From contig NZ_JAHWCI010000008.1 in assembly GCF_019550915.1 (NCBI RefSeq), forward strand, positions 682,001-746,000: a stretch of 64,000 nucleotides of DNA, given 5' to 3'. How positions within the stretch are numbered: the stretch's first letter is position 1; every line of letters starts with the position of its first letter. The stretch comes from Mumia sp. zg.B17. Lineage in GTDB: Bacteria; Actinomycetota; Actinomycetes; Propionibacteriales; Nocardioidaceae. Positions 1-64,000 of the stretch are shown here, piece by piece. The notes under the pieces are model-generated. The model did no database searches and had not been told where the DNA came from. It worked only from the letters and a program-made list of their open reading frames with translations. A program made the translations under genes and the position numbers.

Positions 1-1
1 C

Positions 2-1081
2 GCGTTCAGCGTCCTCGGCAACGACACCGCGTCGGCCCTCGCGGCGGGGTGCCCCGTCGTCGTCAAGGGACACCCCGCGCATCCCCTCCTGAGCCAGCGG
101 CTCGGTGCTCTCGCGACGGAGGCGTTGCGCGACGCCGGAGCGCCCGACGGCGTGCTCGGGATCGTCCATGGCTTCGACGCGGGCGTGCACCTGGTCGCGG
201 CCCCTCAGATCGCGGCCGTCGCGTTCACGGGCTCGCAGCGCGCGGGCATGGCGCTCCGCGAGGCGGCGCAGCAGCGCGACGTCCCGATCCCCGTCTTCGC
301 CGAGATGGGCACCGTCAACCCGGTCGTGGTGACCCCCGCGGCCGCGGAGGCCCGCCTCGGCGAGATCGCCTCCGGGTTCGTCGGCTCCTTCACCCTCGGT
401 ACGGGGCAGTTCTGCACCAAGCCCGGTCTGCTGCTCGCGCCGCGCGGCTCGCGGGCCGCCGAGGCCGTCGCCTCCGCCCTCCGCGAGACCGCACCGCGAG
501 GGTGGGCGCTGACCCAGGGCATCGCCGACGCGGCACGGACCGGCGTCGGCGAGCTGGTGGACGCCGGCGCGGAGGTGGTCGCGGAGATCGCCGGCCCCGA
601 CGACGGCTGGTCGGTCTCCTCCACCGTCCTGTCCGTTCCGCTCGACGCGCTCCAGCCGGGCAGCCGTCTGCTCGAGGAGTGCTTCGGACCGGTGGCCCTC
701 GTCGCGGAGTACGACGACGAGACCGCCCTGACCCGGACCGTCGGCGCTCTCCAGGGGACGCTCGCCGCGACCGTGGTCGCCGACGGTGACTCCGACCCAG
801 ACCTCCCCGGCGTCCTCGCCGAGCTCACCTCCAAGGCGGGGCGCGTCACGGTCGGGGACTTCCCGACCGGCGTCGCGTACACGTGGGCGCAGCACCACGG
901 CGGTCCGTGGCCCGCGACCTCCGACCCGACGGCGACCTCGGTGGGGGCCGGCGCGCTCAGCAGGTTCACACGGCCGGTCACCTACCAGTCGGTGCCGGAC
1001 GCCGCGCTGCCCGCGCCGCTGCGTGAGAGCAACCCGTGGGGCATCCCGCGGCGGGTCGACGGGCGGCTGATGACGCCGTGA
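2..1081 (+). CDS. Aldehyde dehydrogenase, ketoglutarate-semialdehyde type (5' end outside window)
   Basis: The C-terminal 359 residues of an NAD(P)+-dependent aldehyde dehydrogenase; the reading frame is open from base 2, so the start lies upstream of the window. The visible part begins in the cofactor domain (AFSVLGNDTASALAAGCPVVVKGHP), carries the general-base Glu in FAEMGTVNPV and the catalytic Cys in GQFCTKPG (about residue 138 of the fragment). These motifs resemble 2,5-dioxovalerate (alpha-ketoglutarate semialdehyde) dehydrogenases of sugar-acid or hydroxyproline breakdown. The substrate is inferred from family resemblance. The stop overlaps the GTG of the next gene (GTGA), so the two are probably co-translated. 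Confidence 0.85.
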   Translation, partial: AFSVLGNDTASALAAGCPVVVKGHPAHPLLSQRLGALATEALRDAGAPDGVLGIVHGFDAGVHLVAAPQIAAVAFTGSQRAGMALREAAQQRDVPIPVFAEMGTVNPVVVTPAAAEARLGEIASGFVGSFTLGTGQFCTKPGLLLAPRGSRAAEAVASALRETAPRGWALTQGIADAARTGVGELVDAGAEVVAEIAGPDDGWSVSSTVLSVPLDALQPGSRLLEECFGPVALVAEYDDETALTRTVGALQGTLAATVVADGDSDPDLPGVLAELTSKAGRVTVGDFPTGVAYTWAQHHGGPWPATSDPTATSVGAGALSRFTRPVTYQSVPDAALPAPLRESNPWGIPRRVDGRLMTP

Positions 1082-2220
1082 CCGCGCCGCTGGAGGGGAT
1101 CCTCGTGGCGGACTTCAGTCGCGTCCTCGCCGGACCGATGGCCACGTCGATGCTCGCCGACCTGGGCGCCACGGTCGTCAAGGTCGAGCGCCCCGGCGTC
1201 GGGGACGACACCCGGCACTGGGGACCGCCGTGGACGGCGGCCGGCACCGCGTCCTACTTCGAGAGCGCCAACCGCACCAAGCGCAGCGTCACCCTCGACC
1301 TCCGCGACGAGGGCGACCTCGCCCTCGCCCGTCGCCTCGTACGCCGTGCTGACGTGCTGGTGGAGAACTTCCGCGCCGGCACGCTCGACCGGCTGGGTCT
1401 GGGGTACGACGCGGTGACCGCCGACAACCCCCGACTCGTCTACTGCTCGATCACGGGCTTCGGCAGCGGTGCAGGGGCCGCACTGCCGGGATACGACTTC
1501 GTCGTGCAGGCCGTCGGCGGACTCATGAGCATCACGGGCGACCCCGACGGCGAGCCGACCAAGGCCGGAGTGGCGCTGGTCGACGTCCTGACCGGCAAGG
1601 ACGCCGTCATCGGCATCCTGGCGGCCCTCGCCGAGCGTGAGCGCAGCGGACGCGGCCAGCGGGTGGAGGTCGCCCTGCTGTCGAGCCTGCTCGGGTCGCT
1701 CGTCAACCAGGCCACGAGCTGTCTGACGACCGGCGAGGCCCCCCGGCGGATGGGCAACCAGCACCCGTCGATCGCGCCGTACGAGACGCTGCGGTGCGCC
1801 GACGGCATGCTGGCCGTCGCCTGCGGCAACGACGGACAGTTCGCGCGGCTCTGCACGGGCGTCGGTCGTCCCGAGCTCGCCGAGGACCCGCGCTTCGCCA
1901 CCAACGCGAACCGTGTCGCTCACCGCGCCGACCTCGTCACCGCCCTCGAGGACGCGCTGTCCGCCGACACCGCGGCGGCGTGGCAGGAGCGGTTGTCCGA
2001 CGCCGACGTGCCGGTGGGCGAGGTCGGCGACATCGGTACGGCGATCGCCCGGGCCCGCGCACTGGGGCTCGAGCCGACGGTCGACGTCGGTGGTGGCCAC
2101 CCGCCGCAGGTTCGCCACCCTGTCACGTACTCCGTGACCACACCGGCGCCGCCCACTGCGCCGCCTGCCCTCGGAGAGCACGACGACGAGATCCGCCGCT
2201 GGCTCGCCGACGACACGTGA
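1078..2220 (+). CDS. CaiB/BaiF family CoA-transferase (family III)
   Basis: A 380-residue family III CoA-transferase, which moves CoA between carboxylic acids through an aspartyl-CoA intermediate. Visible are the N-terminal LEGILVADFSRVLAGPMAT block, LGATVVKVERP, and the catalytic Asp in AGVALVDVLTG at residue 169, the same number as in formyl-CoA transferase. I chose GTG 1078 over ATG 1036 because it overlaps the upstream stop by four bases and begins directly at the conserved N terminus; the 14 extra residues of the longer form are unlike the family. The acid substrate cannot be deduced; the neighbouring semialdehyde dehydrogenase suggests organic-acid catabolism. A hairpin follows the stop. 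Confidence 0.85.
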   Translation: MTAPLEGILVADFSRVLAGPMATSMLADLGATVVKVERPGVGDDTRHWGPPWTAAGTASYFESANRTKRSVTLDLRDEGDLALARRLVRRADVLVENFRAGTLDRLGLGYDAVTADNPRLVYCSITGFGSGAGAALPGYDFVVQAVGGLMSITGDPDGEPTKAGVALVDVLTGKDAVIGILAALAERERSGRGQRVEVALLSSLLGSLVNQATSCLTTGEAPRRMGNQHPSIAPYETLRCADGMLAVACGNDGQFARLCTGVGRPELAEDPRFATNANRVAHRADLVTALEDALSADTAAAWQERLSDADVPVGEVGDIGTAIARARALGLEPTVDVGGGHPPQVRHPVTYSVTTPAPPTAPPALGEHDDEIRRWLADDT

Positions 2221-2251
2221 CCCCTGGTTCGGCGGAGGGAGGAACCAGGGG
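2221..2251. terminator. Bidirectional hairpin terminator between convergent genes
   Basis: Perfect 10-bp inverted repeat CCCCTGGTTC / GAACCAGGGG with an 11-base loop, starting immediately after the CoA-transferase stop and 12 bases past the stop of the convergent surface-protein gene. There is no U-tract, which is common for actinobacterial terminators. Function inferred from position and symmetry. Confidence 0.7.
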
Positions 2252-2263
2252 CCACGGGTCGCG

Positions 2264-5065
2264 CTACCGGCGCCTGACCGAGAGCTTCACCGTCTTGGTC
2301 GCCCCACCGGTGGTCGCGCTGCCGAGGTAGCGGACCCGGAGGGTGGCCCTCCCCGCCTTCGGCAGCTTCTTCAGCCGGACGACCGCCCGGCCGCTCTTGC
2401 GCAGCGTCGCCGTCCCGACCTTCTTGCCGCGGTAGTAGACCGCGACCTTGCCCGACGGCGTGATCCCGCTGGCCTTCACCGTCACCCGGACCTTGGCGCG
2501 CGTCTTGCCGGCGACGACCTTCTTCGTCGTCACCTTCGCGGCGACCGACGCCTTGGCCTTGCGGATCGTGAGACGGACGGTCGTCGACGACGGCTTCGTC
2601 TTCGTGTCACCGAGGTAGCGCACCGACAGGGTGTGCGTGCCCGGCTTGAGCGCCGTACGGGGCAGCACCACCGTGGCGCGCCCCTTCGTCACCGTGGACC
2701 GCGCCAGCAGGGTGCTGCCCTTGCGCACCTCCACCCGGCCACCCGCCGTCGACGGCGAGACGGAGACCGCCACCCGCGGCGAGACGCCGTACCGGGTCGA
2801 AGCTGCCGACGCCTTCACCGACGACGGCGCCGGCGCCGGCGTGCCCGGCTCGTCCACGACCGGCACGGTCCCGATCGTGAGCTCCTCGCCGTCCATCGCG
2901 GTGCAGTCGAGACCGACGTCGGTGATGACGCCGAGGGCACCCGGCGTGAGGACCGCGTTGATGAACATCCTCTCCGGCATCGCCACGGTCAGGGCGCCCG
3001 ACTGCGGCGCCGTCAGCTCGGGCAGCCCTCCCTTCACCGGGATGGTGATGCCCTCGGCGGGCACTGGGAGCGACAGCGGCACGGTCGCCGACTTCAGGCC
3101 CGTCATGGGCACCTCGTATGTCCGTCCTGTGGCCGTCTCGGTGAAGACCGCCGAGGCGGTGGCCTGACCGGCCACCGCGGTCTGACCGAAACCGGCCTCC
3201 TCCATCGGCGGCACCGGGGCGGCGCTGAAGTCGGGCCCGGCCAGCAGCTCAGCCATCGGACGCGCCATCTTGAGCGAGACTTCCGTGTCCGGCACGGTGA
3301 ACTTCTCACCGGGCGCGAGCTTTGCCGGTATGTGGGCCCGCGCGTCAACGCGGAATGTCACGTCGCCGCCCATCACCGCCGCCACCGGGTCGGTCGTGCC
3401 CGGGTCGCCGAGGTCGTACGCGCACCGGTAGCGCACGTCACGGATGACACCGGTCTGCGGGGCGGCCGGCTCCTCCACCTTGATGGTGACCGTCCCGGTC
3501 GTCGACACGCCGTCGGCATCGGTCATCGTCACCGTGAACCGGTCGGTCCCGACGAAGCCCGGGTCGGGGACGTAGGTGTACTTGTGCTGGACCTTTGCGA
3601 AGATCGACGCGGGGCTTGCCGGATCGTCGTCGGCCACGAAGAACGTCTCGATCGCGCCGTGCTCGGGCTCGCCGTACGTGAAGCGCGCCGCGCCCGAGGT
3701 CCAGACGAAGGGTCCGGTCATGTCGAGGTCGCGCGCCCAGGGCCAGCCGTCGAACGGCTTGTCCCTCGTCGTCGTGAAGGTCTGGTCACGCACGACGGGG
3801 GCAGCGTTCACGATGGTGAAACGGACGGTCGAGGTGCTCGCCTGACCGTTGGTGTCGGTCGCGGTGTACGTGAAGGAGTAGCTTCCCGGCGCCGCGTCCT
3901 CCCAGGGCTGGATCATGGCCTTGTCGCCGTCGACCGTGAGATCGATGTTTCGGCCCTCGTTCGGTCCCGAGAGCGGGCCCGCCGTGTAGGTCAGTGCACC
4001 CTGGCCGCCGGTGCCCTTCAGCGTGACCGCGGTCGGTCCGGCGAAGATGCCGCGGTACGCCGGGTCTGCCACCGTGATGTCCTCGGTCGCGACCGGTTCT
4101 GCACTGCCTGCGACCTCCACCTGGACCGACGCGGTGGTCTCGTGGGTGCCGTCGCTGACGGTGTAGGTGAAGGAGTCGGAGCCGACGTAACCCGCGGCCG
4201 GGGTGTACGTCAGGGTCGGGGCCGTGCCGCTCAGCGCACCGTGAGCGGGCGCCGTGGTCGTGTAGGTGAGGTCGGCGCCCTCGGGGTCGGTCGCCTCGAG
4301 CGTGACGGCCACCGGGGTGCCCGCGTCGGTCCTCACCGAGACGTCGTTGGCGACCGGGGGCTGGTTCACGGGGACCCTGATCGGGATCGCCCCGAAGACT
4401 CCGTCACCGTTCGGACCGGCGGGGTCGAGGTCGCACGCCAGCTTGACCGCTCCCTCGCCGCCGACCACCGTTCCGTCGGCCGTCAGCAGCGTCGCCGCGA
4501 CGGTGAAGCGCGCCGGCATCCGGAGCGTCGCCGCCTCCGAGGCACCGGCCGGCACGGTGATCGCCGGGACATCACCCTCGGTCGGGATGATCCACGGCAC
4601 GTTCGGCGACGTCGGGACATCGGTCTGTGGAGACACGAGGTTGCCGATCGGGACGACCAGAGGCTCGCTGACCCCCGGTGCCGTGATCGTGATGGCCGCA
4701 TCTGTCGACTTGCCGCCCGCGGTCTTCGCCCGGAGCAGGCCGACAGTTTGGATGCGAAGTTCCTCCGGCATCGTCAGCGTGATCTGGGTCTTGCGCGGCG
4801 GGATGGTCTCGCCGGCCACGACGGAGTCGGGCACCTCAACGGCAGCACGGACCCCGACGTCCCACACACCGAGCGGCAGTCCGGCGGCGTCGACGTTGCA
4901 CTTGTAGTTGTAGTCCTTCACCAGGTCGGTGTCCGCGGCGGCAGGACCTGCGGCCGCCAGCCCGAAGGCGCTGAGCGTGCCGGCGACGAGCGCGCCGGCC
5001 GTGAGCGATCCGACGACGCGGCGACCGCGTGCCGTGAGTCCGGTGGGTGGATCAGCCTGCTTCAT
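2264..5065 (-). CDS. Large secreted DUF6801 / cadherin-like / Ig-like repeat protein
   Basis: A 933-residue exported protein. ATG 5065 is preceded by GGAGAGGGAG at good spacing and opens a signal peptide (twin Arg at 15-16, hydrophobic 18-40, likely cleavage in PAAA|DTD near 44). The mature part has an N-terminal module of about 190 residues rich in ITLTMPE and ITVPAG motifs (DUF6801-like, from memory of the family), three cadherin/Ig-like beta-repeats (PPVANDVSV..., GYVGSDSFTYTVSDG), a second DUF6801-like module near 555-745, and two C-terminal Ig-like repeats (GTHTLSVRYLGDTKT, GRATLRVRYLGSATT) ending in KLSVRRR. No LPXTG or C-terminal membrane anchor is present, so it is probably secreted or held on the wall by charge. 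Adhesion or structural role is inference. A shorter paralogue lies at 8683-9621. Confidence 0.8.
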   Translation of the reverse strand: MKQADPPTGLTARGRRVVGSLTAGALVAGTLSAFGLAAAGPAAADTDLVKDYNYKCNVDAAGLPLGVWDVGVRAAVEVPDSVVAGETIPPRKTQITLTMPEELRIQTVGLLRAKTAGGKSTDAAITITAPGVSEPLVVPIGNLVSPQTDVPTSPNVPWIIPTEGDVPAITVPAGASEAATLRMPARFTVAATLLTADGTVVGGEGAVKLACDLDPAGPNGDGVFGAIPIRVPVNQPPVANDVSVRTDAGTPVAVTLEATDPEGADLTYTTTAPAHGALSGTAPTLTYTPAAGYVGSDSFTYTVSDGTHETTASVQVEVAGSAEPVATEDITVADPAYRGIFAGPTAVTLKGTGGQGALTYTAGPLSGPNEGRNIDLTVDGDKAMIQPWEDAAPGSYSFTYTATDTNGQASTSTVRFTIVNAAPVVRDQTFTTTRDKPFDGWPWARDLDMTGPFVWTSGAARFTYGEPEHGAIETFFVADDDPASPASIFAKVQHKYTYVPDPGFVGTDRFTVTMTDADGVSTTGTVTIKVEEPAAPQTGVIRDVRYRCAYDLGDPGTTDPVAAVMGGDVTFRVDARAHIPAKLAPGEKFTVPDTEVSLKMARPMAELLAGPDFSAAPVPPMEEAGFGQTAVAGQATASAVFTETATGRTYEVPMTGLKSATVPLSLPVPAEGITIPVKGGLPELTAPQSGALTVAMPERMFINAVLTPGALGVITDVGLDCTAMDGEELTIGTVPVVDEPGTPAPAPSSVKASAASTRYGVSPRVAVSVSPSTAGGRVEVRKGSTLLARSTVTKGRATVVLPRTALKPGTHTLSVRYLGDTKTKPSSTTVRLTIRKAKASVAAKVTTKKVVAGKTRAKVRVTVKASGITPSGKVAVYYRGKKVGTATLRKSGRAVVRLKKLPKAGRATLRVRYLGSATTGGATKTVKLSVRRR

Positions 5066-5199
5066 CGTTCTCCCTCTCCAGACGCAGCACGATCCCGTGC
5101 CGCAGACGCAACTCAGTGTGACAGGGAGAGATACATCACACACCTTTTTTCAACGGCCTCGCCGCCGCGGCCGCCGCGCCGAGGTTTTCTCCTGCCACG

Positions 5200-5236
5200 T
5201 GACGCGACCGCAACCTCGACCGAATACCCTCGAAGA
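5200..5236 (+). promoter_or_regulatory. Candidate leaderless promoter of the phosphoglucomutase gene
   Basis: TACCCT at 5225-5230 fits the TANNNT -10 consensus and ends six bases before GTG 5237, the geometry expected if transcription starts at the start codon. TGACGC at 5200-5205 is a poor -35 with a 19-base spacer. No Shine-Dalgarno sequence is present, which supports a leaderless start. Confidence 0.4.
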
Positions 5237-5980
5237 GTGACCGAGTCCGCACTGGTCCAGTGGGCCGACTATGACGCTGCCCTCTTCGATCTCGACGGGG
5301 TTCTGACCCCGACCGCCGAGGTCCACATGCGCGCCTGGGCAGCGCTGTTCAACGGCTACTTCGCCGAGCACGGGGTCACCCCGGCCTACACGGACGCGGA
5401 CTACTTCGCCTACGTCGACGGCAAGCCGCGCTACGACGGGGTCCGTTCTCTCCTCGCCTCGCGCGGGGTGACCATCCCCGAGGGCGACCCGACCGACCCG
5501 CCGACGGCGGAGACTGTCTGCGGTCTCGGCAACCGCAAGAACGTCGAGCTCGAGCACGAGCTGGAGCGCGACGGCGTCCGCCCGTACCCCGGCTCCGTCG
5601 CCCTGCTCGACCACCTCGCCACGGTGCCCATCGGCCTGGCGGTCGTGTCCAGCTCGGCCAACGCTCCCAAGGTCCTGGCCGCCGCCGGGCTCGCCGACCG
5701 CTTCCCGGTGGTGGTCGACGGGGCCGTCGCCCGCGCACAGCAGCTGCCCGGCAAGCCCTCCGCCGACACGTTCGTCTACGCAGCCAAGGAGCTCGGGACC
5801 GACGCGAGCCGCTCGATCGTGATCGAGGATGCGGTCTCCGGGGTGCGTGCAGGTGCCGCCGGCGGCTTCGCACTCGTCATCGGCGTCGACCGCGGCGCCG
5901 GGCGCCAGGTTCTGACTGACGCCGGCGCCGACGTCGTCGTCGCCGACCTCGCCGAGCTCGTCCCAGGAGGTGCGGCATGA
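5237..5980 (+). CDS. pgmB: Beta-phosphoglucomutase, HAD family
   Basis: A 247-residue HAD-superfamily mutase that interconverts beta-glucose 1-phosphate and glucose 6-phosphate. All motifs are visible: nucleophile and acid/base Asp18/Asp20 in FDLDGVLTPTAEVH, motif II Ser in VVSSSAN, Lys173 in PGKPSADTF and the Mg-binding acidic pair Glu197-Asp198 in VIEDAVSGV. The start is set at GTG 5237 because a -10-like TACCCT lies at leaderless distance and no better start is near. Its last four bases overlap the GH65 phosphorylase start, the classical pairing in which the phosphorylase supplies beta-glucose 1-phosphate. Beta-PGM is favoured over a generic phosphatase because of this partner. Confidence 0.88.
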   Translation: MTESALVQWADYDAALFDLDGVLTPTAEVHMRAWAALFNGYFAEHGVTPAYTDADYFAYVDGKPRYDGVRSLLASRGVTIPEGDPTDPPTAETVCGLGNRKNVELEHELERDGVRPYPGSVALLDHLATVPIGLAVVSSSANAPKVLAAAGLADRFPVVVDGAVARAQQLPGKPSADTFVYAAKELGTDASRSIVIEDAVSGVRAGAAGGFALVIGVDRGAGRQVLTDAGADVVVADLAELVPGGAA

Positions 5981-8472
5981 GTCCTGTGCCTCGCGACACC
6001 CCCCGCCCCGTCGTCGACTATCTCGACCGCCACCGGTGGCCCGTCCACGGATGGCGCCTCGTCGAGCGGTTCTTCACCGGCGAGGACCTGGGCCGTACGG
6101 AGACGCTCTTCGCGCTCGGCAACGGCTACCTCGGCATGCGCGGCAACGTCGAGGAGGGGCGCGAGTCGCACACGCAGGGCACGTTCATCAACGGCTTCCA
6201 CGAGACGTGGAAGATCAACCACGCCGAGGAGGCGTTCGGCTTTGCACGCGTCGGGCAGACGATCGTCAACGCCCCCGACGTGAAGGTCATCCGGCTCTAC
6301 GTCGACGACGAGCCGCTCCTGCTGCCGGTCGCCGACCTCATCGACTACGAGCGCTCGCTCGACTTCCGTACCGGGGTGCTGTGCCGCGAGATCGTGTGGC
6401 GCACCCCGGCCGGCAAGCGCGTCCGGATCAAGTCGCAGCGCATGGTGTCGTTCACCCAGCGCCACCTCGCGGTGATGACGTTCGAGGTCACGATGCTGGA
6501 CGCGGCCGCTCCTGTGACGCTGTCGTCGCAGATCCTCAACCGGCAGGACGGTGGCGACGAGTACCACGTCCGCTCCGCCGCCATGGGCGAGGGCACCGAC
6601 CCCCGCAAGGCCGAGCGCTTCGGCCGTCGGGTGCTGATCCCCGAGCTCCAGGACGCCGGCGACGACGACGCCCGCGTGATGCTCGGCTACCGCACCGCCG
6701 AGTCCGGCATGACCATCGCCGTCGCCACCGACCACACCATCGAGACGCGGGACCCGGTCGAACGCACGGTCCAGGTCACCGACGACATGGCCAAGGTGGT
6801 CTATCAGATCGATGCGCAGCCGGGCCGTACGATCCGGCTGACGAAGGTGGCGGCGTACCACACGTCACGCGGTGTCCCCGCCCGCGAGCTGGCCGACCGC
6901 TGCCGCCGGACCCTCGACCGGGTCGCCTCCGAGGGCGTGGGGAGGCAGTTCGCCGACCAGAAGTCGTGGCTCGACGACTACTGGTCGCGCGCCGACGCCA
7001 CCATCGGAGGTCAGCCGTCGCTCCAGCAGGCGCTGCGGTGGAACCTCTTCCAGGTCGCGCAGGCCGCCGCCCGGGCCGAGGGTGCCGGCATCCCCGCCAA
7101 GGGGGTGACGGGCTCGGGCTACGGCGGCCACTACTTCTGGGACACCGAGGTCTATGTCCTCCCGTTCCTCACCTACGCCTATCCCCAGCTCGCGAGGGCG
7201 GCGCTGCGCTTCCGCTACAACATGCTCCCGGCCGCGCGCCGACGCGCCCGCGACCTGTCGCAACGAGGCGCGCTGTTCCCGTGGCGGACGATCAACGGCG
7301 AGGAGGCGTCGGCGTACTACGCAGCCGGCACCGCGCAGTACCACATCGACGCCGACATCTCGCACGCCCTGAGCCGCTACGTCGACGCCACCGGCGACAC
7401 CGACTTCCTCATGCGCGAGGGGATCGACGTCCTGGTCGAGACCGCTCGTATGTGGGCCGACCTCGGCTTCTGGCGCAGTGAGGGACGCGGGTCGTTCCAC
7501 ATCCACGGCGTCACCGGTCCCGACGAGTACACGACCGTCGTCAACGACAACCTCTTCACCAACGTCATGGCGCGCCACAACCTCCGGCGGGCCGCGCGAG
7601 CCGCACGCGAGCTGGAGAGCGCGTGGCCGCAGGCGTACTCGCGGATGGTGAAGCGCCTCAACCTCGACACCGACGAGGTCGAGGAGTGGGAGCGCGCCGG
7701 CGAGGCGATGGTGATCCCGTACGACGAGCACCTCGGCATCCACCCCCAGGACTCGCACTTCCTCGAGCGCGAGGTGTGGGACCTCCCGCACACGCCGGCC
7801 AACAAGCGACCGCTCCTGCTGCACTACCACCCGCTGGTGATCTACCGGTTCCAGGTGCTCAAGCAGGCCGACGTCGTGCTGGCGCTGTATCTCCAGGGTG
7901 ACCAGTTCACGACGGAGCAGAAGCGCCGGAACTTCGAGTACTACGACCCGATCACCACCGGTGACTCAACGCTGTCGGCCGTCGTGCAGGCGCTGATCGC
8001 GGCGGAGGTCGGCTACTCCGACCTCGCGCTCCGCTACTTCACCGAGGCGCTGTACGTCGATCTCGCCGACCTCCACGGCAACGCCTCCGACGGCGTCCAC
8101 GTCGCGTCGACGGGCGGCGTGTGGAGCGCGCTCGCGACCGGCTTCGGCGGGTTCCGCGACTACAACGGCGAGTTCTCGATCGACCCGCGGCTCCCGTCGA
8201 GCTGGGACAGCCTCACCTACCGGGTCACGATCCACGGCAGCCGCATCCGCGTCGACGTGCGGGAGGACCAGGTCGAGCTGACCGTCGAACGAGGGCCCGG
8301 CGCGAAGTTCTCCGTACGCGGCAGCGTCGTGCACGTCACGGCCGAGGAGCCGGTCGTCGTCCCGCTCGACGGCCAGGGCCCGTTGCTGGAGGGCGGCCCG
8401 GGGCCTGGCCCGCTGGACGGCGTACGCCGCGCCGACGGCTCGATCATCACGGCCACCGTCCCCCACCCCTAG
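5977..8472 (+). CDS. Glycoside hydrolase family 65 disaccharide phosphorylase
   Basis: An 831-residue cytoplasmic GH65 enzyme, the usual length for maltose, trehalose or kojibiose phosphorylases that split an alpha-glucoside with phosphate to beta-glucose 1-phosphate and glucose. The N-terminal sandwich domain starts with ETLFALGNGYLGMRG; the (alpha/alpha)6 barrel has GYGGHYFWDTEVYVLPF and the general-acid Glu517 in GPDEYTTVVNDNLFTN; the phosphate-site region STGGVW follows near 711. ATG 5977 overlaps the pgmB stop (ATGA) and is preceded by GGAGG. The disaccharide cannot be assigned from sequence alone. Partnership with pgmB indicates energy-saving use of a reserve or imported alpha-glucoside. 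Confidence 0.92.
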   Translation: MSPVPRDTPRPVVDYLDRHRWPVHGWRLVERFFTGEDLGRTETLFALGNGYLGMRGNVEEGRESHTQGTFINGFHETWKINHAEEAFGFARVGQTIVNAPDVKVIRLYVDDEPLLLPVADLIDYERSLDFRTGVLCREIVWRTPAGKRVRIKSQRMVSFTQRHLAVMTFEVTMLDAAAPVTLSSQILNRQDGGDEYHVRSAAMGEGTDPRKAERFGRRVLIPELQDAGDDDARVMLGYRTAESGMTIAVATDHTIETRDPVERTVQVTDDMAKVVYQIDAQPGRTIRLTKVAAYHTSRGVPARELADRCRRTLDRVASEGVGRQFADQKSWLDDYWSRADATIGGQPSLQQALRWNLFQVAQAAARAEGAGIPAKGVTGSGYGGHYFWDTEVYVLPFLTYAYPQLARAALRFRYNMLPAARRRARDLSQRGALFPWRTINGEEASAYYAAGTAQYHIDADISHALSRYVDATGDTDFLMREGIDVLVETARMWADLGFWRSEGRGSFHIHGVTGPDEYTTVVNDNLFTNVMARHNLRRAARAARELESAWPQAYSRMVKRLNLDTDEVEEWERAGEAMVIPYDEHLGIHPQDSHFLEREVWDLPHTPANKRPLLLHYHPLVIYRFQVLKQADVVLALYLQGDQFTTEQKRRNFEYYDPITTGDSTLSAVVQALIAAEVGYSDLALRYFTEALYVDLADLHGNASDGVHVASTGGVWSALATGFGGFRDYNGEFSIDPRLPSSWDSLTYRVTIHGSRIRVDVREDQVELTVERGPGAKFSVRGSVVHVTAEEPVVVPLDGQGPLLEGGPGPGPLDGVRRADGSIITATVPHP

Positions 8473-8474
8473 CC

Positions 8475-8564
8475 CCGTTTGGGGTGCTCACACCCGACAG
8501 TGGGGGATCCCACCTCGAATACGAGGTGCGGTCCGCGCGTTTCGGGTGCGAGCACCTCAAACGG
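8475..8564. terminator. Large imperfect hairpin with nested stem-loop
   Basis: Arms 8475-8497 and 8542-8564 are 23 bases long and pair with one G-U and one A-C mismatch. The loop contains a perfect inner hairpin, CACCTCG-AATA-CGAGGTG (8511-8528). It begins two bases after the GH65 stop and lies between convergent genes, so termination is the likely role, although the nested structure is more elaborate than usual. Confidence 0.55.
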
Positions 8565-8584
8565 AGGGGTGGTGCCGGAACGAG

Positions 8585-8621
8585 CGAGTGCCCCGGATCC
8601 GCGCAGGATCCGGGGCACTCG
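8585..8621. terminator. Strong GC-rich hairpin terminator
   Basis: Perfect 16-bp stem (arms 8585-8600 and 8606-8621) closing a five-base loop GCGCA, between the convergent GH65 gene and the DUF6801 protein gene at 8683. The core CCGGATCC...GGATCCGG closely resembles the inner hairpin at 60992-61016. Confidence 0.7.
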
Positions 8622-8682
8622 TCCCCTCGGAGGGTCAGGACGGCTCACGCCGTGCCGCAGCCCGAGACGTCGTGCACTCGTT

Positions 8683-9621
8683 CTATCGGCGGACCTTCAC
8701 CTTGACGGTCTTCGTCGCGCCCTTGGCGTACACGGAGCCCCTGTAGGTCAGCTTGACCCGGTAGGTGCCCTTCTTCTTGAACTTCTTGAGCTTGATCGTC
8801 ACCTTGCCGTTGCGAACGGTGCCCTTGCCGACGGTCTTCTTGCCGACCTTGGCGGTGACCTTGCCGGTCGCGGCCGGGCTGCCGGCGGCGACCCGCACGG
8901 CGAGCTTGGCCTTGGTCTTCTTGGCCCGGATCTTCTTGGGCGAGACCTTGGCGGTGATCTTGGAGGCGTTCTTGGCGATCGCCAGCGAGCCGATCGCGCG
9001 GCTTCCCCCGAGCGAGCAGGCCATCGTGACCGGAGCGGTGGTCCCGAGCCTCTGGTAGACGGTGGCGGCAACATCGAACCGCGCCGGCATGTTGATCGTC
9101 GCGGACGTGTGGGCCCGCGCGGGGACGCGAATGGCAGGCACGTCGCCGACCGTCCTGATGGTCCACGGCGAGGCCGCGGGGATGGCCTGCTTCGCGGCAG
9201 CAAGGTTCGCGATCTTTGCCGTGATCGCCGAGGCGCCAGGAGCGGTCACCGTGATGCTGGCGTTGTTGGACGCGCCCGAAACGTCGGTGCCCTGGAGCAG
9301 ACCGGTCGTCGCCGCACGCAGGGTCTCCGGCAGCGTCAGTGTGATCGTCGTCTTGCGAGCAGCGATCAGCTGCCCGCGGCGGACCGAGGTAGGCACGGCC
9401 ACCTGCGTGCGCACGCCGACGCTGAAGTTGCCGAGGTCGATACCCGCGCCAGCGACGACGCGGCAGGTGTAGTTGAAGCTCTTGTTGAGGTTCTTGTCGG
9501 CAGCGTTCGCAGCCGGTGCACCGGCGATAACGAGGCCGCCGACTCCGGCTACCAGGGCGGCGCCCGTGGCCGCGGCCGCGAGCCGTGTGCGGCCCTTCGG
9601 CGCGGGGTGGGTCTGAGGCAT
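8683..9621 (-). CDS. Secreted DUF6801 / Ig-like domain protein
   Basis: A 312-residue exported protein and shorter paralogue of the product of 2264-5065. ATG 9621 has GGAGGG at good spacing. The signal peptide runs to about residue 40 (APAANA|ADKN). The mature N-terminal half repeats the module of the large paralogue (SFNYTCRV, RKTTITLTLPE, TVGDVPAIRVPA, INMPARFDVAATVY), and the C-terminal part is one Ig-like repeat with a very basic end (KVKVRR). Two Cys in the module (YTCRV, TMACSLGG) match positions in the paralogue and may form a disulfide. No enzymatic motif is visible. Function unknown; a cell-envelope role is inferred from export and beta-rich repeats. Confidence 0.75.
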   Translation of the reverse strand: MPQTHPAPKGRTRLAAAATGAALVAGVGGLVIAGAPAANAADKNLNKSFNYTCRVVAGAGIDLGNFSVGVRTQVAVPTSVRRGQLIAARKTTITLTLPETLRAATTGLLQGTDVSGASNNASITVTAPGASAITAKIANLAAAKQAIPAASPWTIRTVGDVPAIRVPARAHTSATINMPARFDVAATVYQRLGTTAPVTMACSLGGSRAIGSLAIAKNASKITAKVSPKKIRAKKTKAKLAVRVAAGSPAATGKVTAKVGKKTVGKGTVRNGKVTIKLKKFKKKGTYRVKLTYRGSVYAKGATKTVKVKVRR

Positions 9622-9756
9622 GGTGAACTCCCTCCGAGGACGATGCGATCTGCATCACATGCGAAGTTGAGTTCAACAGTGAGTTACAGCGTGCGGAACC
9701 CATCGGTACCATCCGTTACCGGATCGTAATCTTTGGTCAACTGACCGGATTCCGAC

Positions 9757-11358
9757 TCAGCGCGGCACGCGGACCAGCAGGACGCCGGGCTCCACGGTCG
9801 CGCACAGCTCGGTGTGCTCACCGATGGGATCGCCGTCGAGCTGCATGGCCGCGGGCCTGTCCGTACGGATGGTGACGGTGCGCCCCGTCATGCGGTCGAG
9901 GCGTTCGTCAGTGCGCTTGCCGCGGGCGAACAGGCGCAGCCCGACGGAGAGGAACGCGAACTTGTGTGGTGGCGAGATCGCCACCACATCGAGCACCCCG
10001 TCGTCGATCTGCGCGTCCGGCAGCAGGGGAAGGCCCCCTTGCAGGAAGCCGACGTTGCCGACGATCACGGTCAGGGCTCGGCGCCGTACGAACGCCCCGC
10101 CATCGACCGCGATCTGCACCCGTGTGGTGGGGAAGCGGAACACCTGCGTGGCGCCCGATACGACGTAGGCCAACCAGCCGACCTTCTTCTTCAGCTGCTC
10201 GTTCGTGCCGGTCATGACCGCGGCGTCGAAGCCGACCCCCGCCATCACGAGGAAGGTGGTGCTGTCCTCCGACCCGTCGATCTGCAGGCGGACGACGTCG
10301 ACCGCGCGGTCCTGACCGGTGAAGGCGTTGTCGATGGCGTCGACCAGGTGCAGGGGCAGCGAGAGGTTGCGTGCGAGAAGGTTGCCGGTGCCGAGCGGCA
10401 CGATGCCCACGCCGATCCCGCTGCGCGCCAGCTCTCCGCAGGCCTCGCGGACCGTCCCGTCGCCCCCCGCGACGATCACCAGGTCCGCCTCGCCCTCGAG
10501 CGCCTCGACCGCCTGGGCGGCGCCAGGGTCGTCCACCGTCGTCTCGAAGAACACCGGCTCGGCCCAGCCGTGACGTGCAGCCGCCTCCGCCACCCGCTCG
10601 CGGAACGCCGCGACGTCGCCGACCTTGACCGGGTTGAGCACCACGCCGACCTGGCGTCGTCCGGTGCCCGAGACGCCGGGGTGCGACGGCTCCTCCACGG
10701 CGAACACGGGCCGCATCAGCAGCCACCACAGCGCGAGCGGGATCGCGGTCCCGAGGGCGAAGCCGGCCACCACGTCGGACAGGTAGTGGACACCCAGGAA
10801 GATGCGGTCCAGGCCGGCGGCGAGGCCGAGGAGGATCCAGATCGTGATGACGGCCTTGCGCAGCAGACCGCGACGCATCAGGAGCAGCGTCACGATCACC
10901 ATGACCGTCGAGAACGTCGCGCCTGCGGTGGCGTGACCGCTGGGGAACGAGTACGAGGTGAGCGTCTGGAAGGGGTCGTCGAAGGCCGGCCTCGACCGGT
11001 CCACGGTCCGCTTGATGACGTACACGGCGGTGAACTGGACCGCGATCGTCAGCGCGATCCACACCGCGAGGCGAGAGGCCCTGCGCCACACCGCGACCAG
11101 GACGGTCAGCCCCATCACGATGCGCAGCGTCCACGGCCCGAGACCGTCGGCGACCCACAGCAGGGTGTCGATCAGCATCTCCCGGCCCGCGACCGCGTCG
11201 TGCGCGGCGTCGGCGACGGCCTGGTCGAGATCCAGCAGAGGAGCCCACTCCCACCAGACGGCGGCGGTGAGCCCGACGAAGACGACGACCAGGAGGCCGA
11301 CCAACGCGGGCACGAGGACTGGGCGCGCCGGACGGGCGCGGCGGAGGTCGATCGGCAC
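9757..11358 (-). CDS. PAP2 phosphatase - diacylglycerol/lipid kinase fusion protein
   Basis: A 533-residue membrane protein joining two lipid-active domains. Residues about 15-215 form a PAP2-type phosphatase with several membrane helices and all three signature motifs: KRTVDRSRP (116-124), SYSFPSGH (His142) and RIFLGVHYLSD (Arg185, His191, Asp195). From about residue 233 a soluble DAGK-type kinase begins, with the nucleotide loop GGDGT (298-302) and PLGTGN (321-326). The start is GTG 11358; the reading frame extends further upstream, but that would run through the divergent serS gene. A phosphatase and a lipid kinase in one chain suggests remodelling of a lipid phosphate pool; the substrate is unknown. 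Divergent from serS with 43 bases between starts. Confidence 0.85.
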   Translation of the reverse strand: MPIDLRRARPARPVLVPALVGLLVVVFVGLTAAVWWEWAPLLDLDQAVADAAHDAVAGREMLIDTLLWVADGLGPWTLRIVMGLTVLVAVWRRASRLAVWIALTIAVQFTAVYVIKRTVDRSRPAFDDPFQTLTSYSFPSGHATAGATFSTVMVIVTLLLMRRGLLRKAVITIWILLGLAAGLDRIFLGVHYLSDVVAGFALGTAIPLALWWLLMRPVFAVEEPSHPGVSGTGRRQVGVVLNPVKVGDVAAFRERVAEAAARHGWAEPVFFETTVDDPGAAQAVEALEGEADLVIVAGGDGTVREACGELARSGIGVGIVPLGTGNLLARNLSLPLHLVDAIDNAFTGQDRAVDVVRLQIDGSEDSTTFLVMAGVGFDAAVMTGTNEQLKKKVGWLAYVVSGATQVFRFPTTRVQIAVDGGAFVRRRALTVIVGNVGFLQGGLPLLPDAQIDDGVLDVVAISPPHKFAFLSVGLRLFARGKRTDERLDRMTGRTVTIRTDRPAAMQLDGDPIGEHTELCATVEPGVLLVRVPR

Positions 11359-11389
11359 CCGATCAGGGTAGTCGTGTCCGGCCCGCCGA

Positions 11390-11401
11390 TAGGCTTGGGG
11401 A
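11390..11401 (+). promoter_or_regulatory. Candidate leaderless -10 element of serS
   Basis: TAGGCT at 11390-11395 followed by six bases and ATG 11402 gives leaderless geometry; no purine-rich Shine-Dalgarno stands in between except GGGGA directly against the ATG. The -35 region (GGTAGT, 11367-11372) is weak. Confidence 0.4.
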
Positions 11402-12676
11402 ATGATCGACGTTCGTACGCTCCGTGACAACCCTGACGAGATCCGCGCCGCCCAGCGCCGCCGTGGCGAGTCTGAGGCTGTCGTCGACGAGCTCATCGCG
11501 GCCGACGAGGCCCGTCGATCGGCGATCGGCCGGTACGAGGCGCTCCGTGCCGAGCAGAAGCAGCTCGGCAAGCAGGTTGCCCGCGCCACCGGTGACGAGA
11601 AGGCCGAGATCCTCGCTCGCACCCGGGAGCTCTCCGCCCAGGTCAAGGAGGCCGACGCCGCGTCCGGTGAGGCCGGTCGCCTCTTCGACACGCTGCTCGC
11701 GACGCTCCCCAACCTCGCCGCGCCGGAGTCGCCCCCCGGCGGCGAGGACGACTTCGTGGTCCGCGAGACCGTCGGGGAGCCGCGCGACTTCGCCGCCGAG
11801 GGCTTCACGCCGCTCGACCACATCGAGATCGGCAAGCGCCTCGGCGCCTTCGACATCGAGCGGGGCGCCAAGGTGAGCGGTGCCCGCTTCTACTTCCTCA
11901 CCGGCATCGGCGCCCAGCTCGAGCTGGCTCTGGTCCAGATGGCGATGGACCGCGCGACGGCGTGGGGCTTCACTCCGATGATCCCGCCGGCGCTGGTGAA
12001 GCCGTCCGCCATGGAGGGGACCGGATTCCTCGGGCAGGCCGCCGACGACGTCTACCACCTCGAGAAGGACGACCTCTACCTCGTCGGCACGTCGGAGGTG
12101 CCGCTCGCGGCGTACCACTCCGACGAGATCCTCGACGCCGAGTCTTTGCCGCGCCGTTACGCCGGGTTCAGCCCGTGCTACCGCCGCGAGGCAGGCTCGT
12201 ACGGCAAGGACACCCGGGGCATCTTCCGGGTGCACTGGTTCGACAAGGTGGAGATGTTCGTCTACGCGACACCCGAGGACTCCTACGCGGTCCACGAGGA
12301 GCTGCTGGCCCACGAGCAGGACTGGCTCAACGCGCTCGAGCTCCCGTACCGCGTGATCGACGTGGCGGCCGGCGACCTCGGTCTCTCGGCGATCCGCAAG
12401 TTCGACTGCGAGGCGTGGATCCCCACCCAAGGCAAGTACCGCGAGCTGACCTCCGCCTCCAACTGCACCAGCTTCCAGGCGCGCCGTCTCGGCATCCGCA
12501 TGCGTGACGGCGAGCAGGTCACCCCGCTGGCGACTCTCAACGGCACGTTGATGGCGTCGACCCGGACGATCATCGCCCTCCTCGAAAACCACCAGCAGGC
12601 CGACGGGTCAGTCCGGGTCCCCGTGGCGCTGCAGCCCTACCTCGCAGGCCGAGAGATCTTGGAGCCGCTGTCTTGA
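11402..12676 (+). CDS. serS: Seryl-tRNA synthetase
   Basis: A 424-residue class II aminoacyl-tRNA synthetase charging tRNA-Ser. The N-terminal coiled-coil arm spans about residues 25-100 (heptads around [19 protein letters not shown]). The catalytic core shows the Ser-binding TSEVPL, motif 2 in [18 protein letters not shown] followed by [12 protein letters not shown], and motif 3 in [18 protein letters not shown] near the C terminus. Length is typical. ATG 11402 fits the family N terminus ([15 protein letters not shown]). The stop overlaps the TTG of the downstream HAD gene. Two tRNA-Ser genes lie 9 kb downstream. Confidence 0.97.
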
Positions 12677-13491
12677 CGTTGACCTCGCACACCACCGACG
12701 GCGCCGCCACGACCTGGAGGCCACGCATCGTGGCCCTGGACGTGGACGGCACGATCGTCGACTACGACAACGAGATGACCGACGCCGTACGCCAGGCGGT
12801 CCGCGCGACCGCCGAGGCCGGGATGCACTGCGTGATCTCGACCGGCCGCTCCGTCTCCGGCGTCATGGACGCGGTCCAGAAGCTCGGGTTCACCGAGGGC
12901 CTCGCGGTCGCCAGCAACGGCTCCGTGGTGTTCTCCTACGATCCGATCACGATCCTCCACACCGTCACCTTCGACGCCGGCCCGGCCGTGCGCGCTCTGA
13001 TGGCGGAGGTGCCGGAGGCCGCCGTGGCCGTGGAGAACGTGGGCGTCGGCTTCCGCATGAACAAGCCGTTCCCCGACGGGGAGCTGGGTGGTGAGATCGC
13101 TCACGAGCCGATCGAGGACCTCATCGCCGAGCCGGTCACCCGCGTGATCGTCCGCAGCCCCGACTCCTCGGCGGAGGAGTTCGCCGAGCTCGCGCACTCG
13201 TTGGGCCTGGAGGGTACGAACTACTACGTCGGTTACACGGCCTGGCTCGACCTGGCGCCGGAGGGCGTCTCCAAGGCGGCCGGTCTCGAGCAGGTGTGCG
13301 CCGAGCTGGGTGTCGACCGCGCCGACGTGCTGGCGATCGGCGACGGTTCCAACGACGTCGAGATGCTCGAGTGGGCCGGCCGCGGCGTCGCGATGGGGCA
13401 CGCCCCGCTGCACGTCCAGGCGGTGGCCGACGACGTCACCGAGACGGTCGAGAACGACGGCGTCGTGCGGGAGCTCGAGAAGTACCTCTGA
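12673..13491 (+). CDS. HAD-superfamily Cof-type phosphatase
   Basis: A 272-residue HAD IIB hydrolase, probably a sugar-phosphate or flavin-nucleotide phosphatase. Motif I is [12 protein letters not shown], motif II is STGRS, the conserved Lys is in [11 protein letters not shown], and motif IV is [14 protein letters not shown]; the large cap lies between motifs II and III. The start is taken as TTG 12673 because it overlaps the serS stop by four bases (TTGA) and gives a short, plausible N terminus; a later GTG (in RIVALDVDG) would cut too close to motif I. Substrate not predictable. Followed by a GC-rich hairpin and a convergent wbl gene. Confidence 0.83.
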
Positions 13492-13501
13492 GGTCCCGCT
13501 G

Positions 13502-13529
13502 GGCCGGCCGCCCCCGTGCGCGGCCGGCC
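13502..13529. terminator. Hairpin terminator between convergent genes
   Basis: Perfect 10-bp stem GGCCGGCCGC / GCGGCCGGCC with an eight-base loop, ten bases after the HAD phosphatase stop and eight bases past the stop of the convergent WhiB-like gene. Confidence 0.6.
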
Positions 13530-13537
13530 ACCGGGAA

Positions 13538-14143
13538 TCAGGCGGTCAACGCACAGATCGGTGCGTGGCCGACGACCTCGTCGAACACGTCGAGCACCTC
13601 GTCGACACTGGGCGGTGCCGTGCGAGCGTGGCGCGCACCCGCTTGACGGGGCCGGCTCGAGGCCTGCCGAAGGTGCCGCTTGACGGTGGACAGCGAGCAC
13701 CCGAGGCGCTCGGCGAGCTGGGCGAACGTGTCTCTCGGGTTGGCCCGCCGCGCCGCCAGGACCGCCTCGTGATCGACCGGTGAGCCCGCCGTACGGACGC
13801 CCGCGATGCGGTCGATGTCGGGATTGCCCACCGTGATGCCGAGACGGTTGCGGATCTCGTGGCGCTCCTGCGGCGAGGTGCAGGCCACGTACCCGGCAAC
13901 CTCTCCGTCGACCACGGCCCGATAGAGGCACTGGACGAGGAGGGGGCAGGAGGCACATGCCTCGGCCGCCTTGTCATGAGCCGCCTGCCAGGCGTCCCAC
14001 GACTCACCGGAGCTCGAGACGTCCTCGAGCGGGACGGAGAGCGTGTCGTAGACGTCGGCCATCGTCGCGCAGGGCGGGACGACGTCGAGCGATGCGTCGA
14101 CCTGACGGCGGGTGGACGGGTTCTGAGTGGAGCCGGTGCGCAT
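13538..14143 (-). CDS. WhiB-like protein with C-terminal helix-turn-helix (copy 1)
   Basis: A 201-residue protein that joins a WhiB-like cluster domain to a DNA-binding helix-turn-helix. Four Cys have WhiB-type spacing at their end (Cys25, Cys63, Cys66, Cys72; CASCPLLVQC is CxxCx5C), which should bind an iron-sulfur cluster. The usual GVWGG turn is replaced by AGYVACTSPQER. Residues about 138-160 (DTFAQLAERLGCSLSTVKRH) form a clear helix-turn-helix, followed by a conserved tail PPSVDEVLDVFDEVVG. ATG 14143 is preceded by GAAGGGGA at a long distance. Standard Wbl proteins are about 80-140 residues and lack this helix-turn-helix. Probably a transcription regulator; target unknown. A close tandem paralogue follows at 14274-14960. 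Confidence 0.75.
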   Translation of the reverse strand: MRTGSTQNPSTRRQVDASLDVVPPCATMADVYDTLSVPLEDVSSSGESWDAWQAAHDKAAEACASCPLLVQCLYRAVVDGEVAGYVACTSPQERHEIRNRLGITVGNPDIDRIAGVRTAGSPVDHEAVLAARRANPRDTFAQLAERLGCSLSTVKRHLRQASSRPRQAGARHARTAPPSVDEVLDVFDEVVGHAPICALTA

Positions 14144-14273
14144 GATCTTTGCATCCCCTTCGAGCTACGAGATGCAAGGAGTCAAACAGGTGCGACAAAG
14201 CACGAATCAGCGCGCAAATACTCAACCGGCAGATGGGCGTTACTCAGCGGGAACCAGGTACGTGTTGCCTGCG

Positions 14274-14960
14274 TCACACCGTATCTGACGCGGGTGTCAC
14301 CGTCGACCGGTGCGGCGACGGTGCCGAGTACCACTCACAGGCACCCCGCCGGGGCCGTCCCTGCCCGCTGGAGACGTGGCGCCTCCGCACGCGGCTCGCC
14401 ACGACATGGGTGGGCGCGTTGCCGACGACCTCGTCGAAGACGTCGAGAACCGCGTCGACGCTCGGAACGGCCGTGCGAGACGGCCGGGCGCCCTCACTCG
14501 ATGCCTCGCGCACGCGGCGCTTGACGGTGGAGACCGAGCAGCCGAGACGATCGGCGAGCTGGGCGAAGGTGTCGCTCGGGTACGCGCGCCGTGCCGCGAG
14601 GACGTCGTGGGGACCCGGCACCGAGTCTGTCGGACGCAGTCCGGCGAGCCGGTCGGTGTCCACAGCGCTCACCGTGATGCCGAGACGGCTGCGGATCTCG
14701 TGCCGCTCCTGCGGCAACGTGCAGGCGACGTAGCCCTCGACGTCCCCCTCGACGACCGCCCGATAGAGGCACGTGGCGAGCAGCGGGCAGGAGGCACAGG
14801 CCTCGGCCGCCTGGTCCCGAGCCCCATTCCAGGCGTGCCTCGACTCGCACGGATCCGCGAGCGTGTCGTAGACGTCTCGCATCGACACGCAGGGCGGCAC
14901 GACATCGAGCGACGCGTCGAGTCGACCGCTGGTCCGGCTGTGACTGAAGCTGGTGCGCAT
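14274..14960 (-). CDS. WhiB-like protein with C-terminal helix-turn-helix (copy 2)
   Basis: A 228-residue tandem paralogue of the protein at 13538-14143, sharing DASLDVVPPC, EACASCPLLATCLYRAVV, GYVACTLPQERHEIRSRLGITV and DTFAQLADRLGCSVSTVKRR. The cluster Cys are 24, 55, 58 and 64; an extra Cys38 lies between. It differs by a shorter linker between Cys1 and Cys2 and by an unrelated basic tail of about 40 residues (VRRRHVSSGQGRPRRG...) that copy 1 lacks. GGGGAGG eight bases before ATG 14960 is a strong ribosome site. The 5' leaders of both copies share GAAGGGG and AGATCATG, so duplication included the leader. Transcribed in the same direction as bpa, 75 bases after its stop. Confidence 0.75.
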   Translation of the reverse strand: MRTSFSHSRTSGRLDASLDVVPPCVSMRDVYDTLADPCESRHAWNGARDQAAEACASCPLLATCLYRAVVEGDVEGYVACTLPQERHEIRSRLGITVSAVDTDRLAGLRPTDSVPGPHDVLAARRAYPSDTFAQLADRLGCSVSTVKRRVREASSEGARPSRTAVPSVDAVLDVFDEVVGNAPTHVVASRVRRRHVSSGQGRPRRGACEWYSAPSPHRSTVTPASDTV

Positions 14961-15035
14961 GATCTGGCCTCCCCTTCGCGCGACGAAGAGGACAGTGAAT
15001 CACCTGCTACAAGGTCTGGGCCAGCGAATAGATTC

Positions 15036-15605
15036 TCAGAGGTACATCCCCGGGCGGGGCTGCTGGCCCTCCTCGGGCTGCTGATAGCCCGGCATCCCGG
15101 GGCGCAGGCCCTGTGGCGAGGCGCCCGGAGCCCCCGGCAGCGCTCGTCGCATCTGCTGGAGCTGCGACTGAGCGGCGATCTGCTGGGCGTAGATCGCGGT
15201 CTGGATCCCGTGGAACAGCCCTTCGAGCCAGCCGACCAGCTGCGCCTGGGCGATCCGGAGCTCGTCTTCGGACGGCGTCTCCTTGTCGAACGGGAGACTC
15301 AGGCGCTCCAGCTCCTCCACCAGCTCCGGCGCGAGCCCGTCCTCGAGCTCCTTGATGGAGGTCTGGTGGATGTCCCGGAGCCGGACCCGACTGGCCACGT
15401 CCAGCGGCGCAGACTTCACCTCTTCGAGGAGCTGTCGGATCATGCTCCCGATCCGCATGACCTTCGCGGGTTGCTCGACGAGGTCGGTGACCGGGCGGTG
15501 ACCGCCCTCGTCCTCGCTCTCGACGGGCTCGACCTCCTGGCCGTCGGGTCCGACGACACGGTGCTGGTCAGAGATTTCGGCGCGCTCGAACGGGTCTCCT
15601 GACAT
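15036..15605 (-). CDS. bpa: Bacterial proteasome activator Bpa/PafE
   Basis: A 189-residue ring-forming, ATP-independent activator of the 20S proteasome. The conserved core is visible: TDLVEQPAKVMRIGSMIRQLLEEV, RLRDIHQTSIKELEDGLAPEL, and ELRIAQAQLVGWLEGLFHGIQTA, a four-helix bundle at about residues 40-150. The C terminus ends in GMYL, matching the GQYL-type motif that docks into the proteasome alpha ring. The N-terminal 35 residues are acidic and probably disordered. ATG 15605 was chosen because the long upstream extension overlaps the preceding gene and is unlike the family. It starts 14 bases after the aldose epimerase stop. Its presence implies that the organism has a 20S proteasome elsewhere. 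Confidence 0.93.
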   Translation of the reverse strand: MSGDPFERAEISDQHRVVGPDGQEVEPVESEDEGGHRPVTDLVEQPAKVMRIGSMIRQLLEEVKSAPLDVASRVRLRDIHQTSIKELEDGLAPELVEELERLSLPFDKETPSEDELRIAQAQLVGWLEGLFHGIQTAIYAQQIAAQSQLQQMRRALPGAPGASPQGLRPGMPGYQQPEEGQQPRPGMYL

Positions 15606-15619
15606 GCCGTCCACTGTAG

Positions 15620-16471
15620 TCACGGTCGGCGGATCGTCCAGGTGAGCACGTGTCTGCTCCCCGGCTGGAGGACGACGAGGTCGTGCCCGCTCCGGAAGGC
15701 GTTGGCGGGGCTGGAGCAGGGCTCGACCGCGAGCGATCCGCGGCCCTCGGGCGTGTAGGCCTGCAACCAGAGCACCCCGGGTCCGCACCGCACCTCCGTC
15801 CCGCCGACGCGGACCACGACCTCGCCGGTCTCGTCACGGCGCAGGTCGGTGTAGGCGTAGTCGAGAACCGTGCTCCCCAGCGGGCGGGTCGACCCGAAGT
15901 CGTACGGGCTGCCGGCCACCTCCTTCCGCCGCAGCGGCAGGTGGCGTACAGGGGTGGTCTCGAGATAGCTCTCGGCGGGGATCCACAGCGGCGTCTCGTC
16001 GCCCTCGTCCAGCACGAGGTACGGATGGAAGCCGCACCCGTACGGCGCCGCCACGTCACCGGCGTTGGTCGCGGTCAACGCGACGTTGAGACCGCCCGAC
16101 GACAGCACGTAGTCGAGGTCGAGGCGCACAGTGAAGGGAAATCCCGCAGAGCGTGGCACCTCGACGGTGAGCCGCACGCTCTCTGGCGTCGCGGCGGCGA
16201 CCGTCCACGCGATGTCGTGCACCAGCCCGTGCAGCGCGGTCGCAGCCTCGGGCTCGTTGATCGGGACCTCGTACGTGACGCCCTCGAACGTGTAGACCCC
16301 GTCCTCGAGGCGGTTCGGCCAGGGCGCCAGCACGGCGCCGCTGTATGCCGGGTGGCTGCCGTCCCCGTCCTGAGGCACCACGACGTCTCGGCCGTGCTGG
16401 CGCAGCGCCACCAGTCCACCCCCGTGCGTGGCCACCGTCGCCGACCACGCGCCGCACTCGAGCTCGATCAC
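15620..16471 (-). CDS. Aldose 1-epimerase family protein (GalM-like)
   Basis: A 283-residue beta-sandwich aldose 1-epimerase that interconverts alpha and beta anomers of free sugars. Recognisable features are GGLVALRQHGRDVV, the substrate-site segment APWPNRLEDGVYTFEG, the catalytic His in LHGLVHDIAW, the second conserved His in PYGCGFHPYL, and the acidic end SLAVEPCSSPANAF that supplies the catalytic acid. GTG 16471 overlaps the quinone oxidoreductase stop by four bases and was preferred over longer forms. Sugar specificity unknown. Placement between an oxidoreductase and bpa suggests only co-transcription. Confidence 0.85.
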   Translation of the reverse strand: MIELECGAWSATVATHGGGLVALRQHGRDVVVPQDGDGSHPAYSGAVLAPWPNRLEDGVYTFEGVTYEVPINEPEAATALHGLVHDIAWTVAAATPESVRLTVEVPRSAGFPFTVRLDLDYVLSSGGLNVALTATNAGDVAAPYGCGFHPYLVLDEGDETPLWIPAESYLETTPVRHLPLRRKEVAGSPYDFGSTRPLGSTVLDYAYTDLRRDETGEVVVRVGGTEVRCGPGVLWLQAYTPEGRGSLAVEPCSSPANAFRSGHDLVVLQPGSRHVLTWTIRRP

Positions 16472-17445
16472 GGGGTGAGCACGACCTTGCCGATGTTGCC
16501 GGAGTCGTCGAGGACCCGGTGGGCGTCCTGGACGCGCTCCAGCGGGAGGACGTCGTGGATCACGGGACGGACGCTCTGGTCGACGAAGAGCGGCCACACG
16601 TTGTCGACCAGGCTCTGGACGATCTCGCCCTTCTGGGAGACCGGGCGTGCACGCAGCCCGTACGCACCGACCGTGGCGCGCTTGGCCAGGAGCGCACCGA
16701 GGTTGAGCTCGCCCTTGACCCCGCCCTGGAGGCCGATGACGACGAGCCGGCCGTCGCGGGCCAGCGCGGAGACGTTGCGGGGGAGATAGGCGGCACCCAT
16801 GTTGTCGAGGATGACGTCGGCGCCGTGGCCCTCGGTGGCGGCACGGATGCCCTCCACGAAGTCGGCCTCCCGGTAGTTGATCGCGAGGTCGGCGCCGAGC
16901 TCGCGGCAGGCGGCGAGCTTGTCCTCAGAGCCGGCCGTGACGGCGATCCACGCCCCGAAGGCCTTGGCGAGCTGGATCGCCATCGTGCCGATCCCGGAGG
17001 CGCCACCGTGGACGAGCAGACGCTCGCCGGGCTGCAGGTCGGCCGTCATGAAGACGTTGGACCAGACGGTCGCCGCGACCTCCATGATCCCGCCGGCCTG
17101 GACCGGGTCCATGCCCTCGGGCAGCGGCGCGACCTGCTCCTGCGGGACGGCGACCTTCTCGGCGTACCCGCCTGCGGCGAGCAGGGCGACCACAGGATCA
17201 CCGGTCCGCCAGCGGGTGACCCCGTCGCCGACGGAGTGCACGATGCCGGAGACCTCGAGCCCGAGCACGTCGCTGGCTCCCGGGGGCGGCGCGTAGTTCC
17301 CCTGCCGCTGGAGGACGTCGGCGCGGTTGACACCAGCCGCGACCACCTCCACCACGACCTCGCCAGGCCCCGCGACGGGATCCTCACGGTCGACCACGAC
17401 CAACGCCTCGGGCCCTCCGGGCTCCTTCACGACCACGGCACGCAT
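16468..17445 (-). CDS. NAD(P)H:quinone oxidoreductase, zinc-independent MDR family (PIG3 type)
   Basis: A 325-residue medium-chain reductase of the quinone oxidoreductase/PIG3 group. Seen: N-terminal GroES-like domain with GVNRADVLQRQGNYAPPPGASDVLGLE, Rossmann nucleotide site in HGGASGIGTMAIQLAKAFGA, INYREADF and the C-terminal HRVLDDSGNIGKVVL. The structural and catalytic zinc Cys residues of alcohol dehydrogenases are absent. It probably reduces quinones or other electrophiles with NADPH. ATG 17445 is 19 bases after the stop of the DUF6457 gene, in the same minus-strand run. Confidence 0.88.
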   Translation of the reverse strand: MRAVVVKEPGGPEALVVVDREDPVAGPGEVVVEVVAAGVNRADVLQRQGNYAPPPGASDVLGLEVSGIVHSVGDGVTRWRTGDPVVALLAAGGYAEKVAVPQEQVAPLPEGMDPVQAGGIMEVAATVWSNVFMTADLQPGERLLVHGGASGIGTMAIQLAKAFGAWIAVTAGSEDKLAACRELGADLAINYREADFVEGIRAATEGHGADVILDNMGAAYLPRNVSALARDGRLVVIGLQGGVKGELNLGALLAKRATVGAYGLRARPVSQKGEIVQSLVDNVWPLFVDQSVRPVIHDVLPLERVQDAHRVLDDSGNIGKVVLTP

Positions 17446-17464
17446 GACGTCACCGTACCGGTGG

Positions 17465-17701
17465 CTACTCCTCCCAGCGGGTCGCCAGGGCGGTCACCTG
17501 GTCCAGCGCGCGGTCGAGGTCCTCGGGGGTGCCCCCCGACGTGGCCGCGGCGTATCCGACCAGGAAGGCCGTCACCGGAGCGGCGCGACGCTCCACGCCG
17601 TGGGCCACGTCGCGGGCGGTCTCGAGGATGGCGTCCAGGTCGTAGTCCGGCTCGATCCCGAGCTCGACACAGACGGCGTCGGTCCAGTCCTGCAGGCTCA
17701 T
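17465..17701 (-). CDS. Small DUF6457-type protein
   Basis: A 78-residue soluble, mostly helical acidic protein (MSLQDWTDAVCVELG...LDRALDQVTALATRWEE). It matches the small DUF6457 family as I remember it, typically encoded next to or fused with MobA-like guanylyltransferases. Its ATG overlaps the mobA stop (ATGA), supporting a joint role in molybdenum-cofactor work. No catalytic motif is visible; function unknown. Confidence 0.75.
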   Translation of the reverse strand: MSLQDWTDAVCVELGIEPDYDLDAILETARDVAHGVERRAAPVTAFLVGYAAATSGGTPEDLDRALDQVTALATRWEE

Positions 17702-18294
17702 GGGTCCGACGTTATGTCCTCAGGGCGGTCGATGTCTCGCGCCTCCCGCCCCGACGACGCGATCTGACTCACCCGGAGCGGCTCGACGAGGGTCCGCATC
17801 GACACGTCGACCCAGTCCGGGCGGCGGGCGGACGCGCCCTCCAGGGCGTCACGGTGCCAGGCGCTGCACAGCTGTTGGGTGCGTCCGCCGTCGTCGACGA
17901 GCATCGCTCCCGCAAAGTCCCGGTCGGCAGCGATCGCGCCGAGGAGACGGTCGACGGTGCCGGCAGCGACGTAGGGAAGGTCGCCCGCGAGGAGCACGAC
18001 GTACGGCGCCGCGCACCGACGGAGCCCGGCGGCGACGGCGTTCGCCGGCCCCGAGCCGGGAGGCTCCTCGCGCACCCACTCGACGTCGACCGCGGTGACC
18101 CGACGGGGACCGACGACGACCCGCCGCTCGGCCTCCGACACCGCGAGCAGCGCACGGTCGAGCAGAGGGACGCCCTCGACGAGGACGCCGAGCTTGTCGG
18201 AGCCGAAGCGCCTGGACGCGCCGCCCGCCAGCACGATCGCGTCGTACGGCACGTCGTGTGGCGACCGCTCGGGCGAGCTCCTCGCGTGGGTCAC
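17698..18294 (-). CDS. mobA: MobA-like molybdenum cofactor guanylyltransferase / NTP transferase
   Basis: A 198-residue nucleotidyltransferase expected to attach GMP to molybdopterin. The signature loop is AIVLAGGASRRFGSDK near the N terminus, followed by the metal-binding ALLAGDLPYV and the DIDRPEDI end typical of MobA. Start is uncertain: GTG 18294 has GAGG a few bases upstream and is used here; GTG 18252 (VPYDAIVLAGG) also gives a family-like N terminus. The gene is divergent from the nitrilase gene and leads a minus-strand run with DUF6457, oxidoreductase, epimerase and bpa. Other NTP-transferase activity cannot be excluded. Confidence 0.82.
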   Translation of the reverse strand: MTHARSSPERSPHDVPYDAIVLAGGASRRFGSDKLGVLVEGVPLLDRALLAVSEAERRVVVGPRRVTAVDVEWVREEPPGSGPANAVAAGLRRCAAPYVVLLAGDLPYVAAGTVDRLLGAIAADRDFAGAMLVDDGGRTQQLCSAWHRDALEGASARRPDWVDVSMRTLVEPLRVSQIASSGREARDIDRPEDITSDP

Positions 18295-18341
18295 GCACCT
18301 CACCCTGCCGGAGCCTGGGGGTCGGCTGCAAAGATGGACGT

Positions 18342-19181
18342 ATGCAGGTCGCCCTCGTCCAGCTGAGCGCGACGACCGACGCCGCGACGAACCGCACGTT
18401 GGTCGACGACGTCCTCGGCACGCTCGGTCCGCACGACGGACTCGACCTCGTCGTCCTCCCCGAGGCGACGATGCACGACTTCGGTGACGGGTCCCTCGAC
18501 CTGAGCGCGGTCGCGGAGCCGCTGGACGGGCCGTTCGCGGAGCTCCTGGCAGCGCACGCGCGCCGGCTGGGCGCGTACGTGGTCGGCGGAGGGTTCGAGG
18601 CGCGTCCAGCATCGGCAGGCGGCCCGGGTCTGCCGTACAACGTGCTCCTGGCCTTCGCCCCCGACGGCAGCCTCGCTGCCTCGTACCGCAAGATCCACCT
18701 CTACGACTCGTTCGGGTACGCCGAGTCCGAGCGCCTTGCCGCGGGCGAGATCGCGCCGGCCGTCCTCGAGGTCGCGGGTCGACGGGTCGGGTTGATGACC
18801 TGCTACGACCTCCGGTTCCCCGAGATGGCGCGGATGCTGGTCGACGCCGGCGCCGACGTGCTCTGCGTCCCCGCCGCCTGGGTGCGAGGTCCTCTCAAGG
18901 AGGACCACTGGACCACCCTGCTGCGCGCGCGGGCGATCGAGAACACCATCGACGTCGTGGCCGCCGACCAGTGCGGGAAGTACGTCGGCCTCAGCATGGT
19001 CGTCGACCCGCTCGGCGTGGTCGTCGCGTCCGCGGGCGAGGAGCCCACAGTCGTACGCGCGTCCCTCTCGACCGAGCGCCTCGAGGGCGCCCGCGCGACC
19101 AACCCGTCGCTCGCCAACCGCCGCATCGCCGCGCCGGTCTCGCCGACGGCCACCGACGGCCACCAGGGAGCGACGCCGTGA
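18342..19181 (+). CDS. Carbon-nitrogen hydrolase (nitrilase superfamily amidase)
   Basis: A 279-residue C-N hydrolase that cleaves a non-peptide amide. The catalytic triad is complete: Glu41 in VVLPEATM, Lys117 in YRKIHLYDSFGY and Cys154 in MTCYDLRFPEMAR. The sequence resembles Nit-type omega-amidases or deaminated-glutathione amidases (RKIHLYD, DLRFPE), but the precise substrate is inference. ATG 18342 agrees with the family start (MQVALVQLSA); upstream codons are unlike it. The stop overlaps the GTG of the following membrane protein. Confidence 0.85.
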   Translation: MQVALVQLSATTDAATNRTLVDDVLGTLGPHDGLDLVVLPEATMHDFGDGSLDLSAVAEPLDGPFAELLAAHARRLGAYVVGGGFEARPASAGGPGLPYNVLLAFAPDGSLAASYRKIHLYDSFGYAESERLAAGEIAPAVLEVAGRRVGLMTCYDLRFPEMARMLVDAGADVLCVPAAWVRGPLKEDHWTTLLRARAIENTIDVVAADQCGKYVGLSMVVDPLGVVVASAGEEPTVVRASLSTERLEGARATNPSLANRRIAAPVSPTATDGHQGATP

Positions 19182-20245
19182 GCACCGCAGGAGGACGCCG
19201 CGCCGCACCGCGCCGCAGCGCCGACACCATCAGCTACATCCCGCCCGTGCGAGAGCCGCGCTTCAGCATGAAGGCGTTGCGCGCGGCGGGGGTCAGCGGA
19301 CTCTTCCTCGCCTGGCTCGCGGGCTTCGCCGTCGCTCTCACCTCGGTGGCGGCCGTCGGGTTTCCCGACGGTTATGCCCGCTACGGGGCTGCGCTCCTCG
19401 CCGTCGTCTTCACCGCCGGGGTCGCCCGCCGCAGCGGGGGCCGCAGCGCTCTCTGGGCCACGCTCGTCGCCATCCTCAGCGCGATCGCCCTCCTCACCGA
19501 GTGGTCGTGGGCGATGGCGGCCGCCTCCGTCCTGACCGCGACCTTCGGCGCCGTGCTCGCCGTCCTGATGACCCGTCCGGCCGAGTCGGTGTCGGCGGTC
19601 GTCCGGGAGTACACGATCGCGCTCGTGGTCGCGACGAGCGCCGCGGTCGCCGTCGCCGCCTGGAACGCCCCGCTGGTCTACCAGCGCTACTACCTCCTGG
19701 TCCTCGGTGCCGCGCTCGCCGCCACGTTCGGCATCGTCTGGAGCCTCGGGGCCGGCCTCCACGGTCTGGGGCGCCGAGGCGTCGCGCTCATCGTCGGTGG
19801 CGCCGGACTGGTCGCGGTGCTGCTCGTCTACGGGACGATCGTCCGCTCGTACGGCTCTCCCGGGGTCGTCGAGGCGATCGACGACGCGGTGGTCTGGCTG
19901 CGCGAGACGATCGGCGGCGTGCCCCGGCCGACCGAGGTGCTGATCGGGTTCCCTGCCCTCGTCTGGGGGGTCAGCACCCGGTCCAACCGGCGCCAGGGCT
20001 GGTGGATGTGCGCGTTCGGCGTCGTCGGCACGGCCGTGATGGCGACGGCGCTCGGGTCCCCGAACGCCGACACGACCTACGTCGCGCTCTCCACGCTGTA
20101 CTCCGCGATCCTCGGCCTCGGCCTCGGCCTCGCGATCCGCGCACTCGATCCCGGGTCGACGTCCCGCTCGGGCCGCCGGGCCGCACGCCGCGACGGCGAC
20201 ACCTTCGTCCGTCCCGAGCCACCTCGCTTCGCGGCGCTCAAGTAG
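19178..20245 (+). CDS. Conserved actinobacterial membrane protein of unknown function
   Basis: A 355-residue integral membrane protein that I do not recognise. The first 35 residues are basic and cytoplasmic (RRAAPRRSADT), followed by about eight predicted hydrophobic helices (for example GVSGLFLAWLAGFAVALTSV, IALVVATSAAVAVAA, GVALIVGGAGLVAVLLVY) and a polar basic tail. GTG 19178 overlaps the nitrilase stop (GTGA), so the two are probably co-translated. No transport signature or catalytic motif is visible. Confidence 0.7.
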   Translation: MSTAGGRRAAPRRSADTISYIPPVREPRFSMKALRAAGVSGLFLAWLAGFAVALTSVAAVGFPDGYARYGAALLAVVFTAGVARRSGGRSALWATLVAILSAIALLTEWSWAMAAASVLTATFGAVLAVLMTRPAESVSAVVREYTIALVVATSAAVAVAAWNAPLVYQRYYLLVLGAALAATFGIVWSLGAGLHGLGRRGVALIVGGAGLVAVLLVYGTIVRSYGSPGVVEAIDDAVVWLRETIGGVPRPTEVLIGFPALVWGVSTRSNRRQGWWMCAFGVVGTAVMATALGSPNADTTYVALSTLYSAILGLGLGLAIRALDPGSTSRSGRRAARRDGDTFVRPEPPRFAALK

Positions 20246-20315
20246 GGATCCGCCGGTCGAGCCCGCCGCGCGCGGGTGCGACAATCGACTCGGCGTCGTG
20301 CGCGCACGGCGTCGA

Positions 20316-20404
20316 GGAGGGGTGCCGGAGTGGCCGATCGGAACCGCCTTGAAAGCGGTCGCTGGCAGCGATGTCAGCCGCGGGTTCGAATCCCGCCCCC
20401 TCTG
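20316..20404 (+). tRNA. tRNA-Ser (anticodon TGA)
   Basis: An 89-base class II tRNA. Acceptor stem 20316-20322 pairs with 20397-20403 with one G-U pair, discriminator G 20404 as expected for Ser, T arm GCGGG-TTCGAAT-CCCGC, anticodon stem ACCGC/GCGGT around loop CTTGAAA with TGA at 20350-20352, and a long variable arm. CCA is not encoded. A membrane-protein gene starts four bases after its end. Confidence 0.95.
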
Positions 20405-20408
20405 CTCC

Positions 20409-20888
20409 ATGAATGAGACGACGAGATCTTCCACGTACCGCCTCACGCTGTTCCTGGCGCTGAGGCTCTTCGGCATCCGCATGATGGTCGCCGCGGTCGG
20501 CGCCGTCGTCGCGGCCGTGCTCCTCACGATCGGCGGTGACGCCGCGATCTGGGGAGTCGTCGCCTCCGTCCTCGTCGGGCTGCTGGTCGTCGCGTCGCTG
20601 GCGGCGCTGCGGTGGCCGCCGCGCCTGCTCACGCTGACCCCCACGGGTTATCAGGTCCACCGTGTCCGCGGAGTCGGTGTGCGTCAGGCGCTGTGGAGCC
20701 AGGTCGAGCGTGTTGACGACAAGCCGTCGGCCGAGGGCACCCCGACGTTGGTCATCGGCCTCGAGCACGCGCGTACGACCGAGCTGCCGCTGATGCTGTT
20801 CGGTGCCCGCGCGCTGGAGGTCCAGCGTGAGATCAGGGCGCGGCTGGACAGCTCGCACGGATACCGCCCGCTGCCGCCCGCCGAGTGA
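20409..20888 (+). CDS. Small membrane protein with PH-like domain
   Basis: A 159-residue protein with two adjacent hydrophobic helices (about 22-65: RMMVAAVGAVVAAVLLTIGG, GVVASVLVGLLVVASL) followed by a soluble beta-rich region (LTLTPTGYQVHRVRGVGVRQALWSQVERVDD...) that looks like a bacterial PH domain. ATG 20409 stands just downstream of tRNA-Ser, so the transcript may be shared with or processed from the tRNA. Function unknown; membrane-anchored binding is inference from fold resemblance. Confidence 0.7.
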   Translation: MNETTRSSTYRLTLFLALRLFGIRMMVAAVGAVVAAVLLTIGGDAAIWGVVASVLVGLLVVASLAALRWPPRLLTLTPTGYQVHRVRGVGVRQALWSQVERVDDKPSAEGTPTLVIGLEHARTTELPLMLFGARALEVQREIRARLDSSHGYRPLPPAE

Positions 20889-20946
20889 GGCCCGCCCCCG
20901 ACTGGTTCGGCCGACGCGTGACCTAGTAGCCTTGAGCGGCACCCTC

Positions 20947-21033
20947 GGAGGTGTCGCATAGTGGCCTAGTGCGCCCGCCTGCTAAGCGGGTTGAGGATAA
21001 AACCTCTCGCGGGTTCAAATCCCGCCACCTCCG
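20947..21033 (+). tRNA. tRNA-Ser (anticodon GCT)
   Basis: An 87-base class II tRNA with a perfect acceptor stem GGAGGTG/CACCTCC, T arm GCGGG-TTCAAAT-CCCGC, anticodon stem CCCGC/GCGGG, loop CTGCTAA with GCT at 20981-20983, long variable arm and discriminator G 21033. CCA is not encoded. Its 3' 19 bases are overlapped on the other strand by the end of an ABC ATPase gene. Confidence 0.95.
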
Positions 21034-21767
21034 CCGTCCGAAGCCGTGACCGGTCCCCGACCGGTCACGGCTTCGTCGTTGCCGGGCGCACCGACCACCG
21101 TCCCGCCGCGCAGCGTGAGAACCCGGTCGGCGCGCTCGACGAGCAGCGGGTCGTGGGTCGCGACGACCGCCGCGATTCCTCGCCGGTGCACCAGCTCGAC
21201 GATCAGGTCCATGACGGAGGCAGCGGTACGGCTGTCGAGCTGGCCGGTGGGTTCGTCCGCGATGAGCAGAGCCGGCTCGGCGACCAGCGCCCGGGCGACC
21301 GCGACCCGCTGCTGCTGGCCTCCCGACAGCTCGTCCGGCCGCTGTCGGCCGTGGTCGGCCAGTCCGACGGCAGCCAGCGTCTCCTCGACGCGTCGTCCTC
21401 GCTCCGCCGCGTCGACCCTACGGATCCGCAGCGGGACCTCCACGTTCTCCACGGCGGTCAGGACGGGGAGCAGGCCGAAGGACTGGAAGACGAACCCCAC
21501 CGCGTCCCTGCGCAGGCGAAGCAGCTCGTCCTCCGTCGCGGTCGCTGTGTCGGTGCCGACGAGCTCGACGCGCCCGGAGGTGGGACGGTCCAGGCCACCC
21601 AGCAGGTTGAGCAGGGTCGTCTTGCCGGAGCCCGAGGGACCGCGGACGACGACGAGCTCGCCGGGGCGCGCCTCGAGCGTCACGCCCTTGCAGGCGTGCA
21701 CCTCGCCGGCAGGGGTCCAGAAGACCCGGCCGGCCGCGTCCGCGCGGACCGCGGGCTGCGCACTCAT
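21015..21767 (-). CDS. ABC exporter ATP-binding protein (LolD/MacB type)
   Basis: A 250-residue nucleotide-binding subunit for an FtsX-type ABC system. Walker A is GPSGSGKTT, Q-loop VFQSFGLLP, signature LSGGQQQR, Walker B LLIADEPTGQLD and switch His in ATHDPLLV. ATG 21767 overlaps the stop of the second ATPase gene. Its poly-Gly C terminus (SDGGGGGI) comes from sequence antisense to tRNA-Ser-GCT. Last gene of the operon from 27854 to 21015. Confidence 0.88.
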   Translation of the reverse strand: MSAQPAVRADAAGRVFWTPAGEVHACKGVTLEARPGELVVVRGPSGSGKTTLLNLLGGLDRPTSGRVELVGTDTATATEDELLRLRRDAVGFVFQSFGLLPVLTAVENVEVPLRIRRVDAAERGRRVEETLAAVGLADHGRQRPDELSGGQQQRVAVARALVAEPALLIADEPTGQLDSRTAASVMDLIVELVHRRGIAAVVATHDPLLVERADRVLTLRGGTVVGAPGNDEAVTGRGPVTASDGGGGGI

Positions 21768-22723
21768 CGGGCACCCCCGTCGCCGTTCGTACGCGGTCCG
21801 CGGTCGTCGGCGCCCTCGGTGCCGTGACGCTCGCCCGGCCAGACACCCACGTGGTCGCTCTCGAGCGCGAGGCGGACCCGGTGCCGCAGGTCGAGCGCAC
21901 GGGTGAACTCGTCGGGCAGCTGCAGACGCCCGACACGGTCGAGAACGGCGTACTCCTCAGCGATCACGGTGTCCTCCCCGCTCTCGTCGACGGATGCGCG
22001 TCGAAGGACCTCTGTCGACGTACGTCCGTCGCGAATCTGCACCGTCCGGCTCACGTGCTCGGTCACCGTCGCGTCGTGGGTGACGATCAGGACCGTCGTC
22101 CCTCGCTCCCGGCTCACGTCGTTCATCGCCCCGAGGACCTCCGCGCTCGCCGCGTCGTCGAGCTCGCCGGTCGGCTCGTCGGCCAGCAGGACCCGAGGGG
22201 CGTTCGCCATCGCGACCGCGATGGCGACCCGCTGCTGCTGGCCGCCCGAGAGAGCGGGGGGCCGGCGGTCGCGGCAGTCGGCGACGCCGAGGAGCTCGAG
22301 CAGCTCGTCGGCGAGCACCGCCCGCCGTCGTGAGGACTGACGCCCCACGGCTCCCACGAGCGAGACATTCTCGCCCGCGGTGAGGTACGGGAGGAGGTTG
22401 CGTGCGGTCTGCTGCCACACGAACCCGACACTGTTCCGTCGGAACCGGACGCGTTCGCTCCGCCCCATCGACAGCAGGTCGTGGTCCGCGACCACGGCGC
22501 GGCCCGCGGTGGGGACGTCGAGTCCGGAGAGGATCCCCAGCAGCGTGGACTTCCCGGAACCCGACGCACCGACCACGGCCACGACCGACCCGGCGTCGAC
22601 GTGCAGGCTCAACCCTTGCAACGCCTGCACCTCGACGCCACGCGTGCTGAAGACGCGGACGAGGTCGGAGCACACGATCGCCCCGTCTGCCTCGGCTGTC
22701 TCGGCTGTGGTCACCTCGATCAC
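21764..22723 (-). CDS. ABC exporter ATP-binding protein (MacB type), second subunit
   Basis: A 319-residue ATPase. Walker A is GASGSGKST, Q-loop VWQQTARNLLPYLT, signature LSGGQQQR, Walker B VLLADEPTGELDD, H-loop VTHDATV. A C-terminal extension of about 80 residues beyond the ATPase core is charged and of unknown role. GTG 22723 overlaps the permease stop (GTGA) and was chosen over the longer open frame, which would run into the permease. Two distinct ATPases in one operon suggest a heterodimer serving the two permeases. Confidence 0.87.
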   Translation of the reverse strand: MIEVTTAETAEADGAIVCSDLVRVFSTRGVEVQALQGLSLHVDAGSVVAVVGASGSGKSTLLGILSGLDVPTAGRAVVADHDLLSMGRSERVRFRRNSVGFVWQQTARNLLPYLTAGENVSLVGAVGRQSSRRRAVLADELLELLGVADCRDRRPPALSGGQQQRVAIAVAMANAPRVLLADEPTGELDDAASAEVLGAMNDVSRERGTTVLIVTHDATVTEHVSRTVQIRDGRTSTEVLRRASVDESGEDTVIAEEYAVLDRVGRLQLPDEFTRALDLRHRVRLALESDHVGVWPGERHGTEGADDRGPRTNGDGGAR

Positions 22724-25386
22724 TCTCCCATCATCCTGAGCGAGCTGGTCAGCTCCCTGCGCGCGGATCCTTCGGCGGCGAGGAGCGCCCCGGCGAGGGT
22801 GACGAGCAGAGCGCCCACCGCGACGAGGGCCAACCAGAGCACCGGGAACGTCGTCGGCGGCCGCGCGTCGCCGCCGGTGAAAGGGTGCAGGTCGATGGCG
22901 CCCAGGAGGAGCAGCGGCAGCACGACGCCCACTACCGCACCGACCGCTCCTGCGACGACGACGAGCAGACCGACCTCCCACAGGGGAAGCACCCGGGCGC
23001 GTCGCGCGGCGAGGCCGAGCGCGCGCACCACCGCGAGGTCACGCGTGCGGGAGGCGGCACCGGCCACCAGGGCCATGACGACCGTCACGCCCACGAGCAG
23101 GGCTGCCATCGCGGCAGCTACCCCGGCGACCACGTCGACACCAGCGACGACCGGGTTCTCCGCGAGGACCGTCTCCTCCCTGGCGGGCGTCGTGACCGTG
23201 GCGTCGGGGAACAGCCTCGCGGCCCGACGCGCGAGCGCGGGCGGTGGCGCGCCGGTCGTCGAGGAGAGAACGGAGAGGACCGGATCGTACTCGGGGCGCT
23301 CGTCGCCCAGGGCATCACGGTCGGCGAGGACCCAGAGCTGGTCGGGGACACCGGCCAGGCGCGCGGGCCCGACGGCCACGACGCGGGACGGGACACGGTC
23401 GACGGTGACGTCTCGCTCTCCCTCGAGGCTGTCGGCGAGCGCCTGGGACACGACGACCGGCACGCGACCGTCGATCGGAGCCGCCAGTCGATCGACACCC
23501 GGGACGGCCCCGGGCACGTCGCGCTGGACGTCCTCGAGCGCGAGGGCGTCGGTGAGAACGCGCGTCGCGTAGGCAGTCGTGCCCGACCGCACGCTCACGT
23601 CCGACCCGTCCGTCAAGGTCACCGAGGCCCGCACGTCGGCGAGACGCGAGAGCTCTGCCACCCTCTCCGGGTCGAGCGAGGATCCGGAGACCCGGAGGTC
23701 TGCACCGGCAGCCTCGGCTGCGGTCGCCGCGCGTCCAGCGTCGAGGGTGGCGACGGCGCACCCGGCGAAGGTCGCCGCACCGAGCGCGGCGACGAGGGAG
23801 ACGACTGCAGCCGGCGAGACCCGGTCGTCTCGGGTGCGCGCGGCACCGAGGAGCCCGACCAGTCCCGTACGCCGCCGCTGCACCGCGGCGACCCGCCGCG
23901 CGAGCATCGGGAGCAGGCGCCGCGCCAGCACCGCGCCGGCCAGGCAGACGAGGACTGGCGCGGCGATCAGGAGGGGGTCGACACCACCCGTCTGCGTCCC
24001 GAGTCCTCGCTGGGAGACGGCGACCACGGAGGCCACGGCGAGGAGGATCACGGCCAGCTCGACTGCTACCCGCGGCACTCGGGGACCGCGCTCGCCGGCC
24101 GGGGTCGCGGCCAGCGCAGCGGTGACTGCGGGGAGCAGACCGCAGAGGACAGCCGGCCACCACGGGACGGCACCGTGTACCGCAGCAGCGACGGCTGCGC
24201 CGAGCGCCGCCGCCGGCAGGCCGACGATCAGCCCAACGACGGCGCCTGCGGCGGCCAGCTGGGTCGCGGAGGCGCCGCGGGCCCGGGCGAGGGCGAGCAG
24301 CGTGCCGCTGCGTGAGCGGACCAGACCTGTCGAGAGCACCAGCACGCACAGCGCCGCAGCAACAGGGGCTGACGCGAGGAGTGCGGTCAACGAGGTCAAC
24401 GACACCGCAGTGTCGTCGGCCTCACGGAGCACACCGGTGGTGTTCGTCGAGAACGTGGCAATTCCGGCCGGGACCCGCATGAACCCCTCGCCCGGAACCT
24501 CGACCTCGCTCTCCGGGGCGAGCTCGACCGCCGTCCGGGTGAAGGCGGAGAGCTCGTCGACCAGCGCCGCGCCCTCGGCGGCGGTGAGGCGCTCTGGTGT
24601 CGCGGGGTACCAGAGCTTCAGTGCCGTGTGACTGCGCTCCACGGAGGCAGGCCCGGTGCCGTGGAGGTTCTCCGCCGAGACCCACCCGGCTGCCGCCACC
24701 GTCCAACGGCCGCCAGTGGTGGTGACCACCGGGGCGATCCCCCCGGAGATCTGGCGCCAGAACGGACCCTGTGGCGCGACCGCTTCGTAGGTGCCGCTGA
24801 GCCGGTAGCGCCGGTCCGGAAGGCCACCGCCCGTCAGCACCCGTACGTCGCCGACCCTCCAGCGCGCCTCCTCGGCGGCCGCACGCGTGAGGATGAGGTC
24901 GGCCGTGGCCCGTTCACCGGCCGGCGGTCGAGGCAAGGTTCCCTCGACCATCGTCACGTGCCTCGGCAGATCGGGCGAGAGGGTCAAGTTCACGTAGCAG
25001 TCCGGCAGCATCGGGCCGCCAATCTTCTCCGCCGTCTTCCGCGTCGCCGCCGTCAGGGTGAATGCCGCGGGCTCGGTGACCGACCGCAGGAGCGGCGGCA
25101 GCTCGGCGCGGGTCTTTTCCAAGCGATCGCGCAGACCACGCCAGTCGTCGGCGACCAGCTCCGGCGGTGGCGTGATCTGCTGCTCGTCGACCAGGTCGCG
25201 CGCGGCCGGCGAAATCTCCACGAGCGCGTGGCGCTGGGCGTCGGTCAGGAGGTTCGCGAGCGCCACCGGCGCCGCGGACGCGAAGAACGCGAGCACCACG
25301 ACCACGGTCGCGGTCAGGGCGAGCACTCCGCGGAGAGCGACCACGTAGCGGAGGAGGAGCCGCGCGACACCCGATCGTCTGTTCAC
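22720..25386 (-). CDS. FtsX-like ABC permease (large extracellular domains)
   Basis: An 888-residue permease of the MacB/FtsX group. One helix near residues 15-45 precedes a large extracytoplasmic domain (about 45-330). A cluster of helices follows (SLTSLTALLASAPVAAALCVLVLSTG onward), then a second extracellular domain, and a final three-helix FtsX block (VAAAMAALLVGVTVVMALVAG...; LPLWEVGLLVVVAGAVGAVVG). GTG 25386 overlaps the stop of the upstream permease. The substrate is not evident; such exporters move lipoproteins, peptides or antibiotics. Confidence 0.82.
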   Translation of the reverse strand: MNRRSGVARLLLRYVVALRGVLALTATVVVVLAFFASAAPVALANLLTDAQRHALVEISPAARDLVDEQQITPPPELVADDWRGLRDRLEKTRAELPPLLRSVTEPAAFTLTAATRKTAEKIGGPMLPDCYVNLTLSPDLPRHVTMVEGTLPRPPAGERATADLILTRAAAEEARWRVGDVRVLTGGGLPDRRYRLSGTYEAVAPQGPFWRQISGGIAPVVTTTGGRWTVAAAGWVSAENLHGTGPASVERSHTALKLWYPATPERLTAAEGAALVDELSAFTRTAVELAPESEVEVPGEGFMRVPAGIATFSTNTTGVLREADDTAVSLTSLTALLASAPVAAALCVLVLSTGLVRSRSGTLLALARARGASATQLAAAGAVVGLIVGLPAAALGAAVAAAVHGAVPWWPAVLCGLLPAVTAALAATPAGERGPRVPRVAVELAVILLAVASVVAVSQRGLGTQTGGVDPLLIAAPVLVCLAGAVLARRLLPMLARRVAAVQRRRTGLVGLLGAARTRDDRVSPAAVVSLVAALGAATFAGCAVATLDAGRAATAAEAAGADLRVSGSSLDPERVAELSRLADVRASVTLTDGSDVSVRSGTTAYATRVLTDALALEDVQRDVPGAVPGVDRLAAPIDGRVPVVVSQALADSLEGERDVTVDRVPSRVVAVGPARLAGVPDQLWVLADRDALGDERPEYDPVLSVLSSTTGAPPPALARRAARLFPDATVTTPAREETVLAENPVVAGVDVVAGVAAAMAALLVGVTVVMALVAGAASRTRDLAVVRALGLAARRARVLPLWEVGLLVVVAGAVGAVVGVVLPLLLLGAIDLHPFTGGDARPPTTFPVLWLALVAVGALLVTLAGALLAAEGSARRELTSSLRMMGE

Positions 25387-27854
25387 ACGTCCTCCTTGCG
25401 CAGGAGGTCGTCGGCGTCACCGCGCGCCACGACCACGCCCGCGAGGGTGATGACGATCGCCGCGGAGGCGAGCAGCACGAGCGACGCTGCCAGGACGGGC
25501 CCGTCGAGCGCGACGACACGCCCGAGGTCCGGCGCCGTCTCCGGGACGAGGGCGCGGGAGAGGACGGGCACCAGGACGGCCACCAGGAGCACCGCGCCGG
25601 CCACGCCCGCGACCAGGCCCGCTGCCATCGCCACCGCGCTCTCACCGAGCCGTGCGCGGCCCCGCACGGCTCGGGTCGCCCCGAGCGCACCGAGGACGGC
25701 CGACTCGGCGCGACTCCCACGCACACTGCCGAGCACGACCGCCGCGAGCCCGATCGCCCCCAGGAGCGCGACCCCCACAGCAGCCCAGCGCCATGCCGTC
25801 TGCGCCGCTCCGGGCGACAGCTCGCCCTGGCCGGAGCGAGCCCGCACCACGGTCACCGGGCGGTCGGCCACCGACGGCACGGCCCGGGCGGTCGCCAGCG
25901 GATCGCCGCTCGACAGGAGCAGGGTGTTGACGGTGAGGAGGGCCTCGGGCTTCGACAACGACGTCTGGACCGCCGTCCTGCTGGCCACCATCCCCTCCCC
26001 GGTGGGAAGACCGGACAAGGACCGCGCGATCCGGCGTACGACCGCTGGGAACGTCGCGGCCACGTCCGGGACGAGCACCTCCAGGCGGTCACCGACCACG
26101 ACGTCGAGATCCGACGCGAGCCCACCGGTGATCGCGATCGGGACGGCGCCGGCCACGACGCCGTCACCATCCTCACCACCGTCGACCGCCAACAGCGTGG
26201 TCTTGAGATCGGCCACCCCCACTGGCGTCTCGACGGCGCCGCGGACGCGGTCGACGGCGGGCAGCCCGGCGTACGGACCAAGGTCGACCTGAGGACTCTG
26301 CCGGCCATCGACGACCCGCTCGGCTCCGACGGAGACCCGGACGTCGTCACCGGTCTGCATCTCACGAGTCCGATCCACCACGGCACCTGCCGACGCGGAG
26401 GCGACCGCGGACGCGGCCGCCGTACCGACGACCAGAGCCACGAGCGTCAAGGTCGCGGCAGTCGCGCGCGACCGACCTCCGGCCCTACGGAGCGCGAGCA
26501 CGAGCGCCAGACCGTTGCTCGCGCGCGCAGCGACCCGTGCGGCGGCTCCGAGGAGCGGCCGGGTCAGCAGGACGGTGACGACGGCTGCGGCAACCAGTAC
26601 CAGTGCCGGCGCGAGAACCGTCAGCCCGTCGACACGAACGGCGCCCGACGACGACTCGAGCACGACGTCCCCGAGCCAGGCGGCGCGCGCCGTCAGGAGG
26701 ATGCCGGCACCGGCGAGGAGGATCGCGACGACCAGAGCCACCGGGGCGGTGCCCGAGCGCCCGACGACTGCCGGAGGCCAGGCGCGTGCGATGGCGAGTG
26801 CCGGCGGGACGACGACCGCGACCGCCAGGACGTACGGCGATGGTGGGCCGAGCGCCGCCGAGCACGCCACGAGCCCGAGCGCCGAGCCCAACGCCCCGAT
26901 GATCGCGACGTCACCGCCGTGCCACGCGATCACCTGGCCCGGGGACGCGCCCCTGGCCACGACCAGCATGGCCTCCGTGCTCCGAGCCGCGCGCACCGCG
27001 CCGGCGACGTGCCACATCACGAGGGTCCCGACGACGCCGACGAGCACCAGCGCGACCCGTCTCACCGCGTTGACGGAGGACTCGGCGCGCGCGATCTCGC
27101 GGACCCGGTCGGCGAGGCTGCCGTCGAGGGCCGCCCCAGCATCGTCGGCCTCCTCCACGAAGGCACGCAGTGCTGACGTCAACCGGTCGAGGTCGCTGCC
27201 CCCGACCGACGACGGGACCGTGAGCGTCCACGTGGACGTACGGTAGTCAGGGAGCCGCACCAGCGTCGCCGCCGAGAGGACGACCGGCCCGACCGCCCCG
27301 GCGTCGGAGCCGGAGGCGACTCCCGGATCGCCGAACCACCGCGGATCCGTCGGGTCGTCGGCCGCCCAGGTCCCCACGACGAGGACGCTCACGGGCCCGA
27401 GGTCCAGCGTGTCACCGGGCGAGACGCGCAGTCGCTCGGCGGCGGCCGTCGTCAGCGTCGCCTCGCTGTCCGACACCGCCCAGCGCCCGGAGGTCAACGA
27501 CGCGAGGCCGGCCAGCTCGCGACGTTCTTCGACCAGGAACGACCGTGAGCCGACGACGATGTCGTCGGCGCGGGTGCTCGCTGTGACGACGAGCCCGGAC
27601 GCCTCCGCGCGGCGGGCGAGGCGCTCGGCGGCACGGACCTCCTCGTCCATCCGCGTCGTGGCGGTGACCCGCAGGGCAGCGCTCCGAGGAGGGAGGTCTG
27701 CGAGGGCACGCGCGACGTCGTGGTCGAGCCGGTCTGCCGTGCTGGTCGCCAGTCCTGCCACGAGGACGGCGAACACGGCGCTGGTCACGGCGAAGGCAAC
27801 GAGAATCCCGGCATGGGCGCGAGAACGGCGCCACGTCAGGCCAGGATTCACCAC
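25383..27854 (-). CDS. FtsX-like ABC permease
   Basis: An 823-residue permease, first gene of the exporter operon. An N-terminal helix (HAGILVAFAVTSAVFAVLVAG) leads to an extracytoplasmic domain, then a multi-helix region from about residue 265 (VALVLVGVVGTLVMWHVAGAV), a second external domain near 500-700, and a C-terminal FtsX helix block ending in AGVVVARGDADDLLRKEDV. GTG 27854 has GGAGGGA at good spacing; the adjacent GTG 27851 is an alternative. It differs clearly from the second permease, so the exporter is likely a heteromeric complex. Confidence 0.82.
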   Translation of the reverse strand: MVNPGLTWRRSRAHAGILVAFAVTSAVFAVLVAGLATSTADRLDHDVARALADLPPRSAALRVTATTRMDEEVRAAERLARRAEASGLVVTASTRADDIVVGSRSFLVEERRELAGLASLTSGRWAVSDSEATLTTAAAERLRVSPGDTLDLGPVSVLVVGTWAADDPTDPRWFGDPGVASGSDAGAVGPVVLSAATLVRLPDYRTSTWTLTVPSSVGGSDLDRLTSALRAFVEEADDAGAALDGSLADRVREIARAESSVNAVRRVALVLVGVVGTLVMWHVAGAVRAARSTEAMLVVARGASPGQVIAWHGGDVAIIGALGSALGLVACSAALGPPSPYVLAVAVVVPPALAIARAWPPAVVGRSGTAPVALVVAILLAGAGILLTARAAWLGDVVLESSSGAVRVDGLTVLAPALVLVAAAVVTVLLTRPLLGAAARVAARASNGLALVLALRRAGGRSRATAATLTLVALVVGTAAASAVASASAGAVVDRTREMQTGDDVRVSVGAERVVDGRQSPQVDLGPYAGLPAVDRVRGAVETPVGVADLKTTLLAVDGGEDGDGVVAGAVPIAITGGLASDLDVVVGDRLEVLVPDVAATFPAVVRRIARSLSGLPTGEGMVASRTAVQTSLSKPEALLTVNTLLLSSGDPLATARAVPSVADRPVTVVRARSGQGELSPGAAQTAWRWAAVGVALLGAIGLAAVVLGSVRGSRAESAVLGALGATRAVRGRARLGESAVAMAAGLVAGVAGAVLLVAVLVPVLSRALVPETAPDLGRVVALDGPVLAASLVLLASAAIVITLAGVVVARGDADDLLRKEDV

Positions 27855-27917
27855 GACTTCCCTCCGGTCGGGCGACAGCGTAGGGCACGGCGGGGTCTTC
27901 GATGTCGGCCTCGGCGA

Positions 27918-28709
27918 TCACATCCCGGCCATCCGCAGGTCGTGCTCGATCTGCCGCGTCGCCTCCAGGAGCTCCGGCAGGAGCCTCTCCACGTCGTCCT
28001 CGGCGTCGCGCTGACCGGCGCTCACCGAGACGTTCGCCGCCGCGATGGTGCGTCCGCGGGGGTCGCGCACGGGCGCCGCCATGGAGCGGAGCCCGAGCTC
28101 GAGCTCCTGGTCGACCAGTGCCCAGCCCTGCTCGCGAACGACGTCGAGCTCGGCGCGCAGCTGTGCCGCCGAGGAAACGGTGCGCGGCGTGAGCCGTTCG
28201 AACGTCATCTCGGCGAGCACCCTGTCAAGGTCGCTGGGCTCGAGACCGGCGAGGAGCACCCGCCCCATCGAGGTCGCGTACGCCGGGAAACGGGTGCCGA
28301 CGCTGATGGCGACGGCCATGATCCGGCGGGTAGGGACGCGGGCGACGTAGACGATGTCAGCCCCGTCCAGGACCGACACCGACGACGACTCGTGGACGCG
28401 GTCGGTGAACGCCTTGAGGTGAGGCGTGGCGATGTCGGGCAGCGTGCTGCTGGAGAGGTAGGCGTAGCCGAGATCGAGGACGCGCGGACGCAGCCAGAAC
28501 TCGCGTCCGTCGGTGGCGGTGTATCCGAGCGAGACCAGCGTGTGCAAGAACCTGCGGGCCGTCGCGCGGGTCAGGCCGGTCTGTCGGGCCACCTCGGCGA
28601 GGGTCATGCGCGGGTGGTCGGCGTCGAAGGCCCGGATGACCGCGAGCCCTCGTTGCAAGGACTGGACCGACTCCACCGGTCGGCCGTCGTCAGTCGTCAC
28701 GGTTGGCAC
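27918..28709 (-). CDS. IclR-family regulator, PcaR/PcaU-like
   Basis: A 263-residue IclR regulator. The winged helix-turn-helix is at about residues 15-75 (SLQRGLAVIRAFDADHPRMTLAEVARQTGLTRATARRFLHTL) and the effector-binding domain follows, with VYVARVPTRRIMAVAISVGTRFPAYATSMGRVLLAGL typical of protocatechuate/beta-ketoadipate regulators. Start is GTG 28709 or GTG 28700. Divergent from the aldehyde dehydrogenase gene; the shared intergenic region holds a GCGTTCGC-TTA-GCGAACGC palindrome also found before pcaF. I infer that it controls both operons in response to an aromatic acid or pathway intermediate. Confidence 0.85.
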   Translation of the reverse strand: MPTVTTDDGRPVESVQSLQRGLAVIRAFDADHPRMTLAEVARQTGLTRATARRFLHTLVSLGYTATDGREFWLRPRVLDLGYAYLSSSTLPDIATPHLKAFTDRVHESSSVSVLDGADIVYVARVPTRRIMAVAISVGTRFPAYATSMGRVLLAGLEPSDLDRVLAEMTFERLTPRTVSSAAQLRAELDVVREQGWALVDQELELGLRSMAAPVRDPRGRTIAAANVSVSAGQRDAEDDVERLLPELLEATRQIEHDLRMAGM

Positions 28710-28764
28710 CCTATTCCGTCGTCGAGACCCCCACACGCGCTGCGGCGGTCGGCGACCTCTTCCG

Positions 28765-28793
28765 TTGACCTGTGATGAGCGTCATAGTAGGTT
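28765..28793 (+). promoter_or_regulatory. Sigma70-type promoter of the aldehyde dehydrogenase / ABC / decarboxylase operon
   Basis: TTGACC (28765-28770), 17-base spacer, TAGGTT (28788-28793). The predicted start near 28800 leaves the palindrome 28808-28826 just downstream, in repressor position. Confidence 0.6.
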
Positions 28794-28807
28794 CGTATGC
28801 TGGACAA

Positions 28808-28826
28808 GCGTTCGCTTAGCGAACGC
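28808..28826. promoter_or_regulatory. Palindromic operator GCGTTCGC-TTA-GCGAACGC
   Basis: Perfect 8-bp arms around TTA. The core GTTCGC-TTA-GCGAAC recurs at 38053-38067 upstream of pcaF with only the central base changed. It is the likely binding site of the adjacent IclR protein, by position and recurrence. Confidence 0.65.
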
Positions 28827-28867
28827 GCCGGGACAGCGACTGACCTTAGCACCGAGAGGACGAGGCT

Positions 28868-30328
28868 TTGCTGGACACATCGGTCTGGAGCGGACGGATC
28901 TCCCTCGGGGGAGACTGGGTGGAGGCATCGGGGGGCGCGACCTACACGGTGGTCGAGCCCGCGACCGGCGAGAGTCTCGGTCAGGTCGGCAAGGCGAGCC
29001 CCGACGACGTACGCCGGGCTGCACAGCACGCCACCGAGGCGCAGCGCAGCTGGGCGGCGACCCCTCACTCCGAGCGTGCCGCCGTGCTCCGCAGGGCGGG
29101 CGACCTGTGGCACGCCCACGCCGAGGAGGTGATGGGCTGGAACGTCCGCGAGGTCGGCGCCGTCCCCGGAATGGCCGGGTTCTCCCTCGACGTGGCAGCA
29201 GCGGAGTGCTTCGAGGCGGCCGCGCTCCCGTCGTACGCCGCCGGCAAGGTACTCGCCACCGACCAGCCGCGTCTCTCGATCTCCCAGCGGGTCCCGGCGG
29301 GCGTCGTCGGCGTGATCTCCCCGTTCAACGTCCCCCTCATCCTCAGCATCCGGGCCGTCGCCCCGGCGCTCGCGCTCGGCAACGCCGTCATCCTCAAGCC
29401 CGACCCGCGCTCGGCGGTGACCGGCGGTGTGACGATCGTGCGGATCTTCGAGGAGGCTGGCCTCCCCGCCGGTGTCCTCCAGCTGCTGCCCGGCGGCGCC
29501 GACGTGGGCGAGGCGCTCACCGCCGACCCCGACGTCCGGGTCATCGCGTTCACCGGGTCGACACCCGCCGGCCGCAAGGTGGGCGAGGCCGCGGGGCGTC
29601 ACCTCAAGCGCGCCCACCTCGAGCTCGGCGGCAACTCCGCCTTCCTGGTCCTCGAAGACGCCGACGTCGACCAGGCGGTGAACCTCGCCGCCTGGGGCGC
29701 CTTCTTCCACCAGGGCCAGATCTGCATGACGGTCGGGCGGCACCTCGTCCACGACAGCCTGTACGACGCGTACGTCGAGAAGCTCGCCGCGAAGGCCGAC
29801 CAGCTGCCCGTCGGCAACCCGGCCACCGACGACGTGGCGCTCGGGCCGATCATCGACGAGGCGCAGCGCGACAAGATCCACGCCCTCGTCACAGGGAGCC
29901 AGCAGGCGGGAGCACGCCTGGTCGCCGGCGGGACGTACGACGGGCTGTTCTACCGCCCCACCGTGCTCGCCGACTCGCCGGTCGACGCGCCTGCGTACGC
30001 CGAGGAGGTCTTCGGGCCCGTCGCGTCGGTGGTCAGGTTCTCCGACCTCGACGAAGCGGTGAAGCTGGCCACGGCCGGCGACTACGGGCTCTCGCTCGGG
30101 ATCGTCACCCGCGACGCCATGCGCGGTCTGGAGCTCGCGGCCCGCATCCCGTCGGGCATCGTCCACGTCAACGACCAGACGGTGAACGACGAGGCCAACG
30201 CACCGTTCGGCGGACTGGGGGTCTCCGGCACCGGCTCGAGGCACGGCGGCGCCGAGGCCAACATCGACGCGTTCACCGAGACCCGCTGGATCACGCTCCG
30301 CAGCGAACCCCCGACGTTCCCCTTCTGA
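28868..30328 (+). CDS. Benzaldehyde-type aldehyde dehydrogenase
   Basis: A 486-residue NAD(P)+-dependent aldehyde dehydrogenase oxidising an aromatic aldehyde to the acid. Seen: SPFNVPLILSIR, the cofactor segment ILKPDPRSAVTGG, FTGSTPAGRKVGEAAG, the general base in LELGGNSAFLV, and the catalytic Cys in HQGQICMTVGR, a block typical of benzaldehyde/vanillin dehydrogenases. The start is TTG 28868 with GAGAGGACGAGG just upstream. It leads an operon with an ABC importer and a benzoylformate-decarboxylase-like enzyme, so the aldehyde produced by that decarboxylase is the likely substrate. Confidence 0.88.
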   Translation: MLDTSVWSGRISLGGDWVEASGGATYTVVEPATGESLGQVGKASPDDVRRAAQHATEAQRSWAATPHSERAAVLRRAGDLWHAHAEEVMGWNVREVGAVPGMAGFSLDVAAAECFEAAALPSYAAGKVLATDQPRLSISQRVPAGVVGVISPFNVPLILSIRAVAPALALGNAVILKPDPRSAVTGGVTIVRIFEEAGLPAGVLQLLPGGADVGEALTADPDVRVIAFTGSTPAGRKVGEAAGRHLKRAHLELGGNSAFLVLEDADVDQAVNLAAWGAFFHQGQICMTVGRHLVHDSLYDAYVEKLAAKADQLPVGNPATDDVALGPIIDEAQRDKIHALVTGSQQAGARLVAGGTYDGLFYRPTVLADSPVDAPAYAEEVFGPVASVVRFSDLDEAVKLATAGDYGLSLGIVTRDAMRGLELAARIPSGIVHVNDQTVNDEANAPFGGLGVSGTGSRHGGAEANIDAFTETRWITLRSEPPTFPF

Positions 30329-30357
30329 CCTTCAGCCCCACCCCCGAGAGGAATCAC

Positions 30358-31305
30358 ATGCGCCCCACGACCAAGGCCGCCGCGGTCTTAGCGTCGCTCG
30401 TCCTGCTGACCGCCTGCGGAGGCGACGACGACGCCGGTGCCGACGGCCCGGACGAGGTCACGGTCGGGGTCATCCCGATCGTCGACACCGCGCCGATCTG
30501 GCTCGGCAAGGAGAAGGGCTTCTTCGAGGACGAGGGCATCGACCTCGAGATCGAGACCACGACCGGCGGCGCCGCGGCCGTGCCCGGGGTCGTCAGCGGT
30601 GACTTCGACTTCGCCTTCGGCAACGTGGTGTCGCTGATGGTGGGAGCCGACCAGGGACTCCCGCTGACCTTCGTCACCAACGGCACGTCGTCGGCCGGAG
30701 TGGAGCCCGACTTCGGCGCGGTGCTGGTGCCCGGCGACTCGCCGGTCAAGACGCCGAAGGACCTCGCGGGCAAGACCGTCTCGGTCAACAACCTCAAGAA
30801 CATCGGCGACACCACCATCCGTGCCGCGATCGAGACCGACGGCGGCGACCCCGAGGACGTCAAGTTCGTCGAAGTGCCCTTCCCCGAAGCCCCTGCAGCG
30901 CTCGCCAACGATCAGGTCGACGCGATCTGGGTGCTCGAGCCGTTCATGTCCGCCGCGCTGGCCGACGGGGCGCGGGCGGTCACCTACAACTACCTCGACA
31001 TGTCGCCCGAGCTCGACATCGCCGGCTACTTCACCACCACCGAGTACGCCGGAAAGAACAAGGACCTGGTCGAGCGCTTCAGCCGCGCCATGAACAAGTC
31101 GCTGGACTACGCCGGCGACAACGACCAGGAGGTGCGCGACATCGTCGGCACCTACACCAAGATCGACGAGCCGACTCGCGCCAAGATGGTCCTGCCTGTC
31201 TTCCGCTCGGAGTTCGACGAGGCGTCGATGGAGAAGCTCGGCACCGCCGCCGTGAAGTACGGGACTCTCAAGAACGAGCCTGACCTGGACGCCCTGCTTC
31301 CATGA
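30358..31305 (+). CDS. ABC transporter substrate-binding lipoprotein, NitT/TauT (NMT1/SsuA) family
   Basis: A 315-residue lipoprotein: signal peptide with lipobox LLTAC (Cys near residue 20), then an acidic linker (GGDDDAGADGPDE) and a two-lobe periplasmic-binding fold with VGVIPIVDTAPIWLGKEKGFFEDEGIDLE, the hallmark of the SsuA/THI5-like group. GAGAGGAA stands before ATG 30358. The ligand is probably an aromatic or aryl-glyoxylic acid, inferred from flanking catabolic enzymes; the family also binds sulfonates, nitrate and pyrimidines. Confidence 0.88.
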   Translation: MRPTTKAAAVLASLVLLTACGGDDDAGADGPDEVTVGVIPIVDTAPIWLGKEKGFFEDEGIDLEIETTTGGAAAVPGVVSGDFDFAFGNVVSLMVGADQGLPLTFVTNGTSSAGVEPDFGAVLVPGDSPVKTPKDLAGKTVSVNNLKNIGDTTIRAAIETDGGDPEDVKFVEVPFPEAPAALANDQVDAIWVLEPFMSAALADGARAVTYNYLDMSPELDIAGYFTTTEYAGKNKDLVERFSRAMNKSLDYAGDNDQEVRDIVGTYTKIDEPTRAKMVLPVFRSEFDEASMEKLGTAAVKYGTLKNEPDLDALLP

Positions 31306-32144
31306 CGTCGGTCACCGCGTCCCCGTCCGCCGACACGCCCGCGCCCCCGCGTCGCGCCGGCGGACGGGGCGCCCCACTCTCCTCGGCAGCGCTCGGGCTG
31401 CTCGGCATTGTCGGGTTCCTCGTGACCTGGGAGCTCGTGGTGCGCTCCGGGCTGGTCGAGGAGCGCTTCCTCCCGACCGCGTCGACCGTCCTCGGCGAGC
31501 TGCGCAGCCTCGCGGGCACCAGCGACTTCTGGGCGTCGGTCCGAGAGACCGTGACGACCTGGGCGATCGGTCTGGCCATCTCGGCGGCCGCCGGCGTGGC
31601 GCTCGGCCTGGTCATCGGTCAGAGCCGGTTCCTACGCCGCGCCACGAACTCGACGATCGAGTTCCTGCGTCCCATCCCCTCGGTGGCGCTGATCCCGCTC
31701 GCCTCTCTTCTGTACGGCACCTCGATGCAGTCCACCCTGCTGCTGGTCCTCTATGCGTCCTTCTGGCAGGTGCTCATCCAGGTCCTCTACGGCGTCGGCG
31801 ACGTGGATCCCGTGGCCTCGGACACCGCACGCAGCTACGGCCTCGGATGGGCCGCGCGCGTCCGCTACCTCGTCTGGCCGTCGGCTCTGCCTTACGTGAT
31901 GACGGGTCTGCGTCTCGGTGCGGCCGTCGCCCTCATCCTCACGATCACCGGTGAGCTCATCATCGGAGGAGGTGGGCTCGGCACCGCGATCGCGCTCGCG
32001 AACTCCGGCGGCGCCACGGCCCAGATGTACGCCCTCATCCTCATGACCGGGTTCATCGGTGTCGCCATCAACCTCGTCGCACGCCTCGTCGAGCGGCGCG
32101 CCCTTCGCTGGCACGTCTCGGTCCGACGGGAGGAGGTCGCATGA
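31302..32144 (+). CDS. ABC transporter permease (SsuC/TauC type)
   Basis: A 280-residue inner-membrane permease with about six helices and the cytoplasmic coupling loop ARSYGLGWAARVRYLVWPSALPYVMTGLR. ATG 31302 overlaps the binding-protein stop (ATGA). The N-terminal 30 residues are Pro/Arg-rich and precede the first helix (ALGLLGIVGFLVTWELVV). Paired with a second, different permease. Confidence 0.88.
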   Translation: MTSVTASPSADTPAPPRRAGGRGAPLSSAALGLLGIVGFLVTWELVVRSGLVEERFLPTASTVLGELRSLAGTSDFWASVRETVTTWAIGLAISAAAGVALGLVIGQSRFLRRATNSTIEFLRPIPSVALIPLASLLYGTSMQSTLLLVLYASFWQVLIQVLYGVGDVDPVASDTARSYGLGWAARVRYLVWPSALPYVMTGLRLGAAVALILTITGELIIGGGGLGTAIALANSGGATAQMYALILMTGFIGVAINLVARLVERRALRWHVSVRREEVA

Positions 32145-32903
32145 GGATCCTCACCCGCGTCGCCTACGTGCTCGGGCTCCCGGTCGTGCTCGTCCTGCTG
32201 TGGTGGGTACTGACCATCGACTCAACCAACTTCTTCGTCCCCGAGCCGGGCGAGCTGGCCGCCACGTTCGTCGACACCTGGATCGGCCCTCGGTTCCGCG
32301 AGGACGTCCTCCCGAGCGTCGCCCGCTTCACCGTCGGGACGCTGCTCGCGATCGTCCTCGGCGTCGCCGCGGGCCTGCTGATCGGCTCGGTGCGGTGGTT
32401 GCGGTCGCTGCTCGAGCCGATGCTCGAGTTCTTCCGCGCCCTCCCGCCGCCGGTCCTCGTTCCGGTCCTGATGCTGCTCATCGGCGTCGACAACCGTATG
32501 AAGGTGCTGGTCATCGTCTTCGGCGCGATCTGGCCCGTCCTGCTCAACACCGTCGAAGGCGTACGCGCCGTCGACCCGGTCCTCGTCGACACCGCCCGGA
32601 CGTACGGGCTCACCCGGCTCACGCGCCTGCGGACGCTCGTGCTCCCCAGCGCTGCGCCGCAGATCGCGGCCGGGGTGCGGCAGGCACTCTCCATCGGGCT
32701 GATCCTCATGGTGATCTCCGAGATGTTCGCCTCGTCGTCAGGGCTCGGCTTCACGATCGTGGTGTTCCAGCGGTCGTTCGCGGTCGTCGAGATGTGGAGC
32801 GGCATCGTTCTGCTCGGCCTGATCGGGGTGGCGGTCTCGATCGTCTTCCAGGCGTGCGAGCGCCGGGTCCTCCATTGGTACTACGGCCAGAAAGAGGTGC
32901 AGC

Positions 32904-32914
<11 letters not shown>
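32141..32914 (+). CDS. ABC transporter permease (SsuC/TauC type), second
   Basis: A 257-residue permease with about six helices and the coupling loop ARTYGLTRLTRLRTLVLPSAAPQI. ATG 32141 overlaps the previous stop by four bases. Two non-identical permeases in this family usually form a heterodimeric channel. Confidence 0.88.
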
Positions 32915-33742
<828 letters not shown>

Positions 33743-33746
<4 letters not shown>

Positions 33747-35359
33747 CGGCGGACGTCCGCACCGCCACGTTCGACGTCCTGCGGCGTCACGCCATGACGA
33801 CCATCTTCTCCAACCCGGGGTCGACGGAGGTCCCGTTCCTCGTCGACCTGCCCGACGACCTCCGGTTCGTGCTCGCACTCCACGAGGGGTCGGTCGTCGG
33901 GATCGCGTCGGGGTGGGCGATCGCCACGCGCGAACCGGCCCTCGTGCTGCTGCACACCACGGCCGGGCTGGGCAACAGCGTCGGGGCGATCGCCACCGCG
34001 AGGGTGAACCACGCGCCGCTCGTGGTCGTCGTCGGACAGCAGGACCGGCGCCACCTGGCACTCGAACCGTTCCTGGCCGGGAGGCTGGACAGCCTCGCCG
34101 GCGACTACCCGCTCGACATGCTGAATCCGGTGCGTCCGCAGGACGTCCCGTCGGCGATCGACCGTGCGGCACACCGTGCACGCCGTGACCAGGGACCGGT
34201 TGTGGTGGTTGTGCCGATGGACGACTGGAGCACCCCGTACGACCCTCAGGACCTGTCCGCTGCGCGGGTGGTCCGTACGCCCGCGCCGGAGGGCGTCGAC
34301 GTCGGTGACCTGGCGCGGCTGGTCGGCCGTGCCGAGCGACCGGCGGTGGTCGCCGGGTCCGGCAACGACAGCCGGACCGGCTGGGACGCGTTGACGGCGC
34401 TCGCGGAGCGGCTCGAGGCACCGGTCTGGCAGGAGCCGTTCGGGGCACGGGCCGGGTTCCCGCAGGACCACCGTCTCTTCGCCGGTCACCTTCCCGCCGA
34501 CCGGCCCCGGGTCCGCGCGGCCCTCGGCAACGCCGACGTGGTGCTGATCGTGGGCTGCGCTGCACTCCGCCAGTACCCGTGGGCGGAGGGCCCGCTCGTC
34601 CCTCCGGGCGCCACGGTCGTGGTCGTGACAGCCGATCCCGAAGAGGCGTACCGGTCACCGGTCGAGCTCGCCGTGGTCGCCGACCCCACCGTGGTCGTCC
34701 GCGCGCTCCTCGAGGCACTCGGCCCTCGTCCTGCCGAGCTCTCCGAGCGGTCGTGTCGTCCCGACCCGCCGAAGCCCGAGCGGCCGACGGGCCTGGTCGA
34801 GAGCGGACGGCTCCGGTCCGCGGACGTCTTCGAGGTCCTCGCCGACGTTCTCCCGCGCGACACGGTCCTCCTCGAGGAGTCACCGTCGTCGCGCCCGTTG
34901 CTGCAGGCGATGGTCCCCGCTCGGGAGCCGCTCGGGTTCGTGTCGGCGGCGATGGGTGGGCTCGGGTTCGCCATGCCGGCCGCCATCGGCGTCAAGATGG
35001 CGGTCCCGCAGCGGCCGGTCGTGGCGGTGGTAGGTGACGGGTCAGCGATGTACGCGGTGCAGTCGCTGTGGACGGCTTCGCACCTCGACGTCGGCGTGCT
35101 GTGGATCGTGATGGCCAACGGCGGCTACGCGGTGATGGACCGGCTCGCCGAGCGCGCTTCCGGCAAGCCGCCGTGGCCGTCGTTCCTCGAGGTGTCGGTC
35201 GGTCGGATCGCCGAGGCACTGGGCTGCGACGTCGTCCATGTCGACGACATCGAGACGCTCACGCACATCCTGACCGATGCCGCCTCGCGCCTCAACGAGC
35301 CCGGACGGCCCCTTCTCGTGGAGGTCGCCGTCGCCCCCGACACGAGCTTCGCGCCCTAG
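33743..35359 (+). CDS. mdlC: Thiamine-diphosphate decarboxylase, benzoylformate-decarboxylase-like
   Basis: A 538-residue ThDP enzyme with the three-domain decarboxylase plan. Active-site residues of benzoylformate decarboxylase are seen as Ser27 (NPGSTEVPF), Glu48 (ALHEGSV) and His71 (LLHTTAGLGN); the ThDP-Mg motif starts at Gly431 (GDGSAMY) and ends in NGGYAVM. The second catalytic His of the Pseudomonas enzyme (His281) appears replaced by Tyr278 in ALRQYPW. Last gene of an operon with an aldehyde dehydrogenase and importer, so conversion of a (4-hydroxy)phenylglyoxylate to the aldehyde is the best guess. The Tyr substitution makes an altered substrate or reaction possible. Confidence 0.8.
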
Positions 35360-35374
35360 CCGCGCGACACCGAC

Positions 35375-35426
35375 CGAGCGTGCCCGCTTCGCGCCCGTCC
35401 CCCGGGGAGGCGAGCGGGCACGCTCG
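35375..35426. terminator. Hairpin terminator between mdlC and pcaJ
   Basis: Perfect 14-bp stem (arms 35375-35388 and 35413-35426) with a 24-base GC-rich loop, 15 bases after the decarboxylase stop and 27 before the convergent pcaJ stop. Confidence 0.7.
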
Positions 35427-35453
35427 CCCCGTGCGTTCCCAGAGGTCCCGGTG

Positions 35454-36149
35454 TCAGTCCTCCAGCCGGCGGATCGTCACCGGCAGCCTGTCGCGGAGAC
35501 CGTCGACGGAGATCCCGTAGGTCGCCCGCACGGTGACGCCGTCGGGTCCCACGTCGACGATGCCGTACTCGGTGTAGACGCGGCTGACGCACGCGAGGCC
35601 GGTGACCGGATAGGTCAAGGACTCGACGAGCTTGCTCGACCCGTCCTTGGCGAAGAGCGTCATCATCACGAACACCCGCTTGGCTCCGACGGCCAGGTCC
35701 ATCGCGCCGCCCACCGCGGGGATCGCGTCCTCCACGCCGGTATGCCAGTTGGCGAGGTCGCCGCGCTGCGACACCTGGAACGCCCCGAGGACGCACACGT
35801 CGAGGTGCCCGCCCCGCATCATCGCGAACGAGTCGGCGTGGTGGAAGTAGGAGGCGCCGGGAAGCTCTGTCACCGGCACCTTGCCCGCGTTGACGAGGTC
35901 GGGATCGACGTCCTCGCCCTGCGCCACCGGGCCCATCCCGAGCATCCCGTTCTCCGTGTGGAGGACGATGCCGGAGTCGGGCGTGAGGTGGTCGGCGACA
36001 TGGGTGGGCCGACCGATGCCGAGGTTGACGTACGACCCGGGAGGGATGTCACCGGCCACCACCCGCGCCAGCTCGTCGCGCGACAGAGGTGCCCGGTCGG
36101 GGTGCTCGACGGTCACGTCGGTGCGCTCGCCGACGTCGGGCGCTCTCAT
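35454..36149 (-). CDS. pcaJ: 3-oxoadipate CoA-transferase subunit B
   Basis: A 231-residue beta subunit that, with PcaI, transfers CoA from succinyl-CoA to 3-oxoadipate. The catalytic Glu is in HTENGMLGMGP; GSYVNLGIGRPTHVADHL and SYFHHADSFAMMRGGHLDV are characteristic. ATG 36149 overlaps the pcaI stop (ATGA). Last gene of the minus-strand pca run. Acetoacetate CoA-transferase is the alternative within the family; the thiolase and pcaL neighbours favour oxoadipate. Confidence 0.9.
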   Translation of the reverse strand: MRAPDVGERTDVTVEHPDRAPLSRDELARVVAGDIPPGSYVNLGIGRPTHVADHLTPDSGIVLHTENGMLGMGPVAQGEDVDPDLVNAGKVPVTELPGASYFHHADSFAMMRGGHLDVCVLGAFQVSQRGDLANWHTGVEDAIPAVGGAMDLAVGAKRVFVMMTLFAKDGSSKLVESLTYPVTGLACVSRVYTEYGIVDVGPDGVTVRATYGISVDGLRDRLPVTIRRLED

Positions 36150-36838
36150 GCCACGGCGCCTTCGCGTGCGGCGATCCGCTGCTCGGCGCCGACCGCGACC
36201 ACCCGGTCGACGAAGATTCCCGGCGTCACCACCGCCTCGGGGTCGATCTCATCGGCCTCGACCACCTCGTCCACCTCGGCCACGGTCGTGGTCGCGGCGG
36301 TCGCCATCACCGGGCCGAAGTTGCGGGCCGTCTTGTGGAACACGAGGTTGCCCGCCGTGTCGGCCCGCCGTGCGGAGATGAGGGCGACGTCCCCGCCCAA
36401 CGGGTACTCGAGGACGTAGTCGCGTCCGCCGATCGAGCGCGTCTCCTTGCCCTCGGCCAGCACCGTGCCGTACGCCGTGGGCGTGAAGAACGCGCCGATC
36501 CCGGCGCCCGCGGCACGCATCCGCTCGGCGAGGTTGCCCTGCGGGACGACCTCGAGCTCGATCCTGCCGGTGCGGTAGAGAGCGTCGAAGACGTGCGAGT
36601 CGGGCTGGCGCGGGTAGGAGCAGATCATCTTGCGGACCCGCCCGGTGGCGAGCAGCGCCGCAAGTCCCGTCTCGCCGTTGCCGGCGTTGTTGCTCACCAC
36701 CGTGAGGTCACCCGCGCCCTGGAGGACCAGGGCGTCGATCAGCGAGAACGGCATCCCCGCCGTGCCGAAGCCTCCGACCAGGACCGTCGCGCCGTCCTGG
36801 ACGTCGGCGACCGCGGCGTCCGCGTCCAGCACCTCCAT
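36146..36838 (-). CDS. pcaI: 3-oxoadipate CoA-transferase subunit A
   Basis: A 230-residue alpha subunit. The glycine-rich segment ATVLVGGFGTAGMPFSLIDAL, NNAGNGETGLAALL, PQGNLAERMRAAGAGIGAFFTPTAYGT and RADTAGNLVFHKTARNF match the family. ATG 36838 shares one base with the pcaF stop (TGATG), giving tight coupling; longer starts lie inside pcaF. Confidence 0.9.
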   Translation of the reverse strand: MEVLDADAAVADVQDGATVLVGGFGTAGMPFSLIDALVLQGAGDLTVVSNNAGNGETGLAALLATGRVRKMICSYPRQPDSHVFDALYRTGRIELEVVPQGNLAERMRAAGAGIGAFFTPTAYGTVLAEGKETRSIGGRDYVLEYPLGGDVALISARRADTAGNLVFHKTARNFGPVMATAATTTVAEVDEVVEADEIDPEAVVTPGIFVDRVVAVGAEQRIAAREGAVA

Positions 36839-38025
36839 CAGGAGGCTGCCTGCTCGTTCTCGAGGACGACGGCGAGGCCCTGCCCGACGCCGATGCAGAT
36901 CGCGGCCACGCCCCAGCGGCGTCCGTTCTCGCGCAGCACGGCGGCGAGCGTGCCGAGGATCCGGCCGCCGGAGGCGCCGAGCGGGTGGCCCAGCGCGACG
37001 GCGCCGCCCCACTGGTTGACGAGGTCGGGATCGAGCCCCCACGCGTCGACGCAGGCGAGGCTCTGGACCGCGAAAGCCTCGTTGAGCTCGACAGCGCCGA
37101 CCTGGTCCCACCCGATGCCGGCGCGGGCGAGAGCCCGGTTGGCCGCCTCCACAGGGGCGTACCCGAAGGCCTGCGGCTCCAGCGCCATCGCCCCGCGGCC
37201 CGCGATCCGGGCGAGCGGCTCACGGCCGGTCAGCTCCGCACCCCGCTCGGAGCCGAGGAGGACCGCCGAGGCGCCGTCGCTGAGCGGTGAGGCGTTGCCG
37301 GCCGTGATCGTGCCGTCGGGGCGGAAGGACGGCTTGAGCCGCGCCAGCGCCTCGACCGACGAGTCGGGACGTACGCCCTCGTCGCGGGCCAGGTCGGCAC
37401 CGTCGACGCCGACCACCAGGTCGTCGTAGCGGCCCGCCTCCCACGCGGCGTGCGCGCGCTGGTGCGAGGCTGCTGCGAAGGCGTCCTGACGCTCGCGGGA
37501 GATGCCGAACCGCTCCTGCAGCTGCTCGTTGGACTCGCCGAGCGAGACGGTCCACTCCTGGGGCATGCGCGGGTTCACCAGCCGCCAGCCGAGGGTGGTC
37601 GAGACCATCTCGGCATCGCCGGCAGGGAATCCGCGGGTCGGCTTGGGCACCACCCAGGGCGCTCTGCTCATCGACTCCACGCCGCCGGTGAGGATCACGT
37701 CGGCGTCGCCGCACTCGATCGCGCGCGATGCCGAGATGGCGGCGTCCAGGCTGGAGCCGCACAGCCGGTTGACCGTGACACCTGGGACGCTGACCGGCAG
37801 GCCGGCGAGCAGGGCCGCCATCCGGCCGACGTTGCGGTTGTCCTCGCCGGCGCCGTTGGCGTTGCCCCACACGACATCCTCGATGCGCTCGGGGTCGAGG
37901 GCGGGCGACCGCTTCAGCGTCGCCGCCACGACCGTGGCCGCCAGGTCGTCGGGGCGTACGCCGGACAACCCGCCGCCGTAGCGGCCGAACGGCGTCCGGA
38001 CGGCATCCAGCACGTACGCAGGCAT
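36838..38025 (-). CDS. pcaF: 3-oxoadipyl-CoA thiolase
   Basis: A 395-residue thiolase that splits 3-oxoadipyl-CoA into succinyl-CoA and acetyl-CoA. Nucleophile Cys89 in NRLCGSSLDA, NEAFAVQS, the His in GGAVALGHPLGASGGR and the second Cys in AICIGVGQG are all present. ATG 38025 is followed directly by the family start (MPAYVLDAVRTPFGRYGGGLSG). The operator-like palindrome 38053-38067 lies 28-42 bases upstream, so pcaFIJ may have its own regulated promoter although pcaL is only 67 bases away. Confidence 0.92.
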   Translation of the reverse strand: MPAYVLDAVRTPFGRYGGGLSGVRPDDLAATVVAATLKRSPALDPERIEDVVWGNANGAGEDNRNVGRMAALLAGLPVSVPGVTVNRLCGSSLDAAISASRAIECGDADVILTGGVESMSRAPWVVPKPTRGFPAGDAEMVSTTLGWRLVNPRMPQEWTVSLGESNEQLQERFGISRERQDAFAAASHQRAHAAWEAGRYDDLVVGVDGADLARDEGVRPDSSVEALARLKPSFRPDGTITAGNASPLSDGASAVLLGSERGAELTGREPLARIAGRGAMALEPQAFGYAPVEAANRALARAGIGWDQVGAVELNEAFAVQSLACVDAWGLDPDLVNQWGGAVALGHPLGASGGRILGTLAAVLRENGRRWGVAAICIGVGQGLAVVLENEQAAS

Positions 38026-38052
38026 CGCACTCCTCAGCAGGACAGGCGTGTT

Positions 38053-38067
38053 GTTCGCTTTGCGAAC
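38053..38067. promoter_or_regulatory. Palindromic operator GTTCGC-TTT-GCGAAC before pcaF
   Basis: Perfect 6-bp arms identical to the core at 28810-28824 (spacer TTT instead of TTA). It lies between pcaL and pcaF. The two copies 9 kb apart argue for one regulator, probably the IclR protein at 27918-28709. Confidence 0.65.
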
Positions 38068-38092
38068 GGGGGTACGTCAGGTGAACAGTTTA

Positions 38093-39298
38093 TCACGCCT
38101 CGTCGTCATCGATCTCGGCGAAGACCTGCTGCATCACGCCGAGCGCGGCGTTCGTGACCGGGACACCGGAATAGATCCCGGTGTGCAGCAGCACCTCGGC
38201 GATCTCCTCCCGCGACAACCCGTTGCGCAGGCCCGCACGCACGTGCATCGCCAGCTCCTCGCGATGCCCCAGCGTCGCCAGCAGTGCGAGCGTGATCATC
38301 GAGCGGCTGCGGCGGTCGATGACGTCGCGACCCCACACCTCGCCCCACGCGTAGCGGGTGATGAGCTCTTGGAAGGGACGCGTGAGCGCGTCGGTCTTCG
38401 CGGTCGCGCGGTCGACGTGCGCGTCGCCCAGCACCGCCCGCCGTACCTCCATGCCGCGGGTCGCCGCCTCGTCCCCGATGTGTGCAGGTGATCCAGGAAA
38501 TGACCCGGTGATTCGGTGGCCAAGTGCACGAATCGCGGACGAGACCTCCGCTGGCGCCTCCGCGGGGGCCAGGTGGGCCACGCCCTCAAGAACGATCAGC
38601 TCGCCGTCGCGCACCCCGTCGGCGATCTCCCTGAGCTTGTCGGGGGGCGTCGCGACGTCGTGCTCGCCCGCGAGCGCGACCACCGGAGAATCGATCTGGT
38701 CGAGCCGGTCGCGCACGTCGAACGCCGCGAGCGCCTCGCAGACCTGCGCGTAGCCCTCGGCGTCGGTCGCCTGCAGCACGTGCAGCAGCGCGGAGCCGAC
38801 ACCTGGCTCGCGCTCGAGGAAGCCGGGCGCGAACCACCGGTCCGCCGACGTGGTCACCATCACCGGCGTCCCGGAGGCGCGTACGGTCGCAGCGCGGTCG
38901 TGCCACATCTGGGCGTCACCGATCTGCGCACCCGTGCAGATCAGCACCGCGCCGGTCACCGCCTCCGGCGCGTCGAGCAGGAGCTGCAGCCCGACCGCAC
39001 CGCCCACGGAGTCGCCGGCGTAGAGGAACCGCACCGCCTCGTCACCCCGGGCCTCGGCCGCACCGGCGGCGAATCCGAGCACTCCCTCGGCCAGCTCGGC
39101 GATCGTGAACGGCGACCGCACCGGCCCGTCGACGTGACCGGGGAGGTTCCACCCGACCACGTGGAAGTCGCTCCCGAGCTCCTTGGCCGCCGCCGACCAC
39201 AACGCCGAGGCGGAGGTGCCGAGCGACGGGCCGACGACGAGGAGGGGGAGCGCGCCGTGACCGGCCAGCTCCTCTCCGGTGATCCGAGGAACCGTCAT
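38093..39298 (-). CDS. pcaL: Fused 3-oxoadipate enol-lactone hydrolase / 4-carboxymuconolactone decarboxylase
   Basis: A 401-residue fusion covering two consecutive pathway steps. Residues 1-260 are an alpha/beta hydrolase (PcaD) with Ser97 in AGDSVGG, Asp214 in GEHDVATPP and His242 in GVAHLAPAEAP. Residues about 275-400 are the PcaC decarboxylase (RSRSMITLALLATLGHREELAMHVRAG, EIAEVLLHTGIYSGVP). Such PcaL fusions are known in actinobacteria. The domain order fits PcaL and no separate pcaC or pcaD is present. ATG 39298 overlaps the pcaB stop (ATGA). Confidence 0.93.
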   Translation of the reverse strand: MTVPRITGEELAGHGALPLLVVGPSLGTSASALWSAAAKELGSDFHVVGWNLPGHVDGPVRSPFTIAELAEGVLGFAAGAAEARGDEAVRFLYAGDSVGGAVGLQLLLDAPEAVTGAVLICTGAQIGDAQMWHDRAATVRASGTPVMVTTSADRWFAPGFLEREPGVGSALLHVLQATDAEGYAQVCEALAAFDVRDRLDQIDSPVVALAGEHDVATPPDKLREIADGVRDGELIVLEGVAHLAPAEAPAEVSSAIRALGHRITGSFPGSPAHIGDEAATRGMEVRRAVLGDAHVDRATAKTDALTRPFQELITRYAWGEVWGRDVIDRRSRSMITLALLATLGHREELAMHVRAGLRNGLSREEIAEVLLHTGIYSGVPVTNAALGVMQQVFAEIDDDEA

Positions 39299-40584
39299 GC
39301 GGAGGCCTCCAGGAACGTACGGGTGCGGACGAGGGTGGCGTCGACGAACAGCTCGGTGGCACCGAGGTAGGAGGATGCACGCGTCCCCACGGGCTCTGTC
39401 CCGATGACATCCGGGCCTGATCCGGCGCCGGCGCCGGTCGACCGCCGGACGCCGTCACGCTCGGTGAAGATCCCCTCGCCGGCGGCCTCGAGGGTGGCGC
39501 GCATCCGGGCCGCGTCGACCCGCAGCCCGGCAAGGAGCTCGCTGGCCTGCTCCGACGCGACCACGGCGCGGCGCGCGAGCGTACGGAGCGTCTCCCACTC
39601 GGCGTGCCAGGAACCGTCCGGTCGCTGGTCGCCGGCGAGCGCCGCCGCGGTGTGCAGCGTCGAGGCGAGCGGGGGCGCGGCGAGCGCCGCACGACGCAGC
39701 AGGACCGAGAGCACCGGATTCTGCTTGTGGGGCATCGTCGAGGAGCCGCCGCGGCCGTCCTTCGTCGGCTCGGCGAGCTCGGCGATCTCCGGGCGGGCGA
39801 GCGTCAGCACGTCGGTCGCGACGTGTCCCCACGCGTCGGTCGCCGTGACGAGGGCATCGCCGGCACGAACGACAGGGGTACGGCGGACGTGCCAAGGCGT
39901 CGTCCACGCCAGCCCGAGCGTCGTCGCGGCGGAGCGCGCGAGCGACACGGCCACGGCGGCCGGGTCCGGACGCCCGCGCAGCCGGGCGAGCTCGGTGGTG
40001 GCCGCCAGCGTGCCCACCGCCCCGCCGAGCTGCGCCGGTAGGCCGCCCCGCACCCGGTCGATGTCGTGCGCGGCGTCGAGCAACCCCTCGAGCCACCCCG
40101 CCGCGACCAGCCCGAACGTCGTCGGGACGGCGTGCTGGGTCAGCGTCCGGCCGACCATCACCGTCCTCCGGTGCGCCTCGACGTGCCCGACGAGTGCGAT
40201 CGCCTGCTCTCGGAGCTGCGCGGCGATGTGGTCCAGGGCATCGCGGAGCACCAGGACGACCGCCGTGTCCACGACGTCCTGGCTGGTCAGACCCTGGTGG
40301 ATCCAGGTGGCGTCCGACTCCGCGGCGCCAGGGGGCGCCGCGCGCCGGCGCAGCAGCGCGACCAGACCGATGACGGGGGTGCCGCCGTCCTCGGCACCCG
40401 CCGCGAGCTCCGGCAGGTCGTCGGGGCCCACCAGCCCGACGAGGTCCAGGGCCTTCGGAGCGAGGCCGGCGTCGACGAGCGCGTCGAGCCACGCCTGCTC
40501 TATCTGCACCGTCGCCGCGAGGACGTGGGCGTCGCCGAGCAGGTCCCCGGCCCGCTCGTCACCGGGCCAGAGCAGATCCGTCAT
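39295..40584 (-). CDS. pcaB: 3-carboxy-cis,cis-muconate cycloisomerase
   Basis: A 429-residue fumarase/aspartase-superfamily enzyme that lactonises 3-carboxy-cis,cis-muconate. The family signature GGSSTMPHKQNPVLS is complete; WIHQGLTSQDVVDTA and RTLTQHAVPTTFG carry the other conserved blocks. Start ATG 40584 is five bases after the pcaG stop. Adenylosuccinate lyase is excluded by context. Confidence 0.92.
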   Translation of the reverse strand: MTDLLWPGDERAGDLLGDAHVLAATVQIEQAWLDALVDAGLAPKALDLVGLVGPDDLPELAAGAEDGGTPVIGLVALLRRRAAPPGAAESDATWIHQGLTSQDVVDTAVVLVLRDALDHIAAQLREQAIALVGHVEAHRRTVMVGRTLTQHAVPTTFGLVAAGWLEGLLDAAHDIDRVRGGLPAQLGGAVGTLAATTELARLRGRPDPAAVAVSLARSAATTLGLAWTTPWHVRRTPVVRAGDALVTATDAWGHVATDVLTLARPEIAELAEPTKDGRGGSSTMPHKQNPVLSVLLRRAALAAPPLASTLHTAAALAGDQRPDGSWHAEWETLRTLARRAVVASEQASELLAGLRVDAARMRATLEAAGEGIFTERDGVRRSTGAGAGSGPDVIGTEPVGTRASSYLGATELFVDATLVRTRTFLEASA

Positions 40585-40589
40585 GGGTC

Positions 40590-41147
40590 TCAGTGTCCCG
40601 GAAACTGGAGGAACACGGTCTCATCGTCACCCTGGAGCCGGATGTCGAAGCGAAGCCCTTGCTCGTCCTCGACCGCCAGCAGCGTGGCGCGCCGGTCGTC
40701 CTCGACCGACGCCAGCAGCCGGTCGGCGGCGAGGACGGAGGTGTCACCGGGGACGTAGGCCCGCGTGAAGAGCCGGTTCGTGAGTCCGCGCGCGAGGACG
40801 GTCACCGCGAAGAAGGCTGCGGCGCCCTCCTCGGTAGGCCCGGGCACGAGGGTCCAGAAGCTGTACGTCCCGTCGCGCCGCGTGGGTGCCCGACCGAACC
40901 CGGTGAACGTGGCCCCGTCCCGGCACAACGAGCCCGCCCTCGCCACCACGGCACCGTCCGGCGCGGCCTGCCAGATCTCGACCAGCGCGTCCGAGATCGG
41001 CGCGCCCGCACCGTCGTACACGGTCCCGTGCAGCTGCACCGCCCCCGGCGTGCCCGGCGAGACGAGCTCGCGGTCACCGGCGTACGGGAGGGCGAAGTGG
41101 AAGAACGGCCCGACGGTCTGTCCGGGGGTGGGCGTCAGGGTGCTCAT
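40590..41147 (-). CDS. pcaG: Protocatechuate 3,4-dioxygenase alpha subunit
   Basis: A 185-residue alpha subunit of the intradiol ring-cleaving dioxygenase. TPGQTVGPFFHFALPY opens the protein as in the family, followed by DALVEIWQA and GTYSFWTLVPGP; the iron ligands reside in the beta subunit and are naturally absent here. ATG 41147 overlaps the pcaH stop (ATGA). Confidence 0.92.
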   Translation of the reverse strand: MSTLTPTPGQTVGPFFHFALPYAGDRELVSPGTPGAVQLHGTVYDGAGAPISDALVEIWQAAPDGAVVARAGSLCRDGATFTGFGRAPTRRDGTYSFWTLVPGPTEEGAAAFFAVTVLARGLTNRLFTRAYVPGDTSVLAADRLLASVEDDRRATLLAVEDEQGLRFDIRLQGDDETVFLQFPGH

Positions 41148-41947
41148 GCGTCACCTCGATCGCTCGCGTCGTCCTCGGGCTCCATGTAGGTGCGGCTGCT
41201 GCCGGTGAGCACGATGTCCCAGCGGTAGCCGAGCGCCCACTCGTGACTCGTCAGGCCGTGGTCGTACGTGGCGACGAGCCGCTCGCGCGCTTTGGCGTCG
41301 GTGACGCTCTGGTAGATCGGGTCGAGCGCGAACAGCGGGTCGCCCGGGAAGTACATCTGCGTCACCATCCGCTGGGTGAAGTCGGTGCCGAAGAGCGAGA
41401 AGTGGATGTGCGCCGGCCGCCACGCGTTGTGGTGGTTGCGCCACGGGTACGGGCCCGGCTTGATCGTCTGGAAGCGGTAGACGCCGTCGCTGTCGGTCAG
41501 GCACCGCCCGACACCGGTGAAGTTGGGGTCCAGGGGCGCCGGGTGCTGGTCGCGCTTGTGGATGTAGCGACCGCCGGCGTTCGCCTGCCAGATCTCCACG
41601 AGCTGGTGCCGGACCGGCCGTCCTTCGCCGTCGACCACACGACCGGTGACGACCGTACGCTCGCCGATCGGCTCGCCGGTGCTCTGGATCGTCAGGTCGG
41701 CCTCGAGCGGGTCGACGTCGCGGGTGCCGAAGCAGGGCGCCCACCGCTCGATCGTCTCGGGGTCGGCGTGGTGCAGGTCCTTGGTGGGGTGGCGCAGCGC
41801 GGTGCTGCGGTAGGGCGGGTAGTCGCGGCGAGGCTGCGTCTCCTCGACCCCGGAGCGCTGGTAGGCGGCCTCGATCTCCTCGATCTCGGCCGTGATGTCG
41901 GCCTGCGTGGTGGACGTGCTGTCGTCGGAGGGCACGGCTGAGGTCAT
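41144..41947 (-). CDS. pcaH: Protocatechuate 3,4-dioxygenase beta subunit
   Basis: A 267-residue catalytic subunit that binds non-heme Fe(III) and opens the ring between the two hydroxyls of protocatechuate. All four ligands are visible: Tyr128 (GGRYIHKRDQH), Tyr167 (GPYPWRNHHN), His180 and His182 (RPAHIHFSLFG). The N-terminal 45 residues are an acidic, Ser/Thr-rich extension with a short coiled segment. First gene of the pcaHGBL run; a perfect palindrome lies 14-27 bases upstream. ATG 41947 lacks a clear Shine-Dalgarno. Confidence 0.94.
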   Translation of the reverse strand: MTSAVPSDDSTSTTQADITAEIEEIEAAYQRSGVEETQPRRDYPPYRSTALRHPTKDLHHADPETIERWAPCFGTRDVDPLEADLTIQSTGEPIGERTVVTGRVVDGEGRPVRHQLVEIWQANAGGRYIHKRDQHPAPLDPNFTGVGRCLTDSDGVYRFQTIKPGPYPWRNHHNAWRPAHIHFSLFGTDFTQRMVTQMYFPGDPLFALDPIYQSVTDAKARERLVATYDHGLTSHEWALGYRWDIVLTGSSRTYMEPEDDASDRGDA

Positions 41948-41960
41948 CCCCGCACGCTAG

Positions 41961-41974
41961 GTGACCGCGGTCAC
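41961..41974. promoter_or_regulatory. Palindrome GTGACCG-CGGTCAC between pcaH and the second IclR gene
   Basis: Perfect 14-base inverted repeat in the 67-base divergent spacer. It is unlike the GTTCGC-type sites and so probably belongs to the second IclR regulator (42015-42836). A weaker repeat TTCCG-TCCAG-CGGAA lies at 41991-42005. Confidence 0.55.
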
Positions 41975-42014
41975 ACGATGAAGACTACGATTCCGTCCAG
42001 CGGAAGGAGCGGGC

Positions 42015-42836
42015 ATGGCCGGCAACACCTCGGCACCCGGCGTGACGGTGGCTGCGCGAGTCATGGCGCTGCTCGCCGCGTTCGACGCCGGCCACCGCCG
42101 CCTGACGCTGAGCGAGCTGGCGCGGCGCTCCGGCCTGCCCCTGGCGACCGCGCACCGCCTGGTGGGCGAGCTGGTCTCCGCCGGGGCGCTGTCGCGGCGT
42201 CCGGACGGCCGGTACGTCGTGGGCCGGCTGATCTGGGACATCGGGCTGCTCGCGCCGGTGGAGGCCGGACTGCGCCAGGTGGCCGAGCCGTTCCTCCACG
42301 ACATCTACGCCGCCACGCTGGCGACGGTCCACCTCGCGGTGCGCGACGGCGACGAGGCGCTCTACCTCGAGCGGATGCGCGGGCGTACGTCCGTCCCGGT
42401 CGTGAGCAGCATCGGCTCGACGCTGCCCCTGCACGCGACCGGGGTGGGCAAGGTCCTGCTGGCGCACGCTCCGGACGACGTCCGCCGCCGGGTCCTCGGC
42501 TCGCTCACCCGCGTGACGCCCTACACCGTCACCCAGCCGGGCATCCTCGAGGACGAGCTCGTGCGGGTTCGGCGCGACGGCTACGCGACGACGTACGAGG
42601 AGATGTCGCTGGGCGCCTGCTCGGTCGCGGTCCCCGTCCGTCGCAGCGGGTCGGTCGTCGCCGCGATCGGCGTGGTGGTGCCGCACCTCAAGCGCGACCG
42701 GTCGCGACTGGTGGCCGCGCTGCAGGTCGCCGCCCAGGGGATCGAGCGGCAGCTCGGGGCCGATCCCGCAGGCATTCCGCCCAGCAGAAGCGGCACATCG
42801 ACCGACGACCCGCGGCACGCTCCAATGTCCCCATGA
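42015..42836 (+). CDS. IclR-family regulator, co-transcribed with pobA
   Basis: A 273-residue IclR protein: winged helix-turn-helix at about 10-70 (VMALLAAFDAGHRRLTLSELARRSGLPLATAHRLVGEL), effector domain from about 80 (HLAVRDGDEALYLERMRGRTS, LPLHATGVGKVLLA). AAGGAG stands before ATG 42015. Its stop overlaps the pobA start (ATGA), so it probably controls pobA and, across the divergent spacer, pcaHGBL. PobR/PcaU-type role inferred. The last 20 residues are polar and Pro-rich. Confidence 0.85.
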   Translation: MAGNTSAPGVTVAARVMALLAAFDAGHRRLTLSELARRSGLPLATAHRLVGELVSAGALSRRPDGRYVVGRLIWDIGLLAPVEAGLRQVAEPFLHDIYAATLATVHLAVRDGDEALYLERMRGRTSVPVVSSIGSTLPLHATGVGKVLLAHAPDDVRRRVLGSLTRVTPYTVTQPGILEDELVRVRRDGYATTYEEMSLGACSVAVPVRRSGSVVAAIGVVVPHLKRDRSRLVAALQVAAQGIERQLGADPAGIPPSRSGTSTDDPRHAPMSP

Positions 42837-44017
42837 GCCCCGTCACCTCGCGGACCCAGGTCGCCATCGTCGGCGCCGGGCCCGCCGGTCTCCTCCTCGC
42901 CCACCTGCTCGCGGCGGAGGGTGTCGAGTCGGTCGTGCTGGAGACCCGCAGTCAGGAGTACGTGGCGGCACGGATCCGTGCGGGGATCCTCGAGCAGAGC
43001 AGCGTCGACCTCCTGAGCGAGGCCGGTCTGGGCGCGCGGCTCGCGCACGAGGGTGACCGGCACCGCGGGATCTATCTCCAGTTTCCCCACGAGCGCCACC
43101 ACCTCGACTTCGTGGACCTGGCCGGCCGCAGCGTCTACGTCTACGGGCAGACGGAGGTGCAGAAGGACCTCGTCGACGCCCGTGCCGCCGGTGGTCAGGA
43201 GTGGGTGTACGAGATCACCGACACCGCGCTGCACGAGGTCGACAGCGACCGGCCGTCGGTCACCTACCGCGCCGCCGACGGCACGGAGCACCGCCTCGAG
43301 GCTGACGCGATCGCCGGCTGCGACGGGTCGTTCGGGCCGAGCCGATCCGCGATCCCCGGCGGCACGACGTGGGAGCGCACCTATCCGTACGCGTGGTTCG
43401 GCATCCTCGCCGACGTCGCTCCGTCGACCGACGAGCTCGTCTACGCCTGGCACCCCCACGGTTTTGCGCTGCACTCGATGCGGTCGGACACGGTGAGCCG
43501 GCTCTACCTGCAGGTCGAGCCCGGCACCGACCCCGACTCCTGGTCCGACGACCGGATCTGGGACGAGCTGGCGACCCGGCTGGGCCACGGCCAGGACGGG
43601 TGGGAGCTGAAGCCGGGCCCGATCACCGACAAGAGCGTGCTGCCGATGCGGTCCTACGTCCACGCCCCGATGAGTCACGGGCGCCTCTTCCTCGCCGGCG
43701 ACGCGGCGCACATCGTGCCGCCGACCGGGGCCAAGGGACTCAACCTCGCGATCGCCGACGTGGCCCTCCTGGCACCGGCCCTGGCAGCGCTGGTCCGGTC
43801 GGGAGACCGCCGCCTCGCCGACGCGTACTCGCAGAGCGCGCTGCGGCGGGTCTGGCGCTGCACGCACTTCTCGTGGTGGATGACGACGATGCTCCATCAG
43901 GACGGCGACCCGTTCAGCGCGCAGCTCCAGCTCTCGCAGCTGCGCTGGGTCACGTCCTCGCAGGCGGGCGCGACCGGTCTGGCGGAGAACTACTCGGGGC
44001 TCCCGTTCGAGGTGTGA
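42833..44017 (+). CDS. pobA: 4-hydroxybenzoate 3-monooxygenase
   Basis: A 394-residue FAD monooxygenase converting 4-hydroxybenzoate to protocatechuate with NAD(P)H and O2. GAGPAGLLLAHLL binds FAD; DGSFGPSR, the LHSMRSDTVSRLYLQVEPG strand and GDAAHIVPPTGAKGLNLAIADV are family blocks. The C-terminal ENYSGLPFE contains the Tyr equivalent to Tyr385 of the Pseudomonas enzyme. ATG 42833 overlaps the regulator stop by four bases. Its product feeds the adjacent pcaHG dioxygenase. Confidence 0.94.
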   Translation: MSPVTSRTQVAIVGAGPAGLLLAHLLAAEGVESVVLETRSQEYVAARIRAGILEQSSVDLLSEAGLGARLAHEGDRHRGIYLQFPHERHHLDFVDLAGRSVYVYGQTEVQKDLVDARAAGGQEWVYEITDTALHEVDSDRPSVTYRAADGTEHRLEADAIAGCDGSFGPSRSAIPGGTTWERTYPYAWFGILADVAPSTDELVYAWHPHGFALHSMRSDTVSRLYLQVEPGTDPDSWSDDRIWDELATRLGHGQDGWELKPGPITDKSVLPMRSYVHAPMSHGRLFLAGDAAHIVPPTGAKGLNLAIADVALLAPALAALVRSGDRRLADAYSQSALRRVWRCTHFSWWMTTMLHQDGDPFSAQLQLSQLRWVTSSQAGATGLAENYSGLPFEV

Positions 44018-44020
44018 GCC

Positions 44021-44488
44021 TCACGCCTGCATGGCGTCGGCGGGCTTGTCACCCTCGAGGTAGCGGGGCCCGGGCCCGAGCCGTGCGGCTCGGTCGCCGG
44101 GGTTGTTGAGCGCACACGTCTTGAGCGACAGGCACCCGCACCCGATGCAGGAGTCGAGGCTGTCGCGCAGTCTCTCCAGCTCGGCGATGCGGGCATCGAG
44201 GCGCGGTCGCCAGGACCGTGAGAGCCGGGTCCAGTCCTTCTTGGTCGGCGTGCGCCCCTCGGGGAGGGTGGCGAGGGCGTCGCGGATCTCGTCCAGCGAC
44301 AGGCCGATCCGCGACGCAGTCCGGATGAAGGCGATGCGGCGCAGCGCGCTGCGCCCGTAGCGACGCTGGTTGCCGGCCGTCCGCTCGGACTCGATCAGCC
44401 CCAGCGACTCGTAGTAGCGCAGTCCTGACGGCGCCACCCCGCTGCGCTCCGAGACCTCGCCGATCGTCAGGTCGGGCTCGCTGATCAC
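44021..44488 (-). CDS. soxR: Redox-sensitive MerR-family regulator SoxR
   Basis: A 155-residue SoxR. MerR helix-turn-helix DLTIGEVSERSGVAPSGLRYYESLGL, dimerisation helix near 85-110, and the [2Fe-2S] ligand set CIGCGCLSLKTC (Cys114, 117, 119, 125). SoxR responds to redox-active drugs and superoxide by cluster oxidation. AAGGAG five bases before GTG 44488 decides the start; ATG 44515 would lie inside the promoter palindrome. Convergent with pobA (three bases apart) and divergent from the transketolase genes, whose promoter carries a SoxR-box-like sequence. Confidence 0.93.
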   Translation of the reverse strand: MISEPDLTIGEVSERSGVAPSGLRYYESLGLIESERTAGNQRRYGRSALRRIAFIRTASRIGLSLDEIRDALATLPEGRTPTKKDWTRLSRSWRPRLDARIAELERLRDSLDSCIGCGCLSLKTCALNNPGDRAARLGPGPRYLEGDKPADAMQA

Positions 44489-44505
44489 CGTGGCTCCTTG
44501 CACGC

Positions 44506-44542
44506 TTGACCTCATGTCGACGTGAAGTCGCACGATACCCGC
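44506..44542 (+). promoter_or_regulatory. MerR-type promoter with SoxR-box-like palindrome
   Basis: TTGACC (44506-44511), a 19-base spacer and CACGAT (44531-44536) six bases before ATG 44543: the overlong spacer of SoxR/MerR-activated promoters with leaderless geometry. CCTCATGTCGACGTGAAG (44510-44527) lies in the spacer and matches the Escherichia coli SoxR box at 13 of 18 positions as I recall it. The -10 match is weak, as expected for an activated promoter. Confidence 0.6.
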
Positions 44543-45289
44543 ATGGCCACGACGACCGTCCCCCCACCGATCCACGACCTCCTCGCTCGCATCACCGGTG
44601 ACGAGAAGCACGACCCGAGCGCGCACTCGACGCTCGACGTCGTCTGGGTGCTCTACGACCAGGTCCTGGACATCGCCCCAGACCGTCTGGACGACCCGAC
44701 GCGCGACCGGTTCCTCCTGTCGAAGGGGCACGGGCCCGCCTCGACCTACGCCGTCCTCGCTGCCAAGGGATTCATCCCCGTGTCGTGGCTCGACGACGTC
44801 GCCTCGTGGGAGTCGCGGTTGGGGCACCACCCGGACCGCACGCTCGTTCCCGGCGTCGAGATCGGCAGCGGCTCGCTCGGTCACGGGCTCCCCCTCGCCG
44901 TCGGTCTGGCGCTCGGTCTGCGCGCGCAGCGCAACCCCGCCCGGGTCGTGGCGCTCGTGGGAGACGGCGAGCTGGACGAGGGTTCCAACGCGGAGGCGAT
45001 CGCGGTCGCGGGGCGCCTGCGGCTCGGTGGACTGACCTGCGTCGTCCTCGACAACCACAGCGACAAGTTCGGCTGGCCGGGCGGGATCGCCGCGCGCTTC
45101 GCGCTGGAGGAGTGGGAGACGGCCGACGTGGACGGGCGCGACCACGCCGCTCTTCGTACGGCGCTGCGACACATCGACCCCGGACGTCCCACCGCAATCG
45201 TGGCCCGCACGACCGACGAGTTCTTGGCCCCGGGCCGGTCAGAAAACCAGCAAGGCATGGACACCAGGACGAAGGACAGCGCCGCATGA
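44543..45289 (+). CDS. Transketolase-like protein, N-terminal (ThDP-binding) subunit
   Basis: A 248-residue half-transketolase. SKGHGPASTYAVLA, SLGHGLPLAVGLALGLR and the ThDP-Mg motif from GDGELDEGSNAEA to LDNH are present; the Pyr domain is on the next gene. Split transketolases occur in several bacteria, often with a special substrate. ATG 44543 gives a family-like start and lies at leaderless distance from the SoxR-type promoter. Its stop overlaps the next start (ATGA). Whether it serves the pentose phosphate pathway or a specialised reaction cannot be told. Confidence 0.85.
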   Translation: MATTTVPPPIHDLLARITGDEKHDPSAHSTLDVVWVLYDQVLDIAPDRLDDPTRDRFLLSKGHGPASTYAVLAAKGFIPVSWLDDVASWESRLGHHPDRTLVPGVEIGSGSLGHGLPLAVGLALGLRAQRNPARVVALVGDGELDEGSNAEAIAVAGRLRLGGLTCVVLDNHSDKFGWPGGIAARFALEEWETADVDGRDHAALRTALRHIDPGRPTAIVARTTDEFLAPGRSENQQGMDTRTKDSAA

Positions 45290-46191
45290 CCACCCGTACG
45301 CCGATGCGCGAACGCTTCTACTCCGAGCTCGGGCCCCTCCTCGACAGCGATCCACGGGTCGCTGTCGTCCTCGCCGTGATCGGCTCCAGCGGCCTCACCG
45401 ACGTGAGCGCGCGCCATCCGGACCGCGTGATCGACGTCGGGATCCGCGAGCAGACGATGGTCGGGGTCGCCGGCGGCCTCGCGCTCGCAGGGCTGCGGCC
45501 GATCGTCCACACCTACGCCCCGTTCCTGGTGGAACGCGGCTACGAGCAGCTCAAGCTCGACCTGGGACACCAGGACGTCGGAGCGCTCCTGGTCAGCACC
45601 GGCGCCTCGTACGACGCCAGCACCGCCGGCCGTACCCACCAGGCGCCCGCCGACGTCGCGCTGATCTCGGCGTTGCCGGGGTGGACCGTGCACGTGCCGG
45701 GTCACGCCGAGGAGCTCGCCCGCATGGTCCGCCGTGAGTCGGCCACCGATCAGCGGGTCTACGTGCGGATGTCGTCCGCGCAGAACGCCCGTCCCCACCC
45801 GGTCGACGGTCGGCTCCACGTCGTGCGCGGGGGCCGGCACACCCTTCCGCTGGTGGTCGTGGTCGGCCCGCTGCTCGACACCGTCCTCGAGGCCACCCAC
45901 GATCTTGCCGTCCGCGTCGCCTACACGTCGACGCCGCATCCCCTCGACGCCCACGGCCTCCGGACGCTCGCCGGGCCGACGCCGGTCGTCGCCATGGTCG
46001 AGCCGTACCTCGAGGGCACGAGCGCTGCCGCCGTCGCGGCCGCGCTGGTGGATCGTCCGAGCCGGGTGCTCCACGTCGGTGTCCCGCGCGACTCCGAGCT
46101 ACGGCGGTACGGGTCACCGAAGGATCACGCTGCCGCGCACGGTCTCGACGCGCCCGGGATCCGTGCCCAGATCAAGGAGCTGGTCGGATGA
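45286..46191 (+). CDS. Transketolase-like protein, C-terminal subunit
   Basis: A 301-residue partner with the Pyr domain (VIDVGIREQTMVGVAGGLALAGLRPIVHTYAPFLVERGYEQ; the Glu of IREQ activates ThDP) and a C-terminal transketolase domain (VVGPLLDTVLEA, VAMVEPYLEGTS). ATG 45286 overlaps the N-subunit stop; its own stop overlaps the whiB7 start (ATGA). Confidence 0.85.
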   Translation: MTTRTPMRERFYSELGPLLDSDPRVAVVLAVIGSSGLTDVSARHPDRVIDVGIREQTMVGVAGGLALAGLRPIVHTYAPFLVERGYEQLKLDLGHQDVGALLVSTGASYDASTAGRTHQAPADVALISALPGWTVHVPGHAEELARMVRRESATDQRVYVRMSSAQNARPHPVDGRLHVVRGGRHTLPLVVVVGPLLDTVLEATHDLAVRVAYTSTPHPLDAHGLRTLAGPTPVVAMVEPYLEGTSAAAVAAALVDRPSRVLHVGVPRDSELRRYGSPKDHAAAHGLDAPGIRAQIKELVG

Positions 46192-46490
46192 GCGCCGTCG
46201 CCAGGGCCGCCCTCGATGCGCCTGACGTCCCCTGCCGAGTGGCCGGCGCCGACCTCTGGTTCGCCGAGCACGCCGACGAGATCGAGCGCGCCAAGGCGCT
46301 CTGTCGCGCGTGTCCGATCCGCGACGCCTGTCTCGCCGCCGCCCTCACCCGCCGGGAGCCGTGGGGCGTCTGGGGCGGCGAGGTCTTCGTCAAGGGCCAG
46401 CCGGTCGCGCACAAGCGGGGTCGCGGCCGACCGCCCGCACGGTGCGGACCGAGAGCGGAGCGGAGCCCCCGGCGCCACGACATCCTCTAG
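46188..46490 (+). CDS. whiB7: WhiB7-type transcription regulator
   Basis: A 100-residue canonical Wbl protein: Cys16, Cys39, Cys42 and Cys48 (Cx22Cx2Cx5C) for a [4Fe-4S] cluster, the EPWGVWGGEVF turn and an AT-hook HKRGRGRPP. The combination of EPWGVWGGE and RGRP hook marks WhiB7, the SigA partner that induces intrinsic antibiotic resistance. Unusually, ATG 46188 overlaps the transketolase stop, leaving no room for the long uORF leader that controls whiB7 in mycobacteria and Streptomyces. An extra Cys and an Arg-rich tail follow the hook. Stop TAG overlaps the TAG of the convergent gene (CTAG). Confidence 0.85.
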   Translation: MSAVARAALDAPDVPCRVAGADLWFAEHADEIERAKALCRACPIRDACLAAALTRREPWGVWGGEVFVKGQPVAHKRGRGRPPARCGPRAERSPRRHDIL

Positions 46491-46975
46491 TTGTCGCTGC
46501 GCTCAGCGTCGGTGCGCTCAGCGTCGGTGGCGAAGTCGTCGCTGCGCTCGCGCTCCGACCTCGCCAGCAGCTCCTCGAAGATCGTGATCTGGAGGCCTGC
46601 GGGAGCCTCCAGCCGCGCGTTCAGCGAGCGCCACGGCGTCTCCCGGGGTGAGGCGATCAGCTCGGCTCCCGCCTCGACGAGCCGGGCCGTACGCTCCTCG
46701 CCGTCGGCCACCTCGAACGCGACCCGCAGCCGAGGGGTCGTGGGGTGGCCGACCTCGACGTCGTCGATCATGCGTCGTTGGGCAGGGTTCGCGATCTCGA
46801 GCGTCGCCCGGCCTGCCTCGAGGATCGTGACCCGGGCGTCCCCGTCACCCTCGTACGCGACCTGCTCGGGGAGGCCGAGAACGTCACGGTAGAACCGGAC
46901 GGCCTCGTCGTAGTCGTCGGCCTCGACGACGAGCCGCAGCTGCTTCACCGGGTTGTCGGTAGGACGTGCCTCCAT
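46487..46975 (-). CDS. VOC-family (glyoxalase/bleomycin-resistance fold) protein
   Basis: A 162-residue VOC protein with the paired beta-alpha-beta-beta-beta modules (QLRLVVEADDYDEAVRFYRDVLGLPEQ; LRVAFEVADGEERTARLVEAGAELIASP). Metal ligands of true glyoxalases are not obvious. The C-terminal tail is charged and repetitive (ATDAERTDAERSDN), produced by a perfect 15-base tandem repeat at 46498-46527. Its stop shares bases with the whiB7 stop on the other strand. Substrate unknown. Confidence 0.8.
   Translation of the reverse strand: MEARPTDNPVKQLRLVVEADDYDEAVRFYRDVLGLPEQVAYEGDGDARVTILEAGRATLEIANPAQRRMIDDVEVGHPTTPRLRVAFEVADGEERTARLVEAGAELIASPRETPWRSLNARLEAPAGLQITIFEELLARSERERSDDFATDAERTDAERSDN
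46498..46527. repeat. 15-base perfect tandem repeat (two copies)
   Basis: TGCGCTCAGCGTCGG occurs twice head-to-tail inside the end of the VOC gene, encoding a repeated acidic/basic five-residue unit. Confidence 0.8.
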
Positions 46976-47009
46976 ACTGACACCGTAGGCGTTGACACTG
47001 ATGTGAAGG

Positions 47010-47438
47010 TCAAGACGCTGCCGGCGCGAACCCTGCCTCGGTCATCGCACGGTTCATCGCGTCTCGCAGCGCGTGCAGGGCCGACTGCGGCCGCACCATC
47101 ACGGTGAGCTCGGCGACCTTGCCGTCCTCGTCGAGCTGGAGCATGTCGATCCCGTGCAGCGCCTTCCCGTCTACGCTCGCCCGGAAGACGAGGATCTCGG
47201 ACGGCACTGGCGCACCCTCGTCGGCGCGCGACCCGGCGCCCTGGAGCTCCCCGACGTATCGGAAGTCCTCGAAGACCGCCATCACCAGGGCGAGCACCTG
47301 CTTGACGACCTCCCTGCCCTCGAACGGCGCGAACTTCACAGGGCTGTGGAAGGTGACGTCGGCGGCGAAGACGTCGTCGAACGCGTCCAGGTCGCGAGCC
47401 TCGACGGCGGTACGGAAGCGTTGTGCGGCATCGGTCAC
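47010..47438 (-). CDS. SnoaL-like / NTF2-fold protein
   Basis: A 142-residue small cone-shaped-barrel protein (RFRTAVEARDLDAFDDVFAADVTFHSPVKFAPFEGREVVKQVL). The start is GTG 47438 with GAGGAG upstream. SnoaL-like folds serve as hydrolases, isomerases or binding proteins; nothing visible fixes the role. Same orientation as DUF503 and Usp genes upstream. Confidence 0.75.
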   Translation of the reverse strand: MTDAAQRFRTAVEARDLDAFDDVFAADVTFHSPVKFAPFEGREVVKQVLALVMAVFEDFRYVGELQGAGSRADEGAPVPSEILVFRASVDGKALHGIDMLQLDEDGKVAELTVMVRPQSALHALRDAMNRAMTEAGFAPAAS

Positions 47439-47449
47439 GGGGGGACTCC

Positions 47450-47743
47450 TCAGTCCTCGGTGTTGAAGAACGAACGGTGGGTCCCGAGCAGGTCGACCTC
47501 AGGACGGCTAGCGACGAACCGCTCGAGCTTGTCGAGCACGGCGATCACGTGCGAGTTGTCGCCGGCGACGACCGCGACCCCGATCGAGGCACGACGATAG
47601 AGGTCCTGGTCGTCGGTCTCGGCGACCGACACGTCGAAGGTACGGCGCAGGTCGGAGACCAGCGGGCGCACGAACGCGCGCTTCTCCTTGAGCGTATGGA
47701 CGTCACCGAGGAGAAGGGAGAACTCGATCGTGCCGACCCACAT
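47450..47743 (-). CDS. DUF503 (YlxP-like) protein
   Basis: A 97-residue DUF503 protein; LKEKRAFVRPLVSDLRRTFDVSVAETDDQDLYRRASIGVAVVAGD matches the family throughout. In many bacteria it is encoded with nusA-infB-rbfA, but here it stands with a universal stress protein (three bases downstream of it). Function not established. Confidence 0.9.
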   Translation of the reverse strand: MWVGTIEFSLLLGDVHTLKEKRAFVRPLVSDLRRTFDVSVAETDDQDLYRRASIGVAVVAGDNSHVIAVLDKLERFVASRPEVDLLGTHRSFFNTED

Positions 47744-47746
47744 CTC

Positions 47747-48262
47747 TCAGGCGTCGTCGGAGAAGCTCGAGTCGAGGACGTTGCGGGCGTCCGGCGACTC
47801 GTCACCACCCGAGGGGTTGATGACGACCACGGTGGCCTTCGCGTGACGGACCACCTGCTCGCTCACCGAGCCGAGCAGGAGTCCCTTGAAGCCGCCAAGC
47901 CCGCGACGCCCGACGACGACCGTCGAGGCCTTTTCCGAGGCCTCGATGATGCGGGTCGCGGGCTTGCCGTGGACGGCGCACGTGCGCACGTCGACCTCAG
48001 GGTATTTGGCGCGGAGTGGCGCAAGGTCGTCGTCGAGCACCTCGACGACCGCCGCGGCGAAGTCCTCCAGGGGCGGCATGTAGCCGGGCTCCCACGTCTT
48101 GGGGCGGGGTGCCGTGGTGAGCACCCAGGCACGGGTCACCGTCACCGGCTGACCGGTGAGCCTGCCGTACTCCAGAGCCCACTCGACCGCCTGGTCGGAG
48201 AAGTCGGAGCCGTCGTGGCCGACGAGGATCCCACCGTCGAAGTCGATCTCCTTCGTGGTCAT
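47747..48262 (-). CDS. Universal stress protein (UspA family)
   Basis: A 171-residue single-domain Usp. GGILVGHDGSDFSDQAVEWAL begins the fold and VVGRRGLGGFKGLLLGSVSEQVVRHA is the ATP-binding Gx2Gx9G(S) motif, so it probably binds ATP. A 20-residue acidic Ser-rich tail follows. ATG 48262 is three bases after the GNAT stop. Confidence 0.9.
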   Translation of the reverse strand: MTTKEIDFDGGILVGHDGSDFSDQAVEWALEYGRLTGQPVTVTRAWVLTTAPRPKTWEPGYMPPLEDFAAAVVEVLDDDLAPLRAKYPEVDVRTCAVHGKPATRIIEASEKASTVVVGRRGLGGFKGLLLGSVSEQVVRHAKATVVVINPSGGDESPDARNVLDSSFSDDA

Positions 48263-48265
48263 GCC

Positions 48266-48745
48266 TCACGGTATCGCGAGGCGCTCCAGGTCGGTGAGGC
48301 GTACTCCCGGGGCGACCTCGCGCTCGGCGACGGGGACGAAGCCGTGGCGGGCGTAGAAGGCCAGCCCTGGAGCGTTCCGACTGCCGGTCGAGACGATCGT
48401 GCGGTGGGTCGGTTCGAGCGCGGACAGCACCTCCAGCAGCGACGACGCGACGCCGCGACGATGGGCCGGCGGGTCGACGACGAGCCGGAAGATGTCGATC
48501 GTGCCGTCGTCGAGGCGTTCCCACGAGACGGCTCCCACCAGCACGCCCTCGGCGTACGCGCCGAGGAACAGCTCGGAGCTCTCCTGCAGCTCCTCGAGCG
48601 TCTCGTGCAGCATCGGCAGCTCCGGGAAGTCGATCAGCGCGGCCTCCACCTCGTACGCCCGTCGTTGGACGGCCAGCAGCTCTGCGGCCGTCTCGGCGTC
48701 GGTGACGTCGAGCGGCGCGATGTCGAGGCTCTCCACCTGCCACAC
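48266..48745 (-). CDS. GNAT-family N-acetyltransferase
   Basis: A 159-residue GNAT domain with the acetyl-CoA loop VVDPPAHRRGVASSLLEVL and RNAPGLAFYARHGFVPV. Start is uncertain: GTG 48745 (used) or GTG 48736; neither has a good ribosome site, so coupling to the sigma-factor gene 16 bases upstream is likely. Acceptor unknown. Confidence 0.8.
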   Translation of the reverse strand: MWQVESLDIAPLDVTDAETAAELLAVQRRAYEVEAALIDFPELPMLHETLEELQESSELFLGAYAEGVLVGAVSWERLDDGTIDIFRLVVDPPAHRRGVASSLLEVLSALEPTHRTIVSTGSRNAPGLAFYARHGFVPVAEREVAPGVRLTDLERLAIP

Positions 48746-48761
48746 CGTAGGGGCTAGGGGT

Positions 48762-50033
48762 TCACCTCTCGGCGCGTGCCTGGGCGGCCGCCGCCAGCTC
48801 CATGAGGACGCGGCGGTCGTGGACGCTGCCTGCCAGTCGCGCGGCCGCCTCGAACTCCACCGCCGCCTCCCCGTCGCGGCCCAGCCGCACCAGGAGGTCG
48901 CCCCGCACGCTCGGGAGAAGATGGTAGGACGCCATCCGAGGATCGCGCCGGAGCGGCTCCAAGGCGCGCAGGGCATCGGCCGGGCCGAACGCCCGGCTCA
49001 CCGCGACGGCACGGTTCAGCGCGATCACCGGCGACGGGTTGAGCGCCGCCAGCCCGTCGTAGAGCGCGACGATCCGCTCCCAGTCGGTGTCCTCAGGGCG
49101 CGCGGCCCGGGCGTGACAGGCGGCGATGGCGGCCTGCAGTGTGTACGGCCCGAGCGGGCGTCGCAGCGAGACGGAGCGGTCGATCGCGTCCAGGCCGTGG
49201 CGGATCAGCGTACGGTCCCACCTCGAGCGGTCCTGGTGGTCGAGGAGCACCGGGGCGCCGTGCCGGTCGGTCCGGGCGGCGAAGCGTGACGCCTGGAGCT
49301 CCATCAGCGCGACCAGTCCGTACGGTTCGGGCTCCTGCGGCAGGAGCGCAGCGAGCACGCGCCCGAGCCGCATGGCCTCGCGGCACAGGTCCTCTCGGAC
49401 GACCCGGTCGCCCGAGCTCGCCGAGTAGCCCTCGTTGAAGATCAGGTAGACGACCTCGAGGACCGCCGCCAGTCGACCGGGAAGCTCCTCGGCGGAAGGG
49501 ATCTCGAAGGGGACCTGCGCCTCGGAGAGGGTGCGCTTGGCGCGCGAGATGCGCTGCCCGACCGTCGCCGCCGGGGTCAGGAAGGCGTGGGCGATCTCGT
49601 CCGTCGACAGCCCGCCGAGCATCCGCAGGGTGAGGGCGACCTGGGCGTCGCGGGTCAGCACAGGGTGGCAGGCCACGAAGACGAGCCGCAGGACGTCGTC
49701 ACCGACCGGGTCGCCGACGACGTCCTCGGGCATCGGAAGCGCGGCGCGCCGCTGTTCCTCGAGGTCTGGCGCCAGCACCGCGTACTTGCGGGTGAGGTTC
49801 TGGTCGCGGCGGACCCGGTCGACCGCGAGGTTGCGGGCGACCTTGGTCAGCCACGCCCCGGGGTTGTCGGGGACGCCGTCGCGCGGCCACTTCTCGAGCG
49901 CGACCACGAGCGCGTCCTGCGCGAGGTCCTCGGCGTAGCCGACGTCGTTGACGATGCGGACCAGCCCGGCGACCACGCGCGCCGACTCGATCCTCCAGAT
50001 CGCGTCGATCGTCCGACCGACGTCGCCGGGCAT
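48762..50033 (-). CDS. ECF sigma factor, ECF42 type with C-terminal DUF6596/TPR-like extension
   Basis: A 423-residue ECF42 sigma factor. Sigma2 spans about 15-75 (DLAQDALVVALEKWPRDGVPDNPGAWL), sigma4 about 115-175 (LTLRMLGGLSTDEIAHAFLTPAATVGQRISRAKRTL), and the rest is the long ECF42 extension (LEVVYLIFNEGYSAS, WDRTLIRHGLDAI, LNPSPVIALNRAVAV), which replaces an anti-sigma factor as control element. The YCII protein gene 40 bases upstream is the standard ECF42 partner. Confidence 0.92.
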   Translation of the reverse strand: MPGDVGRTIDAIWRIESARVVAGLVRIVNDVGYAEDLAQDALVVALEKWPRDGVPDNPGAWLTKVARNLAVDRVRRDQNLTRKYAVLAPDLEEQRRAALPMPEDVVGDPVGDDVLRLVFVACHPVLTRDAQVALTLRMLGGLSTDEIAHAFLTPAATVGQRISRAKRTLSEAQVPFEIPSAEELPGRLAAVLEVVYLIFNEGYSASSGDRVVREDLCREAMRLGRVLAALLPQEPEPYGLVALMELQASRFAARTDRHGAPVLLDHQDRSRWDRTLIRHGLDAIDRSVSLRRPLGPYTLQAAIAACHARAARPEDTDWERIVALYDGLAALNPSPVIALNRAVAVSRAFGPADALRALEPLRRDPRMASYHLLPSVRGDLLVRLGRDGEAAVEFEAAARLAGSVHDRRVLMELAAAAQARAER

Positions 50034-50073
50034 CCGCTGCGCTCCTACCGCTCCGCGCTCCTGCCGCTCGTCC

Positions 50074-50508
50074 TCAGGAGCCGTGCTGGTGCTGGACCTG
50101 CTCGCGGAGCTTCTCTTCCTGCTGCCTGAGCTCGGGGGTGTACTCCGCGCCGAAGTCCTCGGCCTCGAAGATCGGCCTGAGCTCGACCTGGCCGGGCTCG
50201 CTGGGATCGTTCGGGATCCGCTTCGCCCACTCGACGGCCTCCTCGAAGGACTTGACCTCCCAGATCCAGTAGCCGGCGAGCAGCTCCTTGCTCTCGGTGA
50301 ACGGCCCGTCGACGACCCGCGTCTCCCCGTCGCCGAAGACGACCCGAGCGCCCTCGGCGCTGTTCTTCAGGCCGTCGCCGTCCAGCATGATGCCGGCGTT
50401 GACGAGCTCCTCGTTGTAGGCACCCATCGCCGCCAGCATCTCGGTGGAGGGCATCTGACCCTGCGCTTCCCACGCTGGCGTGGACTGCACCATGACCATG
50501 ACTCGCAT
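50074..50508 (-). CDS. YCII-related (DGPF) protein, ECF42 partner
   Basis: A 144-residue YCII/DGPF-domain protein: MLAAMGAYNEELVNAGIML, the DGPFTESKELLAGYWIWEV signature and EWAKRIPNDPSEPGQVELRPI. AAGGAG before ATG 50508 decides the start. It is encoded upstream of the ECF42 sigma gene in the same direction and is a likely member of its regulon or its signal partner. Confidence 0.9.
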   Translation of the reverse strand: MRVMVMVQSTPAWEAQGQMPSTEMLAAMGAYNEELVNAGIMLDGDGLKNSAEGARVVFGDGETRVVDGPFTESKELLAGYWIWEVKSFEEAVEWAKRIPNDPSEPGQVELRPIFEAEDFGAEYTPELRQQEEKLREQVQHQHGS

Positions 50509-50567
50509 GTCGTTCTCCTTGTCGATCGAGTCCGTTCCGACCCTAGTGCCGGAGCGGTGCCTCACCC

Positions 50568-51317
50568 CTACGCCGAACCAGCCGCCGGGTTTTCGACACG
50601 GGTCACGAACTTTTTCGTACGGGGCTCGTCCGAGCGGGTCGGGACGACGAGCGCCTCGAGCTGGTCGACGAGCTCCTCGGGACGGCTGAGCGCGACCAGG
50701 TGGCCCCCGGGCACCTCGTACGGAGTGAGTCCGAGCCGCTCCTGCGACACACGCCGCTGGAACGCGATCGGGAAGATCCGGTCGTCCGTCCCGGCAACGA
50801 CGGCGGTCGGCACGTCGGGCCACGCTCGCGCCGGCCACGGCTCGGCGAACGACCGCTCGGAGGGCTCCCGGTCCTCGCCGGCGAGGATCTCGGCGGCGAG
50901 GTCCTCGGGCACGTCGTGGAAGAAGTCGCGTACGACGTCGAAACCCTCCCACCCTGCCTCGCGCCGCGCCTCGGAGCTCCCGGTCGCCGACCACCACTCG
51001 CCTGCGGTCTCGCCGGGCGCAGGGATCATCGGGTTGAGGAGCACGAGCTGGGAGACGGGGATGCGCTCGCACACCAGAGGGCCGATGAACGCCCCCATGG
51101 ACTGTGCGACCACGACCGGCGGGTCGTCGTGCGGCGCCACGCGCTCCGCGACCGCCGCGAGCACGATCTCGACATGGTCCTCGATGCCCGTCGACTCGTC
51201 GTGCTGAGGCACGTCGACGGGGACCGCGGTGTGTCCGCGGCGTTCGAGGGCGGGGACGAGACGGGACCAGTAGCCGGGGTGGCCGCCGGCTCCGGGGATG
51301 AGGACGAAGGTGCTCAT
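50568..51317 (-). CDS. Alpha/beta hydrolase
   Basis: A 249-residue alpha/beta hydrolase of the small-molecule esterase type. Oxyanion GAGGHPGYW, nucleophile Ser in VVAQSMGAF, acid in AGTDDRIFP and His in VPGGHLVALSRPEEL are all visible. GAGG precedes ATG 51317; the longer start at 51350 adds residues outside the fold. Substrate unknown; placed 59 bases upstream of the YCII gene. Confidence 0.88.
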   Translation of the reverse strand: MSTFVLIPGAGGHPGYWSRLVPALERRGHTAVPVDVPQHDESTGIEDHVEIVLAAVAERVAPHDDPPVVVAQSMGAFIGPLVCERIPVSQLVLLNPMIPAPGETAGEWWSATGSSEARREAGWEGFDVVRDFFHDVPEDLAAEILAGEDREPSERSFAEPWPARAWPDVPTAVVAGTDDRIFPIAFQRRVSQERLGLTPYEVPGGHLVALSRPEELVDQLEALVVPTRSDEPRTKKFVTRVENPAAGSA

Positions 51318-51372
51318 GCAGCCTCGACTCGGCGCGCCTGCCGAACTCACCGGACGGGTCAGGGTCTCGACG

Positions 51373-51855
51373 TCACCGGATCGAGAGCTCTGCCTGGTTG
51401 CCCCCGCGACCGCACTTCCTGCCGTTGGGATAGGTCGCCTGGGGGGTCACCCGCGCCACGTCACGACGGAGCTCGGTGCCGTCGCGCCGTTGCACGACGG
51501 TCGTCACCTCGACCTGCTCGAGAGGCAGCTCGGGGACCTCGACGAAGCTCACCATCGTCCCGTCCGATCTCATGACGGCGCCGCAGGAGGAGTCGGGACC
51601 GTCACCGTCACAGCCCTGGTCGACGGCCACCCGGCCCGGCGTCAGCGCTGACTGGCCGTCCACGCAGACGCCGTCCCAGCAGACGCTGGTCCGGACCGTC
51701 ACCGCCTGTGTCGCCAGCGGCGGCTCGACCGAGACCCCGATCCCGGCGGACGAGCCGATCATCGTGCACACCCGAGAAGGGTCGTCCGCACCGCCACCGC
51801 ACGCCATCAGCAGGGCGAGCGGCGCCGCCGCCCAGGCCGTACGGAGTCGGTGCAT
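51373..51855 (-). CDS. Small secreted lipoprotein
   Basis: A 160-residue lipoprotein with a signal peptide ending in lipobox LLMAC followed by GGGADD. Six further Cys occur in the mature part (VCTMIG, VCWDGVCVD, GCDGDGPDSSCG, RKCGRGG), suggesting disulfides. No family recognised. ATG 51855 chosen because it gives the compact signal peptide. Confidence 0.72.
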   Translation of the reverse strand: MHRLRTAWAAAPLALLMACGGGADDPSRVCTMIGSSAGIGVSVEPPLATQAVTVRTSVCWDGVCVDGQSALTPGRVAVDQGCDGDGPDSSCGAVMRSDGTMVSFVEVPELPLEQVEVTTVVQRRDGTELRRDVARVTPQATYPNGRKCGRGGNQAELSIR

Positions 51856-51925
51856 GGCGGCACAGTAACGGTCGGGCACGGCACGGGTACGGGGTCGGCG
51901 GGCGTGCCGCCGACCCCGTCCGATG

Positions 51926-53044
51926 TCAGCGCAGCAGCTCGACGATGCCGCGGCCGTCGATGCCCTCGGCGACGCGTCCGAGGTGATAGGCCTCCGTGCC
52001 GAGCGTGCGCTCGAGCACGGTCAGCCGTGCGGCGTAGTGGCCGATCGAGTACTCCGCCGTCACGCCGATGCCGCCGTGGAGCTGGATCGACTCCTGGCTG
52101 ACGTGCCGGGCGGTGCGACCGATCTCGGCCTGCAGGCGCGAGGCGACCAGGGGGTCGGGCCCGTGCTCGGCCAGTGACATCGTCGCCCACAGCGAGACCG
52201 AGCGGGCCAGCTCGAGCGACGTGTACATGTCGGCCGCCCGGAACGTCAGCGCCTGGAACTTCGACAGCGTGACCCCGAACTGCTTGCGCGTCTTGAGATA
52301 GCCGACGGTCGTCTCGACCGAGATCTCCATCGCGCCGATCGCCTCGGCGCCGTACGCCGTCTGCAGGCGGGCGAACGCCCGTGCGAGAGCATCCTCGCCG
52401 GCCTCGCCGAGCGGGGTCGCGACGGCCCCGGTCAGGACGACGCGGGCGGCGTAGGAGTCGTCGGGCGTCGCGTACGTCGTGCGGGTGACACCGTCGGCGT
52501 GGGCATCGACGACGAACAGCCGTGTCGTCTCACCGTCCTTCGCACTCACGACGAGGACGTCGGCGACGCCGCCGTGACGGACCGGCTCCTTGACGCCGTC
52601 GAGCGTCCAGCCGTCCACCGACGGGGTGGCGGTCACGCCGTAGGCGACCGTCCCGTGCGGCGCACGCGGCTCCTGGTGGGCGATCACGGCGACCAGGTCG
52701 CCGGCAGCGATCTTGGGAAGGAGCTCCTGCTTCTGCTCCTCGGTGCCCGCGTCGGCGATCAGCTCACCGGCACCGACGACCACGTCGATGAACGGCTCCG
52801 GCGCGAGCACGCGCCCGATCTCCTGGGCGACGATCCCGACCTCGACGGCCCCGGCGCCGGCGCCGTCGTACGCCTCGTCGAAGGGCAGCCCCAGCAACCC
52901 CATCTCGGCGAGACGGCCCCAGACGTCACGGTCCCAGCCGGGCTCGGTGGCGACGACCTTCTCCCGGTTGGCGGCGGATCCGCCGAGGATGCCGCGGACG
53001 GCGTCCCGAAGAGCAACCTGCTCGGTGTCCAGCGTGAAATCCAT
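51926..53044 (-). CDS. Acyl-CoA dehydrogenase, FadE type (second of pair)
   Basis: A 372-residue FAD-dependent acyl-CoA dehydrogenase (MDFTLDTEQVALRDAVRGIL; VSQESIQLHGGIGVTAEYSIGHY). GAGGGA precedes ATG 53044. It lies nine bases after another FadE; pairs like this in actinobacteria often form alpha2beta2 enzymes acting on steroid or branched side chains, in which one partner is weakly catalytic. Substrate not assignable. Confidence 0.88.
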   Translation of the reverse strand: MDFTLDTEQVALRDAVRGILGGSAANREKVVATEPGWDRDVWGRLAEMGLLGLPFDEAYDGAGAGAVEVGIVAQEIGRVLAPEPFIDVVVGAGELIADAGTEEQKQELLPKIAAGDLVAVIAHQEPRAPHGTVAYGVTATPSVDGWTLDGVKEPVRHGGVADVLVVSAKDGETTRLFVVDAHADGVTRTTYATPDDSYAARVVLTGAVATPLGEAGEDALARAFARLQTAYGAEAIGAMEISVETTVGYLKTRKQFGVTLSKFQALTFRAADMYTSLELARSVSLWATMSLAEHGPDPLVASRLQAEIGRTARHVSQESIQLHGGIGVTAEYSIGHYAARLTVLERTLGTEAYHLGRVAEGIDGRGIVELLR

Positions 53045-53053
53045 GTCAGTCCC

Positions 53054-54229
53054 TCACAGTCCCAGGATCGTGCCGGCGATGATCGTGCGCTGGACCTCGT
53101 TGGAGCCACCGTAGATCGACACCTTGCGGAGGTTCAGATACGTCGGTACGGAGCGGCCCGCCCATGCCGGCACGTCCGAGTCGTCTCCGGCTCCGGCGGC
53201 CAGCACGTCGCTCCCGGCGACGTCGACGGCCAGCTCGGAGACGTCCTGCTGCAGCTGCGAGCCACGGAGCTTGAGGATCGACGAGACCGGGTTGGGCTTG
53301 CCGTCCTTCGAGCCGCCGGCGACCCGGAGCGCGGTGAGCTCGAGCGCGAGCAGCTGGTTCTCCAGAGACGCGAAGCGGGCGGCGATCGCCGGCTGGTCGA
53401 TGAGTCGGCTGCCGTCGGCCAGCGGGACCGAGGCGTGCTCCTTGACGATCTGGAGACGCAGCTTGGTGCTGCCGGTGGCGCCGATGCCGTCGCGCTCGTT
53501 GCCGAGCAGGAACTTCGCGTAGTCCCAGCCGTGGTTCTCCTCGCCGACGAGCTGGTCGGCGGGGACGCGCACGTTGTCGAAGAAGACCTCGTTGACCTCG
53601 TACGACCCGTCGATGAGCTTGATCGGTCGCACCGTGACGCCGGGGGTCGACATCTCGAAGAGGACGAACGAGATGCCCTGCTGCTTCTTGGGCGCGTCGG
53701 GGTTGGTGCGTACGAGGCAGAAGATCCAGTCGGCGTACTGCCCGAGCGTCGTCCAGGTCTTCTGGCCGTTGACGACCCACTCGTCACCGTCGCGGACGGC
53801 GGTGGTGCGCAGCGAGGCCAGGTCCGACCCGGCGTCGGGCTCGGAGAAGCCCTGGCACCACCAGATGTCGAGGTTCGCCGTGGCCGGCAGGAACCGCGCC
53901 TTCTGCTCCTCGGAGCCGAACGTGGCGATCACGGGACCGACCATGCTCGTGTTGAACGGGAGCGGCGAGGGCACGCCGGCGGTCTGCATCTCGTCGAGCC
54001 AGATGTGGCGCTGCAGCGGCGTCCATCCCTTGCCGCCCCACTCCACGGGCCAGTTCGGGACGGCATAGCCGCCTGCGTTGAGGGCGCGCTGCGCCTCGAC
54101 GATCTGCTCCTTGGAGAGCTCTCCACCGCTGCGGACGGTGTCGCGGATCTCCTGCGGGACCTTGGTGGTGAAGAACTCGCGGAGCTCCTGCTGGAGCTGC
54201 GCGTCCTCCGGTGTCAGCGCGAGCCTCAT
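53054..54229 (-). CDS. Acyl-CoA dehydrogenase, FadE type (first of pair)
   Basis: A 391-residue acyl-CoA dehydrogenase with WWCQGFSEPDAGSDLASLRTTA (FAD/substrate block), GQKTWTTLGQYADWIFCLVRT and the C-terminal YGGSNEVQRTIIAGTILGL. AGGAGAG precedes ATG 54229. A TetR-type palindrome lies 50-63 bases upstream. Forms a two-gene unit with the downstream FadE. Confidence 0.88.
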   Translation of the reverse strand: MRLALTPEDAQLQQELREFFTTKVPQEIRDTVRSGGELSKEQIVEAQRALNAGGYAVPNWPVEWGGKGWTPLQRHIWLDEMQTAGVPSPLPFNTSMVGPVIATFGSEEQKARFLPATANLDIWWCQGFSEPDAGSDLASLRTTAVRDGDEWVVNGQKTWTTLGQYADWIFCLVRTNPDAPKKQQGISFVLFEMSTPGVTVRPIKLIDGSYEVNEVFFDNVRVPADQLVGEENHGWDYAKFLLGNERDGIGATGSTKLRLQIVKEHASVPLADGSRLIDQPAIAARFASLENQLLALELTALRVAGGSKDGKPNPVSSILKLRGSQLQQDVSELAVDVAGSDVLAAGAGDDSDVPAWAGRSVPTYLNLRKVSIYGGSNEVQRTIIAGTILGL

Positions 54230-54278
54230 GTTCGCTCTCCTGTGGGGCCGTACGACGTGGTCTGGGGCACACCCTAAG

Positions 54279-54292
54279 TAAGCGGGCGCTTA
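54279..54292. promoter_or_regulatory. TetR-type operator TAAGCG-GG-CGCTTA
   Basis: 6-bp arms TAAGCG/CGCTTA around GG, upstream of the FadE pair. The half-site style is typical of TetR repressors of acyl-CoA metabolism. No TetR gene is in the window. Confidence 0.55.
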
Positions 54293-54320
54293 GCCGGCTA
54301 CCCGGGGGTAGGTGTTCAGC

Positions 54321-55424
54321 CTAGGCCCCGGATGCTGCCCGCCGCGTCGCCGAGGCGCGCGCGAGCTCCTCGAGCAGGTCGGCGGTGACGTCCCAGCCGA
54401 TGCAGGCGTCGGTCACGCTCTGCCCGTACGTCAGGTCTGCCGGCGCGGGCGCCTGCTTGCCGGGGACCAGGAAGCTCTCGAGCATCACGCCGCCGATCCC
54501 GCGGTCCCCACCGGCGACGTCACCGGCCAGCTCGCGGACGACGGCAGCCTGGCGGACGTGGTCCTTGCCGGAGTTGCCGTGGCTGGCGTCTACGACGAGG
54601 CGCGCCGGCATCCCGCCGCGCTCGAGCAGCCCGAGCGCGGACCGCCGAGACTCCACACCATAGTTGGGGCCGGCGTGCCCGCCGCGCAGGATCACGTGGC
54701 AGTCGGGGTTGCCGCTCGTGGAGACGGCGCACGCCCGACCGTCCGCGTCGATCCCGAAGAACGTCTGTTCCGCGCCCGCCGCCCGGCAGCCGTCGATCGC
54801 CGCCTGGACCGAGCCGTCCGTGGCGTTCTTGAAGCCGACGGGCATGGACAGGCCCGACACGAGCTGCCGGTGCACCTGGCTCTCCGGCGTACGGGCGCCG
54901 ATGGCACCCCAGGAGACGGCGTCGGCGAGGTACTGCGGGCTGGTCGGCTCGAGCAGCTCGGTGCCCGCAGGCAGGCCGGTCGCGAGCACGTCGAGCAGCA
55001 CCGAGCGGGCGAGCCGCAGGCCACGGCGGACGTCGTACGACTCGTCCATCCCCGGATCGTTGATGAGGCCCTTCCACCCCACGGTCGTGCGGGGCTTCTC
55101 GAAGTAGACCCGCATGACGATCTCCAGGTCGCCGGCGTAGGCCTCCCGCAGGGGTGCGAGCCGGTGGGCGTAGTCGAGCGCCGCGCTCGGGTCGTGGATG
55201 GAGCACGGCCCGACGACGACGAGGAGACGGTCGTCCTCGCCGGACATGATGGCGGCCGCCGCGTCGCGCGACCGCGCGACCAGGTCGGCGGCGGCATCAC
55301 CGAGCGGGCGGGCCGCGACGACGTCGCGGGGGCGCTCGAGAGGCTCGAGGGCACGCACGCGGAGGTCGCTCGTCGGCGTGCGGCCGGGGGTGGGGGTCGT
55401 ACGGGCCGGGGCTGAGCTGGACAT
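54321..55424 (-). CDS. aroG: 3-deoxy-7-phosphoheptulonate (DAHP) synthase, type I AroFGH
   Basis: A 367-residue type I DAHP synthase, first enzyme of the shikimate pathway, condensing PEP and erythrose 4-phosphate. LLVVVGPCSIHDP, MRVYFEKPRTTVGWKGLINDP, GARTPESQVHRQLVSGLSMPVGFKN, VILRGGHAGPNY and LVVDASHGNSGKD are the family blocks with metal and PEP ligands. ATG 55424 has AGAGGAAG in front; an in-frame extension to 55574 would cross the terminator hairpin and looks non-protein. Many actinobacteria rely on type II enzymes, so this may be the amino-acid-regulated isoenzyme; the leader suggests attenuation. Confidence 0.92.
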   Translation of the reverse strand: MSSSAPARTTPTPGRTPTSDLRVRALEPLERPRDVVAARPLGDAAADLVARSRDAAAAIMSGEDDRLLVVVGPCSIHDPSAALDYAHRLAPLREAYAGDLEIVMRVYFEKPRTTVGWKGLINDPGMDESYDVRRGLRLARSVLLDVLATGLPAGTELLEPTSPQYLADAVSWGAIGARTPESQVHRQLVSGLSMPVGFKNATDGSVQAAIDGCRAAGAEQTFFGIDADGRACAVSTSGNPDCHVILRGGHAGPNYGVESRRSALGLLERGGMPARLVVDASHGNSGKDHVRQAAVVRELAGDVAGGDRGIGGVMLESFLVPGKQAPAPADLTYGQSVTDACIGWDVTADLLEELARASATRRAASGA

Positions 55425-55479
55425 CGGCACTTCCTCTCGGCGGCACCGGTCCTGCGCCGGCACCGCCACGAATGACGAA

Positions 55480-55505
55480 AGGCACGGACCGTGTGGTCCG
55501 TGCCT
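55480..55505 (-). terminator. Leader terminator (attenuator candidate) upstream of aroG
   Basis: Perfect 11-bp stem (arms 55480-55490 and 55495-55505) around a four-base loop, followed on the minus strand by TTTCGTCATT. It lies 56 bases before the aroG start and 28 bases after the leader-peptide stop, the layout of a transcription attenuator. An earlier stem GGTCGG (55541-55546) / CCGACC (55524-55529) spans the leader stop and could serve as the upstream switch helix. Confidence 0.65.
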
Positions 55506-55533
55506 GTGCTGGCTTGCTGAGCGGGTCGGTGGG

Positions 55534-55593
55534 TCAGGCGCCGACCGCTGGCTGCACCAGCACGTCGCGCCCATAAAATCGCCCGCTCAACAT
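55534..55593 (-). CDS. Candidate leader peptide of aroG (19 residues, Phe-Tyr)
   Basis: ATG 55593 to TGA encodes MLSGRFYGRDVLVQPAVGA. The adjacent Phe-Tyr pair uses TTT and TAT, both rare in a genome that otherwise prefers TTC and TAC, just where ribosome stalling would matter. No Shine-Dalgarno is evident; TACTCT (55601-55606) seven bases upstream might act as a leaderless -10, or the peptide is made from the longer transcript from 55714-55686. The peptide is too short for homology to prove. Confidence 0.5.
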   Translation of the reverse strand: MLSGRFYGRDVLVQPAVGA

Positions 55594-55685
55594 GGGGCAG
55601 AGAGTAGCACCTGGGGTGGTGCTGGCATGGGAAGACCCCAGCCGCTGCTGACGGGGGATACAGTAGCGACCGGGGTCTAAGGAAG

Positions 55686-55714
55686 ACTGTAGGGCATCCT
55701 GAACGGGCGTTCAA
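55686..55714 (-). promoter_or_regulatory. Promoter of the aroG leader with palindrome in the spacer
   Basis: On the minus strand TTGAAC (55714-55709), 17-base spacer, TACAGT (55691-55686): a near-ideal sigma70 promoter. TGAACG-GG-CGTTCA (55700-55713) overlaps the -35 and spacer and looks like a repressor site. The predicted leader is about 255 bases and starts with an AGACCCC/GGGGTCT stem (55672-55678 with 55633-55639). Together with the leader ORF and terminator this accounts for the 344-base gene-free stretch 55425-55768. Confidence 0.6.
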
Positions 55715-55768
55715 GTCCTCCGTCCGATGACCTGGATCACCTGCTCGGAGAGCCTTCTCGACCGGGCA

Positions 55769-56629
55769 TCAACGCACCGTGATCTGACGGTTCGCGAGCC
55801 CGTTGCGCGCCCCGCGCTGCTCGCTCGTCAGCGGCGAGGAGTCGGCCAGCGCCTCCTCGAGCCGCGACTCGAACGCTGCTGCAGGGCCCTCCAGGGCGAC
55901 GGCCGGCGTGGGCTCGAGCATCTCCCACACAGGGACGAGCAGCCCGTGCGCGCGGAACGACCCGATGAGACGCACGTCGTCGGCGAGACGGTCGTCTCCG
56001 CTGACGTGCAGCCGCGCGAGAGCGGTCAGGAGCTTGTCCTCGTCGTGGGGCATCACCCAGCGGAGGAACTGTCGCTCGCCGAGCTGCGTCCAGTAGGCGG
56101 CGTCGACCTCCTCGAGCCGCTCGGTCGGCGTCACGACCTCGTTGGCCTGCTCGATCGCACCTGCCACGGCACCCGTGGGGTCGTCGACACCGGCGGTCCA
56201 GAAGTCGAAGCCGTCCTGCACGTCGACGGGGAAGTCGGACTCCGGGTCGACGAGGTCCTGCAACCGCCGTCCCGCCCCCGGGTCGGCGATGACGATCTCG
56301 GTGCCCGGCTCGGTCTCGAGGCCCTGCTCCACCACGGCGGCCAGATCACGGCTGACGTCACCGAAGTTGTGCGTCACCTGGAGGCCGAGCCACAGCTCGC
56401 CGTCGGGGCGGACGAGACCGGCGGACGCGCCGGGCAGCAAGGTGCACACCCGTACGGTCGTGCTCTCCGCGACGTCGGGCCGCAGGGCGACCGTCGCCGT
56501 GGCGGACGGCACGAACTCGCGCAGCGCGACCCAGTCACACTCTCCCGGAAGCCCTTCGAAGGTCCTGGCGCGGAACGGAACCCGCTCGGCCTTCTCCGGC
56601 TTGACGCGGCGGCGCGATCGCTTGCCCAT
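55769..56629 (-). CDS. DUF5926 family protein
   Basis: A 286-residue soluble acidic protein with a basic N terminus (MGKRSRRRVKPEKAERVPF). The sequence (LPGECDWVALREFVPSATATV, LGLQVTHNFGDVSRDLAAVVEQGL, AYWTQLGERQFLRWVMPHDEDKLLTALARLH) matches the actinobacterial DUF5926 family as I remember it; the start resembles SecA-type C termini in other annotations, but no such function is shown. AGGAG stands before ATG 56629. Function unknown. Confidence 0.8.
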   Translation of the reverse strand: MGKRSRRRVKPEKAERVPFRARTFEGLPGECDWVALREFVPSATATVALRPDVAESTTVRVCTLLPGASAGLVRPDGELWLGLQVTHNFGDVSRDLAAVVEQGLETEPGTEIVIADPGAGRRLQDLVDPESDFPVDVQDGFDFWTAGVDDPTGAVAGAIEQANEVVTPTERLEEVDAAYWTQLGERQFLRWVMPHDEDKLLTALARLHVSGDDRLADDVRLIGSFRAHGLLVPVWEMLEPTPAVALEGPAAAFESRLEEALADSSPLTSEQRGARNGLANRQITVR

Positions 56630-56687
56630 GGCGGCTTCTCCTGAGTGTCGGTGGGGTACGGCGTACGGCGTCGGGGTCCGGCGCGGC

Positions 56688-57647
56688 TCACTGGCCGCCG
56701 GTCGGCCCCTGCGGCGGGTACGGCGGCTGCTGGGGACCCTGCCCCGGCTGACCTGGCTGTCCGTACGGCGGCTGCTGCGGCTGACCGTACGGCGGTCGCT
56801 GGGGCTGGCCACCCGGCTGGCCGTACGGGGGTTGCTGGTGCTGACCATACGGCGGTCGCTGCGGCTGGCCGTACGGCGCCTGCTGCGGCTGACCACCACC
56901 CGGCTGGCCGCCCGGCTGCCCGTACGGCGGGCGCTGCGGCTGCTCGGCCGGCTGGCCGTAAGGAGACTGCTGCTGCGGTGCCGCGTAGGGCGAGCCAGAG
57001 GAGCCGTCGCCGGTCGACGCGTCCCGCGACGACAGCAGCGCCAGGATCCCGAGCGCGAGCCCGATCGCCAGCACCGCCATGCCGGCACCCACGAGGAGAT
57101 ATCCGGTGACGGCGTCGTCGACCTCGCTCGCCGACTCCACGCCACTGGTCATCGCCCCACCGCCGGCCGCGACGAGCCCACCGATCGCCGCGACGCCGAG
57201 TCCGATCCAGCCGAGCAGCGTGCGCCCGCGTCCGGCGGCGAGAGCCACGATCCACAGGAGCACCGCGAGCACCACGACGAGCAGGGTCGCGGAGACGAGC
57301 AACGCGTTGAGCGAGTCGCTGTCCTCGGCGACGCTGCGGCTGACCGAGGACGGGTCGTCGGAGAGGTCGGCAAAGATGCCGCGGCGGGCGGTCAGCGCGA
57401 ACGCGGCGTAACCGAGGGCGACGAGCGTCCCGAGGCCGAGGGCGACGACGGCGACCATGCCCCAAGGGGACGACTTCTCGACCTCGCGGCCGCGGGCCGT
57501 CGGCGGGGCGTGCGGCGCGGACCACGACTGCCCCTGCGGGGCACCCGGCTGGGACGGCCCGGGCTGACCACCCCAGGACGAGCCCGAGGATTGACCGGGG
57601 CCGGAGCCGTACGGCCGTCCGTAGGGGTCCTGCGGGCCTTGCGACAT
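56688..57647 (-). CDS. Membrane protein with Pro/Gly/Gln (PYGQP) repeat tail
   Basis: A 319-residue protein: Gly/Ser/Pro-rich N terminus (about 1-65), four hydrophobic helices (WGMVAVVALGLGTLVALGYAAF, LVSATLLVVVLAVLLWIVAL, LLGWIGLGVAAIGGLVAAG, LLVGAGMAVLAIGLALGILALL), then a C-terminal low-complexity tail of about 95 residues built from PPYGQP/PQQ units. GGAGGAG before ATG 57647. The tail resembles disordered cytoplasmic tails of actinobacterial division or envelope proteins. Function unknown. Confidence 0.75.
   Translation of the reverse strand: MSQGPQDPYGRPYGSGPGQSSGSSWGGQPGPSQPGAPQGQSWSAPHAPPTARGREVEKSSPWGMVAVVALGLGTLVALGYAAFALTARRGIFADLSDDPSSVSRSVAEDSDSLNALLVSATLLVVVLAVLLWIVALAAGRGRTLLGWIGLGVAAIGGLVAAGGGAMTSGVESASEVDDAVTGYLLVGAGMAVLAIGLALGILALLSSRDASTGDGSSGSPYAAPQQQSPYGQPAEQPQRPPYGQPGGQPGGGQPQQAPYGQPQRPPYGQHQQPPYGQPGGQPQRPPYGQPQQPPYGQPGQPGQGPQQPPYPPQGPTGGQ
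56700..56985. repeat. Degenerate coding repeat (PYGQP units)
   Basis: Repeated CCGTACGG-containing units of about 18-30 bases encode the PPYGQP tail; spacing is irregular and copies diverge, so this is an in-gene low-complexity repeat. Confidence 0.7.
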
Positions 57648-57787
57648 GGCTCTCCTCCTCGCGCACGGGCGAGCACGCACGCGCCCGGCGGGCTCAGCCT
57701 AGCCAACCCAGCGGTCGCCGCGAGAGCACCGCCTTCACCGAGGGCGCGACTCGTGGAGCGTGTGGAGGCGGCTGAGAGGATGGAGAC

Positions 57788-58102
57788 ATGGACGAGAACA
57801 CCATCCCGACCGTGGACGTCGCCGGCGTGCCCGATCCCCTTCCCGCAGGGCTGGTCGTCGTCGACGTCCGCGAGGACGACGAGTGGGCCAGCGGGCACGT
57901 CGACGGTGCGCTCCACATCCCGCTCAGTGATCTCGCTGCCCGGATCGACGAGGTGCCCGCGGAGGGTCAGGTGCTGGTCTACTGCCGTTCGGGCGGACGG
58001 TCGGCTCGCGCGACCGCCTTCCTCCAGCAGCGCGGTGTCGACGCCGTGAACCTCGCCGGGGGCGTCATCGCCTGGCACCAGGCGGGCCGACGGCTCGTCT
58101 GA
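57788..58102 (+). CDS. Single-domain rhodanese-like protein
   Basis: A 104-residue rhodanese domain; the catalytic Cys is in VLVYCRSGGRSARAT and the DVREDDEWASGHVDGALHIPL block is complete. It transfers sulfane sulfur (thiosulfate or persulfide donors). Stand-alone plus-strand gene, convergent with the glycosylase gene (three bases apart). Confidence 0.9.
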   Translation: MDENTIPTVDVAGVPDPLPAGLVVVDVREDDEWASGHVDGALHIPLSDLAARIDEVPAEGQVLVYCRSGGRSARATAFLQQRGVDAVNLAGGVIAWHQAGRRLV

Positions 58103-58105
58103 GCG

Positions 58106-58996
58106 CTACCGCAGGAGCTTCGACATCCGCCGGTCCGCCAGCGGCTTGCCGCCGGTCTGACAGGTGGGGCAGTACTGCAGGGACGAGTCGGCGAATGACA
58201 CCTCACGGATCGTGTCGCCGCAGACCTCGCACGTCTCGCCGGTACGGCCGTGGACCCGCAGTCCTGACTTCTTCTCCTTCTTGAGCTCCGACGCCGCCAG
58301 CCCGTCCGCGCGCGCGATCGCCTCGCGGAGCGTGGTGCCGATCGCGGCGTACAACGTCGTCAGGTCCTCCTCGGACGCCACGATCGCGCTCGCCGACCTG
58401 AAGGGCGACATCTTGGCGACGTGGAGGATCTCGTCGGAGTAGGCGTTGCCGATCCCGGCGATCTGCCCCTGGTCGCGCAGCACGCCCTTGATCTGGGAGC
58501 GGCCGGCGGACTCGAGGATCTGGCGGAAGACGTCGATCGTGAACGTGCCGTCGAGCGGGTCCGGCCCGAGTCGGGCGACGCCGGGGACCTCGGCGGGGTC
58601 GCGGACGAGATAGACCGCGAGTCCCTTCTTGGTCCCCGCCTCGGTGAGATCGAACCCCGACCCGTCGTCAAGCACGATGCGGAACGCCAACGGGTTCTTG
58701 CCGCCACCGGGTCGCGGCGGGGTCGTGGGCTGCTCGTCCTTCCAGCGCAACCAGCCGGCACGGGCGAGGTGGATGATCAGGTGCAGTCCGCCGACGGAGA
58801 TGTCGAGGAACTTCCCCCGTCGCGTCACGCCGTCGACGACGAGACCGGTCAGAGCGCTGACGGGCGGGTCGTAGGTCTTGAGCGCGCTGATCGCGGCCGG
58901 GTAGGCAGCGACGATCGCACGGGGCTCACCCTCGGTGACCCCCAGACGGCGGGACAGGTCGTCGACCAGCGCGTCGACCTCGGGCAGCTCGGGCAC
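58106..58996 (-). CDS. Fpg/Nei-family DNA glycosylase
   Basis: A 296-residue bifunctional DNA glycosylase/AP lyase. GTG 58996 places Pro2 and Glu3 (VPELPEVDAL) correctly for catalysis. The helix-two-turn-helix region contains RDQGQIAGIGNAYSDEILHVAKMSPF; the zinc finger is CEVCGDTI...YCPTCQTGG. The segment EQPTTPPRPGGGKNP is an insertion relative to short Fpg enzymes. Oxidised-base repair; Fpg versus Nei specificity not decidable. Confidence 0.9.
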   Translation of the reverse strand: MPELPEVDALVDDLSRRLGVTEGEPRAIVAAYPAAISALKTYDPPVSALTGLVVDGVTRRGKFLDISVGGLHLIIHLARAGWLRWKDEQPTTPPRPGGGKNPLAFRIVLDDGSGFDLTEAGTKKGLAVYLVRDPAEVPGVARLGPDPLDGTFTIDVFRQILESAGRSQIKGVLRDQGQIAGIGNAYSDEILHVAKMSPFRSASAIVASEEDLTTLYAAIGTTLREAIARADGLAASELKKEKKSGLRVHGRTGETCEVCGDTIREVSFADSSLQYCPTCQTGGKPLADRRMSKLLR

Positions 58997-59079
58997 GTGA
59001 CCAGTGTGCCGTCCCGGGGCCACGAACGCGAGGGACCCCGGGACGCTCACGCGTGCCCGGGGTCCCTTCGTGGAACGTC

Positions 59080-59352
59080 TTACTTGACGGCGGCCTTCAG
59101 CTTGCTGCCGGCGGTGACCTTCACGCCGTGGCCGGCGGGGATCTCGAGGGTCTCGCCCGTCGCGGGGTTGCGGCCGGTGCGCGCTGCGCGCTCGACACGC
59201 TCGACCGTGAGCAGGCCCGGGATCTGGACCTTCTCGCCCTTGCCGACGGCGTTGATCAGCGTGTCGCCGAAAGCGCTGAGGACCGCGTCGGCGTCGGCCT
59301 TGGTGGTGCCGGCCGTCTCAGCGACTGCGGCTACGAGTTCAGTACGGTTCAC
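59080..59352 (-). CDS. hup: DNA-binding protein HU
   Basis: A 90-residue HU homodimer subunit (NRTELVAAVAETAGTTKADADAVLSAF; GRNPATGETLEIPAGHGVKVTAGSKLKAAVK). The beta-arm motif is GRNPATG. No Lys-rich PAKKA tail as in mycobacterial/streptomycete long HU proteins. GGAGGA before GTG 59352 decides the start. Confidence 0.93.
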   Translation of the reverse strand: MNRTELVAAVAETAGTTKADADAVLSAFGDTLINAVGKGEKVQIPGLLTVERVERAARTGRNPATGETLEIPAGHGVKVTAGSKLKAAVK

Positions 59353-59487
59353 GGGTTCCTCCGACGTGGTGGGACTGGGTTGTCTCGGACGCACACCAGC
59401 ATAGGGAGAAATGCCGAACTTCCCCGGATTTCCGGGGCCCCACGCCGGTGTGGTGCGCCTTGACACTAGCCCACGACGCCGGTGGTT

Positions 59488-60159
59488 TCAGCGCCACGGG
59501 GGCGGGAGCGGTGTGTCGACGACCCTTCGGAGGGTGTCCAGGTAGGTGTCGCGGGGCCATGCCTCGGCCCCGAGCGACGCCAGGTGCGGCGTGAGCCACT
59601 GGACGTCCACGAGCCGCTGGGCCGCGTACTCGTCGGACAGCAGCTCCACCAGACTCAGCAGGGCGACCTTGGACGCGTCGCGCTCGCGGTGAAACATGCT
59701 CTCACCTGCGAAGAGGCCGCCGACCGCAACGCCGTACAGCCCCCCGACCAAGGCGCCGTCCGTACCTCTCACCTCGACCGAGTGCGCCCATCCGAGATCA
59801 TGCAGCCGCGAGTACGCCGCGGCGATCTGGCCGTCGATCCAGGCACCCTCCCGCGACGGGTCGGCACACGCCTCCACGACGGCGTGAAAATCTGTGTCGA
59901 CCGTCACGGTGAAGTGCTTGGCCGACTTGCGCAGCGAGCGGGTGACACGCAGCCGGTCGAGCTGCAGCACGCCGCGCTGCACGGGGGACCACCAGCCGAT
60001 CGGGCCCTCCGGCTCGACGGGCATCGGGAACATCCCGGCCGCGTATGCCGCCACGAGGGTGCCGGGCTCGAGATCGGCGCCAATGCCGACGAAGTCGTCG
60101 TCCGGCCAGTGGGTACGGCCGAACTCCCAGTGGTTCGGCGGCAGCGGCTGCGGCGTCAC
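59488..60159 (-). CDS. aat: Leucyl/phenylalanyl-tRNA--protein transferase
   Basis: A 223-residue Aat enzyme of the N-degron pathway, adding Leu/Phe to N-terminal Arg/Lys. DDDFVGIGADLEPGTLVAAYAAGMFPMP, GWWSPVQRGVL, HSVEVRGTDGALVGGLYGVAVGGLFAGESMF and LVDVQWLTPHLASLGAE are family blocks. GTG 60159 start. Its substrates are normally degraded by ClpAP/ClpS. Confidence 0.94.
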   Translation of the reverse strand: MTPQPLPPNHWEFGRTHWPDDDFVGIGADLEPGTLVAAYAAGMFPMPVEPEGPIGWWSPVQRGVLQLDRLRVTRSLRKSAKHFTVTVDTDFHAVVEACADPSREGAWIDGQIAAAYSRLHDLGWAHSVEVRGTDGALVGGLYGVAVGGLFAGESMFHRERDASKVALLSLVELLSDEYAAQRLVDVQWLTPHLASLGAEAWPRDTYLDTLRRVVDTPLPPPWR

Positions 60160-60247
60160 AGGCCTGACTGTATCCAGGGGCCGCCGGCTACCTGCTGGCT
60201 CAGTGGGTACCTCCTACGATGGAGCGCAGACTACTCAGGAGGACCGT

Positions 60248-60940
60248 GTGGGCATCGCCAGGACGACCGCGAAGATGGTGGGACCGCGCGTGGCCATGTC
60301 GGCCGGACCGAAGGCCACGTCCGGATACGTGCGTGTGCTGCTCGACCGGGCGATCGACGGCGTGGGCCCCTTCAAGCCGGTCCGGGTCGCGGCCGACGCC
60401 CGGCTCGCGCTCGCCGGCGGGAGGGTCGAGGACGCCATCGACGACACCGTCGCGATCCACGTCCGCTACGCCGGGGCCCAGGGCTTCCTGACCAACGTCG
60501 GTGGCATCGCGTCGATGATCGTGACGGTCCCCGCCAACGTGACCGGGCTGGCCGTCCTCCAGTGCCACATGGTGGCCGCCATCGCCTACCTCCGCGGCTA
60601 CGACCTCGACGACCCGCGGGTCCGCAACGCCGTGATGGCGTGCCTCCTCGGCAAGGACGAGATCAAGAAGGCCGTCAAGGAGCGACGCATCCCGACGACG
60701 CCGATGGGCCTGGCGACCTCGCCCGTCCACGACCCGAGCCTCGACGACCGCGTCGCCCAAGAGGTGACCACCGCGCTCTTCGGCCGGGTCAGCGGCAAGC
60801 AGGGCGCCTCGATGATCGTCCGCAAGGTGCCGTTGCTCGGCGGAGGGGTCGGCCTGGTCGCCGACGCGAGGCACACCGCCAAGATCGCCTCGTACGCGCG
60901 CCAGGAGCTGCGCGACCGGCGGCTCGCACTGCCACGCTGA
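60248..60940 (+). CDS. EcsC-like protein
   Basis: A 230-residue protein with a central small-residue-rich segment (NVGGIASMIVTVPANVTGLAVLQCHMVAAIAYLRGYDLDDPRVRNAVMACLLG) typical of EcsC-family proteins. AGGAGGACC precedes GTG 60248. Function unknown. Divergent from aat, convergent with katG. Confidence 0.75.
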   Translation: MGIARTTAKMVGPRVAMSAGPKATSGYVRVLLDRAIDGVGPFKPVRVAADARLALAGGRVEDAIDDTVAIHVRYAGAQGFLTNVGGIASMIVTVPANVTGLAVLQCHMVAAIAYLRGYDLDDPRVRNAVMACLLGKDEIKKAVKERRIPTTPMGLATSPVHDPSLDDRVAQEVTTALFGRVSGKQGASMIVRKVPLLGGGVGLVADARHTAKIASYARQELRDRRLALPR

Positions 60941-60962
60941 CGGCCCGCACCCGCGGCCGTAC

Positions 60963-61049
60963 GCACCAGCGCCCCGGCCTGACGGGCTGCACACCGGATC
61001 CGCGAGGAATCCGGTGGCGAACCCGTCAGACCGGGGCGCGTGCTGGTGC
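60963..61049. terminator. Large cruciform terminator between convergent genes
   Basis: Nested inverted repeats: outer GCACCAGC/GCTGGTGC, a 17-bp arm pair 60970-60986 / 61022-61038 with one mismatch, and an inner perfect 8-bp CACCGGAT/ATCCGGTG (60992-61016). It ends 11 bases before the katG stop. Confidence 0.7.
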
Positions 61050-61059
61050 TGGCGGAGCG

Positions 61060-63375
<2,316 letters not shown>

Positions 63376-63810
63376 TCACACGTCCTGAGCGGTGGTTGCG
63401 CACGAGGCGCACGTGCCCCAGAAGACGACCTCGGCCTCGTCGATCACGAAGCCGCGGTCGTCGGAGGCGTGCAGGCAGGGAGCCTCGCCGACGGCGCAGT
63501 CCACGTCGGCGATCGCTCCGCACGAGCGGCAGACGACGTGGTGGTGGTTGTCTCCGACCCGCGCCTCGTACCGGGCGACCGAGCCGGAGGGCTGGATGCG
63601 CCGGACGAGGCCGTGATCGGCCAGCGTGCGGAGCGAGTCGTACACCGCCTGGTGCGACACCGTCGGCAGACGGCGGCGTACGGCGGCGATGATCGTCTCG
63701 GTGTCGGCGTGGGGCGCCTCGTGCACGGCGGTCAGCACCGCGACCCGCGGCCGAGTCACGCGCAGCGTCGCCGCGCGGATCAGCAGCTCGATCTCGGGTG
63801 CGGGGGGCAT
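63376..63810 (-). CDS. furA: Fur-family regulator FurA (KatG repressor)
   Basis: A 144-residue Fur protein. Winged helix about 10-80 (ATLRVTRPRVAVLTAVHEAPHADTETIIAAVRRRLPTVSHQAVYDSLRTL), metal sites in DNHHHVVCRSCGAIADVDC and a C-terminal CASC pair. Expected to sense peroxide or iron and repress furA-katG. ATG 63810 is fixed by the leaderless promoter immediately upstream; a longer open frame to 63897 would pass through that promoter. Confidence 0.92.
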   Translation of the reverse strand: MPPAPEIELLIRAATLRVTRPRVAVLTAVHEAPHADTETIIAAVRRRLPTVSHQAVYDSLRTLADHGLVRRIQPSGSVARYEARVGDNHHHVVCRSCGAIADVDCAVGEAPCLHASDDRGFVIDEAEVVFWGTCASCATTAQDV

Positions 63811-63816
63811 GGGCTC

Positions 63817-63845
63817 AGTGTGGCTGCTTTTCTTGAATGAGTCAA
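63817..63845 (-). promoter_or_regulatory. Leaderless furA promoter with Fur-box-like palindrome
   Basis: On the minus strand TTGACT (63845-63840), 17-base spacer, CACACT (63822-63817), six bases, ATG 63810. TTGACTCATTCAA (63833-63845) is a TTGA/TCAA palindrome overlapping the -35, in an AT-rich island, as expected for a FurA box. Confidence 0.65.
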
Positions 63846-63941
63846 AAAAAGGGCGTGGAGCACGTCGGCGACCCGTGACCCTCCCCCGTGCTGCCATGGA
63901 CGGACGTCAGCAACCGACATGGCGAACGCGGAGGTTCACTC

Positions 63942-64000
63942 ATGACGAGACGATGGATGCGCATCGGCGCAGTAGCGGCAGGGTCCGTCCTGGCCGTCGG
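63942..64000 (+). CDS. Start of an exported protein (3' end outside window)
   Basis: Only the first 19 codons are visible: MTRRWMRIGAVAAGSVLAV, a basic N terminus and hydrophobic stretch typical of a signal peptide. GGAGG seven bases before ATG 63942 is a strong ribosome site. Product unknown. Confidence 0.6.
   Translation, partial: MTRRWMRIGAVAAGSVLAV

What the first reader, a model, noticed from the sequence alone, without database searches (positions are those of the whole stretch)
13538..14960. Tandem WhiB-like proteins carrying their own helix-turn-helix
Ordinary Wbl proteins act through SigA and lack a separate helix-turn-helix. These two paralogues keep four Cys but replace GVWGG with GYVAC and add a helix-turn-helix and a conserved DEVLDVFDEVVG tail. 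They may be stand-alone redox-responsive DNA-binding proteins.
Basis: partly seen in the sequence, partly recalled or inferred. Interest (0 to 1): 0.75.

Follow-up and report, generated by a model that had tools for sequence, protein, structure and literature searches.

The report
WhiB-like proteins with built-in HTH
Two neighbouring genes in a soil actinobacterium (Mumia) encode iron-sulfur-type WhiB-like regulators that have lost the residue their relatives need to grip the RNA polymerase sigma factor and have gained their own DNA-binding domain; one such gene is kept at the same place in about half of the genomes sampled from its order, and I found no description of the family.

Summary
Both ORFs are intact, 67% identical, and carry the four Wbl cysteines, a helix-turn-helix (HTH) and a conserved C-terminal helix. 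They belong to a family found in 148 of 294 Propionibacteriales genomes, normally one copy beside bpa/HAD/serS. Profile and PDB searches place the Cys region with Wbl proteins only. The Trp of G[VI]WGG, required for sigmaA binding in WhiB3, is absent from all 68 members checked. The family forms a separate branch from ordinary and phage Wbls. The tandem pair is a duplication private to this genome.

Extra result: a rare palindrome, TGAGTA-N4-TACTCA, lies upstream of the gene in many Propionibacteriaceae; in 11 of 14 genomes with an exact copy it sits at this promoter. Mumia has genome-unique TGAGTA direct repeats there. The same palindrome precedes a DUF2157 membrane-protein gene, also in genomes lacking the regulator, so who binds it is open.

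Best reading: an Fe-S sensor that binds DNA itself instead of acting only through sigmaA. Cluster binding, DNA binding and loss of sigmaA contact are inferred, not shown. Wbl plus HTH also occurs in phage and plasmid Wbls, so the architecture alone is not unique. New variant of a known kind.

The parts
13538..14143 (-). wbl2: Wbl-HTH protein, 201 aa; the conserved ortholog (76% identical to M. xiangluensis)
   Evidence: ORF; PF02467 25.9 bits over cut-off 23.6; syntenic orthologs
14274..14960 (-). wbl1: diverged tandem paralog, 228 aa, 7-aa deletion between Cys1 and Cys2, longer C-terminus (contains GQGRPRR)
   Evidence: ORF; 67% identical to wbl2; sister of wbl2 in the tree (SH-aLRT 90); dN 0.21, dS 0.51 against wbl2
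13856..14083 (-). wbl2 Wbl domain (about residues 21-96): Cys25, Cys63, Cys66, Cys72; GYVAC at 84-88
13658..13783 (-). wbl2 helix-turn-helix (about residues 121-162)
   Evidence: Pfam Sigma70_r4 and HTH_24 matches; AlphaFold pLDDT 83-96 over the HTH
13565..13612 (-). wbl2 conserved C-terminal helix PSVDEVLDVFDEVVG (about residues 178-192)
   Evidence: alignment A2; helix in models
14206..14246 (-). candidate operator of wbl2: TGAGTA-N16-TGAGTA-N9-TGAT, genome-unique, conserved in all six Mumia genomes
14149..14177 (-). hairpin enclosing the Shine-Dalgarno of wbl2 (UUGCAUCUC...GGGAUGCAA)
   Evidence: z -2.5 here, -5.4 in the G001 ortholog
14970..14992 (-). hairpin of different sequence enclosing the Shine-Dalgarno of wbl1
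   Evidence: z -2.3
15036..15581 (-). bpa (bacterial proteasome activator-like; name from own knowledge), conserved upstream neighbour
12673..13491 (+). HAD hydrolase, conserved convergent neighbour, preceded by serS (11402-12676)

Best explanation
These are two copies of an undescribed Wbl-derived regulator of Propionibacteriales. The N-terminal domain keeps the four-Cys [4Fe-4S] pocket of Wbl proteins but has lost the Trp that ordinary Wbls use to hold sigmaA region 4. A tri-helical HTH C-terminal to it reads DNA directly, and a short amphipathic tail probably mediates dimerisation or partner contact. Cluster state (oxygen or NO) would switch DNA binding. The gene is a single-copy, vertically inherited component of the order, controlled through TGAGTA elements (by itself or by a co-regulator) and, in Mumia, through an SD-hiding hairpin. 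In this genome it was duplicated and the upstream copy is diverging. Shown: homology, domain order, residue losses, conservation, synteny, conserved upstream elements. Inferred: cluster, redox switching, direct DNA binding, independence from sigmaA, autoregulation.
For: A profile search of PDB sequences finds WhiB1, WhiB, WhiB4, WhiB3 and WhiB7 as its best hits. Cys1, Cys2 and Cys3 are invariant and Cys4 is in 27/28. The Trp position holds V/A/C/M/L/I in 67/67 scored proteins and A in one more read by eye. Single Ala changes of F31, F32 or W76 in WhiB3 abolish sigmaA4 binding (PMC10245118); here the Trp is lost and the second Phe position is not aromatic. All 28 members match Sigma70_r4 and r4_2 at E<=0.01, some above the Pfam cut-off; HTH residues S150, S152, T153, K155, R156, R159 are invariant. 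Order-wide single copy with conserved synteny. Separate branch from seven own-genome Wbls and phage Wbls. TGAGTA-N4-TACTCA lies upstream in 13 of 70 orthologs at <=1 mismatch against 0 in shuffles, and at this promoter in 11 of 14 Propionibacteriaceae genomes holding an exact site.
Against: No biochemistry. The palindrome also precedes a DUF2157-type gene in genomes lacking the regulator, so another protein can bind it. An aromatic residue (Y/F) next to the lost Trp might still contact sigmaA. One member has lost the fourth Cys (L025, from a fragmented genome). HTH type is not resolved (Lrp, resolvase, mariner and sigma4 structures tie). Foldseek E-values are all above 0.3, and the better model's alignment contained ordinary Wbls, so its Wbl fold is not independent evidence.
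Confidence: 0.55

Rival explanations
1. It still works as a sigma-dependent Wbl: the Wbl domain docks on sigmaA or another sigma factor through altered residues and the HTH only anchors it to promoter DNA, as the AT-hook does in WhiB7.
For: First aromatic of the FF pair is kept as Y/F in 28/28 and an aromatic Y/F sits at the V position of G[VI]WGG in 27/28. WhiB7 is a precedent for a Wbl with an added DNA-binding motif at a sigmaA promoter (PMC6282962).
Against: Trp absent in every member checked and second Phe position not aromatic; each is essential in WhiB3 (PMC10245118).
Confidence: 0.22
2. Intramolecular switch: the HTH resembles sigma region 4, the natural partner of Wbl domains, so the holo Wbl domain masks its own HTH and cluster loss frees it.
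For: Sigma70_r4 and r4_2 match all 28 members, some over the gathering score.
Against: HTH equally resembles Lrp/AsnC, resolvase and mariner HTHs; residues that hold sigma4 are lost; low inter-domain confidence (pTM 0.52).
Confidence: 0.1
3. The cysteines bind zinc or serve structure only; the protein is a constitutive DNA-binding regulator without redox sensing.
For: No cluster shown; one member lost Cys4.
Against: Ligand spacing matches Wbl, best hits are Fe-S Wbl structures, cysteines near invariant.
Confidence: 0.1
4. (On the operator only, compatible with the others.) The conserved TGAGTA elements belong to an unrelated regulator that controls both this gene and a DUF2157 membrane protein; the Wbl-HTH acts elsewhere.
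For: Palindrome about 58-74 bp before the DUF2157-type gene in genomes with and without the Wbl-HTH.
Against: Repeatedly placed at this gene's own promoter across several genera while its recognition helix is invariant.
Confidence: 0.5

Closest known systems
WhiB-like (Wbl) family, WhiB1/WhiB3/WhiB7 (PF02467)
   Same: Four Cys in C-x(n)-CxxCx5C, CP motif, Arg-rich helix after the loop, Actinobacteria only, helical Wbl fold predicted
   Different: No G[VI]WGG Trp, second Phe lost, about 200 aa with HTH and conserved tail; separate branch in the tree
WhiB7/WblC
   Same: Wbl domain followed by a DNA-binding element
   Different: WhiB7 keeps EPW-GVWGG and has an AT-hook, not an HTH; both own-genome WhiB7 proteins are elsewhere
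Phage and plasmid Wbl proteins with a C-terminal HTH (PHROG 10071, PHROG 664; S. anulatus plasmid protein WP_331759124.1)
   Same: Wbl domain then HTH-like segment; the plasmid protein also lacks Trp (GIVAGTT) and has a similar tail
   Different: Phage examples keep GVWGG and their HTHs are weak profile matches; not chromosomal, not syntenic
Streptomyces long proteins (L051, L052)
   Same: Same Wbl subdomain with GYxAATT and an LDAFD tail
   Different: No recognisable HTH motif between them by eye; 469-595 aa open frames

Membership tests
Wbl (WhiB-like) family | Four Cys as C-x(n)-CxxCx5C | tested here: met
   Cys1-3 in 28/28, Cys4 in 27/28
Wbl (WhiB-like) family | G[V/I]WGG turn, called the only other universal motif (PMC6282962) | tested here: not met
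   Trp absent in 68 of 68 members; GYVAC/GYVGC/GFVAG instead. So it is filed as a Wbl-derived family, not as an ordinary Wbl
Wbl (WhiB-like) family | Sequence homology to the Wbl domain profile | tested here: met
   PF02467 in 27/28 members at E<=0.01; wbl2 over the cut-off, wbl1 just under it in hmmscan; PDB profile hits are Wbls
Wbl (WhiB-like) family | Binds a [4Fe-4S] cluster | not testable with these tools
   Needs spectroscopy
Wbl (WhiB-like) family | Binds sigmaA region 4 | not testable with these tools
   Two of three residues essential in WhiB3 are absent, which predicts no canonical binding
WhiB7 class | AT-hook RGRP after the Wbl domain | tested here: not met
   HTH instead; no AT-hook match in Pfam; wbl1 tail has GQGRPRR in one sequence only
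Sigma-70 factors | Region 2 plus region 4 | tested here: not met
   Only region-4-like HTH matched
Lrp/AsnC regulators | HTH plus C-terminal RAM domain | tested here: not met
   HTH-like match only, no RAM domain in Pfam

The most novel reading that the evidence does not exclude
A Wbl lineage has exchanged sigmaA hijacking for autonomous, site-specific DNA recognition (TGAGTA-N4-TACTCA) under Fe-S control, giving an FNR-like one-component redox regulator evolved from a sigma co-factor.
Probability: 0.25. Interest if true: 0.8.

Novelty: new variant of a known kind. Interest (0 to 1): 0.6.

Why it matters
How Wbl proteins find their targets is a standing problem because nearly all lack a recognisable DNA-binding domain; the 2018 review names WhiB7 as the only exception (PMC6282962). 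A chromosomal, order-wide Wbl with its own HTH, no sigma-binding Trp and a candidate operator makes it directly testable whether a Wbl Fe-S domain can control DNA binding without sigmaA.

Tried and rejected
Functional link to the neighbour bpa: rejected, because bpa occurs without the gene and the gene without bpa. Phage origin of this family: no close relative in IMG/VR or phage records; more distant relatives are in Streptomyces and a Streptomyces plasmid. Operator recognised as BldM's: rejected, BldM group I is TCACcCgnncGgGTGA (PMC4125116). Kribbella site TGAGTATGCATACTCA about 7 kb from the gene: read as a PadR-type gene's own operator, not a target. Mumia genomes scanned with 2 mismatches: no excess over the reversed control, so no wider regulon seen. 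The first AlphaFold job with three sequences modelled only the HTH well. The structural matches do not decide the HTH type.

Full report
What is there. The minus strand of the window carries two intact ORFs, wbl1 (14274-14960, 228 aa) and wbl2 (13538-14143, 201 aa), between bpa and a HAD hydrolase gene. They are 67% identical. Each has Cys1, then CxxCx5C, then GYVAC where ordinary Wbl proteins have G[VI]WGG, then a helix-turn-helix, then PSVD.VLDVFDEVVG.

Is the Cys region a Wbl domain? Yes by homology. Pfam WhiB matches wbl2 above the curated cut-off and wbl1 slightly below it, and 27 of 28 orthologs at E<=0.01. A profile of the family searched against all PDB sequences returns WhiB1, WhiB, WhiB4 and WhiB3 below E 0.1, with WhiB7 next at 0.14. 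The genome has seven other Wbls that I assign by motif to the known classes WhiB1, WhiB2, WhiB3 (two), WblA and WhiB7 (two), so this is an additional class.

Is the HTH real? All 28 orthologs match Sigma70_r4 and r4_2 at E<=0.01, some above the gathering score. The HTH is the confident part of the first AlphaFold model (pLDDT 74-82) and reaches 83-96 in the second. Structural matches are a tie of Lrp/AsnC, Tn3 resolvase, mariner, LuxR-type and sigma-4 HTHs, so I call it a generic tri-helical HTH.

What was lost. In WhiB3 single Ala changes at F31, F32 or W76 abolish binding to sigmaA region 4 (PMC10245118). In this family the first aromatic is kept (Y/F, 28/28), the second position is not aromatic, and the Trp position holds V, A, C, M, L or I in 67 of 67 scored proteins and A in one more read by eye. 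The prediction is that the canonical sigmaA grip is gone; an aromatic residue one place earlier leaves some doubt.

Distribution. The full-length family is in 31 of 58 near relatives and 148 of 294 Propionibacteriales genomes, almost always as one copy. No full-length member was found outside the order in samples of 297 genomes of the class and 296 of the phylum; partial relatives occur in Streptomyces. In 18 of 20 sampled genomes it lies near bpa, in most of them with HAD and serS on the other side. Some genera lack it cleanly at the same locus. bpa and the gene occur independently of each other, so no functional link to Bpa is claimed. A domain tree puts the family, with three Streptomyces relatives, on one side of a long branch, apart from ordinary and phage Wbls (SH-aLRT 91; few columns, quick method).

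The tandem. wbl1 and wbl2 are sisters (SH-aLRT 90); the other five Mumia genomes have one copy, so the duplication is private to this lineage. wbl2 keeps the ancestral promoter and higher similarity to the orthologs. wbl1 evolves faster (pN/pS 0.55-0.66 against other Mumia, compared with 0.32-0.43 for wbl2) but is intact and keeps all four Cys and the HTH.

Upstream control. In six of six Mumia genomes the promoter holds TGAGTA-N15-18-TGAGTA-N8-10-TGAT, exactly once per genome, with none for the reversed control. In Propionibacteriaceae-like genomes (family f2 of the tool; the family name is my inference) the corresponding element is a palindrome, TGAGTA-N4-TACTCA: 13 of 70 ortholog upstream regions hold it with at most one mismatch against 0 in 20 rounds of shuffles. 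Genome-wide it is rare (0-3 exact copies), and in 11 of the 14 f2 genomes with an exact copy it lies 122-203 bp before this gene's match. The same palindrome lies about 58-74 bp before a zinc-ribbon/DUF2157 membrane protein gene in Kribbella-like and several other genomes, including ones without the Wbl-HTH. So it is very probably a real shared operator, but its binder may be the Wbl-HTH, another regulator, or both. In Mumia a hairpin also encloses the Shine-Dalgarno sequence (z -2.3 to -5.4 in the five tested), with a different-sequence hairpin before wbl1.

How unusual is the architecture? Several viral-contig Wbls carry C-terminal HTH-like segments but keep GVWGG, and a Streptomyces anulatus plasmid protein annotated as a WhiB family regulator has the Trp-less Wbl domain, an HTH-like segment and a similar tail. 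The 2018 review states that WhiB7 is the only Wbl with a recognised DNA-binding motif and that G[VI]WGG is universal (PMC6282962). I found no paper describing this family in the library searched; subscription papers are not held.

Conclusion. I rate it a new variant of a known kind.

Noticed in passing
window 46188-46490 (+): A second WhiB7-like gene (EPWGVWGG plus RGRGRPPA AT-hook) in addition to the WhiB7 elsewhere in the genome (L006).
   Followed up: partly
window 14149-14177 and 14970-14992 (-): Hairpins of unrelated sequence that each enclose the Shine-Dalgarno of wbl2 and wbl1; the wbl2 stem shows a T-A to C-G compensatory change and G-U variants in other Mumia.
   Followed up: partly
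L306, L309, L310, L316, L318, L322, L323, about 58-74 bp before the start codon: The palindrome TGAGTA-N4-TACTCA at near-fixed distance upstream of a zinc-ribbon/DUF2157 large membrane protein gene, in genomes with and without the Wbl-HTH; its regulator is unknown.
   Followed up: partly
L051, L052: Streptomyces open frames of 469-595 aa with the same Trp-less Wbl subdomain and an LDAFD tail but no evident HTH.
   Followed up: partly
L025:1477-2094: One ortholog (from a fragmented genome) has Trp instead of the fourth cluster Cys and Arg instead of the conserved Pro.
   Followed up: no
window 14277-14400 (-): wbl1 has run past the ancestral stop into a basic tail containing GQGRPRR, resembling an AT-hook.
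   Followed up: no
L141, L151, L168, L182, L191, L208: Viral-contig Wbls with intact GVWGG followed by C-terminal HTH-like segments, a recurrent architecture for which I found no description.
   Followed up: partly
L260, L261 (genome G556): The only other genome in the order sample with two copies of the family, on different contigs.
   Followed up: no

Follow-up and report, generated by a model that had tools for sequence, protein, structure and literature searches.

The question raised by this locus is how expression of aroG, a gene for DAHP synthase, is controlled in Mumia sp. zg.B17. Within the 64,000-nucleotide stretch of DNA analyzed here (i.e., the window), aroG lies on the minus strand (54321-55424; all features below are on this strand), and its naming as a DAHP synthase gene in a preliminary description, made from the sequence of the window by itself, was borne out by a class I match (TIGR00034, E 1.9e-140) and by 86-89% identity in four sister species. 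From comparative analysis and folding models, we consider it quite probable that the DNA upstream encodes a ribosome-mediated transcription attenuator by which expression of class I DAHP synthase would respond to charged tRNA-Phe and tRNA-Tyr.

Read on the minus strand, the locus consists of a promoter-like element (P1), a strong hairpin, a second promoter-like element (P2), the leader ORF, the putative terminator hairpin with its tail, a further hairpin (H5), the Shine-Dalgarno-like GAGAGGAAG, and aroG. The leader ORF (55593-55534) encodes the 19-residue peptide MLSGRFYGRDVLVQPAVGA, and the adjacent Phe and Tyr codons that had been pointed out are indeed present, as TTT-TAT at codons 6 and 7. 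The extended -10 element TGCTACTCT (P2; 55601-55609) precedes the leader ATG by 7 nt, a box spacing found in 5/5 genus genomes. The 11-bp terminator with a T-rich tail that had been noticed before aroG could likewise be confirmed, as a perfect hairpin with the loop ACAC (T; 55480-55505; -22.1 kcal/mol) that is conserved and covaries class-wide, followed by the tail TTTCGTCATT (55471-55480; 6 T of 10 nt), which recurs in closely similar form in many further genera of the class. Two helices are predicted to compete for the leader RNA, namely (i) hairpin H1 (GGCGCGACGTGCTGG...CCAGCGGTCGGCGCC; 55537-55571; -24.5 kcal/mol including two flanking bases) and (ii) an antiterminator helix, suggested by the class-wide helix alignment and the folding model, between GTGCTGGT (55556-55563), within the leader ORF, and GCCAGCAC (55506-55513), 0-1 nt from T. 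A stem proposed to span the stop codon of the leader occurs in the minimum-energy fold of the window, but its outer arm, judged by eye, is poorly kept in sister species. Between T and aroG, H5 (GGCGGTGCC/GGTGCCGCC; 55439-55467) has, by eye in the alignment, a conserved stem and a variable loop in 5/5 species, and GAGAGGAAG (55430-55438) is conserved in 5/5 genus genomes. Also by eye, part of the H5 region could alternatively pair with the 3' strand of the antiterminator in relatives.

In the mechanism that we propose, transcription from P2 would begin at the leader ATG, as the spacing of the -10 element suggests, and ribosomes would load onto the leaderless mRNA. If Phe and Tyr are plentiful, the ribosome would reach the stop codon while the antiterminator strand is held in H1 or lies under the ribosome, the terminator would form, and transcription would stop 5' of aroG. 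When charged tRNA-Phe or tRNA-Tyr is scarce, the ribosome would stall at TTT-TAT and block H1; GTGCTGGT would then pair with GCCAGCAC, forming a helix immediately next to the terminator, and RNA polymerase would continue into aroG. The abutting helix may hinder closing of the terminator at the RNA exit channel, by either a steric or a kinetic effect.

The single sequence provides modest evidence for this mechanism, since a consensus promoter and terminator scan of the window reported neither P1 nor the terminator (0 and 0), and it is the comparative evidence that decides. The terminator tail is only moderately T-rich; the 236-nt leader folds more stably than 200/200 shuffled versions (z -4.84), and seven ORFs of the window together use TTT 3, TTC 49, TAT 8, and TAC 40 times. 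At curated thresholds, Rfam 15 yielded two tRNAs only in the window and no match at 20 loci; weak matches to sot2652, mir-56, and Glutamine-II fell far below thresholds, and identity with an Rfam family or riboswitch was rejected.

Within the genus, class I aroG is present in five of six genomes, and in the family as a whole it was found in 6/120 sampled genomes, five of them from the genus, a patchy distribution that suggests gain by transfer or repeated loss. The preliminary description had named conservation of the Phe-Tyr codons and of the terminator as the check to be made; both are kept in 5/5 aroG-bearing genomes of the genus. The peptide SGRFYG[RH]DVLV[QK]PAVG is near letter-identical in all five, as are the terminator hairpin and tail, with one loop base differing in one species, and the variable parts are the leader's end and the DNA from the upstream hairpin to P2. 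In the genus alignment, H1 shows one compensated pair, in species G003. The genome to which the window belongs also encodes a class II DAHP synthase, upstream of which (locus L087) no leader peptide was seen by eye; there, a GTG start stands close behind a TACCCT box.

Beyond the genus, 79 of 393 sampled genomes of the class match AroG; removal of two with partial matches (G188 and G443) and addition of three genus members gave 80 genomes. An aromatic leader ORF lies upstream of class I aroG in 54 of these (seven recognized by eye without a regex pick, three via a corrected ORF) and 26 are without one; by family, the leader was found in 0/23 genomes of family f18 and in 54/57 elsewhere. Examples include RWYWRF..APGGAG, RRYPYFAQAPGGAG, YWRFIEAPGGA, RWYAYF.LALEGP, and YFWFSRPAPGG. 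Dinucleotide shuffles matched the leader regex in 48 of 800 cases; two regex matches (G474 and G187), whose frame runs in without a stop from the border of the stretch read, were excluded as tails of upstream coding sequences, as were three others (G233, G310, and G334). All 54 leaders have a TANNNT box 6-8 nt before an in-frame start (51 by script, three after ORF correction), a count that choice among in-frame starts inflates somewhat; as background, 78 of 1359 ATG or GTG triplets in the same upstream DNA, true sites included, have TANNNT 5-9 nt before them. Because of this spacing, the leader mRNA is probably leaderless, with transcription starting at the leader ATG. The leaders spell 53 of 60 Phe codons as TTT and 69 of 73 Tyr codons as TAT, whereas 23 aroG ORFs (6/29 were skipped) use TTT for 6 of 192 and TAT for 2 of 131; the contrast is extreme, but relatedness inflates its p-values. 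The designation of TTT and TAT as rare codons thus agrees with their avoidance in aroG and their use in leaders. As a separate observation, six loci that we call Rhodococcus/Nocardia-type by likeness to named loci (L152, L153, L155, L157, L158, and L160) have a leader rich in Y/F/W and, in place of the terminator, a GAGCCGG/CCGGCTC hairpin with no T-run, which perhaps points to another output mechanism.

An alignment (A2) of 29 of the 54 leaders, from which 17 near-duplicates, the six Rhodococcus-type rows, and rows G209 and G301 were left out, contains a long-range helix that pairs the leader coding region with a segment 3' of the stop codon. Helix and terminator together are paired in 84.4% of cells, a measure in which derivation of the structure from these same sequences favors it over slid versions. 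They show 64 double-changed cells, versus a mean of 17.9 in shuffled alignments and a maximum of 21 in slid versions, and a covariation score of 0.256, versus 0.092 shuffled and at most 0.090 slid, with the columns of T off by one in three rows (G216, G289, and G407). The helix of the window occupies these shared columns (42-47 paired with 115-120) and extends outward to 40-122, its inner part being absent; on this alignment, the putative antiterminator of the window is a diverged copy of the class-wide helix. No double changes were found for H1 across the class alignment, and T with its tail is retained in most rows. The gap between helix and terminator, measured from the outermost paired column with mismatches allowed, is 0-3 nt in 28/29 rows and 9 nt in the remaining row. 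A second register of the window, CGUGCUGGUGC/GCACAGGCACG, which overlaps T, equals the favored register with flanks in duplex energy (-14.6 for both); it is not favored, and no class-wide counterpart was found by eye. Taken together, conservation, covariation, and class-wide leaders make a chance origin of the feature very unlikely.

In 26/29 rows, the Tyr codon, which is the most constant codon class-wide, stands 17 nt 5' of the first G of the helix, an invariant base. In the E. coli trp leader, the stall codon stands about 17 nt before the antiterminator strand, as here. With the E. coli trp and pheA leaders, the window element further shares a short ORF with codons for the end products, competing helices, and an intrinsic terminator; it differs from them in its predicted leaderless start and in an antiterminator that abuts the terminator without sharing its 5' arm. 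The match to classical attenuators that had been proposed thus stands for order and spacing but not for the antiterminator, which does not overlap the terminator.

A folding model in which the transcript was cut before the 3' arm of the terminator gave, for the window helix, a pairing probability of 0.00 without a ribosome, 0.96 with a ribosome at Phe6, and 0.67 with a ribosome at Tyr7. For the five species of the genus, the corresponding values were 0.00, 0.69-0.98, and 0.00-0.74; a stall at Tyr gives little pairing in two of them (0.00 in G003 and 0.13 in G005). With the ribosome at the stop codon, pairing in the window was 0.46, or 0.00 when upstream RNA was treated as unavailable. Modeled folding in the genus is thus broadly that expected of the switch. 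That mainly one amino acid is sensed (i.e., Phe only, as for C. glutamicum, or Tyr, rather than both) is an alternative that we take seriously, at a probability somewhat below even: modeled pairing is higher at Phe6 than at Tyr7 in 5/5 species, C. glutamicum aroF is raised by Phe limitation and unaffected by Tyr (PMC11802643), and the class-wide constancy of the Tyr codon would fit a Tyr sensor, whereas the Phe and Tyr codons are both invariant in the genus and both take the rare spelling. We continue to favor sensing of both charged tRNAs.

Outside the genus, 16 of 24 species reach an antiterminator pairing probability >0.5 with no ribosome in the model, and placing a stalled ribosome at the last Phe codon reduces the value to <=0.25 in 22/23. 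At equilibrium, antiterminator and terminator coexist (mean probabilities of 0.98 and 0.99; 24 rows, five left out), and the 5' arm of the terminator is sequestered to a mean of 0.37 in the stalled state versus 0.54 without a ribosome (54 rows). The textbook scheme of antitermination, with this arm sequestered upon stalling, was therefore rejected, as stalling does not increase its sequestration; the antiterminator lies beside the terminator and does not overlap it. How a helix beside, rather than within, a terminator could stop termination is a physical question that these leaders pose. The coexistence of the two structures, along with the conserved H5 downstream of T and the Rhodococcus/Nocardia-type relatives that retain a leader with no T-rich terminator seen by eye, would also fit a leader that acts mainly via aroG translation, mRNA stability, or Rho-dependent termination, with T as one part only. 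We regard this as unlikely, given that most class rows retain both T and its tail, that relatives in another family show clear T-runs (TTTTTGTTTC), and that the Shine-Dalgarno sequence stays free of H5; transcription attenuation at T remains our preferred reading.

Neshat et al. reportedly described, in 2014, AroR as a leader/attenuator of aroF in C. glutamicum. The same assignment, with aroF as a DAHP synthase gene, is given in PMC11802643 and in the available portions of PMC4046766 and PMC7356990. In a Corynebacterium-like genus, 32 of 121 genomes match AroG, and 27 of the 30 loci examined carry R-F-Y-F leaders, each with a TANNNT box 6-8 nt before a start, in calls that allowed TTG starts and preferred starts with this spacing. 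A covariance model (R1), whose input rows cover the genus of the window but none of the Corynebacterium-like loci, matches 22 of these 30 loci at E <=0.1, 12 of them below 1e-3. One locus (L284) shares 22 contiguous nt with the published aroR primer of C. glutamicum and a fragment of the aroF-start primer is absent from all 30, which identifies L284 as C. glutamicum or a near relative. Because of the R-F-Y-F leaders and the R1 matches, the predicted window element is, by sequence, an attenuator of the AroR kind, diverged and in another lineage. It resembles AroR in its DAHP synthase target, the R-F-Y core of its leader, a start 6-8 nt after TANNNT, and a hairpin before the gene, but in its peptide F-Y-F is missing the last Phe, its antiterminator helix is displaced outward, and it belongs to another family of the class. 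The trp, ilvB, and leu leader attenuators of actinobacteria come from the same phylum, and several are reported as leaderless (PMC1262725, PMC8079986, and PMC5784534, as far as their available portions go; for several actinobacterial leaders, specifically PMC8079986), although the amino acids differ. A 2005 survey, in its available portion, reports no conserved RNA structure 5' of Phe or Tyr operons (PMC1262725), and the leader lists for S. lividans and C. diphtheriae, in the available portions of PMC8079986 and PMC5784534, name no DAHP synthase leader. In the literature searched, whose coverage leaves out most subscription journals, we found no report of such a leader outside Corynebacterium. 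What is new here, for a well-supported putative attenuator, is that it spreads across the class, that it is probably leaderless, and that its helix abuts the terminator.

R1 hits 65 of the 393 class genomes, and at E <1e-5 it matches 15 of 37 named or control loci, all 15 just 5' of actinobacterial aroG. Another 22 hits lie away from class I aroG; 16 of these stretches were read and nine proteins were scanned. Five of the proteins have a chorismate mutase domain (CM_2) fused to a DAHP-synthase-like domain, the latter as a partial DAHP_synth_1 match that is below the Pfam cut-off in two (L193, L196, L200, L201, and L203), and three have CM_2 alone (L202, L204, and L208); the same type of attenuator is predicted before all eight. 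At L198 (G447:C21), a hit whose leader has one Tyr (VLTRRVYPNGSG...) lies 5' of a gene for tyrosyl-tRNA synthetase; the aroG version is present in this genome as well. By their domain matches, nine of nine scanned R1 targets belong to aromatic amino acid metabolism. Four f18 stretches (L194, L195, L197, and L199) resemble the fusion type by inspection, without a protein scan. Three hits with E of 0.001-0.01 (L205-L207, in G469, G069, and G284) look false and have no aromatic leader. A regulator known from one industrial genus would thus be present in numerous families of the class. The analysis provides an RNA model for searching and adds target genes to those known, and so predicts where tRNA charging controls the shikimate pathway. 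It is possible, if rather doubtful as a joint reading, that there is a class-wide actinobacterial family of leaderless attenuators of aromatic amino acid genes that blocks termination by abutment, via a covarying helix 0-3 nt from the terminator, and that has class I DAHP synthase, DAHP-synthase-like/chorismate mutase fusions, chorismate mutase, and tyrosyl-tRNA synthetase as its targets.

Finally, the promoter named in the preliminary description requires reassignment. The consensus promoter TTGAAC-17-TACAGT (P1; 55686-55714) is present and largely conserved in the genus, but it is weak and scan-negative, and most likely it is the promoter of a separate hairpin element rather than of the aroG leader, which has its own TGCTACTCT box. 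This element (55633-55679) is a hairpin of very high stability whose C-rich loop is conserved (TATCCCCCGT in the window); its stem covaries, and UCCCCCGUC is invariant in 10 aligned rows. We assign P1 to it because the element occurs without aroG and widely beside genes for DUF5926 proteins: the same hairpin, with two mismatches in the loop-and-stem pattern, is found in the genus member without class I aroG, and its own model (R2) detects it in 149/393 genomes and 62/137 genera, with up to four copies per genome. At 27 of the 30 best R2 loci, the strand of the element also carries a DUF5926 (PF19348) relative, which in 24 of these 27 ends no more than about 150 nt away from the element; the window shows this arrangement too. 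Transcripts from P1 could run on into the leader. Because the minus strand carries two further likely transcription units shortly before the leader, T might be a plain terminator of DUF5926 or hairpin element transcripts, with the leader ORF incidental. We consider this highly improbable, as conservation across families extends to the leader codons, the start spacing, and the antiterminator, and the upstream stretches read in those families show no hairpin element. Attenuation of aroG by the leader thus remains the preferred reading of T, and the hairpin element may be a widespread small RNA or 5' element. Rfam gave no match to it in the window or at seven other loci; Streptomyces small RNAs with C-rich loops are known, according to the available portion of PMC3765725. 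On the 5' side of P1, GTGATCCAGGTCAT occupies 55727-55740, where sister species read GTGA-N6-TCAC. The sequence is similar to sites of the CRP/GlxR type.
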